57,831 bases of DNA from an uncultured Oscillospiraceae bacterium (GTDB lineage Bacteria; Bacillota; Clostridia; Oscillospirales; Ruminococcaceae). The DNA lies in NCBI GenBank assembly GCA_949285935.1, contig CASEAH010000081.1, positions 1 to 57,831 on the forward strand, written 5' to 3'. The position numbers and the translations under genes are program-made. Below are positions 1 to 57,831 of this stretch, one piece after another (the first letter of the stretch is position 1; the number at the start of each line of letters is the position of its first letter). The notes beneath the pieces are model-generated. The model was given only the letters and a program-made list of their open reading frames with translations. It had not been told where the DNA came from and ran no database searches.

Positions 1-60
1 AGCGGGAAGCAATGTGGAACTTAAAAAGAAAATAAAAAAAGTCTTGCATTGCTTCCCGTT
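1..60. repeat. Imperfect inverted repeat overlapping the tRNA promoter
   Basis: The first 14 bases (1-14) are the reverse complement of 47-60 with one mismatch (arms AGCGGGAAGCAATG and CATTGCTTCCCGTT). The right arm overlaps the -35 box and spacer of the tRNA promoter. The 32-base loop is A-rich. It may be the end of an element left of the window, a terminator of the preceding gene, or chance. Its left side is cut by the window edge. Confidence 0.5.
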
Positions 61-72
61 CTGTGCTATAAT
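44..72 (+). promoter_or_regulatory. Sigma-A promoter of the initiator tRNA gene
   Basis: TTGCAT (44-49) and TATAAT (67-72) are separated by exactly 17 bases. The tRNA starts about 30 bases downstream, as expected for a short 5' leader. Confidence 0.8.
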
Positions 73-102
73 AATCAAGCATCCTAAGAGGAAGCTTCAT
101 AC

Positions 103-178
103 CGCGGGGTAGAGCAGATGGTAGCTCGTCGGGCTCATAACCCGGAGGCCGGAGGTTCAAGTCCTCCCCCCGCAACCA
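103..178 (+). tRNA. Initiator tRNA-fMet (anticodon CAT)
   Basis: The 76-base gene folds as a complete cloverleaf with encoded CCA (176-178). The acceptor pairs GCGGGG with CCCCGC, but position 1 is C facing A72, an unpaired end that is the hallmark of bacterial initiator tRNAs. The anticodon stem carries the three consecutive G-C pairs (GGG/CCC) next to the loop CTCATAA, the second initiator signature. It is transcribed alone from the promoter at 44-72 and ends at the hairpin at 185-220. tRNA 3' ends are frequent integration sites, which matters because an apparent island lies directly downstream, but I found no second copy of the 3' end inside the window. Confidence 0.97.
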
Positions 179-184
179 TGTTGA

Positions 185-220
185 GTTGACAGATTCAATT
201 TGGAATCTGTCAACTTTTTT
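185..220 (+). terminator. Rho-independent terminator of tRNA-fMet
   Basis: A perfect 12-bp stem (GTTGACAGATTC with GAATCTGTCAAC, 185-196 and 203-214) is followed by six T residues. Confidence 0.93.
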
Positions 221-241
221 ATATCCCCCAATAATGAAAAA

Positions 242-270
242 GCCGCAGGTTTTCCTGCGGCCTTTGCTTT
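242..270. terminator. Second hairpin terminator, possibly bidirectional
   Basis: An 8-bp stem (GCCGCAGG / CCTGCGGC) closes a TTTT loop, with AAAAA before it and a T-rich tail after it. The symmetric A and T flanks would allow termination from either side. No gene that it would end is visible on the minus strand. Confidence 0.75.
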
Positions 271-1518
271 CTAATGGAAAGATTTTAAAAATCTGTATGG
301 GATAACCTTTTGGGGCCTTTTTTAAAATTAATGTTTATGTTGGAACCCGCGATTATCGCAAGCATGGCACTCTTCCCTTTTCCCAGTGCGCCCCTTCGAG
401 ATCAACAGGGCTGAGCAGCACCCCCCTGGAGCTGTTTTTCCAACACCTCCCCCTTCTTGGTCATATCGACTTTTATTCATTTTACACTTTCGCCACACAT
501 AGGGCATTTGGGGGAGCCTTGTCCGTATGGTATTCCTCCCTTTTGAGCTTTGTGCAAATCATTGCAGAATGGCTGTTTGCCTGTTTAATATTATTAAAAT
601 GCCTGCAGATATCTTTTTTATCAATGTTTGCCGCCAGACCGGTCAATCGAAAGATTGACCGGTTTTTTTGTTCAAGAGCTGCTTGTATCAACTCCTGATG
701 GGCCTGATATGATGCAGCAAAAGCAAAAATATGGGGAGGACATGTTATAGATAACGGCATGGTTGGAATTGAAGGATATATAACATTTGTGATGATTGCT
801 GCCATAGGGGTATGTTTTTGGTGAGATGTGCGGCAATTCTTTTGCCGATTGGGCGGCTGCGGGTTAACCGATGTCTTTGGCACAGGTATGGTTATGGTTG
901 CCTGCGCAGAACTGCGGCTTAACCGTTTGAGCAGTGAATAATACAAGAGCAAAAATATTCAATAATCTGACGAGTAAATTCCAATTGCCGCTCATGCAAT
1001 TTTACGTACCTTTTATTCACCCATGCTATCATGATATGAATTTCCAACAGGGATCCATATCAAGAGCCAGCACGAGACAATAAGGTACATAATTTTATTT
1101 TAACTTGTTAAAGTCCGGAATAATTCTTATAAGCTTTGCAACATTGCTGATGGATTTGGCGGCTATTCATCGATTCTATATGTAACCAGCATAAAATGTG
1201 TGTGATTCCAAACAGTGTCAATAAAAAAGAGATGGTGTTTTCAGATTTTTTTATATTGCGATTGGAATCTATGTTAGAAGCAAAATGAATCTCTGTTAAA
1301 AGAAATATTCAAAATATATTTTGACATAGTTTTAAGATTTATAATTCAGCTTAAAATCAAAATATGCAAAATGTAAAAAAGTGCAAATTTAGGTTGAAAA
1401 TAATTTCTTGGGAAAGGGGAAATTATTTATAATCTACTAAATAAAAGTTTAAAATTTATAGGCTAATAGTACAAATCATACGGAAGAAAGAAATTTCATG
1501 CAATCTTTGAAAGAATAA
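271..1518. other. AT-rich gene-poor stretch with decayed coding remnants
   Basis: No convincing intact gene is present. On the minus strand, about 480-570, one short reading frame contains QGSPKCPMCGESVK followed by a stop, which resembles the tail of a zinc-ribbon protein. It is not preceded by a long matching frame, so it looks like a fragment. A 156-codon minus-strand frame (482-952) has no recognisable family and runs through the terminator hairpin at 639-669, so I do not call it a gene. From about 950 to 1510 the DNA is strongly AT-rich and has no coding signal. This is typical of an eroded boundary of a mobile or transferred segment. Confidence 0.55.
639..669 (+). terminator. Hairpin terminator with CCGGTCAATC stem
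   Basis: CCGGTCAATC (639-648) pairs perfectly with GATTGACCGG (653-662) across a GAAA tetraloop and is followed by seven T residues. A closely related hairpin (GCCGGTCAACC stem) lies at 14387-14416, on the far side of the catabolic cluster. No gene upstream accounts for it, so it is probably the leftover end of a lost gene. Confidence 0.8.
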
Positions 1519-1547
1519 TTGACGCAGTAATTCTTCTTCTATATTAT
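1519..1547 (+). promoter_or_regulatory. Promoter of the catabolic regulator/operon
   Basis: TTGACG (1519-1524) and TATTAT (1542-1547) are spaced by 17 bases and end 29 bases before the GTG start of the SorC-type regulator. The regulator gene is only 37 bases from the first ABC gene, so this may be the main promoter of the whole 12-kb cluster and an autoregulation site. Confidence 0.6.
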
Positions 1548-1576
1548 ATACACAAAACATAAAAGAGTTGATAATT

Positions 1577-2539
1577 GTGGATACTTTTGATTCTATAGAT
1601 CAAATTATTGCTGTTGCACGGATGTATTATGAGGGGAAATTGACCCAAAGCGAGATTTCAAAACGAATCAATCTGTCTTGTCCCACTATTTCCCGAATGC
1701 TCAAAAAGGCAAAAGAAAAGGGATTCGTTCAAACAGTAGTCATTGACCCCTTTGAAAGCAGCAATAACCTGCAGGCCCAAATTAAAAAAATTTTTGACCT
1801 GAAAGATGTCAGAGTGGTCAACACATACAGCGGAAATCCCCGTACGACAAAAGCAATTGTATGCCAGGCCGCAGCAGAATATATTGCAACTTTGATTAAA
1901 CCAAAGGATATTTTGGGTATTGCATCCAGCACGACCACGGCGGAAATCGCAAGGGCCATGCACCCCGTAAAAATGGAAAGGATCAGTGTGGTCAGCATCT
2001 CAGGATGTACCTATGAACACGTCATTGATGAGGATGTGTTTAATGCGCCCCGGGTGATCGGGAAAAAACTGGGGGCGGATATCCGCTTTTTGTATACGCC
2101 CATCATTGTTTCATCCCGGGAAGTAAAAAATGTCTATCTCAGCGACAGCAATACACGTCTTGCACTGAAAATGATCGAAGAAGCCAATATCGTGGTTAAT
2201 AGTGTAGGCTACTTCGGGCGGCATTCCCAATTATACCGCTATGGCTATCTGGACGAAGAAACCATGAGCCTTTTGGAAGAGAACAAAACCATTGGCAATA
2301 TTTGTTCGCATTATTATGACATAAACGGAAATTTGACCAACCGGGACTTGGCGGATCGTACGATTGGCATTACGCTCAATCAACTCAGATCCAAAGAATA
2401 TTCTGTAGGGGTCGTTTGCGGGCAGGAAAAAATTAAAGCGCTTTTAGGGGCATTGCGTGGAGGATATATCAATGTGCTGATTATCGATGATGCCACGGCA
2501 AAATCCCTTTTGATAGAAAACAGCGCACTGGACGAATAG
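1577..2539 (+). CDS. SorC/DeoR-type sugar-binding transcriptional regulator
   Basis: The 320-residue protein has an N-terminal helix-turn-helix (about residues 15-50, with LTQSEISKRINLSCPTISRM) and a long C-terminal domain of the sugar-binding SorC type, which normally senses a phosphorylated sugar. I prefer the GTG at 1577: the AAAAGAG sequence at 1561-1567 is then 9 bases upstream, whereas the TTG at 1568 would abut it. It is the first gene of a long co-directional run and is the obvious regulator of the downstream transport and amidohydrolase genes. It is known that B. subtilis DeoR, which controls deoC, belongs to this family, and deoC closes this operon. The effector is therefore plausibly a sugar phosphate made by the pathway, but this is inference. 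Confidence 0.88.
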   Translation: MDTFDSIDQIIAVARMYYEGKLTQSEISKRINLSCPTISRMLKKAKEKGFVQTVVIDPFESSNNLQAQIKKIFDLKDVRVVNTYSGNPRTTKAIVCQAAAEYIATLIKPKDILGIASSTTTAEIARAMHPVKMERISVVSISGCTYEHVIDEDVFNAPRVIGKKLGADIRFLYTPIIVSSREVKNVYLSDSNTRLALKMIEEANIVVNSVGYFGRHSQLYRYGYLDEETMSLLEENKTIGNICSHYYDINGNLTNRDLADRTIGITLNQLRSKEYSVGVVCGQEKIKALLGALRGGYINVLIIDDATAKSLLIENSALDE

Positions 2540-2576
2540 TTTAAGATACAGGATACCGACATGACGAGGAGGTTCG

Positions 2577-3554
2577 ATGAATGTGGAAAAAATAAGAGAT
2601 ACCGCACTGAAAGTCGAAAATTTGAAAGTTTATTTCAAAGGAAAGACAGAGACGATATATGCGGTCAATGGGATCTCCTTTCATGTGGACAAGGGCGAGA
2701 CGCTGGGAATCGTGGGGGAATCCGGATGCGGAAAAAGTGTTTCCACCATGTCGGTGCTGGGGCTGGTTCCCGGGCGAGGCCAGGTATATGAAGGAACAGC
2801 TGATTTTAAAGGAAGAGATTTGTTAAAGCTGTCCCGCAAAGAAATGGATGCTGTAAGGGGCAATGAGATAGGGGTAGTTTTTCAGGATCCTATTGTTTCT
2901 TTTAATCCCGTATATACCATTGGCAACCAGCTGATGGAACCATTGCTGACCCATCACAAAATGGACAAAGCCGCAGCGTATAAAAAAGCCTGCGAAATGT
3001 TGGAACTGGTGGGGATCACCAATCCGGAACAGCGGATGAAGGCATATCCGCATCAGTTTTCCGGAGGAATGCGGCAGCGTGCCATGATTGCCATGGCCTT
3101 GATCTGCAATCCCGATCTGCTTTTGGCGGATGAGCCCACAACGGCGCTGGATGTGACCATCGAGGCCCAAATTGTAGAATTGGTCAAGGATCTTCAAAAG
3201 CAAATGAACATGGCCATCATCTGGATCTCCCACGATTTGGGGCTGATGGCGGGGATGGCGGACCGGATAGCGGTAATGTACGGAGGCCTGATTGTAGAAA
3301 CAGCGCCGGTAGAAATGCTGTATGAAAATCCGCTGCATCCTTATACAATTGGGCTGCTTAACAGCCTGCCCAAGATTAACGAAGGGTACCGCAGGCTGGA
3401 ATCCATTGAGGGAATGCCTCCGATTTTGAAGCAATTTCCTACCAGCTGTCCCTTTGCCAACCGGTGCAAACGAAAAACAAACAAGTGCCAGGAGGCAAAC
3501 CCGCCGCTTAGAGATGCAGGCGGAGGACATATGGTAGCTTGTTGGGAACTTTGA
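2577..3554 (+). CDS. dppD: Oligopeptide/dipeptide-type ABC transporter ATPase (DppD/OppD-like)
   Basis: The 325-residue cytoplasmic ATPase shows Walker A GESGCGKS (47-54), signature FSGGMRQR (161-168), Walker B LLLADEP (181-187) and an ISHD switch histidine. A C-terminal oligopeptide-type extension carries [11 protein letters not shown] and a cysteine-containing tail ([12 protein letters not shown]) typical of the Dpp/Opp class. A GAGGAGG ribosome site lies 4 bases before the ATG. It pairs with the next gene as the two ATPases of one importer. No permease or substrate-binding protein is adjacent, which is unusual, because these five genes normally travel together. The substrate could be a peptide, a glycated peptide, or another small amide. 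Confidence 0.93.
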
Positions 3555-3575
3555 AGCAGGCAGGAGGATACGATC

Positions 3576-4628
3576 ATGACCGAAGCTGAGAAGACGATGG
3601 GCTCTCCGGTGTCCGTACAGGATGGCAAAGAAAATCCCCAGCGTCCGATTTTGGAAGTACGGAATCTGGTAAAGTATTTTCCCATATATAAAGGGGCGCT
3701 GAGAAAACGCCTGGTGGGTCAGGTACATGCTGTGGATGGAGTAAGCTTTTCCATCAGCCCGGGAGAAACCCTGGGTCTGGTAGGAGAATCCGGATGCGGA
3801 AAATCCACAACTGCCCGAACCATTGTGCGGCTCCAGGAACCTACTTCAGGAGAAATTTTATTCCAGGGGACCAATTTGGCAGACCTGAAAAATTCTGAAA
3901 TGCGCAAAATGCGGCAAAACATTCAAATGATTTTTCAGGACCCCTATGCCTCTTTGAATCCCCGTATGCGTGTGGAAGAGGTACTGAAAGAGCCTCTCCG
4001 GGAACATGGAATCACCAAGGACCCCCGAGAACTGGACCGGAGAGCCCGGGAGATGCTTCATTTGGTAGGGCTTGCTCCTGAATTTATAAACCGCTTTCCA
4101 CATGAATTTTCCGGCGGCCAGCGGCAGAGAATCGGCATTGCCCGGGCGCTGATGCTGGAGCCCTCCCTGATCATCTGCGACGAACCTATTTCTGCGCTGG
4201 ATGTTTCGGTACAGGCCCAGATTGTCAATCTGCTGGAAGACCTTCAAAAAAAGCTGGGATTATCCTATCTGTTTGTCGCTCACGATCTTTCCATGATCCG
4301 GCATATCAGCCACCGGGTAGCCATTATGTACCTGGGCGCACTGGTGGAGATCGGTAAGTGCGACGATATTTATCAGAATCCTTTGCATCCATACACACAG
4401 GCGTTTTTGTCCTCGGTACCCATTCCGGATCCCAAGATCCAAAAAAACCGCGGCAAGGTTTCTCTGGAAGGGGAGATCCCCTCTGCTATTGCACCTCCCT
4501 CCGGATGCCGGTTCCGTACCAGATGCCCCCACGCCTGCGAGCTTTGCGCGAAAGAACGGCCGCAAATGCAGGAAAAAGAACCTGGACATTGGGTTGCATG
4601 CCATCGGGCGGGAGAAATCACCCGATAA
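3576..4628 (+). CDS. dppF: Oligopeptide/dipeptide-type ABC transporter ATPase (DppF/OppF-like)
   Basis: This 350-residue partner ATPase carries Walker A GESGCGKS (70-77), signature FSGGQRQRIGIARAL, Walker B LIICDEP and the C-terminal LHPYTQAFLSSVP with the cysteine tail (SGCRFRTRCPHAC). It starts 21 bases after the preceding gene, behind an AGGAGG site, so the two are co-translated as a heterodimer. The first 25 residues are a polar extension without a match to the fold. The transmembrane subunits must be encoded elsewhere or have been lost. Confidence 0.93.
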   Translation: MTEAEKTMGSPVSVQDGKENPQRPILEVRNLVKYFPIYKGALRKRLVGQVHAVDGVSFSISPGETLGLVGESGCGKSTTARTIVRLQEPTSGEILFQGTNLADLKNSEMRKMRQNIQMIFQDPYASLNPRMRVEEVLKEPLREHGITKDPRELDRRAREMLHLVGLAPEFINRFPHEFSGGQRQRIGIARALMLEPSLIICDEPISALDVSVQAQIVNLLEDLQKKLGLSYLFVAHDLSMIRHISHRVAIMYLGALVEIGKCDDIYQNPLHPYTQAFLSSVPIPDPKIQKNRGKVSLEGEIPSAIAPPSGCRFRTRCPHACELCAKERPQMQEKEPGHWVACHRAGEITR

Positions 4629-4706
4629 AACGCTGGATTCCGGCAGCAAAAATTTTGAGGAACATGTGTCGGCTGCTGCAAATAAATGTTGTGACAAAAG
4701 GATGGT

Positions 4707-5906
4707 ATGAAGATGTACAAAATGTTGGGAAGCCCCTTTGTGGATGAAAATTCTCCGATCAGTGCGGAAAATCGGGCGGTTATCCGGGAAATTTGCGAGA
4801 GGGAAGCAGCGAAGCCCTGGAGCATCCCCGCTGGAGACGACCCTCTGGATGAGCGCCGCATGAAGCGTGTAAGGTTTACTTATGATGAGCTCCAGACTCA
4901 GCCGGACAAGGTGGCGGAAACGCTTCGGGAAGAGCGTGAAGCCATTGCGGAAGCGGCAAAACACCTTTGCAAGCGTCCCATCAAGCGGGTATATCTTACA
5001 GGCTGCGGCGACTCCATGGCGGCCATGCAGGGCGTAAGAAGCTTTTTGGAAGAAGTTCTGGAAATTCCCTGCGAAGAGATGCAGGCATTGGATTTTGCTT
5101 ATTATGACAACAAGAATGTGGATGAAAATACGCTGGTAATCATGCTTTCCTCCAGCGGCGAGACCATGCGTACCCTGGAGTGCATGTATGTGGCCCAGGC
5201 CAAAGGCGCGCAAACCCTCACCCTGTCCAATACGCCCGGCTCCACCATGATGCGGGAGTCCACCCGTGGGCTTATCATCCATGCGGAGCGCAAGGGATGG
5301 CCCACCCAGTCTTCCACCGCAGCGATGGCGATGATGGTTCAGCTGGGAATCGATATGGCCCGGGAACGCGGCTATGACGGCAAGAAGCTGGATGCGTTCC
5401 AGGCCGAACTGGATGGAATGCCTGATTTGATGCGCAAGGTTACCAAGGATTGCGAAGCTGAGGTCAAGCGCTGGGCGGCACATCTGGCGGATAAGAGCAT
5501 TTATCTTTTTGCAGGCGGCGGACCCAACTACAGTTGTGCCTTCTTCGGAGCAGCCAAAATTAAGGAAGCAACCCCCAATTATGCCATTTTGGTTCCTCTG
5601 GAAGAGTTCCACCACTATAACAGCCTGAAAGCAGGGGACCCCATTATTGTCATTGCGCCCAAGGGGAACAGCGTACCCAGAGCTTATGAGACCCTGGTGT
5701 CTGCCAGAAATTTTGAAGGCGAAGGATATGTTGTTACCACAGAAGGGCAGGATGTACTGGCATCTGAAGCTTCCGGAGCCATTATGCTGCCGGAGATCAC
5801 CGAATTTTTCAGCGGCCTGGTTTATTCCATTCCCGTGCAGATGTTTGGCTATTATGTAGCCATGGAAAAATACAACCGTGCCAAGGCGGAGGCGGAAGGG
5901 AAATAA
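4707..5906 (+). CDS. Double SIS-domain sugar isomerase/deglycase
   Basis: The 399-residue cytoplasmic protein has two SIS (sugar isomerase) domains, about residues 85-220 and 245-385. It shows the phosphosugar-binding loops TGCGDSMAAMQGV and MLSSSGETMRT in the first domain and FAGGGPNYSCAFFGAAKIKE plus a PLEEFHHYN segment in the second. This is the layout of the isomerase half of GlmS and of fructosamine-6-phosphate deglycases (FrlB type); the glutaminase domain is absent. It probably acts on an amino-sugar or Amadori-type sugar phosphate, isomerising it or releasing an amine. An AAAGGA site precedes the ATG at 4707; a second in-frame ATG lies two codons on. Its position between the importer ATPases and the amidohydrolases suggests an early catabolic step. 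Confidence 0.85.
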   Translation: MKMYKMLGSPFVDENSPISAENRAVIREICEREAAKPWSIPAGDDPLDERRMKRVRFTYDELQTQPDKVAETLREEREAIAEAAKHLCKRPIKRVYLTGCGDSMAAMQGVRSFLEEVLEIPCEEMQALDFAYYDNKNVDENTLVIMLSSSGETMRTLECMYVAQAKGAQTLTLSNTPGSTMMRESTRGLIIHAERKGWPTQSSTAAMAMMVQLGIDMARERGYDGKKLDAFQAELDGMPDLMRKVTKDCEAEVKRWAAHLADKSIYLFAGGGPNYSCAFFGAAKIKEATPNYAILVPLEEFHHYNSLKAGDPIIVIAPKGNSVPRAYETLVSARNFEGEGYVVTTEGQDVLASEASGAIMLPEITEFFSGLVYSIPVQMFGYYVAMEKYNRAKAEAEGK

Positions 5907-5959
5907 AAACGTCACTCTAAAGAACACCCACCGTCAGCGGCAGGAAGGGAGATTCGACG

Positions 5960-6491
5960 ATGAAAACCAAATTGAAGGCACGCTTTGTCATCGGATTTGA
6001 TCCCGCCCTTAATGACCATGTTTATTGGAAGAACGGGCAGGTCATTTTTGAAGATGACAGGGTACTCTCCGTGGGGCCCCAGGACGATACCCCGGCCGAT
6101 GTGGTAAAAGATTTTGGGAACAGCCTGATTGCTCCGGGATTTGTCGATCTGAACGCTTTGGCGGATATTGACACGTCGGTCATTGATTTTGACCAGAAAG
6201 GCGGGGCGGACTACAGCCTTGGAAAGCAGTGGAGCCGCCGCTATGTGGAAGAGGGAACGCGGGACGTTTTCTTTCCGGAGGAGAATGCCAAGAAGAGCTA
6301 CTATGCATTTGATCCGAGATGATGAATCTCCCTGCTTTCTTCCTTACGATATCATGCCGTCGCCAGAGGATCTGGTGCCTGAAAGCGGTGTGCTGTGGCA
6401 TGCCTCCAAGGCTTCCAGGGAGAAAGGGGTACGGGCGGCAGAAAGTATGGTGGAAGCTTTATCCGATATTATCATAAAAGAATTTGCGTAA
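5960..6491 (+). pseudogene. Fused remnants: amidohydrolase N-terminus plus creatininase-like C-terminus
   Basis: From the ATG at 5960, 120 codons match the start of a TRZ/ATZ-type amidohydrolase: a beta-sandwich N-terminus and SLIAPGFVDLNALADID, where the catalytic His pair would sit but reads NAL. The frame ends with a TGA at 6320-6322, just after KKSYYAFDPR. A second frame takes over (MHLIRDDES...) and runs to the stop at 6489-6491. Its end (SGVLWHASKASREKGVRAAE, then SMVEAL) resembles the C-terminus of creatininase-family amidases. Several hundred codons expected between the two parts are missing. The simplest reading is an internal deletion that joined two neighbouring catabolic genes. 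It could still make a 120-residue peptide but no working hydrolase. Confidence 0.75.
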
Positions 6492-6508
6492 GATTGCGGG
6501 GACAAAAA

Positions 6509-7876
6509 ATGAAGCTGGATTTGATTATCCGCGGCGGAAAGGTCGTCACGGAGCAGGGCGTTTACAATGCCGACATTGCCGTTAAGGACGGAAAAATTGC
6601 CGGACTGGCTGATTGGGGGCTGCTGGATCGGGCGGAAGAGGAGATAGATGCCACAGGTAAGCTGATACTGCCCGGAGGCGTGGATCCTCATGTGCATCTG
6701 AATGAACCGGGCCGGGGAGACTGGGAAGGCTGGGAGCATGGAACCCGGGCCGCCGCCGCCGCCGGCGTCACAACGATTTTGGAAATGCCCCTCAACTGCA
6801 CGCCGCCCATTATCAATACCACCAATTGGGAAGCCAAGCAGGAAGTGGCCCGTAAGCTGGCCTGTGTGGACTATGCCCTTTGGGGCGGGCTGGTGGATGA
6901 CAACCTCAAGGAACTGGACGGGCTTTCCCAAAAGGGTGTCATCGGCTTTAAGGCTTTCATGAGTGACAGCGGCGTGGATTTTACCACGGCGCATGACGGC
7001 ATCCTGTACCAGGGGCTGCGGTATGTGGCCGCTCACGGAGGGATCCTGGGTGTGCATGCGGAAAACGACATGATGGCCCGGCAGCTGACCAGGGAACTGA
7101 AAGAAGCGGGACGTGTGGACCGGATGGCCTGGGTGGAATCCCACCCTCCCGTACAGGAACTGGAGGGGGTCAACAGGCTGCTGTATCTGGTACGCCATAC
7201 CGGAGGAAAGGCACATGTGGTCCATGTGGGACTGGCCGAAGCCATTGATTTGGTATATCAGGCAAAAGCGGAGGGCCTGGCGGTAACCTGTGAAACCTGC
7301 GGGCACTACCTGTGGTTTGACCAGGAAGATTTTGTGCGCATTGGTCCTGCCGCTAAATGCGATCCGCCTATCCGTACCGCGGAAAACCGGGAAGCCATTT
7401 GGAAACGGGTGCTTTCAGGCAAGGTGGACTGCATCGCTTCTGACCATTCTCCTTCTGCGGCGGCGCTCAAAGCAAAGGGGCAGGACAATATCTGGGAAGC
7501 CTGGGGCGGCATTTCGGGTATTCAGGCATTGCTGCCCATCCTGCTGACGGAGGGCGTGCACCGCAGGAATATGCCTCTTACCCTTCTGGCCCGCCTTTGG
7601 GCCGGCGGCGCCGCAAGGATTTTTGGATTGTACGGGAAAAAAGGCGTCATCGCTCCGGGGGCGGATGCGGATCTGGTCATTGCAGACCCCGAAAAGGAAT
7701 GGACCATGACGGAGGAAGATCTGAAGAGCAGGAATAAAGTGAGCCCCTATATTGGCAGTACTTTCAAGGGCGCGGTAGAACGCACCTTCGTCCGGGGCCG
7801 CATGGTCTGCGGACCGGATCAGGAACCGGATGCCCGGGGATGGGGCCGGCTGCTCCGTCGGGAGGATACAAAATGA
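6509..7876 (+). CDS. Allantoinase/dihydropyrimidinase-like cyclic amidohydrolase (paralogue 1)
   Basis: The 455-residue metal-dependent hydrolase opens a cyclic amide or ureide ring. It has the full binuclear metal set: DPHVH (His61, His63), the carboxylatable lysine in GFKAFMSDSG (Lys148), histidines in LGVHAEND and VVHVGL, and the aspartate in IASDHSP. GFKAFM followed by SG is the allantoinase-type version of the lysine loop. I use the ATG at 6509 because the family N-terminus MKLDLIIRGGKVV begins there; longer upstream starts overlap the remnant at 5960-6491. It shares ATGA with the following aldolase gene, so the two are translationally coupled. True substrate (allantoin, hydantoin, dihydropyrimidine or a glycated ring) is not readable from sequence. 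Confidence 0.9.
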   Translation: MKLDLIIRGGKVVTEQGVYNADIAVKDGKIAGLADWGLLDRAEEEIDATGKLILPGGVDPHVHLNEPGRGDWEGWEHGTRAAAAAGVTTILEMPLNCTPPIINTTNWEAKQEVARKLACVDYALWGGLVDDNLKELDGLSQKGVIGFKAFMSDSGVDFTTAHDGILYQGLRYVAAHGGILGVHAENDMMARQLTRELKEAGRVDRMAWVESHPPVQELEGVNRLLYLVRHTGGKAHVVHVGLAEAIDLVYQAKAEGLAVTCETCGHYLWFDQEDFVRIGPAAKCDPPIRTAENREAIWKRVLSGKVDCIASDHSPSAAALKAKGQDNIWEAWGGISGIQALLPILLTEGVHRRNMPLTLLARLWAGGAARIFGLYGKKGVIAPGADADLVIADPEKEWTMTEEDLKSRNKVSPYIGSTFKGAVERTFVRGRMVCGPDQEPDARGWGRLLRREDTK

Positions 7877-8613
7877 ATACCGGTAAACGCCTGCGGATGT
7901 CTGCCTGGATGAAGGAAGGCAGAAGCTTTATTCTGGCGGTGGATCAAATGATCCCCCGGGGGCTTTCGGCCCCGCTGATGGGAAAAATGACCCCCTGGAC
8001 CAAAGGCCCATGGGACGGGCTGGTGGTCCATCCGGGAATCGTAAAGGCATTTGAAGAAGATTTTTGCGGAGGGGTCCCTTTCCTTCTCAAGCTTACCAGC
8101 AATTCCCGAAGCTGCCGGGATACCACCCGCCGAGGGATGATTGCATCTGTGGAGCAGAGTGTGTATTTGGGAGCGTCGGGAGTGGCGCTGAATCTGTTTA
8201 TCGGATCCCAGTATGAAGTCGAGCATTTAAGGCAGCTGGCAGAAACAGCAGAATGCTGTGACCGATGGGGAATGCCATTGATGGTTTTTGCCAATCCGGC
8301 GGACAGCGCCAGGCAATTTGATGCGGAAGAGGTCGCCTATGCCTGCCGGATCGCTGCCGAGCTGGGGGCTGATGTAGTGAAAACCGATTATACCGGAGAT
8401 GCGGAAAGCTTTTGTCGGGTCACTCAGGCGTGTCCGGTACCGGTCCTGGTAGAAGAAAGTCCCCTGCCTGAGACAGAGGCAGGTACGCTGGCAACGCTGC
8501 GGGGAGCCTTGGAGGCCGGAGCGGCCGGAGCGCTGCTGGGCCAGAGAGTATGGGGGCAAAAAGATTCCAATGCTATCGGCGGGGAGATTTCACGCATCAT
8601 CCATCCCCGTTGA
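7873..8613 (+). CDS. Class I aldolase of the DhnA/LsrF family
   Basis: The 246-residue TIM-barrel protein has the DhnA-type landmarks: ILAVDQMIPRG near the start, and the Schiff-base lysine in GADVVKTDYTGDAESF. The glycine-rich phosphate-binding end (GAAGALLGQRVWG) completes the barrel. Family members cleave or transfer on phosphorylated ketoses (archaeal-type fructose-bisphosphate aldolase, LsrF, ADH synthase). The ATG overlaps the stop of the preceding amidohydrolase by four bases, with GGGAGG inside that gene's last codons as ribosome site. It probably cleaves the sugar-phosphate part of the pathway's intermediate. Whether it is an aldolase or a thiolase-like LsrF enzyme is open. Confidence 0.85.
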   Translation: MNTGKRLRMSAWMKEGRSFILAVDQMIPRGLSAPLMGKMTPWTKGPWDGLVVHPGIVKAFEEDFCGGVPFLLKLTSNSRSCRDTTRRGMIASVEQSVYLGASGVALNLFIGSQYEVEHLRQLAETAECCDRWGMPLMVFANPADSARQFDAEEVAYACRIAAELGADVVKTDYTGDAESFCRVTQACPVPVLVEESPLPETEAGTLATLRGALEAGAAGALLGQRVWGQKDSNAIGGEISRIIHPR

Positions 8614-8646
8614 TGCAGCGTAAAAGGCAGGGCGGAGGATGAGAAA

Positions 8647-9996
8647 ATGGTTATATATGATTTGCTCATTGCCAATGGGGATGTGGTAACGCCGGAGGGC
8701 TGCCGGCGGCTGGATGTGGCGGTGACCAATGGCAGGATTGCCGCGCTGGCGCCTTCGCCATCCGGGTTTTGCGCCAGGGAAATTGTAGATGCGGCCGGCC
8801 TGCTGGTCCTGCCGGGCGGCATTGATCCCCATGTGCATTTTGAAGACCCGGGGATGACGGACTGGGAGGATTGGACCCATGGCTCCATGGCCGCTGCCGC
8901 CGGAGGGATTACCACTGTTGCGGATATGCCGGTGGATAATCTGCCGCCCACCACCGATGTGCCCACTTTCCAGCTGAAAAAGCAAGCGGCGCTGAAGCGG
9001 TCCCTGGTGGATTTTGTCCTTTGGGGAGGGCTGACGACCGGCGCCGACTGCCCGGGGATGCTGACGGAGGGTGCGGTAGGGCTGAAGGCCTTTTTGGCAG
9101 AATGCGGAGGGCCTTATTTCCCTGTGGCGGACCGGGGGACTCTGTATGAGGGGCTGAAAACAGCTGCCTGTTACGGAAAACCGGTGACGGTCCACTGTGA
9201 AGACCAGGAACTGGTAAACCACTATACCCAGCTGTGCTGTGCAGGAAGAGGTCCCGGCGGCGAAGTGTGGTCTGCCAGCCGCCCGGTCATCTGCGAGCTT
9301 GCGGCCATAAACCAGGTCCTTTTTCTGGCCCGGAAAACCGGCGCCAGGGTCAATGTCGCCCATATCAGCTGCCGGGAAGCAGCGGATCTCATCAGGGAGG
9401 AAAAAAACGCAGGCGCTTTGGCCACTGCCGAAACATGCGCCCATTACCTTTATTTTGATGGGAGCGATGTGGAACGCCGGGGAACCCTGCTTAAATGTTC
9501 GCCTCCCATCAGGCCGTCGGAAAAGGAAGCCCTTTGGAAATGCATCATGGATGGGAGAATTGATATGGTGGCTTCTGACCATTCTCCCACCAGCCCGGAA
9601 CTGAGAAGGCTGTATGCGGAGGACATGCTTCGGGGCAGCGGAGGAATTTCCGGGGTGCAGTTTACCCTCAATGTACTGTATTCTCAGGGAGTGATGCTTC
9701 GGGGGCTTTCATTGGTCAGACTCACGGAAGTTTTTTCGGCCAACGCTGCCCGGATGCTGGGAATCTATGGACGCAAGGGGGCGGTGCAGGAGGGCTTCGA
9801 TGCCGATCTGGTGCTTTTTGATCCCCGGGAGGAATGGACGGTAAGCAGAGAGAATTATTGGGCCAAGGTTCCATGCAGCCCATACCTGGGAGAAACATTT
9901 ACCGGACGTGTCAAGGCCACCTATGTCCGGGGAAGGCAGGTATATGGCTTGAAAGGGGAACCCATATTCGGGGAGCCCTTACCCCAAATGCTGTAA
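8647..9996 (+). CDS. Allantoinase/dihydropyrimidinase-like cyclic amidohydrolase (paralogue 2)
   Basis: The 449-residue enzyme is a divergent paralogue of the product of 6509-7876. It keeps DPHVH, the lysine in GLKAFLAECG, the histidines in VTVHCEDQ and VAHISC, and the aspartate in VASDHSP. In the lysine loop the allantoinase-like SG of the first paralogue is replaced by CG, and the surrounding specificity segment differs. The pair therefore probably acts on two related rings or on two stereoisomers. A CGGAGGA ribosome site precedes the ATG. It sits 33 bases after the aldolase in the same operon. Confidence 0.9.
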   Translation: MVIYDLLIANGDVVTPEGCRRLDVAVTNGRIAALAPSPSGFCAREIVDAAGLLVLPGGIDPHVHFEDPGMTDWEDWTHGSMAAAAGGITTVADMPVDNLPPTTDVPTFQLKKQAALKRSLVDFVLWGGLTTGADCPGMLTEGAVGLKAFLAECGGPYFPVADRGTLYEGLKTAACYGKPVTVHCEDQELVNHYTQLCCAGRGPGGEVWSASRPVICELAAINQVLFLARKTGARVNVAHISCREAADLIREEKNAGALATAETCAHYLYFDGSDVERRGTLLKCSPPIRPSEKEALWKCIMDGRIDMVASDHSPTSPELRRLYAEDMLRGSGGISGVQFTLNVLYSQGVMLRGLSLVRLTEVFSANAARMLGIYGRKGAVQEGFDADLVLFDPREEWTVSRENYWAKVPCSPYLGETFTGRVKATYVRGRQVYGLKGEPIFGEPLPQML

Positions 9997-10017
9997 GAAA
10001 ATAAGGAGGAGATCCCG

Positions 10018-10761
10018 GTGCGTATTGTGGATATGCATGCTCATTTGGACGAAGTAGCTGCGTTGAACTGGTTTGACACCGGCGAAAAGCTGATCCGGCT
10101 GATGGACGAAGCGGGAATCGAGCTGGCCATTGTCAGCGCGTATCTGAATGTTCCCGGACCGGATATGGATGCTTTTGAGCGGATGTGCCGGTGCGTGGAG
10201 CCGTATGAAGGGAGACTGTTCCCTTTTATCCGAATGGATCCCTGGTTTGGACAGGAAGCGGTGGAATTTCTGGAAAATGCCTGGCGGCGCCACAAAAATC
10301 TTAAAGGCGTCAAGCTGCATCCGGGGCATTATACCCTTCACCCCTACGGAGACGCCACCACAGCGCTCATCAATAAGGCAGGAGAACTGGATCTTCCGGT
10401 ACTGTTCCACTGTGGAGATGAAGAAATGTGTCTCCCCCTGCAGATCGGAGAAATGATGAAGCGTTGTCCTGCCACCAAGGTGATTCTTGCGCACATGGGC
10501 GGGCTGGCCCATTGGAGGGATGCCATTTCTGTGGCAGAAAAATATCCCAATATTTATATTGATACCTCCGAGATCCCCTATGTATCCATGATCCGGAAGG
10601 TTGTGGATGCAATTGGAGCTGACCGTGTCCTCTTTGGAACAGACGCTCCCTATTGCGATCCCATGGTAGAGTTGAGGAAGGTACAGCTGGCAGGTCTCAG
10701 CGAGGAAGAGTATGAAAAGGTATGTTCTCTCAACGGGCTGAAGCTGCTGAAGCTGATATAA
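10018..10761 (+). CDS. COG2159-type amidohydrolase, metal site intact
   Basis: The 247-residue TIM-barrel hydrolase belongs to the amidohydrolase-2 (COG2159) family. It has MHAH near the N-terminus, KLHPG, LFHCGDEE, ILAHMGG and the catalytic aspartate in LFGTDAPY, so all usual ligands are present. Such proteins include decarboxylases and lactone or amide hydrolases. The GTG start at 10018 follows a GGAGGAGA site. It is 12 bases from a related gene with a degraded metal site (10774-11517), so the two may form a heteromer or act in sequence. Confidence 0.85.
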   Translation: MRIVDMHAHLDEVAALNWFDTGEKLIRLMDEAGIELAIVSAYLNVPGPDMDAFERMCRCVEPYEGRLFPFIRMDPWFGQEAVEFLENAWRRHKNLKGVKLHPGHYTLHPYGDATTALINKAGELDLPVLFHCGDEEMCLPLQIGEMMKRCPATKVILAHMGGLAHWRDAISVAEKYPNIYIDTSEIPYVSMIRKVVDAIGADRVLFGTDAPYCDPMVELRKVQLAGLSEEEYEKVCSLNGLKLLKLI

Positions 10762-10773
10762 GGGGGCGCGAGT

Positions 10774-11517
10774 ATGATTATAGATTTTCATGTCTATATC
10801 GGAAAATCCATGGTGGAAGGCCAGCTGAGTGTGGAAGATCTGCTCCGGAGCATGGAGGAAACAGGCATCGACATGTCGGTGCTTTGCCCGGTTAAAACCC
10901 TGGACAGCAGCTATCGGGAGCAGAATGCTTATGTGGCCCAGCTGCAAAAAAAATACCCGGACAAGTTTGCGGCGTATTGCCGGGTGGACCCCAATACCGG
11001 AGAACTGGGGCTGGAAGTATTCCGCCGGGGAATGGAAGAGCAGGGGCTGAAGGGAATGCTGCTGCACCCCTGGGAGGATACATACACCATCAATGACCAA
11101 AGGGTTTTTCCGTACATTGAGCTGGCGGGAAAATACAATGTGCCGGTTATGATCGAAACGGGCTATCCCTGGCTTTGCCACTGCTTCCAGGTGGGGGACG
11201 TTGCGCAAAGATATCCTCAGATACAGTTTATCATGACCCATGGGGGCCAGGTGGACAGCAGCGGCTTCAGCCAGGCGGATGCCGACCGTGTCATCGCCAA
11301 CTGCCCCAATATCATTACCGAAACGTCAGGGATGTTTTCCGATGAAACCATTGAAAGCATGGCCAACAACATGGGGCCTTACAGCCTTTTGTTTGGCAGC
11401 CACAGTCCCTGGCTGGATGTGCGCCTGGAGCTGTACCGGATCCGGAGGGCACATATTTCGGAGGATAAAAAAGAGATCATCCTGGGGAAAAACGCAGAAA
11501 AACTGCTGAAACTCTAA
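10774..11517 (+). CDS. COG2159-type amidohydrolase paralogue with altered metal ligands
   Basis: This 247-residue protein is the same length and fold as its upstream neighbour but has lost key ligands. The N-terminal HxH is DFHVYIG (second His replaced by Tyr), and the conserved FGTD aspartate is FGSHSPW. LLHPW and MTHGGQ remain. I recall other uncharacterised COG2159 members with the FGSH variant, so this may be a defined subfamily and not decay: the reading frame is intact and has no damage. It may be a non-hydrolytic enzyme, use a different metal, or be a regulatory partner of the intact paralogue. It is in the operon, 22 bases before the next gene. Confidence 0.8.
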   Translation: MIIDFHVYIGKSMVEGQLSVEDLLRSMEETGIDMSVLCPVKTLDSSYREQNAYVAQLQKKYPDKFAAYCRVDPNTGELGLEVFRRGMEEQGLKGMLLHPWEDTYTINDQRVFPYIELAGKYNVPVMIETGYPWLCHCFQVGDVAQRYPQIQFIMTHGGQVDSSGFSQADADRVIANCPNIITETSGMFSDETIESMANNMGPYSLLFGSHSPWLDVRLELYRIRRAHISEDKKEIILGKNAEKLLKL

Positions 11518-11539
11518 TGAAAAATACAGGAGGAAAAAG

Positions 11540-13036
11540 ATGAAAACTCTGTTTAAGGGCGGATATGTTCTGACACTGGACAAAGAAGACCGCCGGATTC
11601 CGGTGGGGGATGTCCTTATTGAAGGAAACAAAATTGTAGCGGTGGGCACGGATCTTCCTGCCGGGGACGCCAAAGTGGTGGACTGCACCGGCAAGCTGGT
11701 GATGCCGGGTCTGGTAAACTCTCACCTGCATTCGGATGAAAATCTGTTCCGTGGATTGTTTGACAACCTTCCTCTGGAGATTTGGATGCTGTACAGCTGC
11801 CCGGCCCTCCAGTACGGGCCTTTTTCGGAGCGCCTGATCTATCTGCGTACCATGCTGGGCGCTATTGAAATGGCAAAACTGGGCATCACCAGTGTTCAGG
11901 ATGATGTTTCGGAGTGTCCCGAAGGGACGGTGGCCGGATACAACCAGGTATTCAAGGCCTATGAGGATATCGGCCTGCGTGCCAACGTGGCCATGAACCA
12001 GCCTACCAGAACCTACTGCGATAAGCTGCCGTTTGTCAAAGACCTGATCCCGCAGGAAATCCAGAAGGAATTTGGTCCCGCTACTGACGGAAGCGCCAAC
12101 CTGGCTCTGTACGAGGAGATCATCAAAACCTGGAACGGCCGCAGCAATCTGAAAGTAGTAGTCTCCACCTCCGCGCCCCAGCGGTGCAGCGACGAGTACC
12201 TGCAAAAAGCCTACGCCATGGCGGAAAAATATGATTTGCCCTTCCACACCCACACCCTGGAGACCAAGACCCAGCGGGTAACGGGCTATGAGTTTTACGG
12301 CAAGACCATCATCGGCCATATCAAAGACCTGGGGATCCTGACCGACCGTACCACCATTATCCACTGTGTCTGGGTGGATGACGATGACATTGCCATGATG
12401 GGCCAGGCCCATGTCAATGTGGCCCACAACCCCGTCAGCAACCTGAAGCTGGGCAGCGGTATCATGCCCTTCCGCAAGCTGTGGGATGCCGGAGCCAATA
12501 TCGTTTTGGGAACCGACGGTATCAGCAGCAACGACAGCCAAAGCATTTTTGAGGGGATGAAATTTGAAGCCCTGCTCCACAAGGTCACCCACCCCGATTT
12601 CCATCAGTGGCCCACAGCCGGTGAGGTTTTGAAAACAGCCACTGAAAATGCGGCCCGCAGCCTGCGTCGCTCCTCCGAAATCGCTTCTTTGGAAGAAGGA
12701 AAGCGTGCCGATCTGCTGGTACTGGACATGGACACGCCCGCCTTTACGCCCCTTAACGATGTGAAAAACCATCTGGTGTATTGCGAAAATGGCAGCTCCA
12801 TCCGTCAGGTATGGGTGGACGGCCGGCTGATTGCAGAAAACGGCGTGGTCCTTACAGTGGACGAAAAGAAGCTGATGGATGAGCTGCGGGGGCTTATGCC
12901 CGAATTCAAGGAGAGATTCCGGTATAGTGTGGAAACCAACAACCGGCTCTTCCCCTACCTGGAGCAGATGTATTGGAAATGCATGAACATGGATGTGAAG
13001 CTCAACCGATTCTCCCAGCCATATCCGGAAAAGTGA
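11540..13036 (+). CDS. TRZ/ATZ-type amidohydrolase (deaminase/chlorohydrolase-like)
   Basis: The 498-residue cytoplasmic enzyme has the mononuclear ATZ/TRZ layout: an N-terminal beta-sandwich with NSHLHSDE, then FHTHTLET, IHCVWVDDDD and the aspartate in VLGTDGISSND. The family includes guanine, cytosine and S-adenosylhomocysteine deaminases and SsnA-like proteins. It most likely removes ammonia from a ring or amidine. An AGGAGG site precedes the ATG. The truncated gene at 5960 appears to be a relative of this class, so the cluster once had at least two such enzymes. Confidence 0.87.
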   Translation: MKTLFKGGYVLTLDKEDRRIPVGDVLIEGNKIVAVGTDLPAGDAKVVDCTGKLVMPGLVNSHLHSDENLFRGLFDNLPLEIWMLYSCPALQYGPFSERLIYLRTMLGAIEMAKLGITSVQDDVSECPEGTVAGYNQVFKAYEDIGLRANVAMNQPTRTYCDKLPFVKDLIPQEIQKEFGPATDGSANLALYEEIIKTWNGRSNLKVVVSTSAPQRCSDEYLQKAYAMAEKYDLPFHTHTLETKTQRVTGYEFYGKTIIGHIKDLGILTDRTTIIHCVWVDDDDIAMMGQAHVNVAHNPVSNLKLGSGIMPFRKLWDAGANIVLGTDGISSNDSQSIFEGMKFEALLHKVTHPDFHQWPTAGEVLKTATENAARSLRRSSEIASLEEGKRADLLVLDMDTPAFTPLNDVKNHLVYCENGSSIRQVWVDGRLIAENGVVLTVDEKKLMDELRGLMPEFKERFRYSVETNNRLFPYLEQMYWKCMNMDVKLNRFSQPYPEK

Positions 13037-13045
13037 GGCGCTGTT

Positions 13046-13705
13046 ATGCAAAGGAACCAATTGGCCAAACTGTGCGATCATACCAATCTGAAAGCGTTTT
13101 CTACCACCCGTGACATTGAAAAACTTTGTCGGGAGGCCCGGGAATATGGGTTTGCCTCGGTTTGCGTGAACCCCTGCCATGTGGCGCTGGCCGCAAGACT
13201 GCTGAAGGGAAGCGGTGTAGGAATATGCACGGTCATCGGATTCCCTCTGGGGGCCAACACCAGCGCCGTCAAGGCATGCGAGACCCGGGATGCCATTCAA
13301 AACGGGGCCACGGAAGTGGACATGGTCATCAACATCGGCGCCCTGAAGGAAGGGGATACCCAGCGGGTGTACGAGGATATCCAAGGAGTGGTGGAAGCAG
13401 CTGCCGGCGTGGTAACAAAAGTGATTATCGAAACCTGCTACCTTACCGATGAAGAAAAGGTAACGGCTTGCCAGCTTGCACAAAAAGCCGGAGCCGATTT
13501 TGTCAAAACCTCCACCGGATTTGGCACCGGCGGCGCCACTGCCCATGATGTGGAACTGATGAAAAATACGGTGGGAAGCAGCATGAAAGTCAAAGCTTCC
13601 GGAGGAATGCGGACATATGCGGACGTGGTCCCTGTATTGGAGGCGGGCGCCGACCGCCTTGGAGTCAGCGCTTCGGTTGCCATTCTGGAAGGGGCGGAGG
13701 AATAA
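13046..13705 (+). CDS. deoC: Deoxyribose-phosphate aldolase
   Basis: The 219-residue class I aldolase carries the DeoC signature residues: the aspartate in EVDMVINIG, the Schiff-base lysine in FVKTSTGFG and the second lysine in MKVKASGG. It splits 2-deoxyribose-5-phosphate into glyceraldehyde-3-phosphate and acetaldehyde, or a similar short phosphoketol. No nucleoside phosphorylase or phosphopentomutase is nearby, so its role here may be cleavage of a pathway-specific deoxy-sugar phosphate and not general nucleoside recycling. It is the last gene of the operon and is followed by a long hairpin terminator. Together with the SorC/DeoR-type regulator at the front it frames the cluster. Confidence 0.95.
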
Positions 13706-13755
13706 AATCCCCCGGAGCGGCACGACTGGGAATCGCTCCCCAAAACGTATAAAAA

Positions 13756-13815
13756 CCTCCTGTGCACAGCGGCGGGCAAAATGCTTACTGCTGCAAAAGC
13801 ACAGGAGGCTTTATT
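13756..13815 (+). terminator. Terminator of the catabolic operon
   Basis: CCTCCTGTGC (13756-13765) pairs with GCACAGGAGG (13799-13808) across a 33-base loop that itself can form a smaller CAGC/GCTG hairpin. A CTTTATT tail follows. Confidence 0.75.
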
Positions 13816-13912
13816 ATGGCGAAAATATAAAAGCCTGCTATTTTTTAGTGCCTGTATTGGATTTACTTAAGCGGGCGCTTTTTCTTCACAGGCACATCAT
13901 ACTATTCAAAAG

Positions 13913-14218
13913 TCACGCAATTAAGTTTAACAGAAAAGCTGTACAGTTTTCTTCATAATTATCATCATCCATGAGAATTTGTTTAAAGATAAGGGTTGTA
14001 CCTGTAGCTTTTGAAAGAATTTCTATATTGCATTCCTGTGAAACCCACACCGTAATACGTGCCAACTTGGTTGCTGTTTCTGCGTCAACATACATACTTG
14101 GATTATTGGTATCCACACACGAGAAAACAGGCTGATTGATAGATATGGTCGGATACCTGTTTGAAATACGTATTTCATTGAACCAATTCCCAATCGCTTT
14201 CAAAAGTCTTGAATTCAT
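13913..14218 (-). CDS. Small hypothetical protein, 101 residues
   Basis: I do not recognise the family. The protein is soluble, without signal peptide or membrane segment, acidic, and contains alternating beta-type segments (ARITVWVSQECNIEIL, then GTTLIFKQ). A good ribosome site (AGAAGGTG, 9 bases before the ATG on the minus strand) supports translation. Its base composition is much more AT-rich than its neighbours, and it stands alone at the right margin of the catabolic cluster, in the opposite orientation. The size and isolated setting recall small immunity-type proteins of mobile regions, but that is a guess. Confidence 0.6.
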   Translation of the reverse strand: MNSRLLKAIGNWFNEIRISNRYPTISINQPVFSCVDTNNPSMYVDAETATKLARITVWVSQECNIEILSKATGTTLIFKQILMDDDNYEENCTAFLLNLIA

Positions 14219-14386
14219 CTGTTCTGCACCTTCTCATTGTGCTTGGGAAAGCTGTTTTTCTATATGTCTTTTGCTTTACCTCAGTTTGGCCTGTACCCAT
14301 TCACGATCTCCTGTGATTCCAGTATAACGTGATTGCCGGATGGAGGGCAATAGAAAGAAATATCTTTTCTGTTAACCCATGCCCAA

Positions 14387-14424
14387 AAGCCGGTCAACCG
14401 AATGGTTGACCGGCTTCTATTTTA
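14387..14424 (+). terminator. Hairpin with GCCGGTCAACC stem, sister of the one at 639-669
   Basis: AAGCCGGTCAACC (14387-14399) pairs with GGTTGACCGGCTT (14404-14416), followed by a T-rich tail. It differs from the hairpin at 639-669 mainly by one compensated base pair. The rest of the 296 bases between the small gene (to 14218) and the CotH gene (from 14515) holds no gene that I can see. Confidence 0.75.
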
Positions 14425-14514
14425 TTGTCTGCGGCAAGGTTTCCGTAAAAAAATTTATCCACCCCGGTCTGCCCGGCGGGTGATATGCTCCTAAGACACA
14501 CCAAGGTTCAGCCC

Positions 14515-15963
14515 TTATGGAGCGCCGGAGGGAACAGCGGCCAGGGCGTGATCCTGCCGGCTTTTGGACTGCTCCAGATCCTCAAAATCTCCCAGATTTT
14601 CCAGAACCAGATAAGAAGCGTTTACCCCCAGGGTGGGATGCTCCGCCTGAGCGGCCAGGGTAGCGGGAATTTTTCCATCCAGCTGCTTCCGGCAGCTTTC
14701 TGCCCGGAGACGGCAGGTCTCCAGCAGGGTGTCTACCGCCAGCAGATGGTCCTCATAGGAGCAGAAGGCAGTGGGATCCGCCTGCACATAAGGGGCGATG
14801 AGCCTCTGCGTTTCGCGGATGACCGCTTCATATCGGCCGTTTTCAAAGTATTGGGTCAGCAGCCGGTCCCAACAGGTGTGATACTGGTCAAAACAAGCCT
14901 GGTCCTTCATTAAATGATGGTAGAGGGGCCGCTTGGTCATGATTTCCCCCGGAGCGGGGGTGTTGATGGGATAGTTGATGAGAACATTGGGGTCCCGGAT
15001 GGGATCGGTCATGCCCAGAGCATAGGTGCCAAAGGCCAGATTATAATCCCAGGGAAGGATGGATAAAAGCCCATCTTCTTCATAGAGAAAATAATTATGG
15101 CCGGTATGCCCCAGATAGCTGTCCCAGTTCATGACAAATACCTGAACAGGGAAATAGCTCAGCACTTCCTCTAAGTTTACCGCTGTTTCCAGATCCTTCC
15201 CGGAGGCAAGGGTCCGCAGAGCCCCGATCAGCCGGGCCCTATCCGCTGCGGTCGTGTCAAATTTGGCATTTTCAAAAATATTGGGGTAGCTGGACGGGTC
15301 GTCATCCACATACCGAAGGGCCACGTCGGCGTTTTCGTCTTGGAGAGAGCGGTAATCCGGCTTGTACAGCTGGCCATGATCCACCCCAAAGTTCCGTCGG
15401 ACAAAGGCTTCCTCTGGCTCCTCGATAGCCAGAAACAGCCCCCAGGGCTGGCCGTTTACCGTTACCCAGGCATAGCTGCACAGCGGGGCCGGTACCCCCA
15501 TAAAAGCCATCATGTCATAGGTGAGATAGCTTTTCAGATAGCTGTTGTCCTGAAAGGAAGCGTCCAGAGAAAGCTTGTCCAGACCATAGTAGCTGCCGCC
15601 GTCCAGATAGTGGTCAAACTCCAGCTTGAGGCTGTACCGGCTCAGGCCGTATTGCTCTGTCAGCCGCAGGGAATTGTTCCCCTTTGCCCGCAGCCCCACC
15701 TGGAAAAATTCCTCCCCGTCAATGACAGCGGTGCAGGGACGATAGGCTTCTTCCGGAGCGGCTTCGATGAAATCCTGCCAGTTTTCTACCCGCAGATCCA
15801 CCGTGTGGACCCGGCTGCTGTCAAAAAGGCGGAACACATACCCGGGAGCGGTGCTGGCAGGGCGGATTCCCAGACTTTGACCGAAGGCCAGCAGCACGGT
15901 CAGCCCCAGTGCCAGCAGAGCCGCCAGGAAACAGATCAGGTCGATGTGCTTATGTCGGATCAT
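14515..15963 (-). CDS. cotH: CotH-family kinase-like protein, membrane anchored
   Basis: The 482-residue protein starts at the ATG at 15963 (MIRHKHIDL), four bases after the preceding stop. One hydrophobic segment at about residues 9-28 anchors it, with the large domain outside. The CotH kinase landmarks are present: WGLFLAIEEPEE (about 174-185), MNWDSYLGHTGHNYFLY (about 278-294) and the metal-binding ILPWDYNLAFG (about 302-312). CotH in Bacillus phosphorylates spore coat proteins. In this cluster type, with DUF4956 and a VTC protein, the substrate is unknown. An N-terminal anchor instead of a cytoplasmic form means that it acts at the cell surface. It is the last gene of a four-gene operon. 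Confidence 0.88.
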   Translation of the reverse strand: MIRHKHIDLICFLAALLALGLTVLLAFGQSLGIRPASTAPGYVFRLFDSSRVHTVDLRVENWQDFIEAAPEEAYRPCTAVIDGEEFFQVGLRAKGNNSLRLTEQYGLSRYSLKLEFDHYLDGGSYYGLDKLSLDASFQDNSYLKSYLTYDMMAFMGVPAPLCSYAWVTVNGQPWGLFLAIEEPEEAFVRRNFGVDHGQLYKPDYRSLQDENADVALRYVDDDPSSYPNIFENAKFDTTAADRARLIGALRTLASGKDLETAVNLEEVLSYFPVQVFVMNWDSYLGHTGHNYFLYEEDGLLSILPWDYNLAFGTYALGMTDPIRDPNVLINYPINTPAPGEIMTKRPLYHHLMKDQACFDQYHTCWDRLLTQYFENGRYEAVIRETQRLIAPYVQADPTAFCSYEDHLLAVDTLLETCRLRAESCRKQLDGKIPATLAAQAEHPTLGVNASYLVLENLGDFEDLEQSKSRQDHALAAVPSGAP

Positions 15964-15967
15964 CGCT

Positions 15968-16645
15968 CTATCCCATATAGTCTCCATTGTAGGAGACCAG
16001 AACCACATGACGGACGCCTTCCATTTCTCCCAGTTCATTGACAAAGGCCGCATCGGCTTCCCGCAGGCGCACCTCATAATTCAGTTCCACCTCACCGGGG
16101 GAAACGCTTTTGCTCTTGAGATTTATTTTGCGGACCCGATTGGACACCAGAGCTTGTATTTGACGCTCCTGTGCGGCATCAGCGCAGTGGACCACCAGGA
16201 TGTAGGGAGATTCCCCATTTTTTTGACGGGAAAAAATCAGCAGTACTCCGCCCACAAAGAGGCTGCCCACCACCGCCAAGGGGATCAGCCCCGCAGCCAG
16301 AACAATACCCACGGCGATAGCCCAAAAAAGGAACGCAATATCCATGGGTTCCTTGATAGCGGTACGGAACCGGACAATGGACAGGGCGCCCACCATGCCC
16401 AGGGAAAGGACCACATTGGTGGTCACCGCCAGAATGAGAAGTGTGGTGATCAGGGTCAGGGCGATGAGAGTAACGCCGAAGCTGGGGGCGTACATGACGC
16501 CACAGTAGCTGCGCTTATAGACAAGAAAGATAAACAAACCCAGAAAAAATGCCAGAATCAGGGCCAGCGTCATATCCAGCATGGAGACACTGTTCATGCG
16601 CTCCAGAAAGCTGGATTTAAAAATATCCTGAAAAGTTGTGGGCAT
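15968..16645 (-). CDS. DUF4956 multi-pass membrane protein
   Basis: The 225-residue protein has about four membrane segments (roughly residues 20-42, 50-72, 80-98 and 100-130) and a soluble C-terminal domain. It contains the family's conserved GMVGALSIVRFRTAIKEP, which lies at a membrane border. I chose the ATG at 16645 because AAAGGAG is 8-9 bases upstream; the ATG at 16651 is too close to it. DUF4956 genes regularly stand between a VTC-type polyphosphate polymerase and CotH, as here, so it is probably the membrane channel or scaffold for that system. Its biochemical role is not known. Confidence 0.88.
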   Translation of the reverse strand: MPTTFQDIFKSSFLERMNSVSMLDMTLALILAFFLGLFIFLVYKRSYCGVMYAPSFGVTLIALTLITTLLILAVTTNVVLSLGMVGALSIVRFRTAIKEPMDIAFLFWAIAVGIVLAAGLIPLAVVGSLFVGGVLLIFSRQKNGESPYILVVHCADAAQERQIQALVSNRVRKINLKSKSVSPGEVELNYEVRLREADAAFVNELGEMEGVRHVVLVSYNGDYMG

Positions 16646-16676
16646 AATCATTGCTCCTTTGGCTGGAAAAATCCGG

Positions 16677-17363
16677 TCAGTCAAACCGCCGGCATAAGGC
16701 ATATTTGGAACAGGCTCCCGCCCGCCGCCCCGGGATCTGCACCGCCATGCGGACCACATCGGGCAAAAAAGCGTCGTATTTGACCTCCAGCACCGTGAGG
16801 TCCTCCAGCACATTCAAATAAAAAAGCTGGGGATTAAAAAAATCCACACTGCCAAGGCCGGAACGCACATTGCGGTCCAGGGTGATCCGGACATTGCCGG
16901 GAACATAGGAGAAAGCTTCCCGGTCATAGCATACGATGGTCCGGGGACGCAGGCATTGTCCCTGCAGCTTGCTGTAAAATTCTGCCGCCAGGGGGTCCCG
17001 GCAGTCACGTAAAAAATGGCACTCTCCGGCCAGGAGCCGTTCTCCATCTTCCCGGGATAGCCGGATACTGCGCTTGCCGCACAGCCCGCGGGTTTTCCAT
17101 TTCTTTTCCAGACGCAGGAAGCCGGTATCCGTACCATAGTAGCGCAGGCGAAATTTTTCCCGGCGGTCCACGCCGTCCAGTTTTTCCCTCAGTGCACTGT
17201 CGTAAGGGGTATCAAAATACAGGCTGGTGACCCGATAGCTTCCTTCCGGCCCGGCATACCGGTCATGGGGGAACAGCTTGCGCAGCCGTCCGGAAAGCAC
17301 CAGATCCTCCAAAGGAGAGATCTGGTGCTTGTATTCATGGCGCAGCCTGGGAGGCTCAGTCAT
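16677..17363 (-). CDS. VTC-domain polyphosphate polymerase-like protein
   Basis: The 228-residue soluble domain is a triphosphate-tunnel fold of the VTC type. Charged strands line the tunnel: RHEYKHQIS at the N-terminus, SLYFDT, KFRLRYYG, LEKKWK, YDREAF, RITLDRNVR and LEVKYDAFLP. These are the Lys/Arg/Glu residues that bind ATP and growing polyphosphate in yeast Vtc4. The ATG at 17363 overlaps the end of the lipoprotein gene by eight bases; another in-frame ATG lies at 17372. Bacterial members lack the SPX domain of yeast, as here. With DUF4956 beside it, it probably makes polyphosphate at the membrane. Confidence 0.87.
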   Translation of the reverse strand: MTEPPRLRHEYKHQISPLEDLVLSGRLRKLFPHDRYAGPEGSYRVTSLYFDTPYDSALREKLDGVDRREKFRLRYYGTDTGFLRLEKKWKTRGLCGKRSIRLSREDGERLLAGECHFLRDCRDPLAAEFYSKLQGQCLRPRTIVCYDREAFSYVPGNVRITLDRNVRSGLGSVDFFNPQLFYLNVLEDLTVLEVKYDAFLPDVVRMAVQIPGRRAGACSKYALCRRFD

Positions 17364-18429
17364 TCCGGTCATCATAGTTGGTATCCCGATAATTGGTGTT
17401 GCCATAATCGGTGGAGCGGCTGCTGCCGGAACCATAGTCGGTGTCTTTGTAGTCGGTCACGCCGTCGTTGTTGGGGCCGTAGTCGGTATCCTTGTAATCG
17501 GTGACACCGTCGTTGTTGGGGCCGTAGTCGGTATCCTTGTAATCGGTCACGCCGTCGTTGTTGGGGCCATAGTCGGTGTCTTTGTAGTCGGTCACGCCGT
17601 CGTTGTTGGGACCATAGTCGGTATCTTTGTAATCCGTCACACCGTCGTTGTTGGGGCCGTAGTCGGTATCCTTGTAATCGGTGACGCCGTCATGGTCGGG
17701 ACCATAATCGGTGTCATCGTAGTCCTGAAAATCGGTGTCCATTTCCACTACCTTGCCGGTGACGGCATTGATTTCATACTCATATTCCACGCCGTCCAGT
17801 ACAAATTTTACTTCGTACTCCCCGTCCTTCAAATCGTACTCTTTTTCCAAAAACTCAATGTCATCCCGGTCCAGCTGTGCAGAGAGGATCTTCCGGGCGG
17901 CAGCGGTACTGATGTACCCCTGGTCATCGTAATCGTCATCGTCCAGAGCAACGGTCTTGGATCCGATCTGATCGGCCTCCACCACGGTGCGCACCGCGTC
18001 GGCCAACTCATCCAGGAAGTTGTCGTTGGGATATTTGGAGCCGCGCTCCAGCTTGAGGATGATATTTTTCTCGTGGCCGTCTATGGTGGCGTCAAAATAT
18101 CCGCCCCGCTCGATTCGGGAAACCAGTTCGCCAATGACCGTCTTGCAGGACTTTCCCTGGTAACCGGTATAGGAAGCAAGGACGTCCCGGCCGTCTTTAT
18201 TGAGTCCGGTAAGAGATACTACTTTTCCTTCTTCATTGTAGTGCATTTCAATTTCGGGGTTTACACTCAGCAGCAGGGTGCCAACGCCGCCTTCCGAAAC
18301 CTGCAGGGGGTCGGAGGACGCGGATCCCTGAACAGGACCGGCAGGGGACCCGCAGGCGGTCAACGCAGCCAGGATCAATGCGGCGGCCAGAGCCAGCCCC
18401 AAACGTTTGACATGGAAAAATTGTTTCAT
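17356..18429 (-). CDS. Lipoprotein with RsgI-like motif, PepSY-like domain and Asp-rich repeats
   Basis: The 357-residue product starts at the ATG at 18429 (SD GGGAG about 10 bases upstream; the ATG at 18438 is too close to it). A signal peptide ends in the lipobox LTAC (Cys26). Next comes TLLLSVNPEIEMHYN (about residues 51-65) followed by LTGLNKDG, very like the extracellular part of RsgI, including the Asn-Pro pair (57-58). A PepSY-like segment (about 175-235, from the ISTAAARKIL segment to EYEINAVTGKV) follows. The tail is six tandem copies of a 15-residue unit, DTDYGPNNDGVTDYK, then a degenerate end. It lacks the cytoplasmic anti-sigma domain. The same repeats occur in the RsgI product of the adjacent operon. 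It is first in the operon with VTC, DUF4956 and CotH. Confidence 0.85.
   Translation of the reverse strand: MKQFFHVKRLGLALAAALILAALTACGSPAGPVQGSASSDPLQVSEGGVGTLLLSVNPEIEMHYNEEGKVVSLTGLNKDGRDVLASYTGYQGKSCKTVIGELVSRIERGGYFDATIDGHEKNIILKLERGSKYPNDNFLDELADAVRTVVEADQIGSKTVALDDDDYDDQGYISTAAARKILSAQLDRDDIEFLEKEYDLKDGEYEVKFVLDGVEYEYEINAVTGKVVEMDTDFQDYDDTDYGPDHDGVTDYKDTDYGPNNDGVTDYKDTDYGPNNDGVTDYKDTDYGPNNDGVTDYKDTDYGPNNDGVTDYKDTDYGPNNDGVTDYKDTDYGSGSSRSTDYGNTNYRDTNYDDRND
17446..17715 (-). repeat. Six 45-bp tandem repeats inside the lipoprotein gene
   Basis: Six in-frame 45-bp units encode the 15-residue repeat. The first reads GPDHDGVTDYK and the other five GPNNDGVTDYK. The units differ at synonymous positions, so they are not a very recent expansion, but their protein sequence is almost invariant. 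The opposite strand is open for 389 codons only because of this periodicity. Confidence 0.95.
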
Positions 18430-18549
18430 TCTGTTCATCTCCCTTAAAAACAGCAGATTGTTGCATCAAATCAGCGGTACGACGTCGTCTGCCGGAAACC
18501 GGGATCCCAGGATCCCATGATTTCTTTGGCCTTTCCGGCTTACACAGAC

Positions 18550-18581
18550 AGAATACGGAGGAAACTTTCCCAAACCGGGGT
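18550..18581 (-). promoter_or_regulatory. Candidate SigI-dependent promoter of the lipoprotein-VTC-DUF4956-CotH operon
   Basis: Read on the minus strand, ACCCC (18581-18577) is followed after exactly 18 bases by CCGTATTCT (18558-18550). The same layout, CCCCC-N18-CCGTATTCT, precedes sigI at 20501-20470. SigI-type promoters are known for a C-rich -35 element and a CG-containing -10 element. The element lies about 120 bases before the lipoprotein start. No convincing sigma-A promoter is visible in this 228-base gap. Confidence 0.65.
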
Positions 18582-18657
18582 CGCCGGATCATTTTTTTAA
18601 AAATTTTTTTCAGTCCCCGCATTGGCGTTACCAAAGCTCACGAAAATCCTGTGGGCT

Positions 18658-19704
18658 TCAGCGGTCCTCCGTGTCTCTGTCGGCATAATCGGTGTCACCG
18701 TCCGTATAGGATGCTCCATGGGAGGGTTGGTAGTTGGTATCTCCGCTGCCTTGGTCATCCGGGGAGGTTCCCGGGTCATAATCGCTGTTTTGCCCGTTGG
18801 CTTCCGCCTCAACGGCAGAACTGCTGTGTGTATCTTTATAATCGGTTGCGCCGTCGTTATTGGGCCCATAGTCGGTATCTCCATAATCGGTTACACCGTC
18901 ATTATTGGGGCCATAGTCGGTATCCCCATAGTCGGTTACGCCATCGTTGTTGGGGCCATAGTCGGTATCCCCATAGTCGGTTACGCCATCGTTGTTGGGG
19001 CCATAGTCGGTATCCCCATAGTCGGTGATGCCGTCGTTGTTGGGCCCATAATCCGTATCTTGATAGTTGGAATCCCCCGGTGACTGGGGAACGGCAGGGA
19101 TCACGACCTCTCCCATCCCCGGGGAGGAAGCCTGCCCGGAGTCCGGGCTGTCCAACCGGATCACCACGCTTTCCCCGTAGCGATCCTCCAGTTGCGTACG
19201 CACCTGCTCTTCTTCTTTTTCCCGCCAGGAAGGATCCGAACTGTTTACCGTGATGGAAATCGTGTCTCCATCCGACAGATACCCCATATCGATGGCCCGT
19301 TCCACCAGTTCGTCGGTGGCGGTATCCCGGGTTTTGCCCCGGTAATCGTAGCCCTGGATGAGGAGTGCGCCGTCGTCGTTAAGGCCCTGGAGCCCAAGCA
19401 CCCGCTCGGTGCGGCTGATGGTCATTTCCACGTCGGGGTTGATTTGAATGCGCAGGGTCCCGTATGCGGTGAAATTGGGGCGATAGTAGCCAAAGAAAGC
19501 CACACACAGGCAAGCCGCAGCGCCGGCCAGCGCCGCTGCTGTCTTCCAAAGGCGCGGACGGCTTTTTTCTCCAGGACGCAGCGGGATGACCTCCTGCACC
19601 GTATCTCCCACCTGGTAGCGGAGATTGGCTACCTTGAGAAAATGTCCTGACTCGTCCAGCACCACCGCATAGGCCGGGTGGGTTTCCATCACCAGATATT
19701 TCAT
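18658..19704 (-). CDS. rsgI: RsgI-like anti-sigma factor with Asp-rich extracellular repeats
   Basis: The 348-residue protein begins with the RsgI-type cytoplasmic anti-sigma domain (residues 1-45, MKYLVMETHPAYAVVLDE onward), then one membrane span (about 54-73). Outside are YGTLRIQINPDVEM (81-94) and LQGLNDDG, the RsgI domain known to self-cleave at Asn-Pro in other Clostridia (here Asn89-Pro90). A linker, five copies of DTDYGPNNDGVTDYG (216-290) and an acidic Ser/Gly-rich tail complete it. There is no carbohydrate-binding or hydrolase module, which many clostridial RsgIs carry as sensor; the repeats may take that place. Its ATGA overlaps the sigI stop, with AAGGAGG inside sigI, so the two are translationally coupled. 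Confidence 0.9.
   Translation of the reverse strand: MKYLVMETHPAYAVVLDESGHFLKVANLRYQVGDTVQEVIPLRPGEKSRPRLWKTAAALAGAAACLCVAFFGYYRPNFTAYGTLRIQINPDVEMTISRTERVLGLQGLNDDGALLIQGYDYRGKTRDTATDELVERAIDMGYLSDGDTISITVNSSDPSWREKEEEQVRTQLEDRYGESVVIRLDSPDSGQASSPGMGEVVIPAVPQSPGDSNYQDTDYGPNNDGITDYGDTDYGPNNDGVTDYGDTDYGPNNDGVTDYGDTDYGPNNDGVTDYGDTDYGPNNDGATDYKDTHSSSAVEAEANGQNSDYDPGTSPDDQGSGDTNYQPSHGASYTDGDTDYADRDTEDR
18835..19059 (-). repeat. Five 45-bp tandem repeats inside rsgI
   Basis: Five in-frame 45-bp units encode DTDYGPNNDGxTDYG, where x is Ile, Val, Val, Val and Ala; the last unit ends in Lys. They match the repeats of the downstream lipoprotein almost residue for residue, apart from Gly against Lys at position 15. 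The DxD...NNDGxTD spacing recalls calcium-binding thrombospondin type 3-like or dockerin-like loops. Confidence 0.95.
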
Positions 19705-20444
19705 GCCTGTTTCCCTCCTTTCGTGGGCCCCAGCTGACAAAGATGGCCCCGAATGATTTCATAACCGTTGGTAAAGGCCAGAAGAATGGCCACCAGATAT
19801 TTTCGGTGTCTTTCCAGCGTCTTTTGATCGGTACCGGAGCCTGCCGCCAGTTCCCCCATGGGAAGACGGCCTGTCTGCTCCAGACGCTTCAGAAGCTGAG
19901 GATTGGCCCGGGCGTAGTCAAGTACCCTGCGGCAGGCCGCCATGGTACGTTCCTGGCGGGGGCAGTTATCCGCTACCTGGGAAAAGGAGATTCCCAGTCC
20001 CTCCAGTTTTTGGCCGAATTCCTGGATTTCCTTGCGGCTGGCTTCCCGCAAGGTGTAGGCTTCCATGGCATCTCCGCTGTCCGGAAGGGTATCCAGCAAG
20101 GGGCGATCTTCTTCCTCCTGGCTTCCCGCGGGGGTGTGAAGGGAAATCACGTTTCCGTGGCGCTTTTCCACCCGGTAATGGTCAATGAGCCGGTTGCGGA
20201 TTCCCCGGGCAGCATAGGAAAGAAACGTGCCTCTGCTTTGCTGATAGCTGAGGATAGCCTCGTAAAAAGCCAGCATGGCGATGCTCCATTCGTCCTCGTG
20301 GCCCTGCTCCGGGGCGGCATGGGTGAATTTAATCGTTTCGCTGCGGATAAACCCCATATATTGCTGGATCAGGGCATCCGCCAGCTGGGGATCCTCTTTG
20401 GCCCGAGCCACCAGTTCCCCCAGATCCTGTTTTGTTTCCATCAT
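19701..20444 (-). CDS. sigI: RNA polymerase sigma factor SigI
   Basis: The 247-residue sigma factor has a SigI-type N-terminal region 2 (IQQYMGFIRSETIKFTHAA, then DEWSIAMLAFYEAILSYQ and RGTFLSYAARGIRNRLIDH) and a C-terminal region characteristic of SigI and not of sigma-70 region 4. The start at 20444 follows GGAGGG by about 6 bases. It lies directly upstream of, and overlaps, rsgI, the usual partner that holds it inactive at the membrane. In Bacillus it responds to heat; in cellulolytic Clostridia it responds to extracellular polysaccharide sensed by RsgI. Here the putative target is the adjacent lipoprotein-polyphosphate-CotH operon, based on the shared promoter element. Confidence 0.92.
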   Translation of the reverse strand: MMETKQDLGELVARAKEDPQLADALIQQYMGFIRSETIKFTHAAPEQGHEDEWSIAMLAFYEAILSYQQSRGTFLSYAARGIRNRLIDHYRVEKRHGNVISLHTPAGSQEEEDRPLLDTLPDSGDAMEAYTLREASRKEIQEFGQKLEGLGISFSQVADNCPRQERTMAACRRVLDYARANPQLLKRLEQTGRLPMGELAAGSGTDQKTLERHRKYLVAILLAFTNGYEIIRGHLCQLGPTKGGKQA

Positions 20445-20469
20445 GAGATTCCCTCCATCCCCCAAGAAA

Positions 20470-20501
20470 AGAATACGGTACGGCCGCGGGATTTTCGGGG
20501 G
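20470..20501 (-). promoter_or_regulatory. Candidate SigI-dependent autoregulatory promoter of sigI-rsgI
   Basis: On the minus strand CCCCC (20501-20497), 18 bases, then CCGTATTCT (20478-20470), ending 26 bases before the sigI start. The nine-base downstream half is identical to the one at 18558-18550 and the spacing is equal. Confidence 0.65.
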
Positions 20502-21248
20502 AAATTCAAAAATTTGCGGCCGGGAAAACGGGCATATTTCCACAGTATATTCTCTATTGTACCACGATACAGGGAAGAGGAGGAGAAAGGAAAGGAAGAT
20601 GCAGGGGTAAAATTTTTGTAAATTTCTCCGCATTTTATGGAGGGACCTGCGAAAGAACCGTTGATTCACCGGTGAAGCAATGGAATACTTCCCGGCAAAG
20701 CAGCCGGCAGAGGCCGGATCATAACAGATATATACCGGTCCGGATCCGTTATGTTGGATAAAGCTGCAAGACCATCCGGACAGCCTGCCGGCACGGAGGC
20801 GCTGTGCAGGGGGCGGCTTCATAAAGTCCGACGCCATCACCTATGGAAGGCAGGCGCCTGGCGGAGAAGCCTGCCATAAAAAAGAAGCTGCGGCAAAATA
20901 GCCTCGCTGAAAAACGATGTACAGAAATCGGTGCCCCAAAGAAGCAGAACCGCTTGGTTAGAGGGCCGATTTTGATTGTTTATCTCTCATTCTTTGTGCA
21001 AACCGCAATTGCCTTTCCGTTTTGCAGCAGTCCTCTGTGATCCATCATGAGAGAAAAACAGGATCCCACGTGTCCGGGAATTCTTATTGATTCCTGTAAG
21101 CCCTGCGGAGCAGGGAAAACCGGGGAAAGATGATTTTTCGTCATACAAAAAAGATTGAGCTTTATCATTCAAAGCCGTCTGCCGCCGGCGAAAAAATCAG
21201 ACTGCTGCAAACTGCCGATAGGATAAAATCTAAAAATAGGCGGATGTA
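20502..21248. other. Intergenic stretch between sigI and the BlaI-type regulator
   Basis: No gene is supported. On the minus strand a TACAAT box near 20565 could serve sigI as a second promoter, but it has no good -35. From about 20905 a repeat module occurs (separate entry). The rest has no clear structure. Short frames here lack ribosome sites and family features. Confidence 0.5.
20905..21040 (+). repeat. Dispersed module S, copy 1 (hairpin plus TATCTCTC/TTTTGCAGCAG blocks)
   Basis: A terminator-like hairpin contains AAGAAGCAGAACCGCTT, followed by ATTGTTTATCTCTC and, about 40 bases on, TTTTGCAGCAG and CCTCT. The same blocks in the same order recur at 50808-50960. A looser version occurs at 25127-25283. 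It lies in non-coding DNA. Confidence 0.75.
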
Positions 21249-21298
21249 TTGACACGGATACTCTACGATTGTAGAATAATATTGTACTACAATTGTAG
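21249..21298 (+). promoter_or_regulatory. Promoter with two BlaI-type operator dyads
   Basis: TTGACA (21249-21254) and TAGAAT (21272-21277) are 17 bases apart. Two 12-base dyads, CTACGATTGTAG (21263-21274) and CTACAATTGTAG (21287-21298), cover the spacer/-10 and the start region. TACA/TGTA dyads of this kind are the known BlaI/MecI binding sites, so the repressor just downstream most likely controls its own operon. Confidence 0.85.
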
Positions 21299-21310
21299 AG
21301 GAGGAGCGCC

Positions 21311-21691
21311 ATGGATCCCAATATCATCCGCCGTCTGCCGGATGCCGAACTGGAGGTCATGCAGGCCCTGTGGTCCTGCACGCCCCCGGCAGACCGGGCT
21401 GCAATCGAAAAAAATCTTCACCGGGCCAGGCCTATGGCTGCAACCACCCTGCTGACACTGCTGGTCCGGCTGGGGGAAAAGGGGTTTGTGAATATCGAAA
21501 AAAGTGGGCGGAAAAGCATCTATACGCCTTGTGTTTCCCGGCAGGAATACCTGGCTGCTCAGGGGCGGAACTTTTGGGAAAAACTCTGCGGCGGCAGCGT
21601 GTCCACCTTTGCTGCCGCCCTGTGTGACAGCGGTTTATCCCGGGAAGAACTGGCCCAGCTGCGGGAACTGCTGGAGAAGGAGGCCCTATGA
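21311..21691 (+). CDS. BlaI/MecI-family transcriptional repressor
   Basis: The 126-residue winged-helix protein has the family pattern LPDAELEVMQALW at the start, TTLLTLLVRLGEKGFVNIEKSGR in the recognition helix and wing, and a short C-terminal dimerisation domain. A GAGGAGGAG site precedes the ATG. It overlaps the following M56 protease gene by four bases (ATGA). Known relatives are inactivated when a membrane M56 peptidase, triggered by a signal, cleaves them. Here the operon holds no beta-lactamase, so it regulates itself and possibly unlinked genes. Confidence 0.93.
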   Translation: MDPNIIRRLPDAELEVMQALWSCTPPADRAAIEKNLHRARPMAATTLLTLLVRLGEKGFVNIEKSGRKSIYTPCVSRQEYLAAQGRNFWEKLCGGSVSTFAAALCDSGLSREELAQLRELLEKEAL

Positions 21692-23571
21692 GTGTGGAAG
21701 TGCTGCTCCGGGGATTTTTTGCCCTGATCCTTTCCGGGGCCCTGGCTTATGCCATCTACGACAGAAACCAGCGGGAAACCATGGAAACTCTTCCGCCCAG
21801 GCAGCGCCGTTATGTGCCCTATCTGGCCAACTACCTGCTGCCCCTTTTCCTGCTGATCCTTGCAGTGGCCCTGCCCTTCCAGTACGACGGGCAGACCACT
21901 GTGCAGATGATCTTTTCCATGTGCTTTGAGATTTTTCTGCATATCAGTGTCTATTACGCCCTTTTGCTGCTGGCGCTGCCCCTGCTTCGCCGTACTCTCA
22001 GTGCCCGGGTCTGCGCAGTACTTTGGCTGCTGCCCAATTATCTCTACTTTACCCAGCAAAGCTTTATGCAGCTCCCCGGACCGCGCTGGGTGATCCGGGT
22101 CCCCGCGCCGGCGGTAAAAGCGGCGGAGATTTTGTGGCTGACCGGCTTTGCAGCGGTGCTGGGATGGAAAATAGTCGCCCACCTGCTGTTCCGGCGCAGT
22201 GTTTTGAAAGACGCCCGCCCGGTAACAGACCCCGGGATCCTGGCACTTTGGCGGGAGCAGCAGGCGGCGGCTGGAATGGAGCCAAAGAAGGGCGGCATTC
22301 CGCTGATGTACGCGTCCCGGGTCCGGACGCCCCTGACAGTGGGCTTCTTTCGGAAAACCCTTCGGGTGCTTCTGCCGGAGCGGAACTATACACAGGAGGA
22401 ACTGGTCCTTATCCTCCGCCATGAAATGATCCACATTGGCCGGGAAGACAGCTTTAACAAATTCTTTCTTACCTTCTGTACTGCCATGTGCTGGTTCAAT
22501 CCTCTTATGTGGATGGCCATGCGCCGCAGTGCCGATGATCTGGAACTGAGCTGTGATGAAACGGTCCTCCTCAACGCCGACGCCGGCACCCGCAGCCGTT
22601 ATGCCGATTTGCTGCTGCGCACAGCGGGAGATGAGCGGGGGTTCACCACCTGCCTTTCCGCTTCCGCTTCTGCCCTTCGCTACCGGCTGCGAAACGTCAT
22701 CAAGCCCCGGAAGCGCCTGGAGGGAGGTTTTGCGGTAGGGCTTGTCTTTTTCGGACTGATCATCAGCTGCGGCTATGTGGCGCTGGCCTATCCCATGGCC
22801 ACAGGGCAGGAAGGGATCTTCTACAGCGGGGATCTTTTGGAGCACCGGCTGCAAAGCGTCAGCCAGGTGGTGGACGGCGGCCTGCAGAATTATGTCTGTA
22901 CCGACGAAAATGCCCTGAACCGATATCTGGCGGAACTGCAGCTCTATGAACTGACCGGCAATTACTCCTTTTCTTCTCCGGGCAGGGAGATGATCCTGAT
23001 TTACCAGGGCCCCCGGGGCGTTTTTGGAGTCCACCTGCAGGATCAAACGGTAGGGGTGACCCCGCTGTACGACGAACAGCCGGAAAAACGGAATTATTAC
23101 CTGACAGAGCCGCTGGACTGGGAGAGGCTGGATGAACTGCTGATCCTTCCCCCGGAAACGGAAGAGGACCTTCCGCTCCCTCCCCAACTGATGCTTTATT
23201 TTAATGAAGAGGCCAACCCCGACGGCCAGCTGATGGAGGCGGAGGGTCATGTGCTGAATTTGGCGGTGGACGGCCAGGTACAGCCCGGCGGGGAGTCGCC
23301 GCCCTTTACCGGTCAGGCGCCGGGGATCAGCGGCATCGAGGCTGCAGAAGTACGGCTGTATTTTTCCCATGACCTGTATACGTCTTCCTACACGGTGGAA
23401 GTGGAAAACTGGGATCGGAGCGCAAGCCGTCAGCTGTTCAGTGAGGATCTGGAAGATCCCTTTCTCCTGCCGCTGGTTCCATACAGCGCCCATTATACCC
23501 TGTATGCCAACTTCCGGGATGGCGACGAGGTTTACGAGATGGCCTACCGGTTTGATGTGGAACTTCCTTAA
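21688..23571 (+). CDS. BlaR1-like M56 membrane metallopeptidase with unusual extracellular domain
   Basis: The 627-residue protein has four to five N-terminal membrane segments, a cytoplasmic zinc peptidase site HEMIH (245-249) with the downstream ELSCDE glutamate, and one further membrane span near residues 345-368. The C-terminal 260 residues face outside. In BlaR1 that part is a penicillin-binding sensor with an STxK serine, but here I see no such motif: it is an acidic domain of unknown type (from about 375 to 627). The protein probably senses a different signal and relieves repression by the BlaI-type neighbour. The start codon overlaps that gene. Confidence 0.87.
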   Translation: MSVEVLLRGFFALILSGALAYAIYDRNQRETMETLPPRQRRYVPYLANYLLPLFLLILAVALPFQYDGQTTVQMIFSMCFEIFLHISVYYALLLLALPLLRRTLSARVCAVLWLLPNYLYFTQQSFMQLPGPRWVIRVPAPAVKAAEILWLTGFAAVLGWKIVAHLLFRRSVLKDARPVTDPGILALWREQQAAAGMEPKKGGIPLMYASRVRTPLTVGFFRKTLRVLLPERNYTQEELVLILRHEMIHIGREDSFNKFFLTFCTAMCWFNPLMWMAMRRSADDLELSCDETVLLNADAGTRSRYADLLLRTAGDERGFTTCLSASASALRYRLRNVIKPRKRLEGGFAVGLVFFGLIISCGYVALAYPMATGQEGIFYSGDLLEHRLQSVSQVVDGGLQNYVCTDENALNRYLAELQLYELTGNYSFSSPGREMILIYQGPRGVFGVHLQDQTVGVTPLYDEQPEKRNYYLTEPLDWERLDELLILPPETEEDLPLPPQLMLYFNEEANPDGQLMEAEGHVLNLAVDGQVQPGGESPPFTGQAPGISGIEAAEVRLYFSHDLYTSSYTVEVENWDRSASRQLFSEDLEDPFLLPLVPYSAHYTLYANFRDGDEVYEMAYRFDVELP

Positions 23572-23611
23572 AATACGGAGGACGCGGGCGGCCGATGCCG
23601 TGGGGGATACA

Positions 23612-23640
23612 TTGCAAAGACCTTCCGGGCAAGGTATAAT
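23612..23640 (+). promoter_or_regulatory. Promoter of the TetR-family gene
   Basis: TTGCAA (23612-23617) and TATAAT (23635-23640), 17 bases apart, lie 59 bases before the start codon. Confidence 0.7.
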
Positions 23641-23698
23641 AAAACAAATTGGAGGGGTTTCCATCGCCTGCCCGGCTCACGGCAAAAGGGGGAAGAAA

Positions 23699-24262
23699 AT
23701 GTCGCAGCTGACCAAAAAAGCCATTACGGAAGCCTTTATTACGCTGCTGAATCAGCGCCCGCTGGATAAGATCACCGTAAAGGATATTGTAGACCGGTGC
23801 CAGATCAACCGGAACACCTTTTACTACCATTATCAGGACATTTATGCCCTGCTGGAGGAACTGATGCAGGAGGAGATCCGAAAGATCGTGGAAAACGCTC
23901 CTTCCATTGAGTCCTGGCAGGACGGATTTATTGAAGGGATCCAGTTTGCCCTCAGCAACCGTAAGGCGGTGTACCATGTGTACAATTCCGCCTACCGGGA
24001 ACTGCTGGCGCAATATCTGTTCCGGGTGGCGGACCGGATCCTGCCGGAATTTGTCGGCGCCAAATCTCAGGGGCTGGATGTATCTCCCCGGGATATGCGG
24101 ATCATCTGCGATTTTTACAAATACGCGCTGGCGGGGATCGTATTCCAGTGGATCCGCGGCGGTATGCAGGAGGAGTTGACCGAGGTGATCCGCCGGATCG
24201 GTGTGCTGTTTGAAGGGAATATCCGCAGCGCCCTGGTGAATGGGGCAGAGCACCCGCAATAG
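23699..24262 (+). CDS. TetR/AcrR-family transcriptional regulator
   Basis: The 187-residue protein starts at the ATG at 23699 behind an AAGGGGGA site. Residues 1-50 are a TetR-type DNA-binding domain (KKAITEAFITLLNQRPLDKI, then TVKDIVDRCQINRNTFYYHY). The C-terminal ligand domain resembles the DhaS-like TetR_C group. The next co-directional genes (DUF308, MMPL exporter and secreted coiled-coil protein) start 1.3 kb away after repeat-filled DNA. Control of that exporter is plausible by analogy with other TetR-MMPL pairs, but the distance makes it uncertain. Confidence 0.85.
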   Translation: MSQLTKKAITEAFITLLNQRPLDKITVKDIVDRCQINRNTFYYHYQDIYALLEELMQEEIRKIVENAPSIESWQDGFIEGIQFALSNRKAVYHVYNSAYRELLAQYLFRVADRILPEFVGAKSQGLDVSPRDMRIICDFYKYALAGIVFQWIRGGMQEELTEVIRRIGVLFEGNIRSALVNGAEHPQ

Positions 24263-25128
24263 ATACTCCCGGTCACATGCCGTTTCCGGCAGGGCGGGAA
24301 AGATATCCGGGGATGGGGTCCGAATCTGCCTGCTGTCCTTCTGTCCGGCGGGTGACGGGAGGTAAAGCCGGAGAAAAGCGCCGGAAACACTTTGACTGGC
24401 CGAATCCTCTTCTTGAAGTCGTTCCCTGCATTTTCCGGATGGCGTGGCCGCTATGGAAGACGAAGGGGACGATGAAGCGAAGGACGGCGTGCTCCTGTCC
24501 GGGGCGATGCCTGTGTCCCCGGCCATGGGGAAAAGAAGCAGGTACCATGAGCCTCGGGAAAGTCCTCCGGGGCTCTGGATCAATCCTGAGGCCGCATGCC
24601 TGCCGAAAACAGAGCGGTGAAAACCGGGCTGCCAAAGCAGGACGACGGAGGATCCCTGCCGTCAATGCTTGTTCCTATAAGATGTTCCGGGCTCTATGCT
24701 GCAAAAAGAAATTTCCTGCCAGACAGATGGAGACGGCATTTTGAACCTGCCCTTTTCTCCGTAAAATGATAAAAGACGGTTATTGAGACGGACTTTTTGA
24801 AAACTTTATGCCAACCGGCGCTTTCCTGGAAGGATTTTGATTCCAGGGGGCGCCGGTTTGACGTTATTGGCTTCATCCCAAGGCAATGCCTGGCTCTGCC
24901 GGGGGGATAAAAACTTCAGCTTCAAGCATGAAACAGAGCCAACCGCTGCGCAAAAGCTGCAGGATGGATGCGCTTCCCTGAAAGGAGACTGGCTTGTTTA
25001 CAGGTAGTGGGGCAGGGGATGCAGGAAAAAACAATTCGGAATTTTCCCGGAGGTTTACCGGTAAAACAGGGCTATTGCAACATAAAAATACAATAGCCAT
25101 CTGCACAAGGAATTCGTGACAAACAATG
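24263..25128. other. Intergenic stretch with a truncated R element
   Basis: There is no supported gene. A 155-codon frame at 24277-24744 is rich in Cys, Arg and Pro, has no ribosome site and no family. From 24875 to 25030 an R-type repeat lies on the plus strand (separate entry). The remainder shows nothing that I can name. Confidence 0.5.
24875..25030 (+). repeat. Dispersed element R, truncated copy
   Basis: The block GGCTCTGCCGGGGGGATAAA then CTTCAGCTTCAAGCAT (24890-24930) is followed about 113 bases on by GCTTGTTTACAGG and GTGGGGCAGGGGATG. The latter matches GCTTGTTTATGGG and GCGGGGCGAGTGATG of the copy near 45540. The 3' third of the element is not recognisable here. Confidence 0.65.
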
Positions 25129-25183
25129 AAAACCGGCCATCAAAGGAAGAGGTCCTCCTTCCTTTGGGGACCGGTTTTTTTAT
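25129..25183 (+). terminator. Long hairpin terminator at the start of the 120-bp tandem repeat
   Basis: AAAACCGG and CAAAGGAAG on the left pair with CTTCCTTTG and CCGGTTTT on the right, with small internal bulges, followed by a run of T residues. It opens the first repeat unit. The second unit has only the right half. Confidence 0.65.
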
Positions 25184-25403
25184 GTATTCTCTTCGGCAGG
25201 GACATTTTACAGCAGCCCCTTGCTTGGGTCCTGTACTTTTTCAGACCTTCAGCTTTGCCGGGGAGCATAATTTTGAAAGACAGTTGGGGACCGGTTTTTT
25301 TATGCATTCTCTTCGGCAGGAACATTTTGCAGCATCCCCTTTCCCGGGTCCCGGGCTTTTTCAGACCTTCGGCTTTGCCGGGGAGCATAGTTTTGAAAGG
25401 CGG
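25164..25403 (+). repeat. Two tandem copies of a 120-bp unit
   Basis: Bases 25164-25283 and 25284-25403 are direct repeats with an exact 120-base period and a modest number of substitutions. Each unit begins TTGGGGACCGG, contains CTCTTCGGCAGG, and ends with the R-type block CTTTGCCGGGGAGCATA and TTTTGAAAG. The period is divisible by three and frames stay open through both units, but there is no ribosome site or plausible protein. Confidence 0.9.
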
Positions 25404-25585
25404 TTGCCCGTGTCGGAAAGAGGTATTTTTCTGCTGGCCAGGCCCAAGAAAAATTTGTGCAAATTTGGAAAATGCCCAAAAATTCCGCACACGGCGGACT
25501 TTGACTGGTGCGGCCCAGGGGGGAAAGAGATAAACTGAAACTGTAAAAAATCGCAGGGCAGTACGGCGGAAAGGAAGGCATCAGG

Positions 25586-26170
25586 ATGGAATTTGTGCGT
25601 AAAATTAAAATGTTGAGCATTGCCGCCGCAGGGCTGATGTTGGCGGCTGGGATCGCCCTGATCCTTTTCCCGGGAATATGGGCGCGGGGGGCCTGCCGAT
25701 TATTGGGAGCTGCTGCGGTAATACTGGGAGCGGTCCGGATCTGCGGGTACTTTTCCCGGGATCTGTACCGGTTGGCCTATCAGTTTGATCTGGCAGCCGG
25801 GATCCTTCTGATTCTGGCGGGAAGCTTTGGTGTGCTGCGTCCCGACCGCGCGCTGGCGGCAGTACCCTGGGCGGCGGGGCTTCTGGCGCTGGTGGATGGT
25901 CTTTTCCGCATTCAAACGGCGCTGGAAGCCCGGCGTTTCGGCGTGCCGGGCTGGTGGCGGATCCTGCTGCTGGCGGGATGCACCGCCGGGCTGGGAACGG
26001 TCCTGTTGGCACGCCCTTCCACAAGCCTTCTGGTATTGGTACGGCTTTGCGGAGTGGCTGTGGCAGTGGGAAGCCTCCAGAGCATCTATGTGATTTATTC
26101 TACGGTGCGGGTGATCGGCAGCAGGGGCGGAAGGACCCTCCGGGATTACCAAAGCTGGGATGAACCGTGA
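25586..26170 (+). CDS. DUF308/HdeD-like membrane protein
   Basis: The 194-residue protein has about six hydrophobic segments in three hairpins, with the DUF308 pattern of repeated LLILAG..G...P and small-residue turns (for example FDLAAGILLILAGSFGVLRP). A cytoplasmic basic tail (GSRGGRTLRDYQSWDEP) ends it. The function is not established; relatives are linked to acid or envelope stress. It stands 32 bases before the MMPL exporter gene and is probably in its operon. Confidence 0.75.
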   Translation: MEFVRKIKMLSIAAAGLMLAAGIALILFPGIWARGACRLLGAAAVILGAVRICGYFSRDLYRLAYQFDLAAGILLILAGSFGVLRPDRALAAVPWAAGLLALVDGLFRIQTALEARRFGVPGWWRILLLAGCTAGLGTVLLARPSTSLLVLVRLCGVAVAVGSLQSIYVIYSTVRVIGSRGGRTLRDYQSWDEP

Positions 26171-26202
26171 TTTCCCTCTATGACAGGAAGGTGTGACTTG
26201 AT

Positions 26203-28359
26203 TTGGTGCGAAAAACCGCGCATTTTATTACCCGGCGGCCGGGACTGGTGATCGGGGCCGCTCTTGTTCTGCTGGTGTTTTCCCTGGTGGGGGCGGCTGC
26301 CACCCGTATCAACTATGACATCCTGACGTATCTGCCGCCGCAGCTGGATTCCTCCAAGGGGGAGAAGCTGCTGGAAGACCCCTTCCATATGGCGGCCACC
26401 ACCATGCTGATTGTGGAAGGAATGCCCCCTGCCTATACCGACCGCCTCCGGGCGGAGATCGAGGAGGTGGAGCATGTCAGCAGTGCCGTATGGCTTTCCA
26501 GTTTGACGGGGATCCAGCTGCCCACTGATATGATCCCGCAACAGGTGCGGGACGTCTTTTACTCCGGTGACTCCACGATGCTGCTGGTGCAGTATGACAT
26601 GCCCGGCGCCAGTGATGAGACCATGGAGGCTATCCGACAGGTGCGCAGCCTGTGCAACAAAAACTGTTATCTGGCAGGATTTTCGGTTCTGATTCGGGAC
26701 ACCCGTGATTTGGTGGACAGGGAGATGCCCCTGTATATCCTGCTGGCGGTGATCCTTTCCTTTGCGGCCATGTCCCTCACCATGGAGTCCTGGGTACTGC
26801 CCGCCGCTTTCCTGGCCAGCATCGGCCTGGCCATTCTTTACAATTTTGGGACCAACATCTTTTTGGGACAGATCTCCTATATTACCAAAGCCATCGCGGC
26901 CATTCTGCAGCTGGGCGTCACCATGGACTATTCCATCTTCCTCTACCACCGGTATCGGGAAGAGTGTCTGGTGACGGCGGATAAACGGGACGCCATGGAA
27001 ACCGCCATCCAGGCGGCATTTTCCTCCCTGTCCGGCAGCTCTCTGACCACAGTGGCGGGCTTTTTGGCTCTGTGCTTTATGCAGCTGCTCCTGGGTCGGG
27101 ATATCGGCATCGTCATGGCCAAGGGCGTGGTGCTGGGGGTGCTGACGGTGGTGCTGGTGCTGCCTGCGATCCTGCTGCAGCTGGACGGGGCTGTGGGGCG
27201 CTACACCCATCCCTGCCTCCGGCCCGACTTTGACAGGGTCAACGGCTTTGTGATCCGGCACCGGAAGGCTTTTTGCCTGCTGTTTCTGGTGCTGTTCATC
27301 CCTGCGGTGTACGGCCAGACCCATGCCCAGGTTTACTACCAGCTGGACCGTTCTCTGCCCCGGGATATGGATTCCATTGTTGCTACCAACAAGCTGAAAA
27401 GCGATTACGATATGGCCACTTCTCACTTTATCCTCCTGCGGGACGATCTGCCCCTTGCTCAAATGAATGAGATGACCCGGGAGATCCGGGAGGTGGAGGG
27501 AGTGACCACGGTGCTGTCCTACCATTCCGTCCTGCCCGAAGGCATTCCCGACTTTTTTGTACCCAGCCAGGTGCGGGAGATCTTCCGCCAGGATGGCTGG
27601 CAGATGATGATGGTCAATTCCCGCTTTGCCACCGCTACCGACCAGGTGCGGGACCAATTGGAGCAGCTTCAGGCCATTGTCAAGGAATATGATCCGGGGG
27701 CCTACATCACCGGTGAGGCTGCCCTTACCGATGATCTTATCCGGATTGCCGATGTGGACTTTAAGGTCACCAACTATATTTCCATCCTGGCGATCCTGGT
27801 AATCGTGGGCATCACCTTCCGGTCGGTCAGCGTTCCGGTGCTGCTGGTGGCGGCCATTGAACTGGCCATCAATATCAATGAGGGAATCCCGTATTTTTCC
27901 GGCTCCATCATTCCCTTTATCGCCCCTACGGTGGTGGGATGCGTCCAGCTGGGTGCAACCGTGGATTATGCTATCCTGATGACTACCCGCTTCCAGGAGG
28001 AACTGCAGAAGGGAAGCGGGCGGCTGGACGCCATCCGCAAGGCGGCTTCCGCTTCCGATGTATCCATTATCACCAGTTCTCTGGTTATGTTCTGCGCAAC
28101 CATGGGCGTGGCCATGATCTCCAAAATCGAGATCATCAGCGGCATTTGCCTGCTGTTGGCCAGAGGCGCCATTATTTCCGCCCTGGTGAGTATTTTTATT
28201 CTTCCCTCGCTGCTGGCTGTCTGTGAGCCGATGATCGCCCGCACCAGCCGCTGGTGGAGGACCCCTCGCCCGCCCCGCGGCTCCGGAGAGGGATTTTTGG
28301 GAAGGAAAAAGGCCCGGGAGAAGGACCGGCAGTCCGCCCTCGCCGGTGAGACACACTGA
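26203..28359 (+). CDS. MMPL/RND-superfamily exporter
   Basis: The 718-residue protein has the RND layout of 12 membrane spans: one, a large extracytoplasmic loop, five, then the same again. Repeat 1 holds GVTMDYSIFLYHRYREE and repeat 2 GATVDYAILMTTRFQEE, the matching proton-relay Asp motifs of spans 4 and 10. The start is TTG 26203 or GTG 26206, after an AGGAAGG site. Family members export lipids, glycolipids or drugs. The next gene, 17 bases on, codes for a secreted coiled-coil protein that probably works with it across the envelope. Confidence 0.92.
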   Translation: MVRKTAHFITRRPGLVIGAALVLLVFSLVGAAATRINYDILTYLPPQLDSSKGEKLLEDPFHMAATTMLIVEGMPPAYTDRLRAEIEEVEHVSSAVWLSSLTGIQLPTDMIPQQVRDVFYSGDSTMLLVQYDMPGASDETMEAIRQVRSLCNKNCYLAGFSVLIRDTRDLVDREMPLYILLAVILSFAAMSLTMESWVLPAAFLASIGLAILYNFGTNIFLGQISYITKAIAAILQLGVTMDYSIFLYHRYREECLVTADKRDAMETAIQAAFSSLSGSSLTTVAGFLALCFMQLLLGRDIGIVMAKGVVLGVLTVVLVLPAILLQLDGAVGRYTHPCLRPDFDRVNGFVIRHRKAFCLLFLVLFIPAVYGQTHAQVYYQLDRSLPRDMDSIVATNKLKSDYDMATSHFILLRDDLPLAQMNEMTREIREVEGVTTVLSYHSVLPEGIPDFFVPSQVREIFRQDGWQMMMVNSRFATATDQVRDQLEQLQAIVKEYDPGAYITGEAALTDDLIRIADVDFKVTNYISILAILVIVGITFRSVSVPVLLVAAIELAININEGIPYFSGSIIPFIAPTVVGCVQLGATVDYAILMTTRFQEELQKGSGRLDAIRKAASASDVSIITSSLVMFCATMGVAMISKIEIISGICLLLARGAIISALVSIFILPSLLAVCEPMIARTSRWWRTPRPPRGSGEGFLGRKKAREKDRQSALAGETH

Positions 28360-28376
28360 AAAGGAGTGCTGCTTTT

Positions 28377-30683
28377 ATGATATACAAGACACATCCCGCC
28401 CTGTGGCGCCGGCCGGTAGCCCTGGCCCTGAGCCTGATGCTGGCTCTGTCCACCACTGCCTACGGCGCCGAGGAAGAGGAATATACCCTGGAAGTCCTGT
28501 ACGATGAGGCTTACTATGCCACGCTGGACTATTACGGAGGTTTGGATCAGGGGAGCGTGGTCAAAAGTTACCACACCCAGGGCAACAGCCGGATCGTGGA
28601 CTATGGCCGGTATGATGCGGTCAATAATCTTACAGATGGGACGGAGCCTGCGATAGGGGAGGAGACCGTCACCTTCGACCTGGGGGAGCAGCCTCCCCGT
28701 ACCTTCTATTTTGAGGGATCCACGGCGGAGCCTTACCGGGAACTGCCCTGGACAGTATCTTTGGCCTACAAACTCAACGGCGTACCGGTAAAGGCTCAGG
28801 ATCTGGCAGGCAAATGCGGCATGGTGGAAATCATGCTGGATCTGGTTCCCAATGCGGCGGCCTCGGAATATGCCCGCAACAACTTTGTGCTGATGGCTGC
28901 CACCGCCTTTAACGACGATGAGATCCTGTCCCTGGAGGCCCCTGGGGCCCAGGTGCAGCTGATGGGCAACCTGCGCACCGCTGTCTTCATGGTCCTGCCG
29001 GGAGAGGAGCAGCACTATACCCTGCGGGTGGGCAGCGAGGATTTCTCCTTCCCCGGCATGGTGCTCACCATGATGCCTGCCACCCTTTCCCAGCTGGAAC
29101 AGATTTCCGGCCTGCGGGAGGCCAAAGAAGAGATCCAGGATTCCTATGACCAGCTCAACAGCAGTCTGGACGTGATCCTCAACAGCCTGGACGGTATGGG
29201 CAGCAGCCTGAACCGGGCGGCGGGCGGACTGGAGGAACTGGAAAAGGCACGGGGAATCCTTTCCGAAAACAAGGAAAGCCTGTATGACCGGCTGGACGAT
29301 GTGCTGGAGGATATGTATGATCTGGATGACAGCTTTGATGATCTCAACGGCCATCTTACCAGCGCCGGACATGCCGCGGAAGACCTGAACCGCATTTTTG
29401 GCGATCTGTATCAGAATATTGCGGGGCTCCGCACCGACCTGAAGACCTGTGCCCAGGTGCTGGAGCAGCTGGCAGAGGAACTGAAAAAGCTGGAGCAGGC
29501 GGGAGGGGAGAGCCTTTCCCAAAGCCTGCGCCTGCATATGGAGCAGCTGCGGGAGAGCCTGGACAGCATGGAAAGCCGCACGGCCTCCCTGCAAAAGATC
29601 CTGGACGCTGTCAGCAGCGGGGAACTGGAACATATCACCTACAACGGCATGACCTCAGACGAAGTGCGGGAAAAGCTGGAGACGGCCCGCCGGCTCCATG
29701 ACGCTTATGAGAGCGCGGGACAGGGAGTTTCTTTTGTCCAGTTTGTGGCTGCGGCACTGGAACAGCAGGGGTATCCGCCGCAGCAGGCGGCGGAAGCGGC
29801 TCCTCAGCTGGTCTACCTTTATGAAAACCAGCAGCTGGTGGAGGAAAAGCTGCAGACGATGGACGAGGGCAACGCCGCCATTGACCAGATCAACGACCAG
29901 AGCGGCCGCCTGCAGGATCTGAGCATGGCTCTGGGAATGTCGGGAGATTATGAGGCGGCGCTGGGCATCGCGGGAGAAATCAGTGACCTGTGCGGCAGCC
30001 TGGGCAGCGGCGGACTGGGCGGAGACCTGGAAAAGCTGCTGGCCCTGTTGGATTCCGCCCAAACTGGCGGCGGGACACAGGCCCTTTCCGCCGCGGCAGG
30101 GGACGCCGCCCGGCAGGCCGACGCCATTTTGGGACAGATCCAGGCTCTTTTGGAACTGCTGGGCCGGTACCAGGGGGAGATCCAGGATTCCATCCAGGAT
30201 GGGCGGACGGCCAGCAGTACGGCTCAGGATCTTCTCAACGACCTGCGCCGCCTGGCTACGCGGGCCAAAAACACCCTCAGAAAAAGCGATAAACATTTGG
30301 ACCGGGGGACCCAGGATACTTTGAACGGCCTGGCGGATGCTCTGCGCCGGGCGGCCGTGGGCCTGAATGAGACGGGAAACATCCGCAGCGCCAAAGATAC
30401 CATTACCGACCTCATCGACGAAAAATGGGAAGAACATACCGGGAAGCTTGATAATCTGCTTCTGGCGGATCCCAATGCGCCCCGGGAGTCTCTGACCGAC
30501 AGCCGCAACGGCGAGCCCCAGACGGTCCAGATCGTTTTAAGGACCCAGGAGATCCGGGCTGAGGAAGGGGAAGAAGTTGCAGCAGAGGAGGAGCAGGTGG
30601 ACACAGGCACCTTCCTGGGCAGGATAGCAGCCATGTTCCGTGACCTTTGGCAGGGTCTCACCGGAATTTTCCGCCGTAACTGA
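28377..30683 (+). CDS. Secreted coiled-coil protein paired with the MMPL exporter
   Basis: The 768-residue protein has a signal peptide ending near AYGAEEEE (about residues 1-30), a beta-rich globular part (35-240) and then long helical coiled-coil stretches (about 245-700), with repeated LDDVLEDMYDLDDS-like heptads. A short hydrophobic end (about 745-765, RIAAMFRDLWQGLTGIF) may dock at the membrane. The coils resemble those of YhgE/Pip-type proteins, which also accompany MMPL transporters. It lies 17 bases behind the exporter gene, so the two are probably made together. I do not recognise the globular domain. Confidence 0.75.
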   Translation: MIYKTHPALWRRPVALALSLMLALSTTAYGAEEEEYTLEVLYDEAYYATLDYYGGLDQGSVVKSYHTQGNSRIVDYGRYDAVNNLTDGTEPAIGEETVTFDLGEQPPRTFYFEGSTAEPYRELPWTVSLAYKLNGVPVKAQDLAGKCGMVEIMLDLVPNAAASEYARNNFVLMAATAFNDDEILSLEAPGAQVQLMGNLRTAVFMVLPGEEQHYTLRVGSEDFSFPGMVLTMMPATLSQLEQISGLREAKEEIQDSYDQLNSSLDVILNSLDGMGSSLNRAAGGLEELEKARGILSENKESLYDRLDDVLEDMYDLDDSFDDLNGHLTSAGHAAEDLNRIFGDLYQNIAGLRTDLKTCAQVLEQLAEELKKLEQAGGESLSQSLRLHMEQLRESLDSMESRTASLQKILDAVSSGELEHITYNGMTSDEVREKLETARRLHDAYESAGQGVSFVQFVAAALEQQGYPPQQAAEAAPQLVYLYENQQLVEEKLQTMDEGNAAIDQINDQSGRLQDLSMALGMSGDYEAALGIAGEISDLCGSLGSGGLGGDLEKLLALLDSAQTGGGTQALSAAAGDAARQADAILGQIQALLELLGRYQGEIQDSIQDGRTASSTAQDLLNDLRRLATRAKNTLRKSDKHLDRGTQDTLNGLADALRRAAVGLNETGNIRSAKDTITDLIDEKWEEHTGKLDNLLLADPNAPRESLTDSRNGEPQTVQIVLRTQEIRAEEGEEVAAEEEQVDTGTFLGRIAAMFRDLWQGLTGIFRRN

Positions 30684-30758
30684 GTCTGCATCCCATATCC
30701 CAAAAGGAAAATGGGAGCAAAACCAGAACCTTCCTCGGAAAAAATAAAAGCAGCACAG

Positions 30759-30811
30759 AAAAACCGATGCCCTTTCTGCCGGGGAATTCCCGGAGTGGGC
30801 ATCGGTTTTTG
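30759..30811 (+). terminator. Terminator of the MMPL operon
   Basis: AAAAACCGATGCCC pairs with GGGCATCGGTTTTT; an inner CCGGG/CCCGG pair stabilises the loop. A T-run is part of the stem end. The R element begins immediately behind it. Confidence 0.88.
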
Positions 30812-31070
30812 TTCAGCAGGGAAACCAGCGGCTCTGCCAGCGGAGGTGTCCCGCAAAAGCTTTTGTTTTCCGTATCGGGCGAAACGAGCCGCAAACAGCC
30901 GGTTATCAGAAATGAAAAGCCATCGTTATAGCAGCCGCCCGTTTGCGGGCTATAGTGCAAGTGATGCGAATAAAATCAAACGCAGCGCGTCTCGAGACGT
31001 ATGCCGGCAATAGGTTCTTACAGGGCCAACTGGGCTGGCTTAGCCGGTGGTTATAATTGTAAGTGTTGGC
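30812..31070 (+). repeat. Dispersed element R, copy 1
   Basis: The first half (GGCTCTGCCAGCGGAGGTG, then CGCAAAAGCTTTTG and CGAAACGAGCC) and the second half starting 126 bases later (GCGGGCTATAGTGCAAGTGA, then ACGTATGCCGGCAATAGG and TGGGCTGGCTTAGCCGG) match the other copies. A further first-half block (CCTCCGGCTTTGCCGGGAGA, then GCTAAAAAGCTGAAGC) follows at 31081-31120. The rest of the gap to glpK at 31199 holds no gene. Confidence 0.75.
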
Positions 31071-31198
31071 GGCATGGAATCCTCCGGCTTTGCCGGGAGA
31101 GGCTAAAAAGCTGAAGCATTGGGTGAAGCGGCCGGACCAGTCCCTGCTGCCCGGAAGCGGGAGGCGTGGGGAGCATCTCTGAAAAAGGAGTATGCGCC

Positions 31199-32689
31199 TC
31201 AGCCTTCCTCCCAGGCTTTGGCCCGGGAGACTGCCTTGTGCCATCCCCGAAGGAGCCGGTCGCGCTTTTCGGCGGGCATGGTGGGATGGTACAGTTTATC
31301 CAGCGTCCACTGGGAGCGGATATCGTCCAGATCCTTCCAGACCCCCACCGCCAGGCCGGCCAGATAAGCGGCCCCCAGGGCGGTGGTTTCACGAATCATG
31401 GGGCGGCGGATGGTCTGACGGTTCAAATCCGCCTGGAACTGCATCAGGAAATTGTTGGCCGAAGCCCCGCCATCTACCCGCAGCTCGGTGAGAGGGATCC
31501 CCGTGTCCCGCTGCATGGCATCCAGCACATCGTAGGTCTGATAAGCGATGCTTTCCAGCGCGGCGCGGATCACGTGGCGGCGGTTTGTGCCCCGGGTCAG
31601 GCCCAGAATCGCGCCCCGGGCGTACATATCCCAATAAGGAGCCCCCAGGCCGGTAAAGGCAGGCACCACATAAACGCCGCCGCTGTCCTCCACCGAGGCG
31701 GCAAAGTATTCGGTATCCCGGGCCTCGCTTACCAGCCGCAGCTCATCCCGGATCCACTGGATCACTGCGCCTCCTACAAAAACGCTCCCTTCCAGGGCAT
31801 AGTGCACCCTGGGGCCGGGGTCGGCGGCAATGGTGGTCAGCAGGCCGTTGCTGCTCTGGAAGAGTTCCTCACCGGTATTCATCAGCAGGAAGCAGCCGGT
31901 GCCATAGGTGTTTTTGGCGTCCCCCTTGTCAAAGCAGGTCTGACCAAAAAGGGCCGCCTGCTGGTCCCCTGCGCAGCCGGCAATGGGCACCTCCACCCCT
32001 TCAATGTTGACGGTGCCGTATACCCGGCTGGAGGAGCAGACCTGGGGAAGCATGGACATGGGGATATCCAGCGCCCGGCAGATCTCCTTGTCCCAGCACA
32101 GATCCCGGATATTGTACAGCATGGTGCGGGAGGCGTTGGTGTAGTCGGTGACATGGACCGCCCCACCGGTAAGCTTCCAGATGAGCCAGGTGTCCACGGT
32201 TCCGAACAGCAGCTCTCCGGCCTCCGCCTTTTCCCTGGCGCCAGGGACATTGTCCAGGATCCATTTGATCTTGGTGGCGGAAAAATAGGCGTCAATGAGC
32301 AGACCAGTAGAATTTTTGATATAGTCGGTCAGGGCCTGATCTTTCTTCAATTCTTCACAGAGAGCCGCGGTGCGCCGGCATTGCCACACAATGGCGTTAT
32401 ACACCGGACGGCCGGTGGATTTTTCCCATACAATGGGAGTCTCCCGCTGGTTGGTGATACCAATGGCCGCCACATCCCGGGGAGAAATACCACTTTTGGC
32501 CAGGACCTCGATGAGTACGCCGTACTGGGAGGCGTAGATCTCCATGGGATCGTGCTCCACGTATCCGGGTCTGGGATAACGTTGGGTAAATTCTTTTTGG
32601 GCCATATCCACGATGTTTTGCCGCTGATCAAAGATGATGCAGCGGGAGCTGGTGGTGCCCTGATCCAGGGCAATCACGTACCGGTCCAT
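31199..32689 (-). CDS. glpK: Glycerol kinase
   Basis: The 496-residue enzyme phosphorylates glycerol to glycerol-3-phosphate. It has the usual length and motifs of the FGGY family: [10 protein letters not shown] (7-16), [20 protein letters not shown], the catalytic aspartate in [20 protein letters not shown] and the C-terminal FGGY-type [11 protein letters not shown]. The ATG at 32689 follows AAAGGAGGA. No glycerol facilitator or glycerol-3-phosphate dehydrogenase is adjacent. Its own promoter is followed at once by a hairpin terminator in the leader, which suggests control by antitermination. Confidence 0.97.
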
Positions 32690-32710
32690 TGTGCTGATCC
32701 TCCTTTGTAC

Positions 32711-32749
32711 AAAAAAAGAGCAGGACGGAGCCGCCGCTCCATCAAGCTC
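32711..32749 (-). promoter_or_regulatory. Terminator hairpin inside the glpK leader
   Basis: On the minus strand GAGC...GATGGAGC pairs with GCTCCGTC...GCTC (32749-32718), followed directly by seven T residues (32717-32711). It lies between the glpK promoter and the ribosome site, so transcription should stop here unless an antiterminator acts. B. subtilis glp leaders are controlled in this way by GlpP, but no glpP gene is in the window. Confidence 0.75.
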
Positions 32750-32769
32750 ATACACAAATCTCTGAGTTC

Positions 32770-32799
32770 AGTATAGTGGCCGGAAGAGCTTCTTGTCAA
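32770..32799 (-). promoter_or_regulatory. Promoter of glpK
   Basis: On the minus strand TTGACA (32799-32794) and TATACT (32775-32770) are separated by 18 bases. Confidence 0.75.
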
Positions 32800-32945
32800 G
32801 GTTTGGGGGAGCAGGGAAAGGCTCCCGAAACAGAATTGGAAGATCCGCCAGAAAAAGCCGCTGAAATTTGTGAGCCTTGCGGATGGAAATTGAAAAGCAA
32901 AAAACCTCGCCTCCTCCCAATGGCTTCCTGCGGCGGAAAGTCCTC

Positions 32946-32974
32946 TTGCAAAGCGCAGACATTTTTTCTATACT
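32946..32974 (+). promoter_or_regulatory. Promoter of the DUF624 gene
   Basis: TTGCAA (32946-32951) and TATACT (32969-32974) with a 17-base spacer, 55 bases before the start codon. Confidence 0.65.
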
Positions 32975-33029
32975 GGAAAAGTCGGACCGAGATATGGATG
33001 GAAGCGCCCAGCAAAAGGAGGAGTATGCC

Positions 33030-33710
33030 ATGGGATTTTTCGGCGGAGATTTTAAACGCCCAGGGCCGGGGATTCCCCACAATCTTCCCCCCAAAAAAGG
33101 ACTGGCGCTGCTTTGGGATATTTTATGCCGGGAGGGCTGGCCGCTGGTGACGCTGAATCTCCTGTACCTCCTCTGCTGCCTGCCGGTGGTCACCATCGGT
33201 CCCGCTACGGCAGCCCTCAGCCGGCTTACCATTACCATGGTGCGGGACCGGAACGTTTACCCGGTACGGGATTTCCTGGAAGCTTTCCGAAGCAACTGGA
33301 AACAGGGCCTGCTCTTTGGCCTGCCGGCTACCGGCGTGTGCCTGCTGGGGGTGGCGGCCCTGCCCATGGCGCTGTCCATGGGCGGATGGATGGCCGCGGT
33401 AACCCCGGCTGCCCTTCTGCTGAGCCTGGCTATTGGGCTGTATCTTTTCCCGCTGGCGGCCAATGTGGAGCTTTTTTCCGCCGACCTTTTGCGCAATGCG
33501 GTGCTGCTGGTGTTCCTGGGGGGAGGACGGACAGTGGGAGCGGTCCTGACGCTTTTGCTGCTGCACGGCGGAACCTTTTTGCTGTTCCCCTTCAGCCTGC
33601 CCTGGCTGGTGGTGTTCCATTGCGCTTTTTCTTCCCTTGTTGCCAGCCTTTGGATCTGGCCGGTCATCCTGCGGTACGCGGTACGGCCTGAGGATCAGGA
33701 AAAAACGTAA
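33030..33710 (+). CDS. DUF624 (YesL-family) membrane protein
   Basis: The 226-residue protein begins at the ATG at 33030 behind AAAAGGAGGAG. It has about five to six membrane segments and the family's conserved N-terminal stretch LLYLLCCLPVVTIGPATAAL followed by VRDRNVYPVRDFLEAFRSNW. YesL-type proteins usually sit beside sugar ABC transporters, but none is near here. The function is unknown. Confidence 0.85.
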   Translation: MGFFGGDFKRPGPGIPHNLPPKKGLALLWDILCREGWPLVTLNLLYLLCCLPVVTIGPATAALSRLTITMVRDRNVYPVRDFLEAFRSNWKQGLLFGLPATGVCLLGVAALPMALSMGGWMAAVTPAALLLSLAIGLYLFPLAANVELFSADLLRNAVLLVFLGGGRTVGAVLTLLLLHGGTFLLFPFSLPWLVVFHCAFSSLVASLWIWPVILRYAVRPEDQEKT

Positions 33711-33789
33711 GCAACCCCTGCAAATAGAGAAAGGGACAGAAATACACCGGGAATCCCCCGCATTTTGGGGCGGACCCCATGCCGGGAGG

Positions 33790-34015
33790 AGGTCAGGCAT
33801 CTGTTCCAGCTCAGGGGTTCAGATAGGGCGGCTTATGCCGGCAGGATTTTCGGGAGATACCAGTTTCTCCCGCATCGCCTGTCCCCCAGCCCATAACAAG
33901 GCGATTTGTTTTGACAAAGTCCATTGATTTTTTGCCCCTTGATTGCAGTCCGGTTTGCACCGGGTCTCAGGCCAAAGCCCTTTTACTTTTTCCGATGGCC
34001 GGGGCCCTCATGGCG
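33790..34015 (-). repeat. Dispersed element R, minus-strand copy
   Basis: Read on the minus strand, a first half (CCCCGGCCATCGGAAAAAGT and GGGCTTTGGCCTGAG) is followed about 112 bases on by TTATGGGCTGGGGGACAGGC and GATGCGGGAGA, then CTGCCGGCATAAG and ATGCCTGACC. These match the plus-strand copies in order. As elsewhere, the element lies just behind a terminator (34032-34066) in the direction of reading. Confidence 0.7.
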
Positions 34016-34031
34016 CTGAAGTATATAAAAG

Positions 34032-34066
34032 AACAGGAGGCCGCCTGGCAAAGGCGGCCTCCTGTT
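34032..34066. terminator. Strong bidirectional terminator behind purA
   Basis: AACAGGAGGCCGCCT pairs with AGGCGGCCTCCTGTT over a short loop. It is the first strong hairpin after the purA stop on the minus strand, 273 bases away. Confidence 0.85.
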
Positions 34067-34339
34067 TAACGGAAAGATATGAGCCGCTCCCCGGCCCAAG
34101 GGGCTTCCAGTCCATGGACTGGGGGAATAAGACGAGGGGTCGATGCTTGCCCGGAAGCTTTTTGGCCCCGACAAAGGACAGGATCTTGGTTTTTCTGCGG
34201 TTGGATTCCCGTTTCCGGGAAGGGGACCCGCTCATGACGCGCTCCTGATTGCGGGTCTGAGAAAAATATACAGGCCCGGGTATGGCGGCCGGAGCAAAAG
34301 CCCGGGAGATTTTCCCACACAATTGCGGGGCGAAGGGCA
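34067..34339 (-). other. Long 3' untranslated region of purA with a possible small basic ORF
   Basis: Between the purA stop and its terminator lies a minus-strand frame starting at about 34235 behind an AGGAG site (MSGSPSRKRESNRRKTKI and so on, very basic). It stays open through the terminator hairpin to 34008, which argues against it being a normal gene. I see no family. The region may only be a long untranslated tail. Confidence 0.35.
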
Positions 34340-35617
34340 TCAGCGGTAGATGATGTCCTCCCGGGCAGGGCCGTTGGAAACCATGGTAATGGGGACGCCC
34401 AGCCCTTTTTCGGCAAACTCCACATAGTCCCGGCAGGCCTTGGGCAGATCCTGATAGCGGCGGATGCCCCGGATGTCGCACTGCCAGCCGGGCAGTGTCT
34501 CCAGGATGGGACGGGCCCGGTGGAGCAGGCTGGTGTTGGGGAAGTGGTCCACCCGGCGGCCGTCGATCTCGTACCCGACGCAGACCGGGATGCGTTCCAG
34601 GTAGCCCAGAGCGTCCAGAACGGTGAAGGCAGCCTGGGTGGCCCCCTGGACCTGACACCCATACCGGCTGGCTACCAGATCCAGCCAGCCCATCCGCCGG
34701 GGACGCCCGGTGGTGGCTCCGTATTCTCCGCCATCGCCGCCCCGCCGCCGCAGCTCCTCCGCTTCGTCGCCGAAGATCTCGCTGACAAATTCCCCGGCGC
34801 CCACGGCACTGGAGTAGGCCTTGACCACACAGATCACCTCGCCGATCTCCCGGGCAGGCAGCCCTGCTCCCACGGCACCATAGCCGGCGATGGTGTTGGA
34901 GGAAGTGACCATGGGATAAATACCGAAATCCGGGTCCTTAAGAGCCCCCAGCTGTCCTTCCAGAAGGATGCGGTCCCCCCGGCCCACAGCATCACGCAGG
35001 AAGTGGAAGGTGTCTGCGGCGTAGGGAGCCAGCTGCTCCCGGTAGGCCATCAGCGTGGTGTAAACCTCCTCTACGGTAAGGGGCTCCCGATGGTACAGAT
35101 GGACCAGCAGGGTGTTTTTGATCTCAATGACCTGGCGGATCCGGGCCTTCAGTTCGTCCTCCGGGTCCCAGAGCTGACAGACCTGGAAGCCGGTTTTGGC
35201 AGCTTTGTCGGAATAGAAGGGAGCGATACCGGAACGGGTGGAGCCAAAGCTGCGCCCCGCCAGCCGCTCCTCCTCACAGGTATCCAGCAGCAGGTGGTAG
35301 GGCATCACCAGCTGGGCCCGGTCCGAAACCAGGATCCTGGGAGCAGGAACGCCCCGGTCTTTGAGAGAAGCAAGTTCTTTGGTGAAGTTTTCTACCGACA
35401 GGGCCACGCCGTTGCCGATAATATTGGTGATCCGGGAATTGAAAACGCCGGAGGGAAGCTGATGGAGAGCAAATTTTCCATATTGGTTGACGATGGTATG
35501 GCCGGCATTGCTGCCGCCCTGAAAACGGACTACCACATCGGCGTCCTGAGCCAGCATATCGGTGATTTTTCCTTTGCCTTCGTCGCCCCAGTTGGCGCCT
35601 ACAATGGCTTTGACCAT
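34340..35617 (-). CDS. purA: Adenylosuccinate synthase
   Basis: The 425-residue enzyme makes adenylosuccinate from IMP, aspartate and GTP in AMP synthesis. It shows the GTP-binding start NWGDEGKGK (9-17, with the catalytic aspartate), QGGSNAGHTIV, GSTRSGIAPFYSDK, EGQLGALKDPDFG and the aspartate-binding GATTGRPRRMGW. I use the ATG at 35617 with AAGAAGGAA upstream; the open frame runs far further but antisense to the neighbour. The leader has a small ACAGCC/GGCTGT hairpin and a TACAAT box near 35690. Confidence 0.97.
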   Translation of the reverse strand: MVKAIVGANWGDEGKGKITDMLAQDADVVVRFQGGSNAGHTIVNQYGKFALHQLPSGVFNSRITNIIGNGVALSVENFTKELASLKDRGVPAPRILVSDRAQLVMPYHLLLDTCEEERLAGRSFGSTRSGIAPFYSDKAAKTGFQVCQLWDPEDELKARIRQVIEIKNTLLVHLYHREPLTVEEVYTTLMAYREQLAPYAADTFHFLRDAVGRGDRILLEGQLGALKDPDFGIYPMVTSSNTIAGYGAVGAGLPAREIGEVICVVKAYSSAVGAGEFVSEIFGDEAEELRRRGGDGGEYGATTGRPRRMGWLDLVASRYGCQVQGATQAAFTVLDALGYLERIPVCVGYEIDGRRVDHFPNTSLLHRARPILETLPGWQCDIRGIRRYQDLPKACRDYVEFAEKGLGVPITMVSNGPAREDIIYR

Positions 35618-35774
35618 AGACGATTCCTTCTTTCGCAAGTTGGGAGGTGAGAAACAGCCTTGCGGCTGTTCCGGGTACCTTTTTATTGTAGCACAGGTTG
35701 GGCTGGCGGCAGTATCGAAAGTTCCGTCCCCAGCCATAAGCGGCGCTAATAATAAAAAAGGACAGGCGGGGGAG

Positions 35775-35803
35775 TTGCATTTTTTCCGCTGATGGAGTAC
35801 AAT
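35775..35803 (+). promoter_or_regulatory. Promoter of the CDF metal exporter gene
   Basis: TTGCAT (35775-35780) and TACAAT (35798-35803), 17 bases apart, 48 bases before the start codon. Confidence 0.7.
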
Positions 35804-35851
35804 AACAGGAAACTTTTGGGCCAGAGGCCGGACAGAAAAGGAGGCTGCAGC

Positions 35852-37039
35852 ATGATCGAATGGCTGCTGAAGCATTTTGTCCCGGATTACCAGGACGTGG
35901 AAAATCCCAGGGTGCGTGAACGGTACGGACGGCTGGGAAGCGTTACCGGCATCGCCGCCAACCTTCTGCTCTTTGGGGGAAAATTTGCCGTAGGCTCCCT
36001 CACCCGCAGCGTGGCTATCACTGCCGATGCGGTGAACAATCTTTCCGATGCAGGCAGTTCGGTCATTTCCCTCATCAGCTTCCGTCTCAGCGGAAAACCT
36101 GCCGACAAGGAACATCCCTTTGGCCATGCCCGCATTGAATATATCGCCTCCATGGCAGTGGCCATCCTGATCCTGCTGCTGGGGGGCGAACTGGCCAAAA
36201 GCTCGGTGGAAAAAATCCTTCACCCGGAGGCAGTCCTTTTTACCCCCGTCATGATTTGGGTGCTGGTGGGCTCTATTCTGGTAAAACTGGGGCTTTTTGC
36301 CTTTAACCGGAACCTGGGACGGAGGATCGGATCTCCGGTAATGGCTGCCACCGCCGCCGACAGCCTGTCGGATGTGTTGGCTACCTCCGCGGTCCTGGCA
36401 GCCACTTTGGTGGGACACTTTACCCAGCTCCTGGTAGATGGCTGGGTGGGCGTCGTGGTCGCCTGTTTTATTTTGTGGTCAGGCGTGGGAATTATCCGGG
36501 ACGCCATGGATAAGCTCCTGGGGGATGCCCCTTCAGCGGAGCTGATTGAGACCATAGAAAATTTTGTTATGGGGTATGAGGGAATCATCGGCGTACACGA
36601 TCTGGTGGTCCACAACTACGGGCCGGGCCGGTGCTTTGCCTCCCTCCATGCCGAGGTGCCCGCTTCGGAGGATATTCTGGTCAGCCACGATATCATTGAC
36701 AATATTGAACGGGACATTGCCCAAAGCCATGGGATCCATCTGGTGATCCATCTGGACCCGGTGGTTACCGACGATCCGGAAGTGGACGCTCTGCGGGCCC
36801 GGGTCAGAGAACTGGTAGAGGGGCTGGGAAATGGGCTGAGCATTCATGATTTCCGCCTGGTTAAGGGAGCTACCCACTACAACCTGATTTTTGATGTGGC
36901 GGTGCCCATTGGCTTCTCCATCAAGGATCAGGATCTGCTGGCCATGATCCAAACCAGAATCCGCAAATGGGGAGACTACTACCCGGTGGTCACCCTGGAC
37001 CGCACCTATGTGTCGGCCCGGGAAGAATCCATGTCCTGA
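35852..37039 (+). CDS. Cation diffusion facilitator, Mn-type motif
   Basis: The 395-residue exporter has six membrane spans (about 30-215) and two cytoplasmic ferredoxin-like domains (about 220-390), one more than common CDFs. The metal-site motifs read NNLSD in span 2 and DSLSD in span 5, where zinc exporters have a histidine. An Asn/Asp-only site is the pattern of manganese-type CDFs, so export of Mn(II) or Fe(II) is likely. The ATG at 35852 follows AAAAGGAGG. It is monocistronic, with its own promoter and terminator. Confidence 0.87.
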   Translation: MIEWLLKHFVPDYQDVENPRVRERYGRLGSVTGIAANLLLFGGKFAVGSLTRSVAITADAVNNLSDAGSSVISLISFRLSGKPADKEHPFGHARIEYIASMAVAILILLLGGELAKSSVEKILHPEAVLFTPVMIWVLVGSILVKLGLFAFNRNLGRRIGSPVMAATAADSLSDVLATSAVLAATLVGHFTQLLVDGWVGVVVACFILWSGVGIIRDAMDKLLGDAPSAELIETIENFVMGYEGIIGVHDLVVHNYGPGRCFASLHAEVPASEDILVSHDIIDNIERDIAQSHGIHLVIHLDPVVTDDPEVDALRARVRELVEGLGNGLSIHDFRLVKGATHYNLIFDVAVPIGFSIKDQDLLAMIQTRIRKWGDYYPVVTLDRTYVSAREESMS

Positions 37040-37050
37040 AAAATTTATCC

Positions 37051-37085
37051 AAAAGCCTTTTGCTGGTGCGGCAAAAGGCTTTTTA
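37051..37085 (+). terminator. Terminator of the CDF gene
   Basis: AAAAGCCTTTTGC (37051-37063) pairs perfectly with GCAAAAGGCTTTT (37071-37083). Confidence 0.9.
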
Positions 37086-37089
37086 TATT

Positions 37090-37345
37090 GAGGAAAAACC
37101 ACCGGCACTGCCGGTACAGGTGCTGGATAAAAAGTTTTGACTTCAAGCAGGGAGTGAAGCGGGCTTCCAACGGTAAATTATCAGGGACAAAAAACTATCG
37201 TTGCATGTCGGTTGCGTTTAGGGGTTGCGGGCCACTGATGAAGGGAAGGACGATTCAGCGGGTCTGAAAATACATGCTGGTAACGGGCCCTTGCAAGGCC
37301 GACTCAAGCTGCCGGTTTACCAGATGGTTATGACCGCAGGTAATC
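37090..37345 (+). repeat. Dispersed element R, copy 2
   Basis: First half: CCGGCACTGCCGGTACAGG, then GATAAAAAGTTTTGACTTCA and AGCAGGGAGTGAAGCGGGC. Second half, 123 bases on: TTTAGGGGTTGCGGGCCACT, then ACGATTCAGCGGGTC, ATGCTGGTAACGGG and AGGCCGACTCAAGCTGCCGG. It directly follows the CDF terminator. The remaining bases to the sdpR promoter at 37471 show nothing else. Confidence 0.75.
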
Positions 37346-37470
37346 ACGCCTCCCGGCGCCGCCCGTTGGAGGGGCTGACAGTTGAGGGACAAAATAGGGC
37401 CGGCCTGACCGGAATGTGAGCCCTGTCTGGGGAGATGGATATGTCTTATGGGGAAAATTGCCACGCCAAT

Positions 37471-37545
37471 ATTTAGAAAAAATTCTAAATACTATTGACT
37501 CGGATAAGCGGATTGGGTAAAATCTATTTAGAAAATAATCTAAAT
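37471..37545 (+). promoter_or_regulatory. sdpR promoter between two near-identical operators
   Basis: TTGACT (37495-37500) and TAAAAT (37518-37523) have a 17-base spacer. Palindromes flank it: ATTTAGAA-AAAA-TTCTAAAT (37471-37490) upstream and ATTTAGA...TCTAAAT (37526-37545) downstream. Two dyads 55 bases apart around a promoter fit ArsR-type autorepression. Confidence 0.85.
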
Positions 37546-37568
37546 ATTTGGCCCAAGGAGGGAAGCCT

Positions 37569-37856
37569 ATGGGTTTTCCGGAAACTTTCAAGGCCCTGTC
37601 CGATCCCGTCCGGCGGGAGATCCTGGTGATGCTTCGGCAGGGGAAGATGTCGGCGGGAGAAATCGCCGCCCGGTTTGATATGACCGGCGCCACCATTTCC
37701 TATCATCTGTCCCAGCTGAAGAAAGCAGGGCTGGTTTTTGAGACAAAATACAAAAACTATGTGTACTACCAACTGAACACATCAGTATTTGAAGAGCTGA
37801 TGCTGTGGCTGTCTCAGTTTAAAGGAGATGATTCGGATGAAAAATCCAGCAAATAA
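37569..37856 (+). CDS. sdpR: ArsR-family autorepressor, SdpR type
   Basis: The 95-residue winged-helix protein has FKALSDPVRREILVMLR and the recognition helix TGATISYHLSQLKKAGL. No cysteine pair for metal sensing is present, as in SdpR. Start at ATG 37569 with AAGGAGGG upstream. It overlaps sdpI. In B. subtilis, SdpI bound to toxin sequesters SdpR and so derepresses the operon; the same logic probably holds here. Confidence 0.9.
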   Translation: MGFPETFKALSDPVRREILVMLRQGKMSAGEIAARFDMTGATISYHLSQLKKAGLVFETKYKNYVYYQLNTSVFEELMLWLSQFKGDDSDEKSSK

Positions 37857-38481
37857 GCGATCTTTCTGGCTTTCCACCGTTCTTTGCCTGCTGCCGGTGG
37901 CGGCAGGCCTGTGGGCGTACCCCCTTCTGCCGGATCAGGTGGTTACCCATTGGGGACCCTCCGGCCAGCCGGACGGATACTCCTCCCGGGCCATGGCAGC
38001 TCTGGGACTGCCGCTGGCAATGACGGGGCTCCATCTGCTGCTGTGGTTTTTCCTTTCCAACGACCCGCGCAACCGGGGAGCCTCCAACCCCATCCTGTCC
38101 ATGGGGCGGTGGAGCGTCCCGGTCATTTCGGCGGGCGTCCAGGGATTTATCCTTTGGAACGCCCTGGCAGGCCCGGTAGACCCCACGCTCCCGGTGATTC
38201 TGTCCATGGGTATTATGTTTACCGTCCTGGGCAACTATCTGCCCAAATGCCGGCCCAGCTATACCGCGGGGTTCCGCCTGCCCTGGACCCTCCATGATGA
38301 GGAAAACTGGACGCGCACCCACCGGCTGGCAGGCTGGGTCTGGACTGCCGGAGGGATTGTGATTCTGGCCACTGCCTTTTTCCGGGCCATATGGCTTATG
38401 ACAGGCATCCTGACGCTGATGGTTCTGGTACCATCCGTCTACTCCTACCTGCTGTACCGACGCAAAAAAACTGAGTCCTGA
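37837..38481 (+). CDS. sdpI: SdpI-family membrane protein
   Basis: The 214-residue protein has six membrane spans and the SdpI pattern: a DUF1648-like start (LPDQVVTHWGPSGQPDGYSS) and GNYLPKCRPSYTAGFRLPWT in the conserved C-terminal half, then the WTRTHRLAGW loop. I chose the ATG at 37837, 9 bases from AAAGGAG, over the one at 37828. In Bacillus, SdpI is both immunity protein and signal receptor for the SDP toxin. No sdpABC toxin genes are here, so it may protect against neighbours' toxins or act in envelope control. Confidence 0.88.
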   Translation: MKNPANKRSFWLSTVLCLLPVAAGLWAYPLLPDQVVTHWGPSGQPDGYSSRAMAALGLPLAMTGLHLLLWFFLSNDPRNRGASNPILSMGRWSVPVISAGVQGFILWNALAGPVDPTLPVILSMGIMFTVLGNYLPKCRPSYTAGFRLPWTLHDEENWTRTHRLAGWVWTAGGIVILATAFFRAIWLMTGILTLMVLVPSVYSYLLYRRKKTES

Positions 38482-38492
38482 TGGCGAAAATT

Positions 38493-38523
38493 ACGCCGCT
38501 CCGTTTTAGAGACGGGGCGGCGT
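38493..38523 (+). terminator. Hairpin behind sdpI
   Basis: ACGCCGCTCCGT pairs with ACGGGGCGGCGT with one mismatch; the T-tract after it is weak. The remaining bases up to the ftsH promoter hold no gene. Confidence 0.6.
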
Positions 38524-38697
38524 TTGATATAAGACGGGCAATATCTGTCCATGCTTTGAAAGGATTGAAAATATTTGCAAATTTTATGGCAGCCGTCTGG
38601 CTGCGGGAGCGGATGTAAAAAGGCTTCCATACACAGGTCTGGTCCGCCTGTTTTTTACAAAAATGGAAGTTTTTGTGCGCAGGACACAATTTGTCCA

Positions 38698-38725
38698 TTG
38701 ATTTTACAAAACCGGATGTTATAGT
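38698..38725 (+). promoter_or_regulatory. Promoter of ftsH
   Basis: TTGATT (38698-38703) and TATAGT (38720-38725), 16 bases apart, about 55 bases before the GTG start. Confidence 0.6.
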
Positions 38726-38780
38726 AATAGTAATTACAGAATTCCATATTTCATTTCCATATAAAGGAGTTGATGATCCG

Positions 38781-40607
38781 GTGAAAGAGACGAAGCAACC
38801 TTCTAAAAAGCCATGGTTTTACTATTACTTTGCGGTGCTGCTGGTGATCATGCTGTTCAATGCCCTGCTGGCCCCCGGCCTTCTGCAGAAGCAGGTGGTG
38901 GAAGTGGGCTACAATGAATTTCTGCACATGATTGACGCCGGACAGGTAAAAGAGGTAGCAAAAGAGGACTCGCAGTATATTTTTAAGGCTGTGGATGAAA
39001 ACGGCAAAGAGCGGTATTACAAGACCGGTCTCTGGGACGATCCGGAGCTGACTGAGCGGCTGAAGAATTCCGGAGTCACCTTCGGTACCGTGATCCCCAC
39101 CCAGAATTCTCCTCTTTTCAATTTTATCCTGACCTGGGTGTTCCCCATCCTCATGTTTGTACTCATCGGCCAGCTGATATCCCGGCTGATGATGAAGCGG
39201 ATGGGAGGCGCTATGGGCAATGCCATGACCTTTGGCAAGGCAGACGCCAAAATCTATGTGGAAGCCCAGACAGGGAAAAGCTTTGCCGATGTGGCAGGAC
39301 AGGATGAGGCCAAAGAAGCCTTGACTGAGATCGTGGATTTTCTTCATAATCCGGGCAAATATGCTCAGATTGGCGCGCGGCTGCCCAAAGGCGCCTTGCT
39401 GGTGGGGCCTCCGGGTACCGGTAAAACCCTGCTGGCCAAAGCGGTGGCAGGAGAGGCCCGGGTTCCGTTCTTCAGCATTTCCGGCTCCGAGTTTGTAGAA
39501 ATGTTTGTGGGCATGGGTGCGGCCAAGGTGCGGGATCTTTTTAAGCAGGCAGGGGAAAAAGCCCCCTGTATCGTGTTCATTGATGAGATCGATACCATCG
39601 GCAAAAAGCGGGACCAGGGAGGCATCGGCGGCAACGACGAGCGGGAACAAACCCTGAACCAGCTTCTGACCGAGATGGACGGATTTGACGGCACCAAAGG
39701 CGTGGTGATCCTGGCGGCCACCAACCGGCCCGAGACCCTGGATCCGGCTTTGCTGCGGCCCGGCCGGTTTGACCGGCGCATCCCTGTGGAACTCCCGGAC
39801 CTGAAAGGACGGGAAGCCATCCTCCGGGTCCATGCCCGGGAAGTGCGGATGGCAGACGGAGTGGACTTTAACGCCATTGCCCGGGCGACTTCCGGCGCTT
39901 CGGGAGCCGATTTGGCCAACATCGTCAACGAAGGAGCCCTCCGGGCAGTGCGGATGGGACGGGAGAGCGTGACCCAGGAGGATCTGGAAGAGAGCGTGGA
40001 AGTGGTCATTGCCGGCTATCAGCGGAAAAATGCCGTTATCTCGCCCCAGGAGAAAAAAATCGTCGCCTACCACGAGATCGGACATGCTCTGGTGGCGGCC
40101 CGTCAGAGCGCTTCGGCACCGGTTACCAAAATTACCATTGTGCCCCGCACCTCGGGGGCTCTGGGCTACACCATGCAGGTGGATACAGGAGAAAAATTCC
40201 TCATGACCCAGGAGGAAGCCTTCAACAAAATTGCTACCCTGACCGGTGGCCGGGCGGCGGAGGAAGTGGTATTCCAGTCGGTGACCACTGGGGCTTCCAA
40301 CGATATTGAGCAGGCAACCAAACTGGCCCGTGCCATGATTACCCGCTACGGCATGAGCAAAGATTTTGGCATGGTGGCGTTGGAAACGGTGTCCAACCAG
40401 TACCTGGGAGGCGACACATCCCTGGCCTGCTCCGCCCAGACGGCTGCCCGGATTGATGAGGAAGTGGTAAAGACAGTATCTGCCGCCCATGAAAAGGCGG
40501 TGAAGATCCTGGAAGAAAACCTGGACAAGCTCCATGAGCTTTCTCAGTATCTTCTGGAGCGGGAAACCATCACCGGAGAAGAATTTATGGCCATCCTCAA
40601 CAAATGA
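38781..40607 (+). CDS. ftsH: ATP-dependent membrane zinc protease FtsH
   Basis: The 608-residue protein has two N-terminal membrane spans (about 14-33 and 113-133) around a small outer domain. The AAA module shows Walker A GPPGTGKT (209-216), Walker B IVFIDEID (264-271) and the second region of homology (RPGRFDRRIPVELPDLKGRE). The zinc protease site is HEIGH (431-435). It degrades damaged or short-lived membrane and cytosolic proteins. The start is GTG 38781 with AAAGGAG 11 bases upstream. It is monocistronic. Confidence 0.96.
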   Translation: MKETKQPSKKPWFYYYFAVLLVIMLFNALLAPGLLQKQVVEVGYNEFLHMIDAGQVKEVAKEDSQYIFKAVDENGKERYYKTGLWDDPELTERLKNSGVTFGTVIPTQNSPLFNFILTWVFPILMFVLIGQLISRLMMKRMGGAMGNAMTFGKADAKIYVEAQTGKSFADVAGQDEAKEALTEIVDFLHNPGKYAQIGARLPKGALLVGPPGTGKTLLAKAVAGEARVPFFSISGSEFVEMFVGMGAAKVRDLFKQAGEKAPCIVFIDEIDTIGKKRDQGGIGGNDEREQTLNQLLTEMDGFDGTKGVVILAATNRPETLDPALLRPGRFDRRIPVELPDLKGREAILRVHAREVRMADGVDFNAIARATSGASGADLANIVNEGALRAVRMGRESVTQEDLEESVEVVIAGYQRKNAVISPQEKKIVAYHEIGHALVAARQSASAPVTKITIVPRTSGALGYTMQVDTGEKFLMTQEEAFNKIATLTGGRAAEEVVFQSVTTGASNDIEQATKLARAMITRYGMSKDFGMVALETVSNQYLGGDTSLACSAQTAARIDEEVVKTVSAAHEKAVKILEENLDKLHELSQYLLERETITGEEFMAILNK

Positions 40608-40637
40608 CCAGATCCGTGGCTAAATTTTCTGTGTCCT

Positions 40638-40662
40638 GTCCGGCAGTGCCCGGACCTTTGGG
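40638..40662 (+). terminator. Probable terminator of ftsH
   Basis: GTCCGG (40638-40643) pairs with CCGGAC (40650-40655), then CTTTGGG. Confidence 0.5.
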
Positions 40663-41400
40663 TAATGCGAAGAGGCTTCAGAAATTTGTGCTGCGGTAGC
40701 CTTTGCCAGGGCACACCGGGCAGCTGTGGAACGGGTTTGACCTTTTCCCACACAACCGCAGCAGACTTTCCCTTTTTGGAAACGCTCAACCGGTGTTTTC
40801 GCGGTTATCGAAACTTTTATAAAAAATATCAGACACCCTCCCAAAGGGACGGCGCATATCTGCTTTCCTGCTGCAGCAGCGGGGGAGAGAGAAATAAAGC
40901 AGCAAAAGTCTTTCCCGGTTCCTCGGTTCCCGGGCAAAGTCGGGCTGCCAAGGAGCGTGCAGCAGACGTTAAGAAAGATCGTCATATTTCGGGGGAACAG
41001 GGAAAAGGCTTTTTCAAAACATCCCTGCCTTGTTCCAACCCGAATTGGAAAAAACCGGCAAAGGCTTTCTGACGGCAAGTGCAGCATGGACCATGGACTT
41101 CGATATTTTCGCCCATGTTATTTCTCACTTGGGGAGGTAAGAGGGAACGCCGAAAGCTTCTCTTTTGATGAAAAATTGATTTGAGTTTTGCCCCCCTCTG
41201 CAGCAGGAGCTTTTGCTCTCCCCAACGGAGCGGGAGAACAATTTTCACTTCCGTGCAGCAAAATAAAAACGCTCGCCGATCGTTCCGGAGTCGGCGGGCG
41301 TTTTTGTAAAATGGTTCAAGAAGATTTTGTACAGAAAAACTGCCTGCAAGGCAGCATACGACTGCCAGGATGGTTTGTACCGCTGTGCTGCCATGGTTCC
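40663..41400. other. Intergenic stretch with several hairpins, no gene
   Basis: Convergent spacing between ftsH (plus) and the isomerase gene (minus). It contains a GGAACAGGGA/TCCCTG..TTGTTCC hairpin near 40992-41038 and a strong hairpin at 41266-41305 (AAAACGCTCGCCGA with TCGGCGGGCGTTTT). On the minus strand, 41060-41260 holds blocks that could be a degenerate R element (CTCCGTTGGGGAGAGCAAAA, later AAGTGAGAAAT and TTGCCGTCAGAAAG), but this is weak. Nothing codes. Confidence 0.45.
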
Positions 41401-41405
41401 TGTAC

Positions 41406-41450
41406 AAAAAGGGCGCAGTGTTCCTCAAAACGAGAAACACCGCGCCTTTT
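41406..41450 (-). terminator. Terminator of the isomerase gene
   Basis: On the minus strand AAAGGCGCGGTGTTTCTCG pairs with GAGGAACACTGCGCC across a short loop, with a CTTTTTG tail. Confidence 0.8.
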
Positions 41451-41538
41451 GCAGACCCCGCAGGCAAGGAGCACCTTAGCTGCGGAAAGTCAATTTCATT
41501 GGGACCCAAGCCCCAACCTTTTTTCTGAAAAATCCTTT

Positions 41539-42309
41539 TTACAGTGCGGAATCCCACCAGGCCCGGCACAGGGCGCAGTAGTAGCCCAGCAGACGCTCCG
41601 CCTCGGGGGAAGGATCGTCCACCACCACCGAGAACCATCCGTTATAACCGGCTTTGCGCATATAGCGGAACATTTCGGCATAGGGATAGCCGCCGGTCAG
41701 CTCATGCAGATGGACGTGACGGACATAGGGCATCACCCGCTCCAGTGTAACCTCAGCGGAGCCGCCCACCAGGTCGGAGGGATCGCAGTTATAAACCAGA
41801 CCGCTGTAAGGATGATCAGCCAGCTGGGCTGCCCGGGAAACATCGCACCGATGCTGGAAGGTGCCGTGCATATTCAGCAGCGCCAGAACACCCTTGCTTT
41901 CACCGTACTCCGCCAGTTCCCGCATCACCTTGGAAATGCGTACCACAAAGTCGGGCCGGGACATGAAATCGGGCAGGCCGTTGGCCACAAAGCGGAAAAT
42001 GGGGCTGCCCATTGTGACCGCCAGATCAATGCCCCGCTTGGCGGTATCCAGATTGCGCTGGAATTCCTCCTGGGACTCCATGTCGAACCGGCAGAAGGAG
42101 GCAATGGATGCAACTTCCAGTCCGGCGGCGGCAATTTTTTCCCTGATGCGGGCCAGTTCTTCAGGGGGGGTATCCAATTCGACACCATGCTTGTGTCCAT
42201 AGCCGATGCTGAATTCAATGCCGGCAGCTCCGCATCCCCGGCAGACATCAATGATCTCTTCCCAGGTGCGGTCAGCCAGAAGCTTGTGGGTATTCAGAGC
42301 AAGTTTCAT
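41539..42309 (-). CDS. TIM-barrel sugar-phosphate isomerase/epimerase-like protein
   Basis: The 256-residue protein belongs to the xylose-isomerase/AP-endonuclease-like barrel family. Metal-binding acidic and histidine residues of that fold are visible in GIEFSIGYGH, LLNMHGTF, VYNCDPSDL and HVHLHELTGG. An AAAAAGGAGG site precedes the ATG. It stands next to an AraC-family regulator on the same strand, separated by 236 bases. The substrate is not evident; inosose, hydroxypyruvate or keto-sugar epimerisation are possibilities. Confidence 0.8.
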   Translation of the reverse strand: MKLALNTHKLLADRTWEEIIDVCRGCGAAGIEFSIGYGHKHGVELDTPPEELARIREKIAAAGLEVASIASFCRFDMESQEEFQRNLDTAKRGIDLAVTMGSPIFRFVANGLPDFMSRPDFVVRISKVMRELAEYGESKGVLALLNMHGTFQHRCDVSRAAQLADHPYSGLVYNCDPSDLVGGSAEVTLERVMPYVRHVHLHELTGGYPYAEMFRYMRKAGYNGWFSVVVDDPSPEAERLLGYYCALCRAWWDSAL

Positions 42310-42545
42310 AAAAGAACCTCCTTTTTGATGTTACTTTATTATTATACTAATAAAAATATCTTAAGACAACCCTTATTTAATGGGGGCAAAGGAATTTCTT
42401 TCCCGTGGGCAGATGCCCTGGGAAAACACTGCTGCCATCGGTGGCGGGAAAAGTGATGAAGCAGGCTGCGCACCTGAAAAACAACGGAGAAAAAGAAAAC
42501 CGGGAAGGGATCCTCCTTGAGGACCCCATCCTCCCGGCAAAGAAA

Positions 42546-43514
42546 TTACTGCTTTGGGTAAAAGGACGCGCAGCGATCCAAGGGCCCGGCAGAAGTATGG
42601 AGGCCTTCAGCCCGTACCCTTACCGAAGCGGCGTATTCAGAGGGAGTGATCCCGGTAATTTTTTTAAAGTGCCGGGAAAAGTAGTGAATGGAAGCATATC
42701 CCAGGGAATCGGCAATTTCGGTAAAGCTGCCCGAATGTTCCTGAATGGCCTGTTTGGCAGCTTCAATTTTCAGCCTGCCAAAATACTCCATGACGCCTCC
42801 GCCCACCCGCTCCCGGAACATTTTTTGCAGGCAGCTGCGTCCGATGTGATTGCTGCGGCATACCTCATCCAGAGTAAGACGCTCTGCAACATGGGTTTCC
42901 AAATAGCGAAGCACAGCGGTAAGGATGTCTTCGCTGCCCGAATCTCTTTTGCAGCCTCCGTCGGGCATATCGATTCCCAAGTCGGAAGATGCATTTTGCA
43001 AAATTCCATTTTTGCGGATCAGGAGGAGAAGAAGTAGCTCCAGAGTAAGATGGAGAACCTGCAAAGCTGCAAAGGGGGCGTTCTGACGAAATTCGCTCTG
43101 GGCCAGGCCGGGGTCCTCCAGGGGAGAGACATACAGAGCCCGGGCTTCCTGTACCATCCGGGCCAGGAGGGAGCGGTCTTCCTCATCCAGCTGCAGAATC
43201 CTGTTGTCAAAAAAATGCATACTGGGGGAAGTGCATTCAAAGGCAACTCTGACTATATGGGATGGCTCCGCGCTGCCTGGCCAAAGATGATGAAATTCCA
43301 TGGGCTTATGGAAGATGACCTGTCCGCTTTTGAGAAGATGCATCTGATTTCCGGCGGTAACAGTCGCTTCCCCTTGATCCACATATAAAAATTCCCAAAA
43401 ACGATGGGACCCTCCCGGGAAAAAAATATTTTCCGAACATGGAAAATAATGAACAGCCAACAAATTATTTATAATGATTTGGTCCTGCAATTTCACGTTT
43501 TGACAATTCATCAT
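42546..43514 (-). CDS. AraC-family transcriptional regulator
   Basis: The 322-residue protein has an N-terminal cupin (HRFWEFLYVDQGEATVTAGN, then LLKSGQVIFHKPMEFHHLWP) and a C-terminal pair of helix-turn-helix motifs (LTLDEVCRSNHIGRSCLQKM and FTEIADSLGYASIHYFSRHF, ending in GITPSEY). It is transcribed towards the isomerase gene and probably senses a small sugar-like ligand. The start may be at the first or second of two adjacent ATG codons. Confidence 0.9.
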   Translation of the reverse strand: MMNCQNVKLQDQIIINNLLAVHYFPCSENIFFPGGSHRFWEFLYVDQGEATVTAGNQMHLLKSGQVIFHKPMEFHHLWPGSAEPSHIVRVAFECTSPSMHFFDNRILQLDEEDRSLLARMVQEARALYVSPLEDPGLAQSEFRQNAPFAALQVLHLTLELLLLLLIRKNGILQNASSDLGIDMPDGGCKRDSGSEDILTAVLRYLETHVAERLTLDEVCRSNHIGRSCLQKMFRERVGGGVMEYFGRLKIEAAKQAIQEHSGSFTEIADSLGYASIHYFSRHFKKITGITPSEYAASVRVRAEGLHTSAGPLDRCASFYPKQ

Positions 43515-43926
43515 ATAATAATGACTCCGCTTCCGCCATGAAATGTTAGGAAAATCTGTTGTAAAAAAACATTTGCTGTATTGATAAGCAGGCTTATGTT
43601 TGTGGGGTTAAGGTGATGGTTCTTCTATTTTATACCATTTTTTGGAGAAAATCAATGCGGTTTCTTCCAATTTGACCATATGGAAGCGAAAATAAAGAGG
43701 GGTTTGTGTAAAAAATGCTGAATTTATTTAAAAAATAATTTCTGTTGCCTGCTGGGTGAGAAAAAGCAATACAGATGTGCCTGCACCTGCCGGACTTTCT
43801 TTTATAGAAATTTGTGGTATAATGCCCATATGGCTGTATACTGTACGGAGGACGCTGCTGCATGTGTGCAGAAAGCGGTTTCCGCCTCTGACAGCTACAG
43901 CCAACGGAAGGAAAGGTGAATTTCAG
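43515..43926. other. Divergent AT-rich intergenic region
   Basis: This 412-base stretch separates the AraC-type gene (minus) from the TrkA pair (plus). It contains a TATAAT box at 43818-43823 preceded by TGTGG, suitable as an extended -10 promoter for trkA, but no good -35. A plus-strand frame opens at 43756, upstream of the TTG start, without a ribosome site. No other feature is clear. Confidence 0.5.
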
Positions 43927-44547
43927 TTGAATATCCTGATCGTAGGCTGCGGAAAAGTCGGCTCCGGCCTGGCCAATTCTCTGGACAAGATGGGCCATGA
44001 TCTGGCTGTAGTGGATGCCCATCCCGAAAATTTCGACCGTCTGGACGAAGGGTTTTCGGGCTATACCATCCAGGGGGTCCCGATTGATACCGATGTTTTG
44101 AAGCAGGCGGGTATTGAAGCCTGCGACTTTTTGGTGGCGGTCTGTGAGGATGATAACATCAACATTATGGTTTCACAAATTGCCCGGGAGATTTTTAAGG
44201 TCCCCAAGGTGCTGGCACGTATTTTTGACCCACGGCGGAAAAATGTTTTTGCGCAGTTCGGTCTGGAGGCAGTCTGCCCCACCAGCCTGACGGTGGACGC
44301 CATTGAACGGGCGGTAGAGAATGAACGGGCAGGCGCTTCCTTCGCGGTGGGCTCTACCAACATCACCACCGGACAGATGGAGATCCCCAAAAGCTGTCTG
44401 GGGCTGACCCTGGAAGAAATGTCCCATGACAGCCAGGAAATGGCGGTAGGCGTTGTGCGCGCCGGCGGCGAAGTGGTGCTCCGGGATGCAGACCCGCTCT
44501 ATCGGATGGAGGAAGGGGACAAGCTGCTGGTGGTGCGCACCATATAA
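43927..44547 (+). CDS. trkA: TrkA-family K+ transport regulatory subunit (first copy)
   Basis: The 206-residue protein has an N-terminal Rossmann RCK domain (MNILIVGCGKVGSGLA, nucleotide-binding GxGxxG, acidic end of strand 2 at VVDAHPE) and a C-terminal TrkA_C domain (about 135-206). The start is TTG 43927 with AAAGGTGA upstream. RCK proteins bind NAD(H), ATP or c-di-AMP and gate TrkH/KtrB channels. A second TrkA gene follows after 15 bases, but no channel gene is adjacent. Confidence 0.9.
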   Translation: MNILIVGCGKVGSGLANSLDKMGHDLAVVDAHPENFDRLDEGFSGYTIQGVPIDTDVLKQAGIEACDFLVAVCEDDNINIMVSQIAREIFKVPKVLARIFDPRRKNVFAQFGLEAVCPTSLTVDAIERAVENERAGASFAVGSTNITTGQMEIPKSCLGLTLEEMSHDSQEMAVGVVRAGGEVVLRDADPLYRMEEGDKLLVVRTI

Positions 44548-44562
44548 GGGAGGAGTATACCG

Positions 44563-45240
44563 ATGAAAGTAGTGATCGTGGGCGCGGGAAAGGTCGGATA
44601 TTATCTGGCCAAAACCATGATGGAGCATGGACATACTCCCGTTCTGGTGGAACAGAGCCGCGAGATCTGCCGTCATGCGGCGGATACCCTGGGGGTCAAA
44701 GTGATTTGCGGAGACGGCAGCACCATTGATGCTCTGGAAGCGGCCGGGACCCGGGAAGCCTGGGGATTTGCCAGCGTTACCGGCTCAGATGAAGCCAATC
44801 TGGTAGCATGCCAGCTGGCCAAAAAGGTATTTGGGCAGCGGCGGACGGTGGCCCGGGTCAACAATCCCCGGAACCTTCCGGTTATGAAGCAGTTGGGAGT
44901 GGATATCCCCATTTCCGGAACCGACAACATTGCGTGGCTCATTGAGCGTGAGGTGGATTCTGCCGCTATCCGCAGAGTCATCTCCCTGAACCGTGGTCAG
45001 GCTACCATCAGCGAGGTGACCCTTCCCCAGGGGCATGCTTTTGATGGACTGCCTTTGAGCGCCATCTCCCTGCCGGAAGAGTGCATTATTATTTCCGTGA
45101 CCCGGGATGGCCAGCTGATCATTCCGCGTGGTAAAACCGTCCTGAAAGGCGGGGACGTGCTGCTGGTGCTGGCCAGTAATGAGGAACTTCATGATTTGAG
45201 CCGCGTCCTGGGCGTTGAGGAAAAGCCGGGCAAGCCTTAA
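44563..45240 (+). CDS. trkA: TrkA-family K+ transport regulatory subunit (second copy)
   Basis: The 225-residue RCK protein begins MKVVIVGAGKVGYYLAKTM and ends with a TrkA_C domain (ISEVTLPQGHAFDGLPLSAI, then IIPRGKTVLKGGDVLLVLA). It shares the fold but only limited identity with its upstream neighbour, so the two probably form a heteromeric gating ring, like the two halves of a duplicated TrkA. A GGGAGGAG site precedes the ATG. The gene ends at the terminator at 45354-45402. Confidence 0.9.
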   Translation: MKVVIVGAGKVGYYLAKTMMEHGHTPVLVEQSREICRHAADTLGVKVICGDGSTIDALEAAGTREAWGFASVTGSDEANLVACQLAKKVFGQRRTVARVNNPRNLPVMKQLGVDIPISGTDNIAWLIEREVDSAAIRRVISLNRGQATISEVTLPQGHAFDGLPLSAISLPEECIIISVTRDGQLIIPRGKTVLKGGDVLLVLASNEELHDLSRVLGVEEKPGKP

Positions 45241-45353
45241 ACAGCGGCCTTTGGCAAAATATGACTGATGTCCGCCTGGCCGGATGGCCGGGGCGGCATA
45301 GGGGAAAGAAAACGCCAAGATGCCGTGACGGACGGCAATGGCGGTGTAGATGC

Positions 45354-45402
45354 ACAGAGGAGGAACGCAGTTTTGCAGGCTGCGTCCCTCCTCTGTTATT
45401 TT
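45354..45402 (+). terminator. Terminator of the trkA pair
   Basis: ACAGAGGAGG (45354-45363) pairs with CCTCCTCTGT (45387-45396); an inner ACGCAG/CTGCGT extends the stem. The tail is TATTTTC. Confidence 0.85.
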
Positions 45403-45404
45403 CG

Positions 45405-45670
45405 TTAATTGCGGCGGAAGGCTCCCCGGTTCTGCCGGCAGAGGCGCCCGGCAAAAAGCTTCCGCTTGATGTATCGGATGAAGCGAGGAGGATCATAACA
45501 ATTTTCCTGTGCTGTAAGGGCTGATTTAATGCTGAAAGTGCTTGTTTATGGGCTGCGGGGCGAGTGATGAAAGGGTGGATTTTTCAGTGCATCGAAGAGA
45601 CTTGCCGGCATAAAGATCTTTTAAGGCTTACGCAAGGCTCTGCCCTAACCGGACTGATTTTAGGCATAGA
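45405..45670 (+). repeat. Dispersed element R, copy 3
   Basis: First half: GGCTCCCCGGTTCTGCCGGC, then GGCAAAAAGCTTCCGCTTGA and GGATGAAGCGAGGAGG. Second half, 128 bases on: TATGGGCTGCGGGGCGAGTG, then TTTTTCAGTGCATCGAAGAG, CTTGCCGGCATAAAG, TCTTTTAAGGCTTACGCAAG. It follows the trkA terminator directly. Confidence 0.8.
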
Positions 45671-45794
45671 GCAGCATGTTATTCAAAAGCTATGTGATTT
45701 CTGAACAGTCAAAATTTTCATCTTTATCCGCAGGCAGTGGCAGCTGCCGTCTTAAAGATGCGAGGAACCCGCAAAGGATTCCTCGCTTTTGCTT

Positions 45795-46060
45795 TGTTTG
45801 CTTAAGCGCAAAGGCAACCTCCGGCTTTGCCGGGGAGTGTCAAAAAAACTTTAGCTTCAAGCACCGAGGGAAGCGAGAAAAGTTCAGCAACTTTAAGGTT
45901 GCCCCCAAATTGATTCTGGAAAAGCAATGCCCGCTTAGGGGCTGCTGTGCAAGTGATGCAGGAGATGGATGATTCAGTGCCTCTTGAGAGGCGTGCCGGT
46001 ATGAGGCTCTTCCAGGGCTTACTCAAGCCCCTGGCTTAGCAGGGGGCCTGACCTCAGCTC
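45795..46060 (+). repeat. Dispersed element R, copy 4
   Basis: Just behind a hairpin at 45764-45790 (GCGAGGAA/TTCCTCGC, then TTTTG). First half: CCTCCGGCTTTGCCGGGGAG, then CAAAAAAACTTTAGCTTCAA and CGAGGGAAGCGAG. Second half, 125 bases on: CTTAGGGGCTGCTGTGCAAG, TGATGCAGGAGATGG, GATTCAGTGCCTCTTGAGAG, GTGCCGGTATGAGGCTCTTC, AGGGCTTACTCAAGCCCC. This is the best-preserved copy. Confidence 0.8.
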
Positions 46061-46124
46061 TGAATTTCCTGCCAAATGTGCATTTCTTTGATTTCAGAAA
46101 CGCCCTGAGTTGCAGATGCACTTT

Positions 46125-46255
46125 GCTGAAAACATTGCCTCTTTACGGGCTGTGGAGCAAGACCATCAGGAACAAAAAGCGCCGTAAAGCGGTTGCCGGG
46201 AACAGGTATTTGCAGAATCGCCGCAAGCCATCGGCGCAGCCGGCGATTGGGATTG
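46125..46255 (+). repeat. Dispersed element R, partial copy (second half)
   Basis: TTTACGGGCTGTGGAGCAAG and ACCATCAGG, then GTTGCCGGGAACAGGTATTT, GCCGCAAGCCATCGGCGCAG follow the order of the second half of copies 1 and 4. The first half is not recognisable. A further hairpin at 46327-46355 (AACAAGCCT/AGGCTTGTT) probably ends the minus-strand DUF1294 gene. Confidence 0.6.
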
Positions 46256-46487
46256 CATCCAAGAAAAGACGCTCCCCGACTTTGGCAGGGAGCGTAAAAA
46301 ACTTTTTCTCCAGGAAACCAATAAAACAACAAGCCTCGCAAAGGCAAGGCTTGTTTGACCTATGTGCGCCAATTTACAGGCCGCAAGCGAGAGATCCAAG
46401 TGGGACTGGAGGCCGCACTTCCCAAAAACTTGCTGAAACAAAGTTTTTACAGGTCGTTCTGCGGCGGCTGACGATCCTGATTTTTCG

Positions 46488-46793
46488 TCAGCCCAGGAAG
46501 CGCCACAGGAGCCATCCTGCCGCCAGCAGCTGAACCGCCAGAATGGCCGGAATGCCAATGACAAAGGAAAGATGCTTGGTTTTGTGACAGAAAAGGTACA
46601 TTCCTGCCCAGGAGCCCACAGAGCCGCCCAGCAGAGCGATCATAAACAGGGTGCGCTCGGGAACCCGCCGCTGCTGCCGCCGGGCCCGGCGCTTGTCCCA
46701 CCCCATAGCGCACAGGCCAATCAGGTTTACGCCTGTCAGATAGAGGGTAAGAAGCAGAAAAAGCACCTGATGCAGGTCTTTAAGAGCGGGCAA
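46488..46793 (-). CDS. DUF1294 membrane protein
   Basis: The 101-residue protein has three membrane segments and the DUF1294 hallmark pattern: GWDKRRARRQQRRVPERTL, GGSVGSWAGMYLFCHKTKH and an F-rich last span. I prefer the TTG at 46793, 8 bases behind GGAGG. The longer TTG start at 46811 would place that site inside the gene. It follows the neighbouring membrane protein gene closely and is probably co-transcribed. No function is known. Confidence 0.82.
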   Translation of the reverse strand: MPALKDLHQVLFLLLTLYLTGVNLIGLCAMGWDKRRARRQQRRVPERTLFMIALLGGSVGSWAGMYLFCHKTKHLSFVIGIPAILAVQLLAAGWLLWRFLG

Positions 46794-46811
46794 AATAAAC
46801 ACCTCCGACAA

Positions 46812-47354
46812 TCACAGAGAGAAGAAGGGCAGGTTCCGGAAGAAGGAGGACAGCTGCTCCCACGCGCCGGAGACGCCATAAGCCAGGCACAGATAGCTGA
46901 CGGAAAAAGCGGTTCCGGCCAGCAGAGCCAATAAAGCCCAGAACAGAGTCCTGCGCCGCACCACAGCCACATAGCCTGTTTCCGTCACCATATATCCTGC
47001 CACCCGGTAAAAAGCCGGCGCGAACAGGGAGGTGGGGTAAACCGGGAGGGCCAGGTGATAAACGCCGCTGGTACGAAGGACATATCCCAGCGGTTTGTCT
47101 TTACGGCGGGAGAAAAGAAGCCCCACGCAGGCTTCGGGAGCAAAGCTGAAATCCGGCTGGGCGCTGTCCAGATGGAGAAGGGCCTCCCGGGAATAGAGGG
47201 GAGTAACGATTTCTTTTACAAAAGAGCCAAAACGGCTCATGACGGTTTTCCGGAGCCTTACCGGACGGCTGGACAGATCAGGAATGGGACGCAGAACACC
47301 CAGCTTCCCGAGTCCGTCCACCTTGCTGTCCTCCAGTGCCTGGAGGGTCATCAT
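46812..47354 (-). CDS. Hypothetical protein with C-terminal membrane span
   Basis: I do not recognise this family. The 180-residue protein has a mostly polar N-terminal two-thirds, with the segment CVGLLFSRRKDKPLGYVLRT, and one strong hydrophobic segment near residues 135-160 (TLFWALLALLAGTAFSVSYL). The likely start is the ATG at 47354, with GGTGAAG upstream. It probably forms a small operon with the DUF1294 gene. Nothing in the sequence points to an enzyme. Confidence 0.6.
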   Translation of the reverse strand: MMTLQALEDSKVDGLGKLGVLRPIPDLSSRPVRLRKTVMSRFGSFVKEIVTPLYSREALLHLDSAQPDFSFAPEACVGLLFSRRKDKPLGYVLRTSGVYHLALPVYPTSLFAPAFYRVAGYMVTETGYVAVVRRRTLFWALLALLAGTAFSVSYLCLAYGVSGAWEQLSSFFRNLPFFSL

Positions 47355-47591
47355 ACGCTTCACCAGCCTTTGCGGACCGCAACAATGGGGCCGCATTTTT
47401 TGTGTCTCTTAAAAATCATCATACCATCAAAGAATCGGCCCTGTCAAATTCAGAATGGGAAAAACAGGGGAGAACCCGTTCCAACCGGGGGGAAGCCGGT
47501 CAATTCCACCGGCGAGGGCTTTTATGTTCAAAAGCCTCCCTCACAGCGAACAACGGCGAGGGAGGCTTTGATTGGAAAACCTGAATCGGGA

Positions 47592-49412
<1,821 letters not shown>

Positions 49413-49481
49413 AAAGGTTACCTCCTGCCTTGACATTCCTGAACGTTGGCAATTCAAACAGTATTTCTATCTAACTTTTGC

Positions 49482-49510
49482 ATTATATCACAAAATGGAG
49501 CCGCTTGCAA
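49482..49510 (-). promoter_or_regulatory. Promoter of typA
   Basis: On the minus strand TTGCAA (49510-49505) and TATAAT (49487-49482) have a 17-base spacer, 69 bases before the TTG start. Confidence 0.8.
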
Positions 49511-49541
49511 AGGACTTTGGAAGATTTATCGGGCCGAAACC

Positions 49542-50348
49542 TTAAAATTCTACTCCGAAGAGGCGGCAGAAATTACCCGAAAGGATCTGCCGGCGCTGAA
49601 CGGGAGTGAGAGGCAGACGGTCAAACCGCGCCAGCTCCTCCTGATGGTCCCACATGGGGAAGTCAGAGCCGAAAAGAAACCGGTCGAATCCCAGCCGGTC
49701 CATCATTTCCATGGCCTGATCGGGTTCAATGGCAAACAGGCTGCTGCTGGTGTCAAACCAGACGCCGGGATGGCGGAGATACTCCAGAGCCTCCCCCCAG
49801 CGGCGGTAGCCTCCAAAATGGGCCGCGATGCAGGTGAGTCCCGGAACCTGATCCAGAACCCGCCGCAGCCGGCGGGGAGCGGAAAAATCATACCGGTCGT
49901 CCCCGGTGTGGAAAAGCACCGGTAGTCCGGCTTCCGCCGCCAGCCGGTACATGGGCAGGGCCCGTGGATCATCGATGTCAAACCGCTGGAAATCGGGATG
50001 CAGCTTGATGCCGTGAAGTCCCAGAGACACGATCCGCTCTACCTCCGCCTCCAGGTCGGGAAAGTCGGGATGCAGGGTGGCAAACCCCAGGAACTCGGGG
50101 TGCATCCGGCATTTTTCATCAATAAAATTATTGATGGAGACCACCTGACCGGGGTGGGTGGCGGTGGAGCAGACCAGATATTTGTCCACTCCGATTTTTC
50201 CTCCGCTTCCCAGCAGGGAGTGGGCAAATCCCTGGTGTTCCATGGGAATATCATAAAAGCTGCCGATGGCGGCTACCGCCTTGTCGGCAATTTTATGAGG
50301 AAAGATGTGGGCGTGGGCATCGGCAATTTTTTCCCCGGCTTGGGTCAT
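49542..50348 (-). CDS. COG2159-type amidohydrolase (third copy in the window)
   Basis: The 268-residue TIM-barrel enzyme shows [35 protein letters not shown] and LFGSDFPMW, thus the complete ligand set of the family. An AGGAGGA site is 7 bases from the ATG. It is a stand-alone gene between typA and the serine dehydratase genes. It resembles the product of 10018-10761 in layout but is not a close copy. The substrate is unknown. Confidence 0.85.
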
Positions 50349-50807
50349 GGGTCATTCCTCCTGGTTTGCATGCTGAAAGAATTTTAAAAGCATATTTTAT
50401 ATAGGAATGTCCATTTTTGACGGGCGATTCGCTGCATTCTTTCCGATGTGTATTTGTGGTCGCCCTTTCAGAGGGGTATTTTGCAGATTATGCCGGGCCA
50501 ATGATACGTTGTATGCTTCCCTGAGTAAGGTTACCGGCTGTCTGGAAGCGGAACCCTCGCCGGCATACACGCAGCGACACCCGGATCCGCAATCTGCCGC
50601 CGTACCGCCCTGCATAAAAACCAGCACTCTTTGGGCAGTACCCTCCCAAGGGAGCCGATTTTCTGCTGATCATACAAGCAGCCTCGCATGACAGGGCCTC
50701 TTGTAAAAAATGCCATGGGCAGGACCGTTTCACTCCGTCTTGCCGCACAGTGAATATAGACCCTTATGAGGTTGGTGCAGAGGACTGCTGTAAAATAGCC
50801 CGAGAAT
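50349..50807. other. Intergenic stretch with weak R-like blocks
   Basis: No gene is supported. On the minus strand GGCTCCCTTGGGAGGGTAC (near 50650) and, about 100 bases on, CGTGTATGCCGGCGAGGG resemble the first and second halves of element R, but the match is loose. AT-rich DNA at 50380-50410 may hold the promoter for the amidohydrolase gene. Confidence 0.4.
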
Positions 50808-50960
50808 CATGCACAAAAAACGATCTCCAAAAGAAGCAGAACCGCTTCCTTTGAAGACCGTTTTTCATTGTTTATCTCTCGTTTTTATTCGGATTGTCGT
50901 TGCATTTTCATTTTGCAGCAGCCCCTCTGGCTTGGTGGGAAAAAGCCTTTTACGCTGCCG
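50808..50960 (+). repeat. Dispersed module S, copy 2
   Basis: AAAAGAAGCAGAACCGCTTCC sits in a hairpin that ends in GACCGTTTTT, followed by CATTGTTTATCTCTC, CATTTTCATTTTGCAGCAG and then CCTCTGGCTTGGTGGG with AAAAAGCC, which resembles the start of element R. This shows S and R joined in order. The module ends at the sdaAA stop and may serve as that gene's 3' end on the other strand. Confidence 0.7.
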
Positions 50961-50961
50961 C

Positions 50962-51846
50962 TTATTCGTCCTGCATCCGGTGGCAGAGCGAGCAGGCGGT
51001 GGGCTGGGCGGCCACCCCTCCCAGAGCGGTTTCCCGGAGCTCACAGGGGAGAGAACGTCCCACGGCATACATGGCGGCGATCATTTCGTCCAGCGGAAGC
51101 AGACAGGGTGTACCGGAAAGAGCGATTTCGGCGCAGATCAGGGCGTTGGAAGCGCCCATGGCATTGCGCTTCTGGCACGGGGCCTCCACCAATCCGGCGA
51201 TGGGGTCGCACACCAGCCCCAGCACATTGGCCAGAGCGGAACCCGCAGCGCTGAGACACACCTCCGCAGAGCCTCCCAACAGCTCCGCAGCGGCGGAAGC
51301 CGCCATGGCGGAAGCGGCGCCCACCTCAGCCTGACAACCGCCCTCGGCGCCGGAGACGGTGGCATTATGGGCAATCAGGTACCCTACGGCAGAAGCGTTG
51401 AACAAAGCCTTCAGCATCTGCTGGTCCGAAAAACCCCGCTCCTCCTGGAGGGCGATGAGCACCCCCGGCAGCACGCCTGAAGAGCCGGCGGTGGGAGCGG
51501 CTACGATAAGCCCCATGCTGGCGTTTACCTCCAGCACGCCCATGGCGTAGGCAATGGCTTTGGAGACTACGCCGCCGCAAACAGAGCGGCCTTCCCGGCG
51601 CATCCGGTCCAGCCGGATGGCTTCCCCGCCGATGAGCCCGCCCATGGTCTGCTGGGGGGCGGAAAGGGCCTGAGCCACGGCATCCTTCATGATCTCCCAG
51701 GCCCGGGCCATACGGACTTCCGATTCAGCCCGGGGAGTGCCCAGAATCAGTTCCTCTCGGCGGACCATAGCCTCGCTGATGGGAATTCCTTCACTGTGGC
51801 AGCACTCCAACAGGGCGGCGGCAGTAGTAAAACGGTAGCGTTTCAT
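50962..51846 (-). CDS. sdaAA: L-serine dehydratase, iron-sulfur type, alpha subunit
   Basis: The 294-residue subunit carries the catalytic [4Fe-4S] site: Cys residues in AEGGCQAEVGAASAM and CDPIAGLVEAPCQKRNA, plus GSSGVLPG. With the beta subunit it deaminates L-serine to pyruvate and ammonia. It starts 13 bases after sdaAB, behind an AGGAGG site. The enzyme is oxygen-sensitive, which fits an anaerobe. Confidence 0.96.
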   Translation of the reverse strand: MKRYRFTTAAALLECCHSEGIPISEAMVRREELILGTPRAESEVRMARAWEIMKDAVAQALSAPQQTMGGLIGGEAIRLDRMRREGRSVCGGVVSKAIAYAMGVLEVNASMGLIVAAPTAGSSGVLPGVLIALQEERGFSDQQMLKALFNASAVGYLIAHNATVSGAEGGCQAEVGAASAMAASAAAELLGGSAEVCLSAAGSALANVLGLVCDPIAGLVEAPCQKRNAMGASNALICAEIALSGTPCLLPLDEMIAAMYAVGRSLPCELRETALGGVAAQPTACSLCHRMQDE

Positions 51847-51859
51847 GACGGACCTCCTG

Positions 51860-52534
51860 TTATATCTGGATCAAAAGCGCGCTTTCAATGGCGGGATGCT
51901 GTTCGATCAGGGCGATGACCTCTGCGGGGATCTGCTCGTCCGCTTCTACAATAGTATAGGCGATCTCGCCTTTATTTTCCCGGTACATGCGCATAAAAGC
52001 AATATTGATATTGTAATCGCTGAGACACCGGGTGATATAAGCCACCACGCCGGGACGGTCGGTCTGCTTGACCAGGATGGTTTCATATTCGCCGGACAGG
52101 TCGATGTCCACACCGTTGATCCGCTTGATCAGGACGCTGCCGCCGCCGATGGACTCGCCGGTGACAGTGGTCACAGCGCCGTCGGCGGTGGTGACGGTGA
52201 TCCCCACTGTGTTGGGGTGAACGTCAGTTTTGGTGGTGTTGGTGGTAAAGGTATAGGTGAGCCCTGCCTCTTTGGCCAGGCGGAAGGAGTCCTTGATGCG
52301 CCGGTCCTCGGTGCCGAAGCCAAGGATACCCGCCACCAAAGCCCGGTCGGTACCGTGGCCCCGGTAAGTCTGGGCAAAAGAGCCGTACAGCACAAAATCA
52401 GCCCGTACGATCCGGCCTTTGGCCATTTTGCCGGCCAGCAAAGCGATGCGCAGAGCGCCGGCTGTGTGGGAACTGGAAGGGCCGATCATGTTGGGCCCAA
52501 TGATATCAAAAATACCGATGGTTTTGGCTGCCAT
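51860..52534 (-). CDS. sdaAB: L-serine dehydratase, iron-sulfur type, beta subunit
   Basis: The 224-residue subunit has the N-terminal SDH beta domain (FDIIGPNMIGPSSSHTAGAL, VLYGSFAQTYRGHGTDRALV) and a C-terminal ACT domain (TILVKQTDRPGVVAYITRCL) likely to bind serine as regulator. AAGGAGG precedes the ATG. It is first in the two-gene operon; a weak TATATT box lies about 50 bases upstream. Confidence 0.96.
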   Translation of the reverse strand: MAAKTIGIFDIIGPNMIGPSSSHTAGALRIALLAGKMAKGRIVRADFVLYGSFAQTYRGHGTDRALVAGILGFGTEDRRIKDSFRLAKEAGLTYTFTTNTTKTDVHPNTVGITVTTADGAVTTVTGESIGGGSVLIKRINGVDIDLSGEYETILVKQTDRPGVVAYITRCLSDYNINIAFMRMYRENKGEIAYTIVEADEQIPAEVIALIEQHPAIESALLIQI

Positions 52535-52796
52535 GACTGCCTCCTTAATAATAATGAACGCCGGACGGCTTCGGACCGCCGGTCAACTCTCATAATATAC
52601 CACAGGCGCAGGGGAAAATCCAGCGCGGGGAAGGAAAAGAGTCCTTGATATATGCACAGATTTGGGGCAAAAAGTTTGTGTATTGCGCACTTTATTCAAT
52701 TGCATTAAAAAAGCAATTTTGCAGGATATTTTTTTTGACATTCATAACAAAGATCTGAAAAAAGCAAGATAAAACAAAAAACTTTCAAAAAATATC

Positions 52797-52825
52797 TTGA
52801 CAGAGAAGACTTGGAACACTATAAT
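52797..52825 (+). promoter_or_regulatory. Strong promoter of the amino-acid ABC operon
   Basis: TTGACA (52797-52802) and TATAAT (52820-52825) match the sigma-A consensus perfectly, with a 17-base spacer. The transcript would have a leader of about 180 bases. Confidence 0.9.
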
Positions 52826-53012
52826 TTAGAAAACAACGGCACAGATTCAATGTATTTTAGGCCATTTTCAGGAACCTGCAATAAATCCTAAGAATAAATT
52901 ATGAAAGAAAAAAAGAAAAACTTTCAAAAATGATTTTTGCGCCCGGCTTGGTTTTGCATAATTTTTTGAATCATATGCAAATTTGTCCGAGGGAAAAAGA
53001 GGAGGGACGCCT
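52826..53012 (+). other. AT-rich leader of the amino-acid ABC operon
   Basis: The leader contains AAAAACTTTCAAAAA at 52916-52930, a direct copy of 52777-52791 just upstream of the -35 box. It also holds an 8-bp inverted repeat, TTTGCATA (52953-52960) with TATGCAAA (52974-52981), shortly before the ribosome site. No known riboswitch pattern is recognisable. The paired 15-mers could be regulator sites, and the hairpin could modulate translation. Confidence 0.45.
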
Positions 53013-53735
53013 GTGATCAAAACAGTCAATTTGTGCAAAAGCTTCGGCAGCCTTCAGGTACTCAAGGGCATTAACCTGACCGTGGCAGAAGGAGAAAAGC
53101 TGGTCATCATCGGGCCCAGCGGCTCAGGAAAAAGCACCCTGATCCGGTGCATGAACGGATTGGAGGAGCCAACCTCGGGCGAGGTGTATATCGATGGGCA
53201 GCTGCTGCCCCACAAAAACAAGACCCAGCTGGTCCGCAGGACCTCCGCCATGGTTTTCCAGCAGTTTAACCTGTATCCTCATATGACGGTGCTTCAGAAC
53301 CTGACCCTGGCCCCCATAAAGCTCCAGCACGTGCCAAAGAAGGATGCGGAGGAAAGGGCCATGCGGTATCTGGAGCGGGTAGGTCTGGCGGATAAGGCCA
53401 ACGCCCACCCACCCCAGCTTTCCGGCGGGCAGAAGCAGCGGGTCGCCATTGCCCGGGCGCTGGCCTCCCAGCAGAAGATCATTCTTTTTGACGAACCCAC
53501 TTCCGCCCTGGACCCCGAGATGGTCCAGGAGGTGCTGGATGTGATGATCGGACTGTCCAAGGAGAACATCACCATGGTGGTGGTGACGCACGAAATGGGC
53601 TTTGCCCGTCAGGTGGCCGACCGGGTCATCTTTGTGGACGGCGGCGTGATTGTGGAAGAAGGCACGCCGGAACACTTTTTTGAAAACCCCACCGAGGAAC
53701 GGACCAAGGCATTCCTCAGCAAGATCATCCGATAA
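53013..53735 (+). CDS. glnQ: Polar amino-acid ABC transporter ATPase (GlnQ type)
   Basis: The 240-residue ATPase has Walker [11 protein letters not shown]-loop [13 protein letters not shown], signature [15 protein letters not shown], Walker [14 protein letters not shown] and the [17 protein letters not shown] switch typical of the polar amino-acid class. The start is GTG 53013 with AGAGGAGGG 6 bases upstream. It is the first gene of a four-gene importer operon. Confidence 0.95.
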
Positions 53736-53840
53736 TTCCGGCGCCGACCCTCCTGGGACGTACCGGATGCGGGATATACAGCAAACTTTGCAGATGCTTT
53801 CCAACAAATTTTAATGAACGATGACAAGGAGGACCCTCAC

Positions 53841-54710
53841 ATGAAAACGTTGCACAAGCTGACCGCGCTTCTTACCGCCGCCCTGTTGGTGCTGGCCATG
53901 GCCGCCTGCGGCACTTCCGCTCCCGCTTCCACCTCCTCGTCCGCTCCGGCGGACAGCTCCTCCGGCAGCTCCGGCTCCGGATTGCCCGCACAGGTCCAGG
54001 CCATCAAGGACCGGGGCGTATTGAAAGTAGGCGTTAAGGAAGACGTTCCCTTCTTTGGACTGTACAACACCGAAACCAAATCCTATGAAGGTTTGGAGAT
54101 CGAGCTGGCCAAGATGATTGCCAAGGAAATTATCGGCGATGAAAACGCTGTTGAATTTACACCCGTGACCGCCGCTACCCGGGGCCAGCTGGTGGACAGC
54201 GGCGATGTGGATATGGTCATCGCTACCTTTACCATCAACGACGAGCGGAAGCTTTCCTATAACTTCTCCACCCCTTATTACACCGACGCGGTGGGCCTGC
54301 TGGTAAAGAAGGACGGCGGCATTGCCACAGTGGAGGATCTGGACGGCAAGAAGGTTGGTGTGGCTACCGGAGCCAACTCCATGACCCTGCTTTCCGCAGT
54401 TGCCGATGAAAAGAACATTTCCATTTCCTTTGACGAGTATGCTTCCTACCCTGAGATCAAGGCGGCTTTGGATTCCGGCCGGGTAGACGCCTTCTGCGTG
54501 GACGGCTCCATCCTGGCAGGCTATCTGGATGATTCCACCACCATTCTGGACTACCGCTTTGCCCCCCAGGACTACGGCGTCTGCACCAAGCTGGACAACA
54601 AGGACCTGGCCTCCTATGTGGACGGACTGGTCACCGGCTGGCTGGATGACGGCACTATTTCCGGAATCATTGATTCCATCGGCCTGGTACCCAGCTATAC
54701 CGGAGAATAA
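53841..54710 (+). CDS. Amino-acid ABC transporter substrate-binding lipoprotein
   Basis: The 289-residue product has a signal peptide with lipobox ending AMAAC (Cys23), a Ser/Ala-rich linker, and a SBP_bac_3 domain (about 55-285; RGVLKVGVKEDVPFFGLYN, LEIELAKMIAKEI, AATRGQLVDSGDVDMVIATF). It is close in layout to PEB1/GlnH-type aspartate/glutamate/glutamine binders. AAGGAGG precedes the ATG at 53841. A GC-rich hairpin follows it before the permease genes. Confidence 0.94.
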   Translation: MKTLHKLTALLTAALLVLAMAACGTSAPASTSSSAPADSSSGSSGSGLPAQVQAIKDRGVLKVGVKEDVPFFGLYNTETKSYEGLEIELAKMIAKEIIGDENAVEFTPVTAATRGQLVDSGDVDMVIATFTINDERKLSYNFSTPYYTDAVGLLVKKDGGIATVEDLDGKKVGVATGANSMTLLSAVADEKNISISFDEYASYPEIKAALDSGRVDAFCVDGSILAGYLDDSTTILDYRFAPQDYGVCTKLDNKDLASYVDGLVTGWLDDGTISGIIDSIGLVPSYTGE

Positions 54711-54725
54711 ACTGACGCTTCTCCA

Positions 54726-54756
54726 CCCCCCGGAGGGATATTTCTCCGGGGGGTTC
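54726..54756 (+). terminator. Intra-operon hairpin between binding protein and permeases
   Basis: CCCCCCGGAG (54726-54735) pairs perfectly with CTCCGGGGGG (54744-54753), with only two T residues after it. It probably stops or protects part of the transcripts, so that the binding protein is made in excess over the membrane subunits. Confidence 0.7.
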
Positions 54757-54822
54757 CCAAAAGCAAATGGCTTTAAGTAAGAAAGATGATTTTATACTGA
54801 CCAGGAAAGGCGGGCGAATGTC

Positions 54823-55554
54823 ATGTCCAACGGACCCTTTGCGCTCTGGCGCTGGCAGAAACTGCTGACGGACTGGGATAAGTTCGCCGAAGGTCTGCTT
54901 ACCACTCTGGCGGTGGCAGTGCTGGCGCTCCTCCTCTCGCTGCTGCTGGGAGTTGTTCTGGGGTTGTTTTCCGCCTCAGAGAACAAAGCCCTCCGGGGCA
55001 TCAGCCGGGCATATGTGGAATTCTTTCAGAACACCCCGCTGGTGATTCAGGTATTCTTTATGTACAACGGGCTGCCCTACGCCGGTATTTTGCTGGATAA
55101 ATTTACCATAGGCGTTTTGGGAGTAGGCCTTTACCACGGTGCCTACATCGCGGAAGTGGTGCGGGCAGGGATCCTGTCGGTAAGCAAAGGTCAGTTTGAA
55201 GCAGCCCGTTCCCAGGGCTTCACCCACCTTCAAACCATGGGATGGATCATTCTGCCCCAGACGGTGCGGGTCATTCTGCCGCCCCTGGCCAACCAGGCGG
55301 TAAATCTGGTAAAGAACACCTCAGTGCTGGCGGTCATCGCAGGCGGCGACCTGATGTACCGTTCCAATGCCTGGGCTACCAACGGCACCCTCAGCTACGG
55401 TCCTGCTTATCTGGTGACCGGTCTGCTCTACTTTGCCCTCTGCTTCCCGCTGGCCACCTGGGCCCGGCACTATGAAGAAAAACTCAAGGGGGACACGGCT
55501 CCCAAGGCGGCCGTCAGCTTCTCCAAGACCCAGGAGGTGGCCATTGAATGCTGA
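54823..55554 (+). CDS. Polar amino-acid ABC transporter permease (first)
   Basis: The 243-residue HisM/GlnP-type permease has about five membrane spans, the entry motif GLLTTLAVAVLALLLSLLLG and FFQNTPLVIQVFFMYNGLP. The ATPase-coupling EAA loop reads EAARSQGFTHLQTMGWIILP. It ends by overlapping the next permease gene by seven bases, so the two are made together as a heterodimer. Confidence 0.93.
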   Translation: MSNGPFALWRWQKLLTDWDKFAEGLLTTLAVAVLALLLSLLLGVVLGLFSASENKALRGISRAYVEFFQNTPLVIQVFFMYNGLPYAGILLDKFTIGVLGVGLYHGAYIAEVVRAGILSVSKGQFEAARSQGFTHLQTMGWIILPQTVRVILPPLANQAVNLVKNTSVLAVIAGGDLMYRSNAWATNGTLSYGPAYLVTGLLYFALCFPLATWARHYEEKLKGDTAPKAAVSFSKTQEVAIEC

Positions 55555-56219
55555 AAATTTTTCAGGACATCTTTACTCCCTATAATGTCTCCTACCTTTT
55601 GGGGGGGCTGGGCCTGACCCTGGCTATTTCGGTGGTCACTGTGGGCCTGAGCGTGGTGCTGGGAACGATCCTGGGGCTGCTGCGCAGCTACGACCGGTTT
55701 ATTTTGGGCAAGCTGGCGGCGGTGTACATTGAAGTTTTCCGCAACACGCCACTGCTGCTGTGGATTTTTGTCTGCTTTGTTATGGTGCCGGTGGGGACTT
55801 TTATTGTCCGGGGCACTCTTGGGATCTTCCTGTTCACTTCGGCTGTCATGGCGGAAATTATCCGGGGCGGGCTGAATTCCATCAGCCGGGGCCAGTTTGA
55901 AGCCGCTGCCTCCCAGGGCTTCAGCTTCCCCCAGGCGCTGGCGCTCATCATCCTGCCTCAAACCTTCCGCAGGATCGTCCCCTCCCTGATGAGCCAGATC
56001 GTCACCACCATCAAGGATACGTCCTTTTTGTATCAGGTAGCCATTGCGGAATTCTTTTACTGTGCCAAAAACCTTATTTCCAGCCTTTCCAAATCCGTCA
56101 ATGTCACCACGGCCCATGTCTTTACCATCTATTTTATGGTGGCGGCGGTATATTTTCTGATTAACTTCAGCCTTTCCTGCCTGGTTCGGAGGATGCAGCG
56201 CAGGACGGCAAAGTCATAA
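55548..56219 (+). CDS. Polar amino-acid ABC transporter permease (second)
   Basis: The 223-residue partner permease shows GLGLTLAISVVTVGLSVVLG, EVFRNTPLLLWIFVCFVMVP and the EAA loop EAAASQGFSFPQALALIILP. It lies last in the operon, before the terminator at 56249-56287. Confidence 0.93.
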   Translation: MLKIFQDIFTPYNVSYLLGGLGLTLAISVVTVGLSVVLGTILGLLRSYDRFILGKLAAVYIEVFRNTPLLLWIFVCFVMVPVGTFIVRGTLGIFLFTSAVMAEIIRGGLNSISRGQFEAAASQGFSFPQALALIILPQTFRRIVPSLMSQIVTTIKDTSFLYQVAIAEFFYCAKNLISSLSKSVNVTTAHVFTIYFMVAAVYFLINFSLSCLVRRMQRRTAKS

Positions 56220-56248
56220 GAACCGCAGAGGAAAACCCGTTCCCGCCC

Positions 56249-56287
56249 AAGCGCCCGTCATACGATTTGACGCGGCGCTTCTTTTTT
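56249..56287 (+). terminator. Terminator of the amino-acid ABC operon
   Basis: AAGCGCC pairs with GGCGCTT, extended by an inner GTCA/TGAC pair, and is followed by CTTTTTT. Confidence 0.85.
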
Positions 56288-56432
56288 GCGATTTTTTAAG
56301 GAAAAATCAGCGCCGCCCCGGTTTGTGTGCCCCCGGGGGTCCACGGTACAATAGAAATAGAGGGCCGCGGCGTAAGCGGATCCAAAGGGGTTCTGTCCCG
56401 CTGCTCTCCTCATCAGATTAAGGAGTGAAAGA

Positions 56433-57323
56433 ATGTGTGACAGACAACGATGGGAAAAACGGGTGCTGAAGATCTCCCTGTTGGCGGGAGTGGGCTTTGT
56501 GATCCTGGAAGTGGGAATGGCCTTTTTCAGCGGCTCGCGGTCGGTGCTGATGGACGCGGTGTTTGACGCCTGTGAACTGGTGGTGCTTCTCCTTTCTTTA
56601 TGGCTGACACCCCTGCTGTACCGTCCGGTGACGGAAAAACGTCCCTATGGATACTCCCAGTGCGAAAGCATATTTGTCATCATCAAAAGCGTGATGCTGG
56701 TATCTGTAACGGTGGGCCTGATTGCGGCCAACGTCCAAACGATGCTGGAAGGCGGACGGGATGTTAACGGCTTTCTGGTTTCGGGCTTCGAGTGGGGCCT
56801 GGGAGTCCTCAGCCTTTTGGTGCTGATGCTTCTCCGGCGGATGAACCGCAGTGTTTCGTCCCCCCTCATCCGGGCCGAGATCTATGGCTGGAAGATGGAT
56901 TTTCTTTGCAGTTTTGGCGTGTCGGCGGCCTTTCTGGGAGCTGAACTGCTGAAAATGACTCCCCTGGCATGGCTGGCGCCCTATTTTGACCAGTTGGTGG
57001 CGATCATCCTGGGCCTGGGGATGCTGGGGGAACCTGTCGCCATGGTGATTGCTGCCTTTCGGGATCTGTTTCTGTTTGCTCCCGGAGAAGACGTTTCCCG
57101 GCGGATCAAAACCATTGCCGGGGAGATCCTCTCAGAGTATCCCTACAACCCCTCTTTTTATGAGATCACCCGCACGGGACGGCGGTTGTGGATCGCGATC
57201 TATCTGCAGCCGCGGGAGGATCGTCTTTCCCTCAGAGAACTGACAAGTGCCAGAAAGGAAATCTCCCGGGCACTTTCCCGGGAGTATGAGGATTGCTTCC
57301 TGGAACTGATCCCGGAAACCTGA
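56433..57323 (+). CDS. Divergent CDF-like cation efflux protein
   Basis: The 296-residue protein has six membrane spans and a C-terminal cytoplasmic domain as in cation diffusion facilitators. The span-2 motif reads SVLMDAVFDACELV (DxxxD) and the span-5 region AEIYGWKMDFLCSFGV, where the usual second D/HxxxD pair is reduced to W..D. The metal site is therefore atypical. The YGYSQCES segment takes the place of the FGYGRxE motif. A modest GGAGTG site precedes the ATG. It is monocistronic. Confidence 0.78.
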   Translation: MCDRQRWEKRVLKISLLAGVGFVILEVGMAFFSGSRSVLMDAVFDACELVVLLLSLWLTPLLYRPVTEKRPYGYSQCESIFVIIKSVMLVSVTVGLIAANVQTMLEGGRDVNGFLVSGFEWGLGVLSLLVLMLLRRMNRSVSSPLIRAEIYGWKMDFLCSFGVSAAFLGAELLKMTPLAWLAPYFDQLVAIILGLGMLGEPVAMVIAAFRDLFLFAPGEDVSRRIKTIAGEILSEYPYNPSFYEITRTGRRLWIAIYLQPREDRLSLRELTSARKEISRALSREYEDCFLELIPET

Positions 57324-57583
57324 TGGAGACGGCGCGCGCTGTTGACGGTGACGGCAGAGAACAAATCCTCTGCTGCTCGGCAGCAAAGAAACGGAGATTT
57401 TTAAGCAGGCTGTTTTCATGCCGTTGGGTTGGTGAAAACATTCTGAAACAATAGAAAAAGCCGCCTCCAAAGAGACGGCGGTGCCTTGCCTGTCCTCCCC
57501 GCCGGATGAATGATTCGATCCATCCGGCGGGGAATCCAGTACGCGAGGCAATGAAGAAAGAGGAAGGCGGTAAAGATTTTTCA
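57324..57583. other. Intergenic DNA before the 131-bp repeat
   Basis: A weak hairpin near 57459-57483 (CCGCC/GGCGG, with AAAAAG before it) may terminate the CDF-like gene. Short frames on either strand have no ribosome site or family and include parts of the following repeat. Confidence 0.45.
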
Positions 57584-57831
57584 GCCGGGCCGGTGATCCG
57601 TCCACCCGGCAGGGGTAACAAAAGGTATGAAGAAATGAGGAAAGAAGAGAGCAAGGGGGAAGCTCCGGTCCGCACTCCTCATGGCAGCGCGGGGGAGGTT
57701 GGCCTGTACAGCCCGCCGGGCCGGTGATCCGCCCACCCGGCGGGGGTAACAGAAGGTATGAAGAAATGAGGAAAGAAGAGAGCAAGGGGGAAGCTCCGGT
57801 CCGCACTCCTCATGGCAGCGCGGGGGAGGTT
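57584..57831. repeat. 131-bp tandem direct repeat running off the window
   Basis: Bases 57584-57714 and 57715-57831 are nearly identical direct repeats with a 131-base period (landmarks GCCGGGCCGGTGATCCG, ATGAAGAAATGAGGAAAG and CTCATGGCAGCGCGGGGG recur at the same offset). The second unit is cut by the window end after 117 bases, so more copies may follow. The period is not a multiple of three, which argues against a protein repeat. There is no short palindromic repeat with variable spacers, so it is not a CRISPR array. Confidence 0.9.

Follow-up and report, generated by a model that had tools for sequence, protein, structure and literature searches.

Paired sigma-I-type elements at a sigI-rsgI locus and its neighbouring lipoprotein-VTC-CotH operon look like switches that dozens of related gut bacteria share

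The locus described here raises the question of whether a sigma-I-like factor transcribes, besides its own operon, the surface gene cluster that follows it. The window, by which we mean the whole analysed stretch of 57,831 nucleotides from an uncultured Oscillospiraceae bacterium, carries on its minus strand, in this order, genes for a SigI-like sigma factor, an RsgI-like anti-sigma factor, a lipoprotein, a VTC-domain protein, a DUF4956 protein and a CotH protein (Table 1). VTC proteins are associated with polyphosphate, and CotH proteins are kinases. A sequence-only reading had pointed to twin elements of the form (A/C)CCCC-N18-CCGTATTCT, on the same strand and with exact spacing, and we find both: each is an exact copy on the minus strand, with 18 bases from the first five bases to CCGTATTCT. 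That reading had the blocks and their spacing right, but the leading C of CCGTATTCT falls outside the conserved element, which relatives delimit as CCCC-N19-CGTA-NN-CT, the C run being followed by a tract of A or T. Judging from the sequence comparisons set out below, both elements are very probably promoters that the adjacent sigma-I-like factor reads, one driving sigI-rsgI and the other the lipoprotein operon.

Table 1. Genes and predicted control elements of the locus (positions in the window)
Feature	Position	Strand	Remarks
sigI-like sigma factor gene	19701..20444	-	247 aa
rsgI-like anti-sigma gene	18658..19704	-	348 aa; RsgI_N-like start, hydrophobic stretch, RsgI_M with INP, repeats DTDYGPNNDGVTDY
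Lipoprotein gene	17356..18429	-	357 aa; lipobox-like signal, RsgI_M with VNP, PepSY, repeats DTDYGPNNDGVTDY
VTC-domain gene	16677..17363	-	polyphosphate-polymerase-like
DUF4956 protein gene	15968..16645	-	
CotH kinase-like gene	14515..15963	-	
P(sigI)	20470..20501	-	predicted sigma-I type promoter of the sigI-rsgI operon; CCCCCGAAAATCCCGCGGCCGTACCGTATTCT
P(sigI) blocks	CGTA at 20477-20474	-	-35 CCCC G with A-tract AAAA; -10 CGTA with TTCT
P(sigI) transcription start	20463		predicted
P(lipo)	18550..18581	-	predicted sigma-I type promoter of the lipoprotein operon; ACCCCGGTTTGGGAAAGTTTCCTCCGTATTCT
P(lipo) blocks	CGTA at 18557-18554	-	-35 ACCCCGG with T-tract TTT; -10 CGTA with TTCT
P(lipo) transcription start	18543		predicted
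A/T-rich tract, UP-element-like	20502..20517	-	adjoins P(sigI) upstream; weakly conserved in relatives
A/T-rich tract, UP-element-like	18592..18610	-	upstream of P(lipo)
TCCC-N19-CGTA	18478..18504	-	possible decayed remnant of a second target promoter, which many relatives carry downstream of their first; weak
TGGTACAAT, extended -10-like	20556..20564	-	candidate basal sigma-A promoter of sigI

The sigma factor of the window scores 31.6 bits against Sigma-70 region 2 (PF04542, cut-off 24), and a profile built from nine relatives matches SigI6 (8i24 chain F) at E 1.1e-31 over profile positions 4-228 of 234 and SigI1 from the PDB at E 1.4e-29, the homology spanning the length of both proteins, C-terminal domain included. 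None of the curated NCBIfam SigI cut-offs is reached (best 151.1 bits against 306; TIGR02895 133.2 against 185), and we hence name the protein sigma-I-like and not a SigI equivalog. In its RsgI partner the RsgI_M domain scores 78.8 bits (PF23750, cut-off 25.3) and RsgI_N 22.1 bits (PF12791, cut-off 25). The RsgI_M domain and the acidic DTDYGPNNDGVTDY repeats are common to RsgI and the lipoprotein. The bond at which the outer domain of RsgI cleaves itself is Asn-Pro. This dipeptide stands in the RsgI_M region of 78 of the 79 RsgI proteins of the clade, the exception (L102) being cut by a contig end, and in 61 of 66 lipoproteins, where the exceptions have Gly-Pro (L162, L177), lack the stretch (L152) or look like wrong or partial frames (L118, L175).

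Within the organism's own assembly (2,441,424 bases in 110 contigs, 89% complete) there are two exact matches only, the two window sites. With up to two mismatches, 30 matches stand against 30 for the reversed-pattern control, i.e. no excess. In the window, the same tolerance gives 3 matches against a shuffle mean of 0.79, which is modestly unusual, at least three being found in 3 of 100 shuffles. Since within one genome only exactness marks the pair, the test lies in relatives. A position weight matrix built from 57 sites, all out of the 80 loci described below, gives these two sites the highest scores in the window (30.7 and 30.2; next 14.3). The pattern CCCCNNWWW-N14/15-CGTANNCT finds three matches in the own genome, the two known sites and one on contig 70; the latter was considered as a sign of a wider regulon and set aside, its gene context being unfitting by eye. 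At the completeness of this assembly, further targets may be missing.

A first set of relatives comprised 120 related genomes, nine of which, the own genome included, have a close SigI (E below 1e-50). The full gene order is found in L064, L065, L070 and L071, and in L066 it is complete as far as the contig reaches, up to its start; L067 breaks off within the lipoprotein gene, the lipoprotein and CotH genes of L068 have neither a VTC nor a DUF4956 match between them, and L069 has sigI, rsgI and the lipoprotein gene only. In these nine genomes CCCC-N19/20-CGTA is present in 18 of 18 gaps, counting the regions upstream of sigI and those between rsgI and the lipoprotein gene. The stricter CCCCGNWWW-N14/15-CGTANNCT gives 18 matches against 1 for the reversed control in the nine genomes with close sigI; for the remaining 111 the figures are 18 and 20. 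In a separate count with a strict pattern, 4 of 21 matches have no fitting gene nearby, as chance predicts; off-locus matches in the nine genomes were considered as targets and rejected on their contexts, judged by eye from open frames, except for that on contig 10 of G026. There, a complete lipoprotein-VTC-DUF4956-CotH operon preceded by the motif lies apart from sigI, which is on a different contig. A lipoprotein homologue (E 1e-10) is found in 10 of the 120 genomes, namely the nine with close sigI and G083, an 85% complete assembly whose best match to the window sigI reaches only E 1e-4; the G083 homologue, cut by a contig end, has no motif and carries TTGTCA-N17-TAAACT instead.

The second set came from a named-genome scan that returned 392 relatives, Flavonifractor and Pseudoflavonifractor isolates among them; we analysed the 80 best loci. 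One of them, L134, is by its coordinates the same contig as L064, so that the two sets overlap; a few records share one genome, and the 80 loci being related, the counts that follow are not independent events. Gene order, assigned by tblastn with the window proteins and in some loci cut by contig ends, was the full operon in 23 of these 80 best loci, sigI-rsgI-lipoprotein in 29, sigI-rsgI in 13 and sigI only in 1, with the lipoprotein gene or its operon divergent from sigI in 14. Among these same 80 best loci, CCCC-N19/20-CGTA occurs upstream of sigI in 77 of 79 (mean of 200 mononucleotide shuffles 0.35; L132, whose start is off the contig, was left out, and L140 and L161 have a near match only), in 52 of 52 gaps between rsgI and the lipoprotein gene (shuffle mean 0.26), and in 13 of 14 divergent lipoprotein gaps (0.02), the exception, L165, having its motif just outside the chosen boundary. 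Taking one locus per cluster of SigI at 80% identity, the counts become 31/33, 21/21 and 6/6. The 200 bases upstream of each of the internal genes vtc, duf4956 and cotH hold the looser motif in 0 of 107 cases, regions with fewer than 150 bases available being excluded.

In this set the stricter CCCCNNWWW-N14/15-CGTANNCT matches 164 times inside the gaps, 15 times elsewhere in 934,120 bases and never in the reversed sequence. By position, 13 of the 15 directly follow rsgI at loci that gave no match to the lipoprotein; the other two are the L165 divergent gap and one unexplained case in L139. The looser motif outside the gaps is at 57 matches against 51 for the reversed control. Loss of the motif in relatives that keep the coding parts, which had been named as what would speak against the proposal, is hence not what we find. 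The motif is kept in every gap of the first set and at nearly all of the 80 loci, also where the target operon is divergent or unlinked, and it falls to control level where there is no close sigI.

The pattern of conservation is that of elements kept while their spacer diverged: the -35 block holds 1.3-1.5 bits per column in the three larger cluster sets, the spacer 0.2-0.3 and CGTANNCT 1.5, and the small divergent set (n=5) ranks them alike but contrasts them less (1.15, 0.49 and 1.09 bits). In relatives, the element is preceded at a distance of about 8 to 18 bases by a weakly conserved A/T-rich tract that resembles an UP element. The tract that follows the C run tends to differ between the two kinds of promoter. 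Among second-set clusters, sigI promoters have an A-tract in 24 cases, a T-tract in 3 and neither in 4, and target promoters a T-tract in 34, neither in 2 and an A-tract in none (Fisher p 5e-14, uncorrected for shared ancestry); in the window likewise, P(sigI) has the A-tract and P(lipo) a T-tract instead. In the first set, AAAA occurs in only 2 of 9 sigI promoters (the window and L064), and the unlinked target promoter of G026 has an A-tract, so that this division is a trend and not a rule. Target promoters are moreover often doubled, with two motifs in 31 of 52 target gaps and three in one, the paired motifs lying 62-77 bases apart in 20 of the 31. The window has one; its remnant candidate at 18504-18478 lies outside the eight best matrix matches. 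An inverted repeat, GGGATCCTGGGATCCC, is present in the lipoprotein leader.

The residues by which SigI6 reads its promoters can be followed through the clade in an alignment of 89 rows (the L064/L134 duplicate included). In SigI6, R98, D101 and R104 contact C-14 and G-13, R97 forms a wedge beside base -12, and H171 inserts into the minor groove of the A-tract and is required for SigI6 activity (PMC10575876); the -10 numbering C-14 G-13 W-12 A-11 of that paper was used to predict the starts in Table 1. The contacts to C-14 and G-13 are kept (R98 in 88/89, D101 and R104 in 89/89 each). Position 97 is N in 67 rows and S in 19, and position 171 is Gln in all 89, so that the minor-groove set K170 H171 R172 S174 is not found in the clade: 170 is R or K in 88/89, 174 is T in 89/89, and 172 varies, with E in 53. 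Among seven remote SigI homologues, L075 alone also has N97 and Q171, and its upstream element is CCCC-AAAA-CGTA; L073, with M at 97 and H at 171, has CGAA. This comparison fits an association of N97 with CGTA, and the A-tract of L075 shows that Q171 does not require a T-tract. We infer that the changes at 97 and 171 may explain the use of CGTA and of T-tracts.

Three other explanations must be weighed against the reading of these elements as sigma-I-type promoters, beginning with the possibility that the two sites have no function and resemble each other by chance or through a recent duplication. The control-level counts of inexact matches in the own genome would allow this, and two sites alone are thin evidence, but the motif is specific and has been kept at the same places over 33 clusters while its spacer diverged, which makes this explanation close to negligible. 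It could also be that the motif is the site of another regulator, a repressor or response regulator acting on both operons, with sigma-A transcribing them. In favour of this, TGGTACAAT lies upstream of the element at sigI; among relatives, extended -10 sequences of the TGNTANAAT type stand upstream of the sigI element in 9 of 31 cases, at varying distance (shuffle mean 0.5, maximum 3). The gaps between rsgI and the lipoprotein gene have TGNTANAAT in 0 of 21 clusters, a distribution that suggests basal sigma-A expression of sigI-rsgI only, and a consensus scan of 18300-21300 gave no sigma-A type promoter on the minus strand and a single match on the plus strand. The earlier view that neither gap has a good sigma-A promoter thus agrees with the consensus scan and needs amending for the sigI gap, where sigI, to go by these sequences, probably also has a basal extended -10 sigma-A promoter. 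The motif itself, moreover, has two blocks at a fixed 19 or 20 bases around an unconserved spacer, is oriented with the genes and corresponds to the published sigma-I -35 and -10, and its opposite-strand matches in sigI gaps are exactly those of the 14 divergent loci. We therefore regard another regulator as very improbable.

The remaining alternative accepts the promoters and assigns them to another sigma factor, for instance to the second SigI-like factor that the own genome encodes with its RsgI on contig 31. This second sigI, however, has no CCCC/CGTA element upstream and carries the sigma-A-like TTGTGA-N17-TATGAT in its place, and the strict motif is at control level in those genomes whose SigI homologues are all remote or belong to other sigma factors; a different sigma factor hence seems highly improbable. 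The proposal that SigI transcribes its own operon and the neighbouring one is accordingly supported, with SigI binding and the transcription starts as its predicted parts. Counting against it are the sub-threshold SigI scores, the missing A-tract of P(lipo), the change at SigI6 position 171, the mere near matches of L140 and L161, and the control-level number of inexact matches in the own genome.

The target genes of the Bacillus SigI regulon are other than those found here. Bacillales sigma-I promoters follow ACCCCC--AA-N15-CGAA, and the sigI promoters of C. thermocellum C-----AAA-N13-14-CGWA (PMC4711584). P(sigI) matches the latter in full and P(lipo) has TTT in the place of AAA; a CCC(C) -35 and a CGWA -10 are found at the published distance, and the likeness to C-rich -35 and CG-containing -10 elements that the earlier reading names for SigI holds for blocks and spacing alike (PMC4711584, PMC10575876). 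The C. thermocellum sigma-I/RsgI system, which regulates the cellulosome, resembles this locus in its SigI-like factor with an adjacent RsgI_M anti-sigma, in the promoter of its own before sigI, and in the C-rich -35, the CGWA -10 and the 13-14 bases from tract to -10 (PMC4711584, PMC6056542, PMC10575876, PMC12203970). It differs in its targets, which are carbohydrate enzymes there and here the lipoprotein-VTC-DUF4956-CotH operon, and in its sensor: the window RsgI has acidic repeats at its end, and Pfam finds no sugar-binding domain in it. Target promoters here are mostly of the T-tract type and the SigI6 histidine is Gln, whereas an A-tract is required by C. thermocellum sigma-I3, by mutation (PMC6056542). 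The Bacillales SigI-RsgI system shares the ACCCC -35 and the element upstream of sigI-rsgI, and differs in having CGAA for the CGTA found here and in the T-tract at the target (PMC4711584). A cluster likened to ours by gene list alone is NELoc-2 of Clostridium perfringens (Table 4 of PMC2879425), where a SigI-type sigma factor, VTC-domain and CotH genes stand together with genes for a 348-aa wall protein and for 226- and 222-aa membrane proteins. On the regulation of the lipoprotein-VTC-DUF4956-CotH operon, a search of the open-licence literature found nothing.

We rate the system as a sigma-I/RsgI switch of the known kind in variant form, whose regulon is small and dedicated. By analogy with its family, the RsgI-like protein would span the membrane and hold SigI. 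A signal at its outer part would lead to self-cleavage in RsgI_M and then to intramembrane proteolysis that frees SigI, much as C. thermocellum RsgI6 proceeds from self-cleavage to RseP and ClpXP (PMC12203970). RNA polymerase with SigI would then start at P(sigI), forming a positive loop atop the probable basal sigma-A extended -10 promoter, and also at P(lipo), giving lipoprotein, VTC, DUF4956 and CotH proteins. Since the lipoprotein shares RsgI_M and the acidic repeats with RsgI, the target operon would yield an anchored protein resembling the outer part of the sensor, and this look-alike may plausibly feed back on the same extracellular signal. What appears to be new here, at the level of sequence, is the mostly T-tract and often tandem target promoters, the probable basal promoter of sigI and the Gln in place of the SigI6 histidine. 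A bolder proposal, which we offer tentatively and consider rather doubtful, is that these systems form a separate sigma-I sub-class of gut Clostridia, in which the His-to-Gln change would let both T-tracts and A-tracts be read, the A-tract tending to the factor's own promoter and the T-tract, often in tandem, to the target, with the lipoprotein copy of the sensor closing an extracellular loop around polyphosphate/CotH surface chemistry.

To judge by their sequences, these paired elements look like switches that one specialised transcription factor throws for itself and for neighbouring surface genes, and dozens of related gut bacteria share them. How sigma-I factors read the minor groove of the -35 region could be tested directly with the T-tract and the His-to-Gln change, and, if the proposal is true, the lipoprotein-VTC-DUF4956-CotH surface genes of many gut Clostridia would gain a regulator, a promoter and a route to the signal that controls them.

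The lipoprotein operon has an inverted repeat in its untranslated leader, adjoining a possible remnant promoter. On the opposite strand, a predicted sigma-A promoter precedes a penicillinase-repressor/M56 peptidase pair, and a separate run of genes, named putatively from their translations, ends in a deoxyribose-phosphate-aldolase-like gene.

Features of the window and of contig 31 of the same genome (locus L078)
Feature	Position	Strand	Remarks
Amidohydrolase/hydantoinase-like gene run	window 8647-13705	+	putative names, from the translations
Near-consensus sigma-A promoter, TTGACA-N17-TAGAAT	window 21249-21277	+	consensus scan
Penicillinase-repressor/M56 peptidase pair	window 21311-23571	+	divergent from sigI
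Inverted repeat GGGATCCTGGGATCCC	window 18516-18501		untranslated leader, lipoprotein operon
Second SigI-RsgI pair	L078 4869-6680		own genome, contig 31

The second SigI-RsgI pair of this genome has a sigma-A-like promoter sequence (TTGTGA-N17-TATGAT), and Gln, Gly, Ser and Pro abound in the outer tail of its RsgI, which differs from that of the window RsgI. In each of the six related loci compared (L103, L121, L141, L154, L161 and L177), the lipoprotein has an acidic tail of similar kind to that of its neighbour RsgI, with DTDY repeats in L103 and L121 and Asp-rich tails in L141 and L154; judged from these sequences, it is as if the two proteins change together.

The sigI-lipoprotein locus occurs patchily among the 120 related genomes and the best 80 loci from a scan of named genomes that gave 392 relatives. 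Within the genus that the window comes from, where several of the 10 genomes are incomplete, 3 carry a close sigI (E below 1e-50); among the best 80 loci several families of gut Clostridia, poultry-type names being common, hold orthologues at 55-75% identity. With this distribution, the locus looks like an accessory or transferred one.
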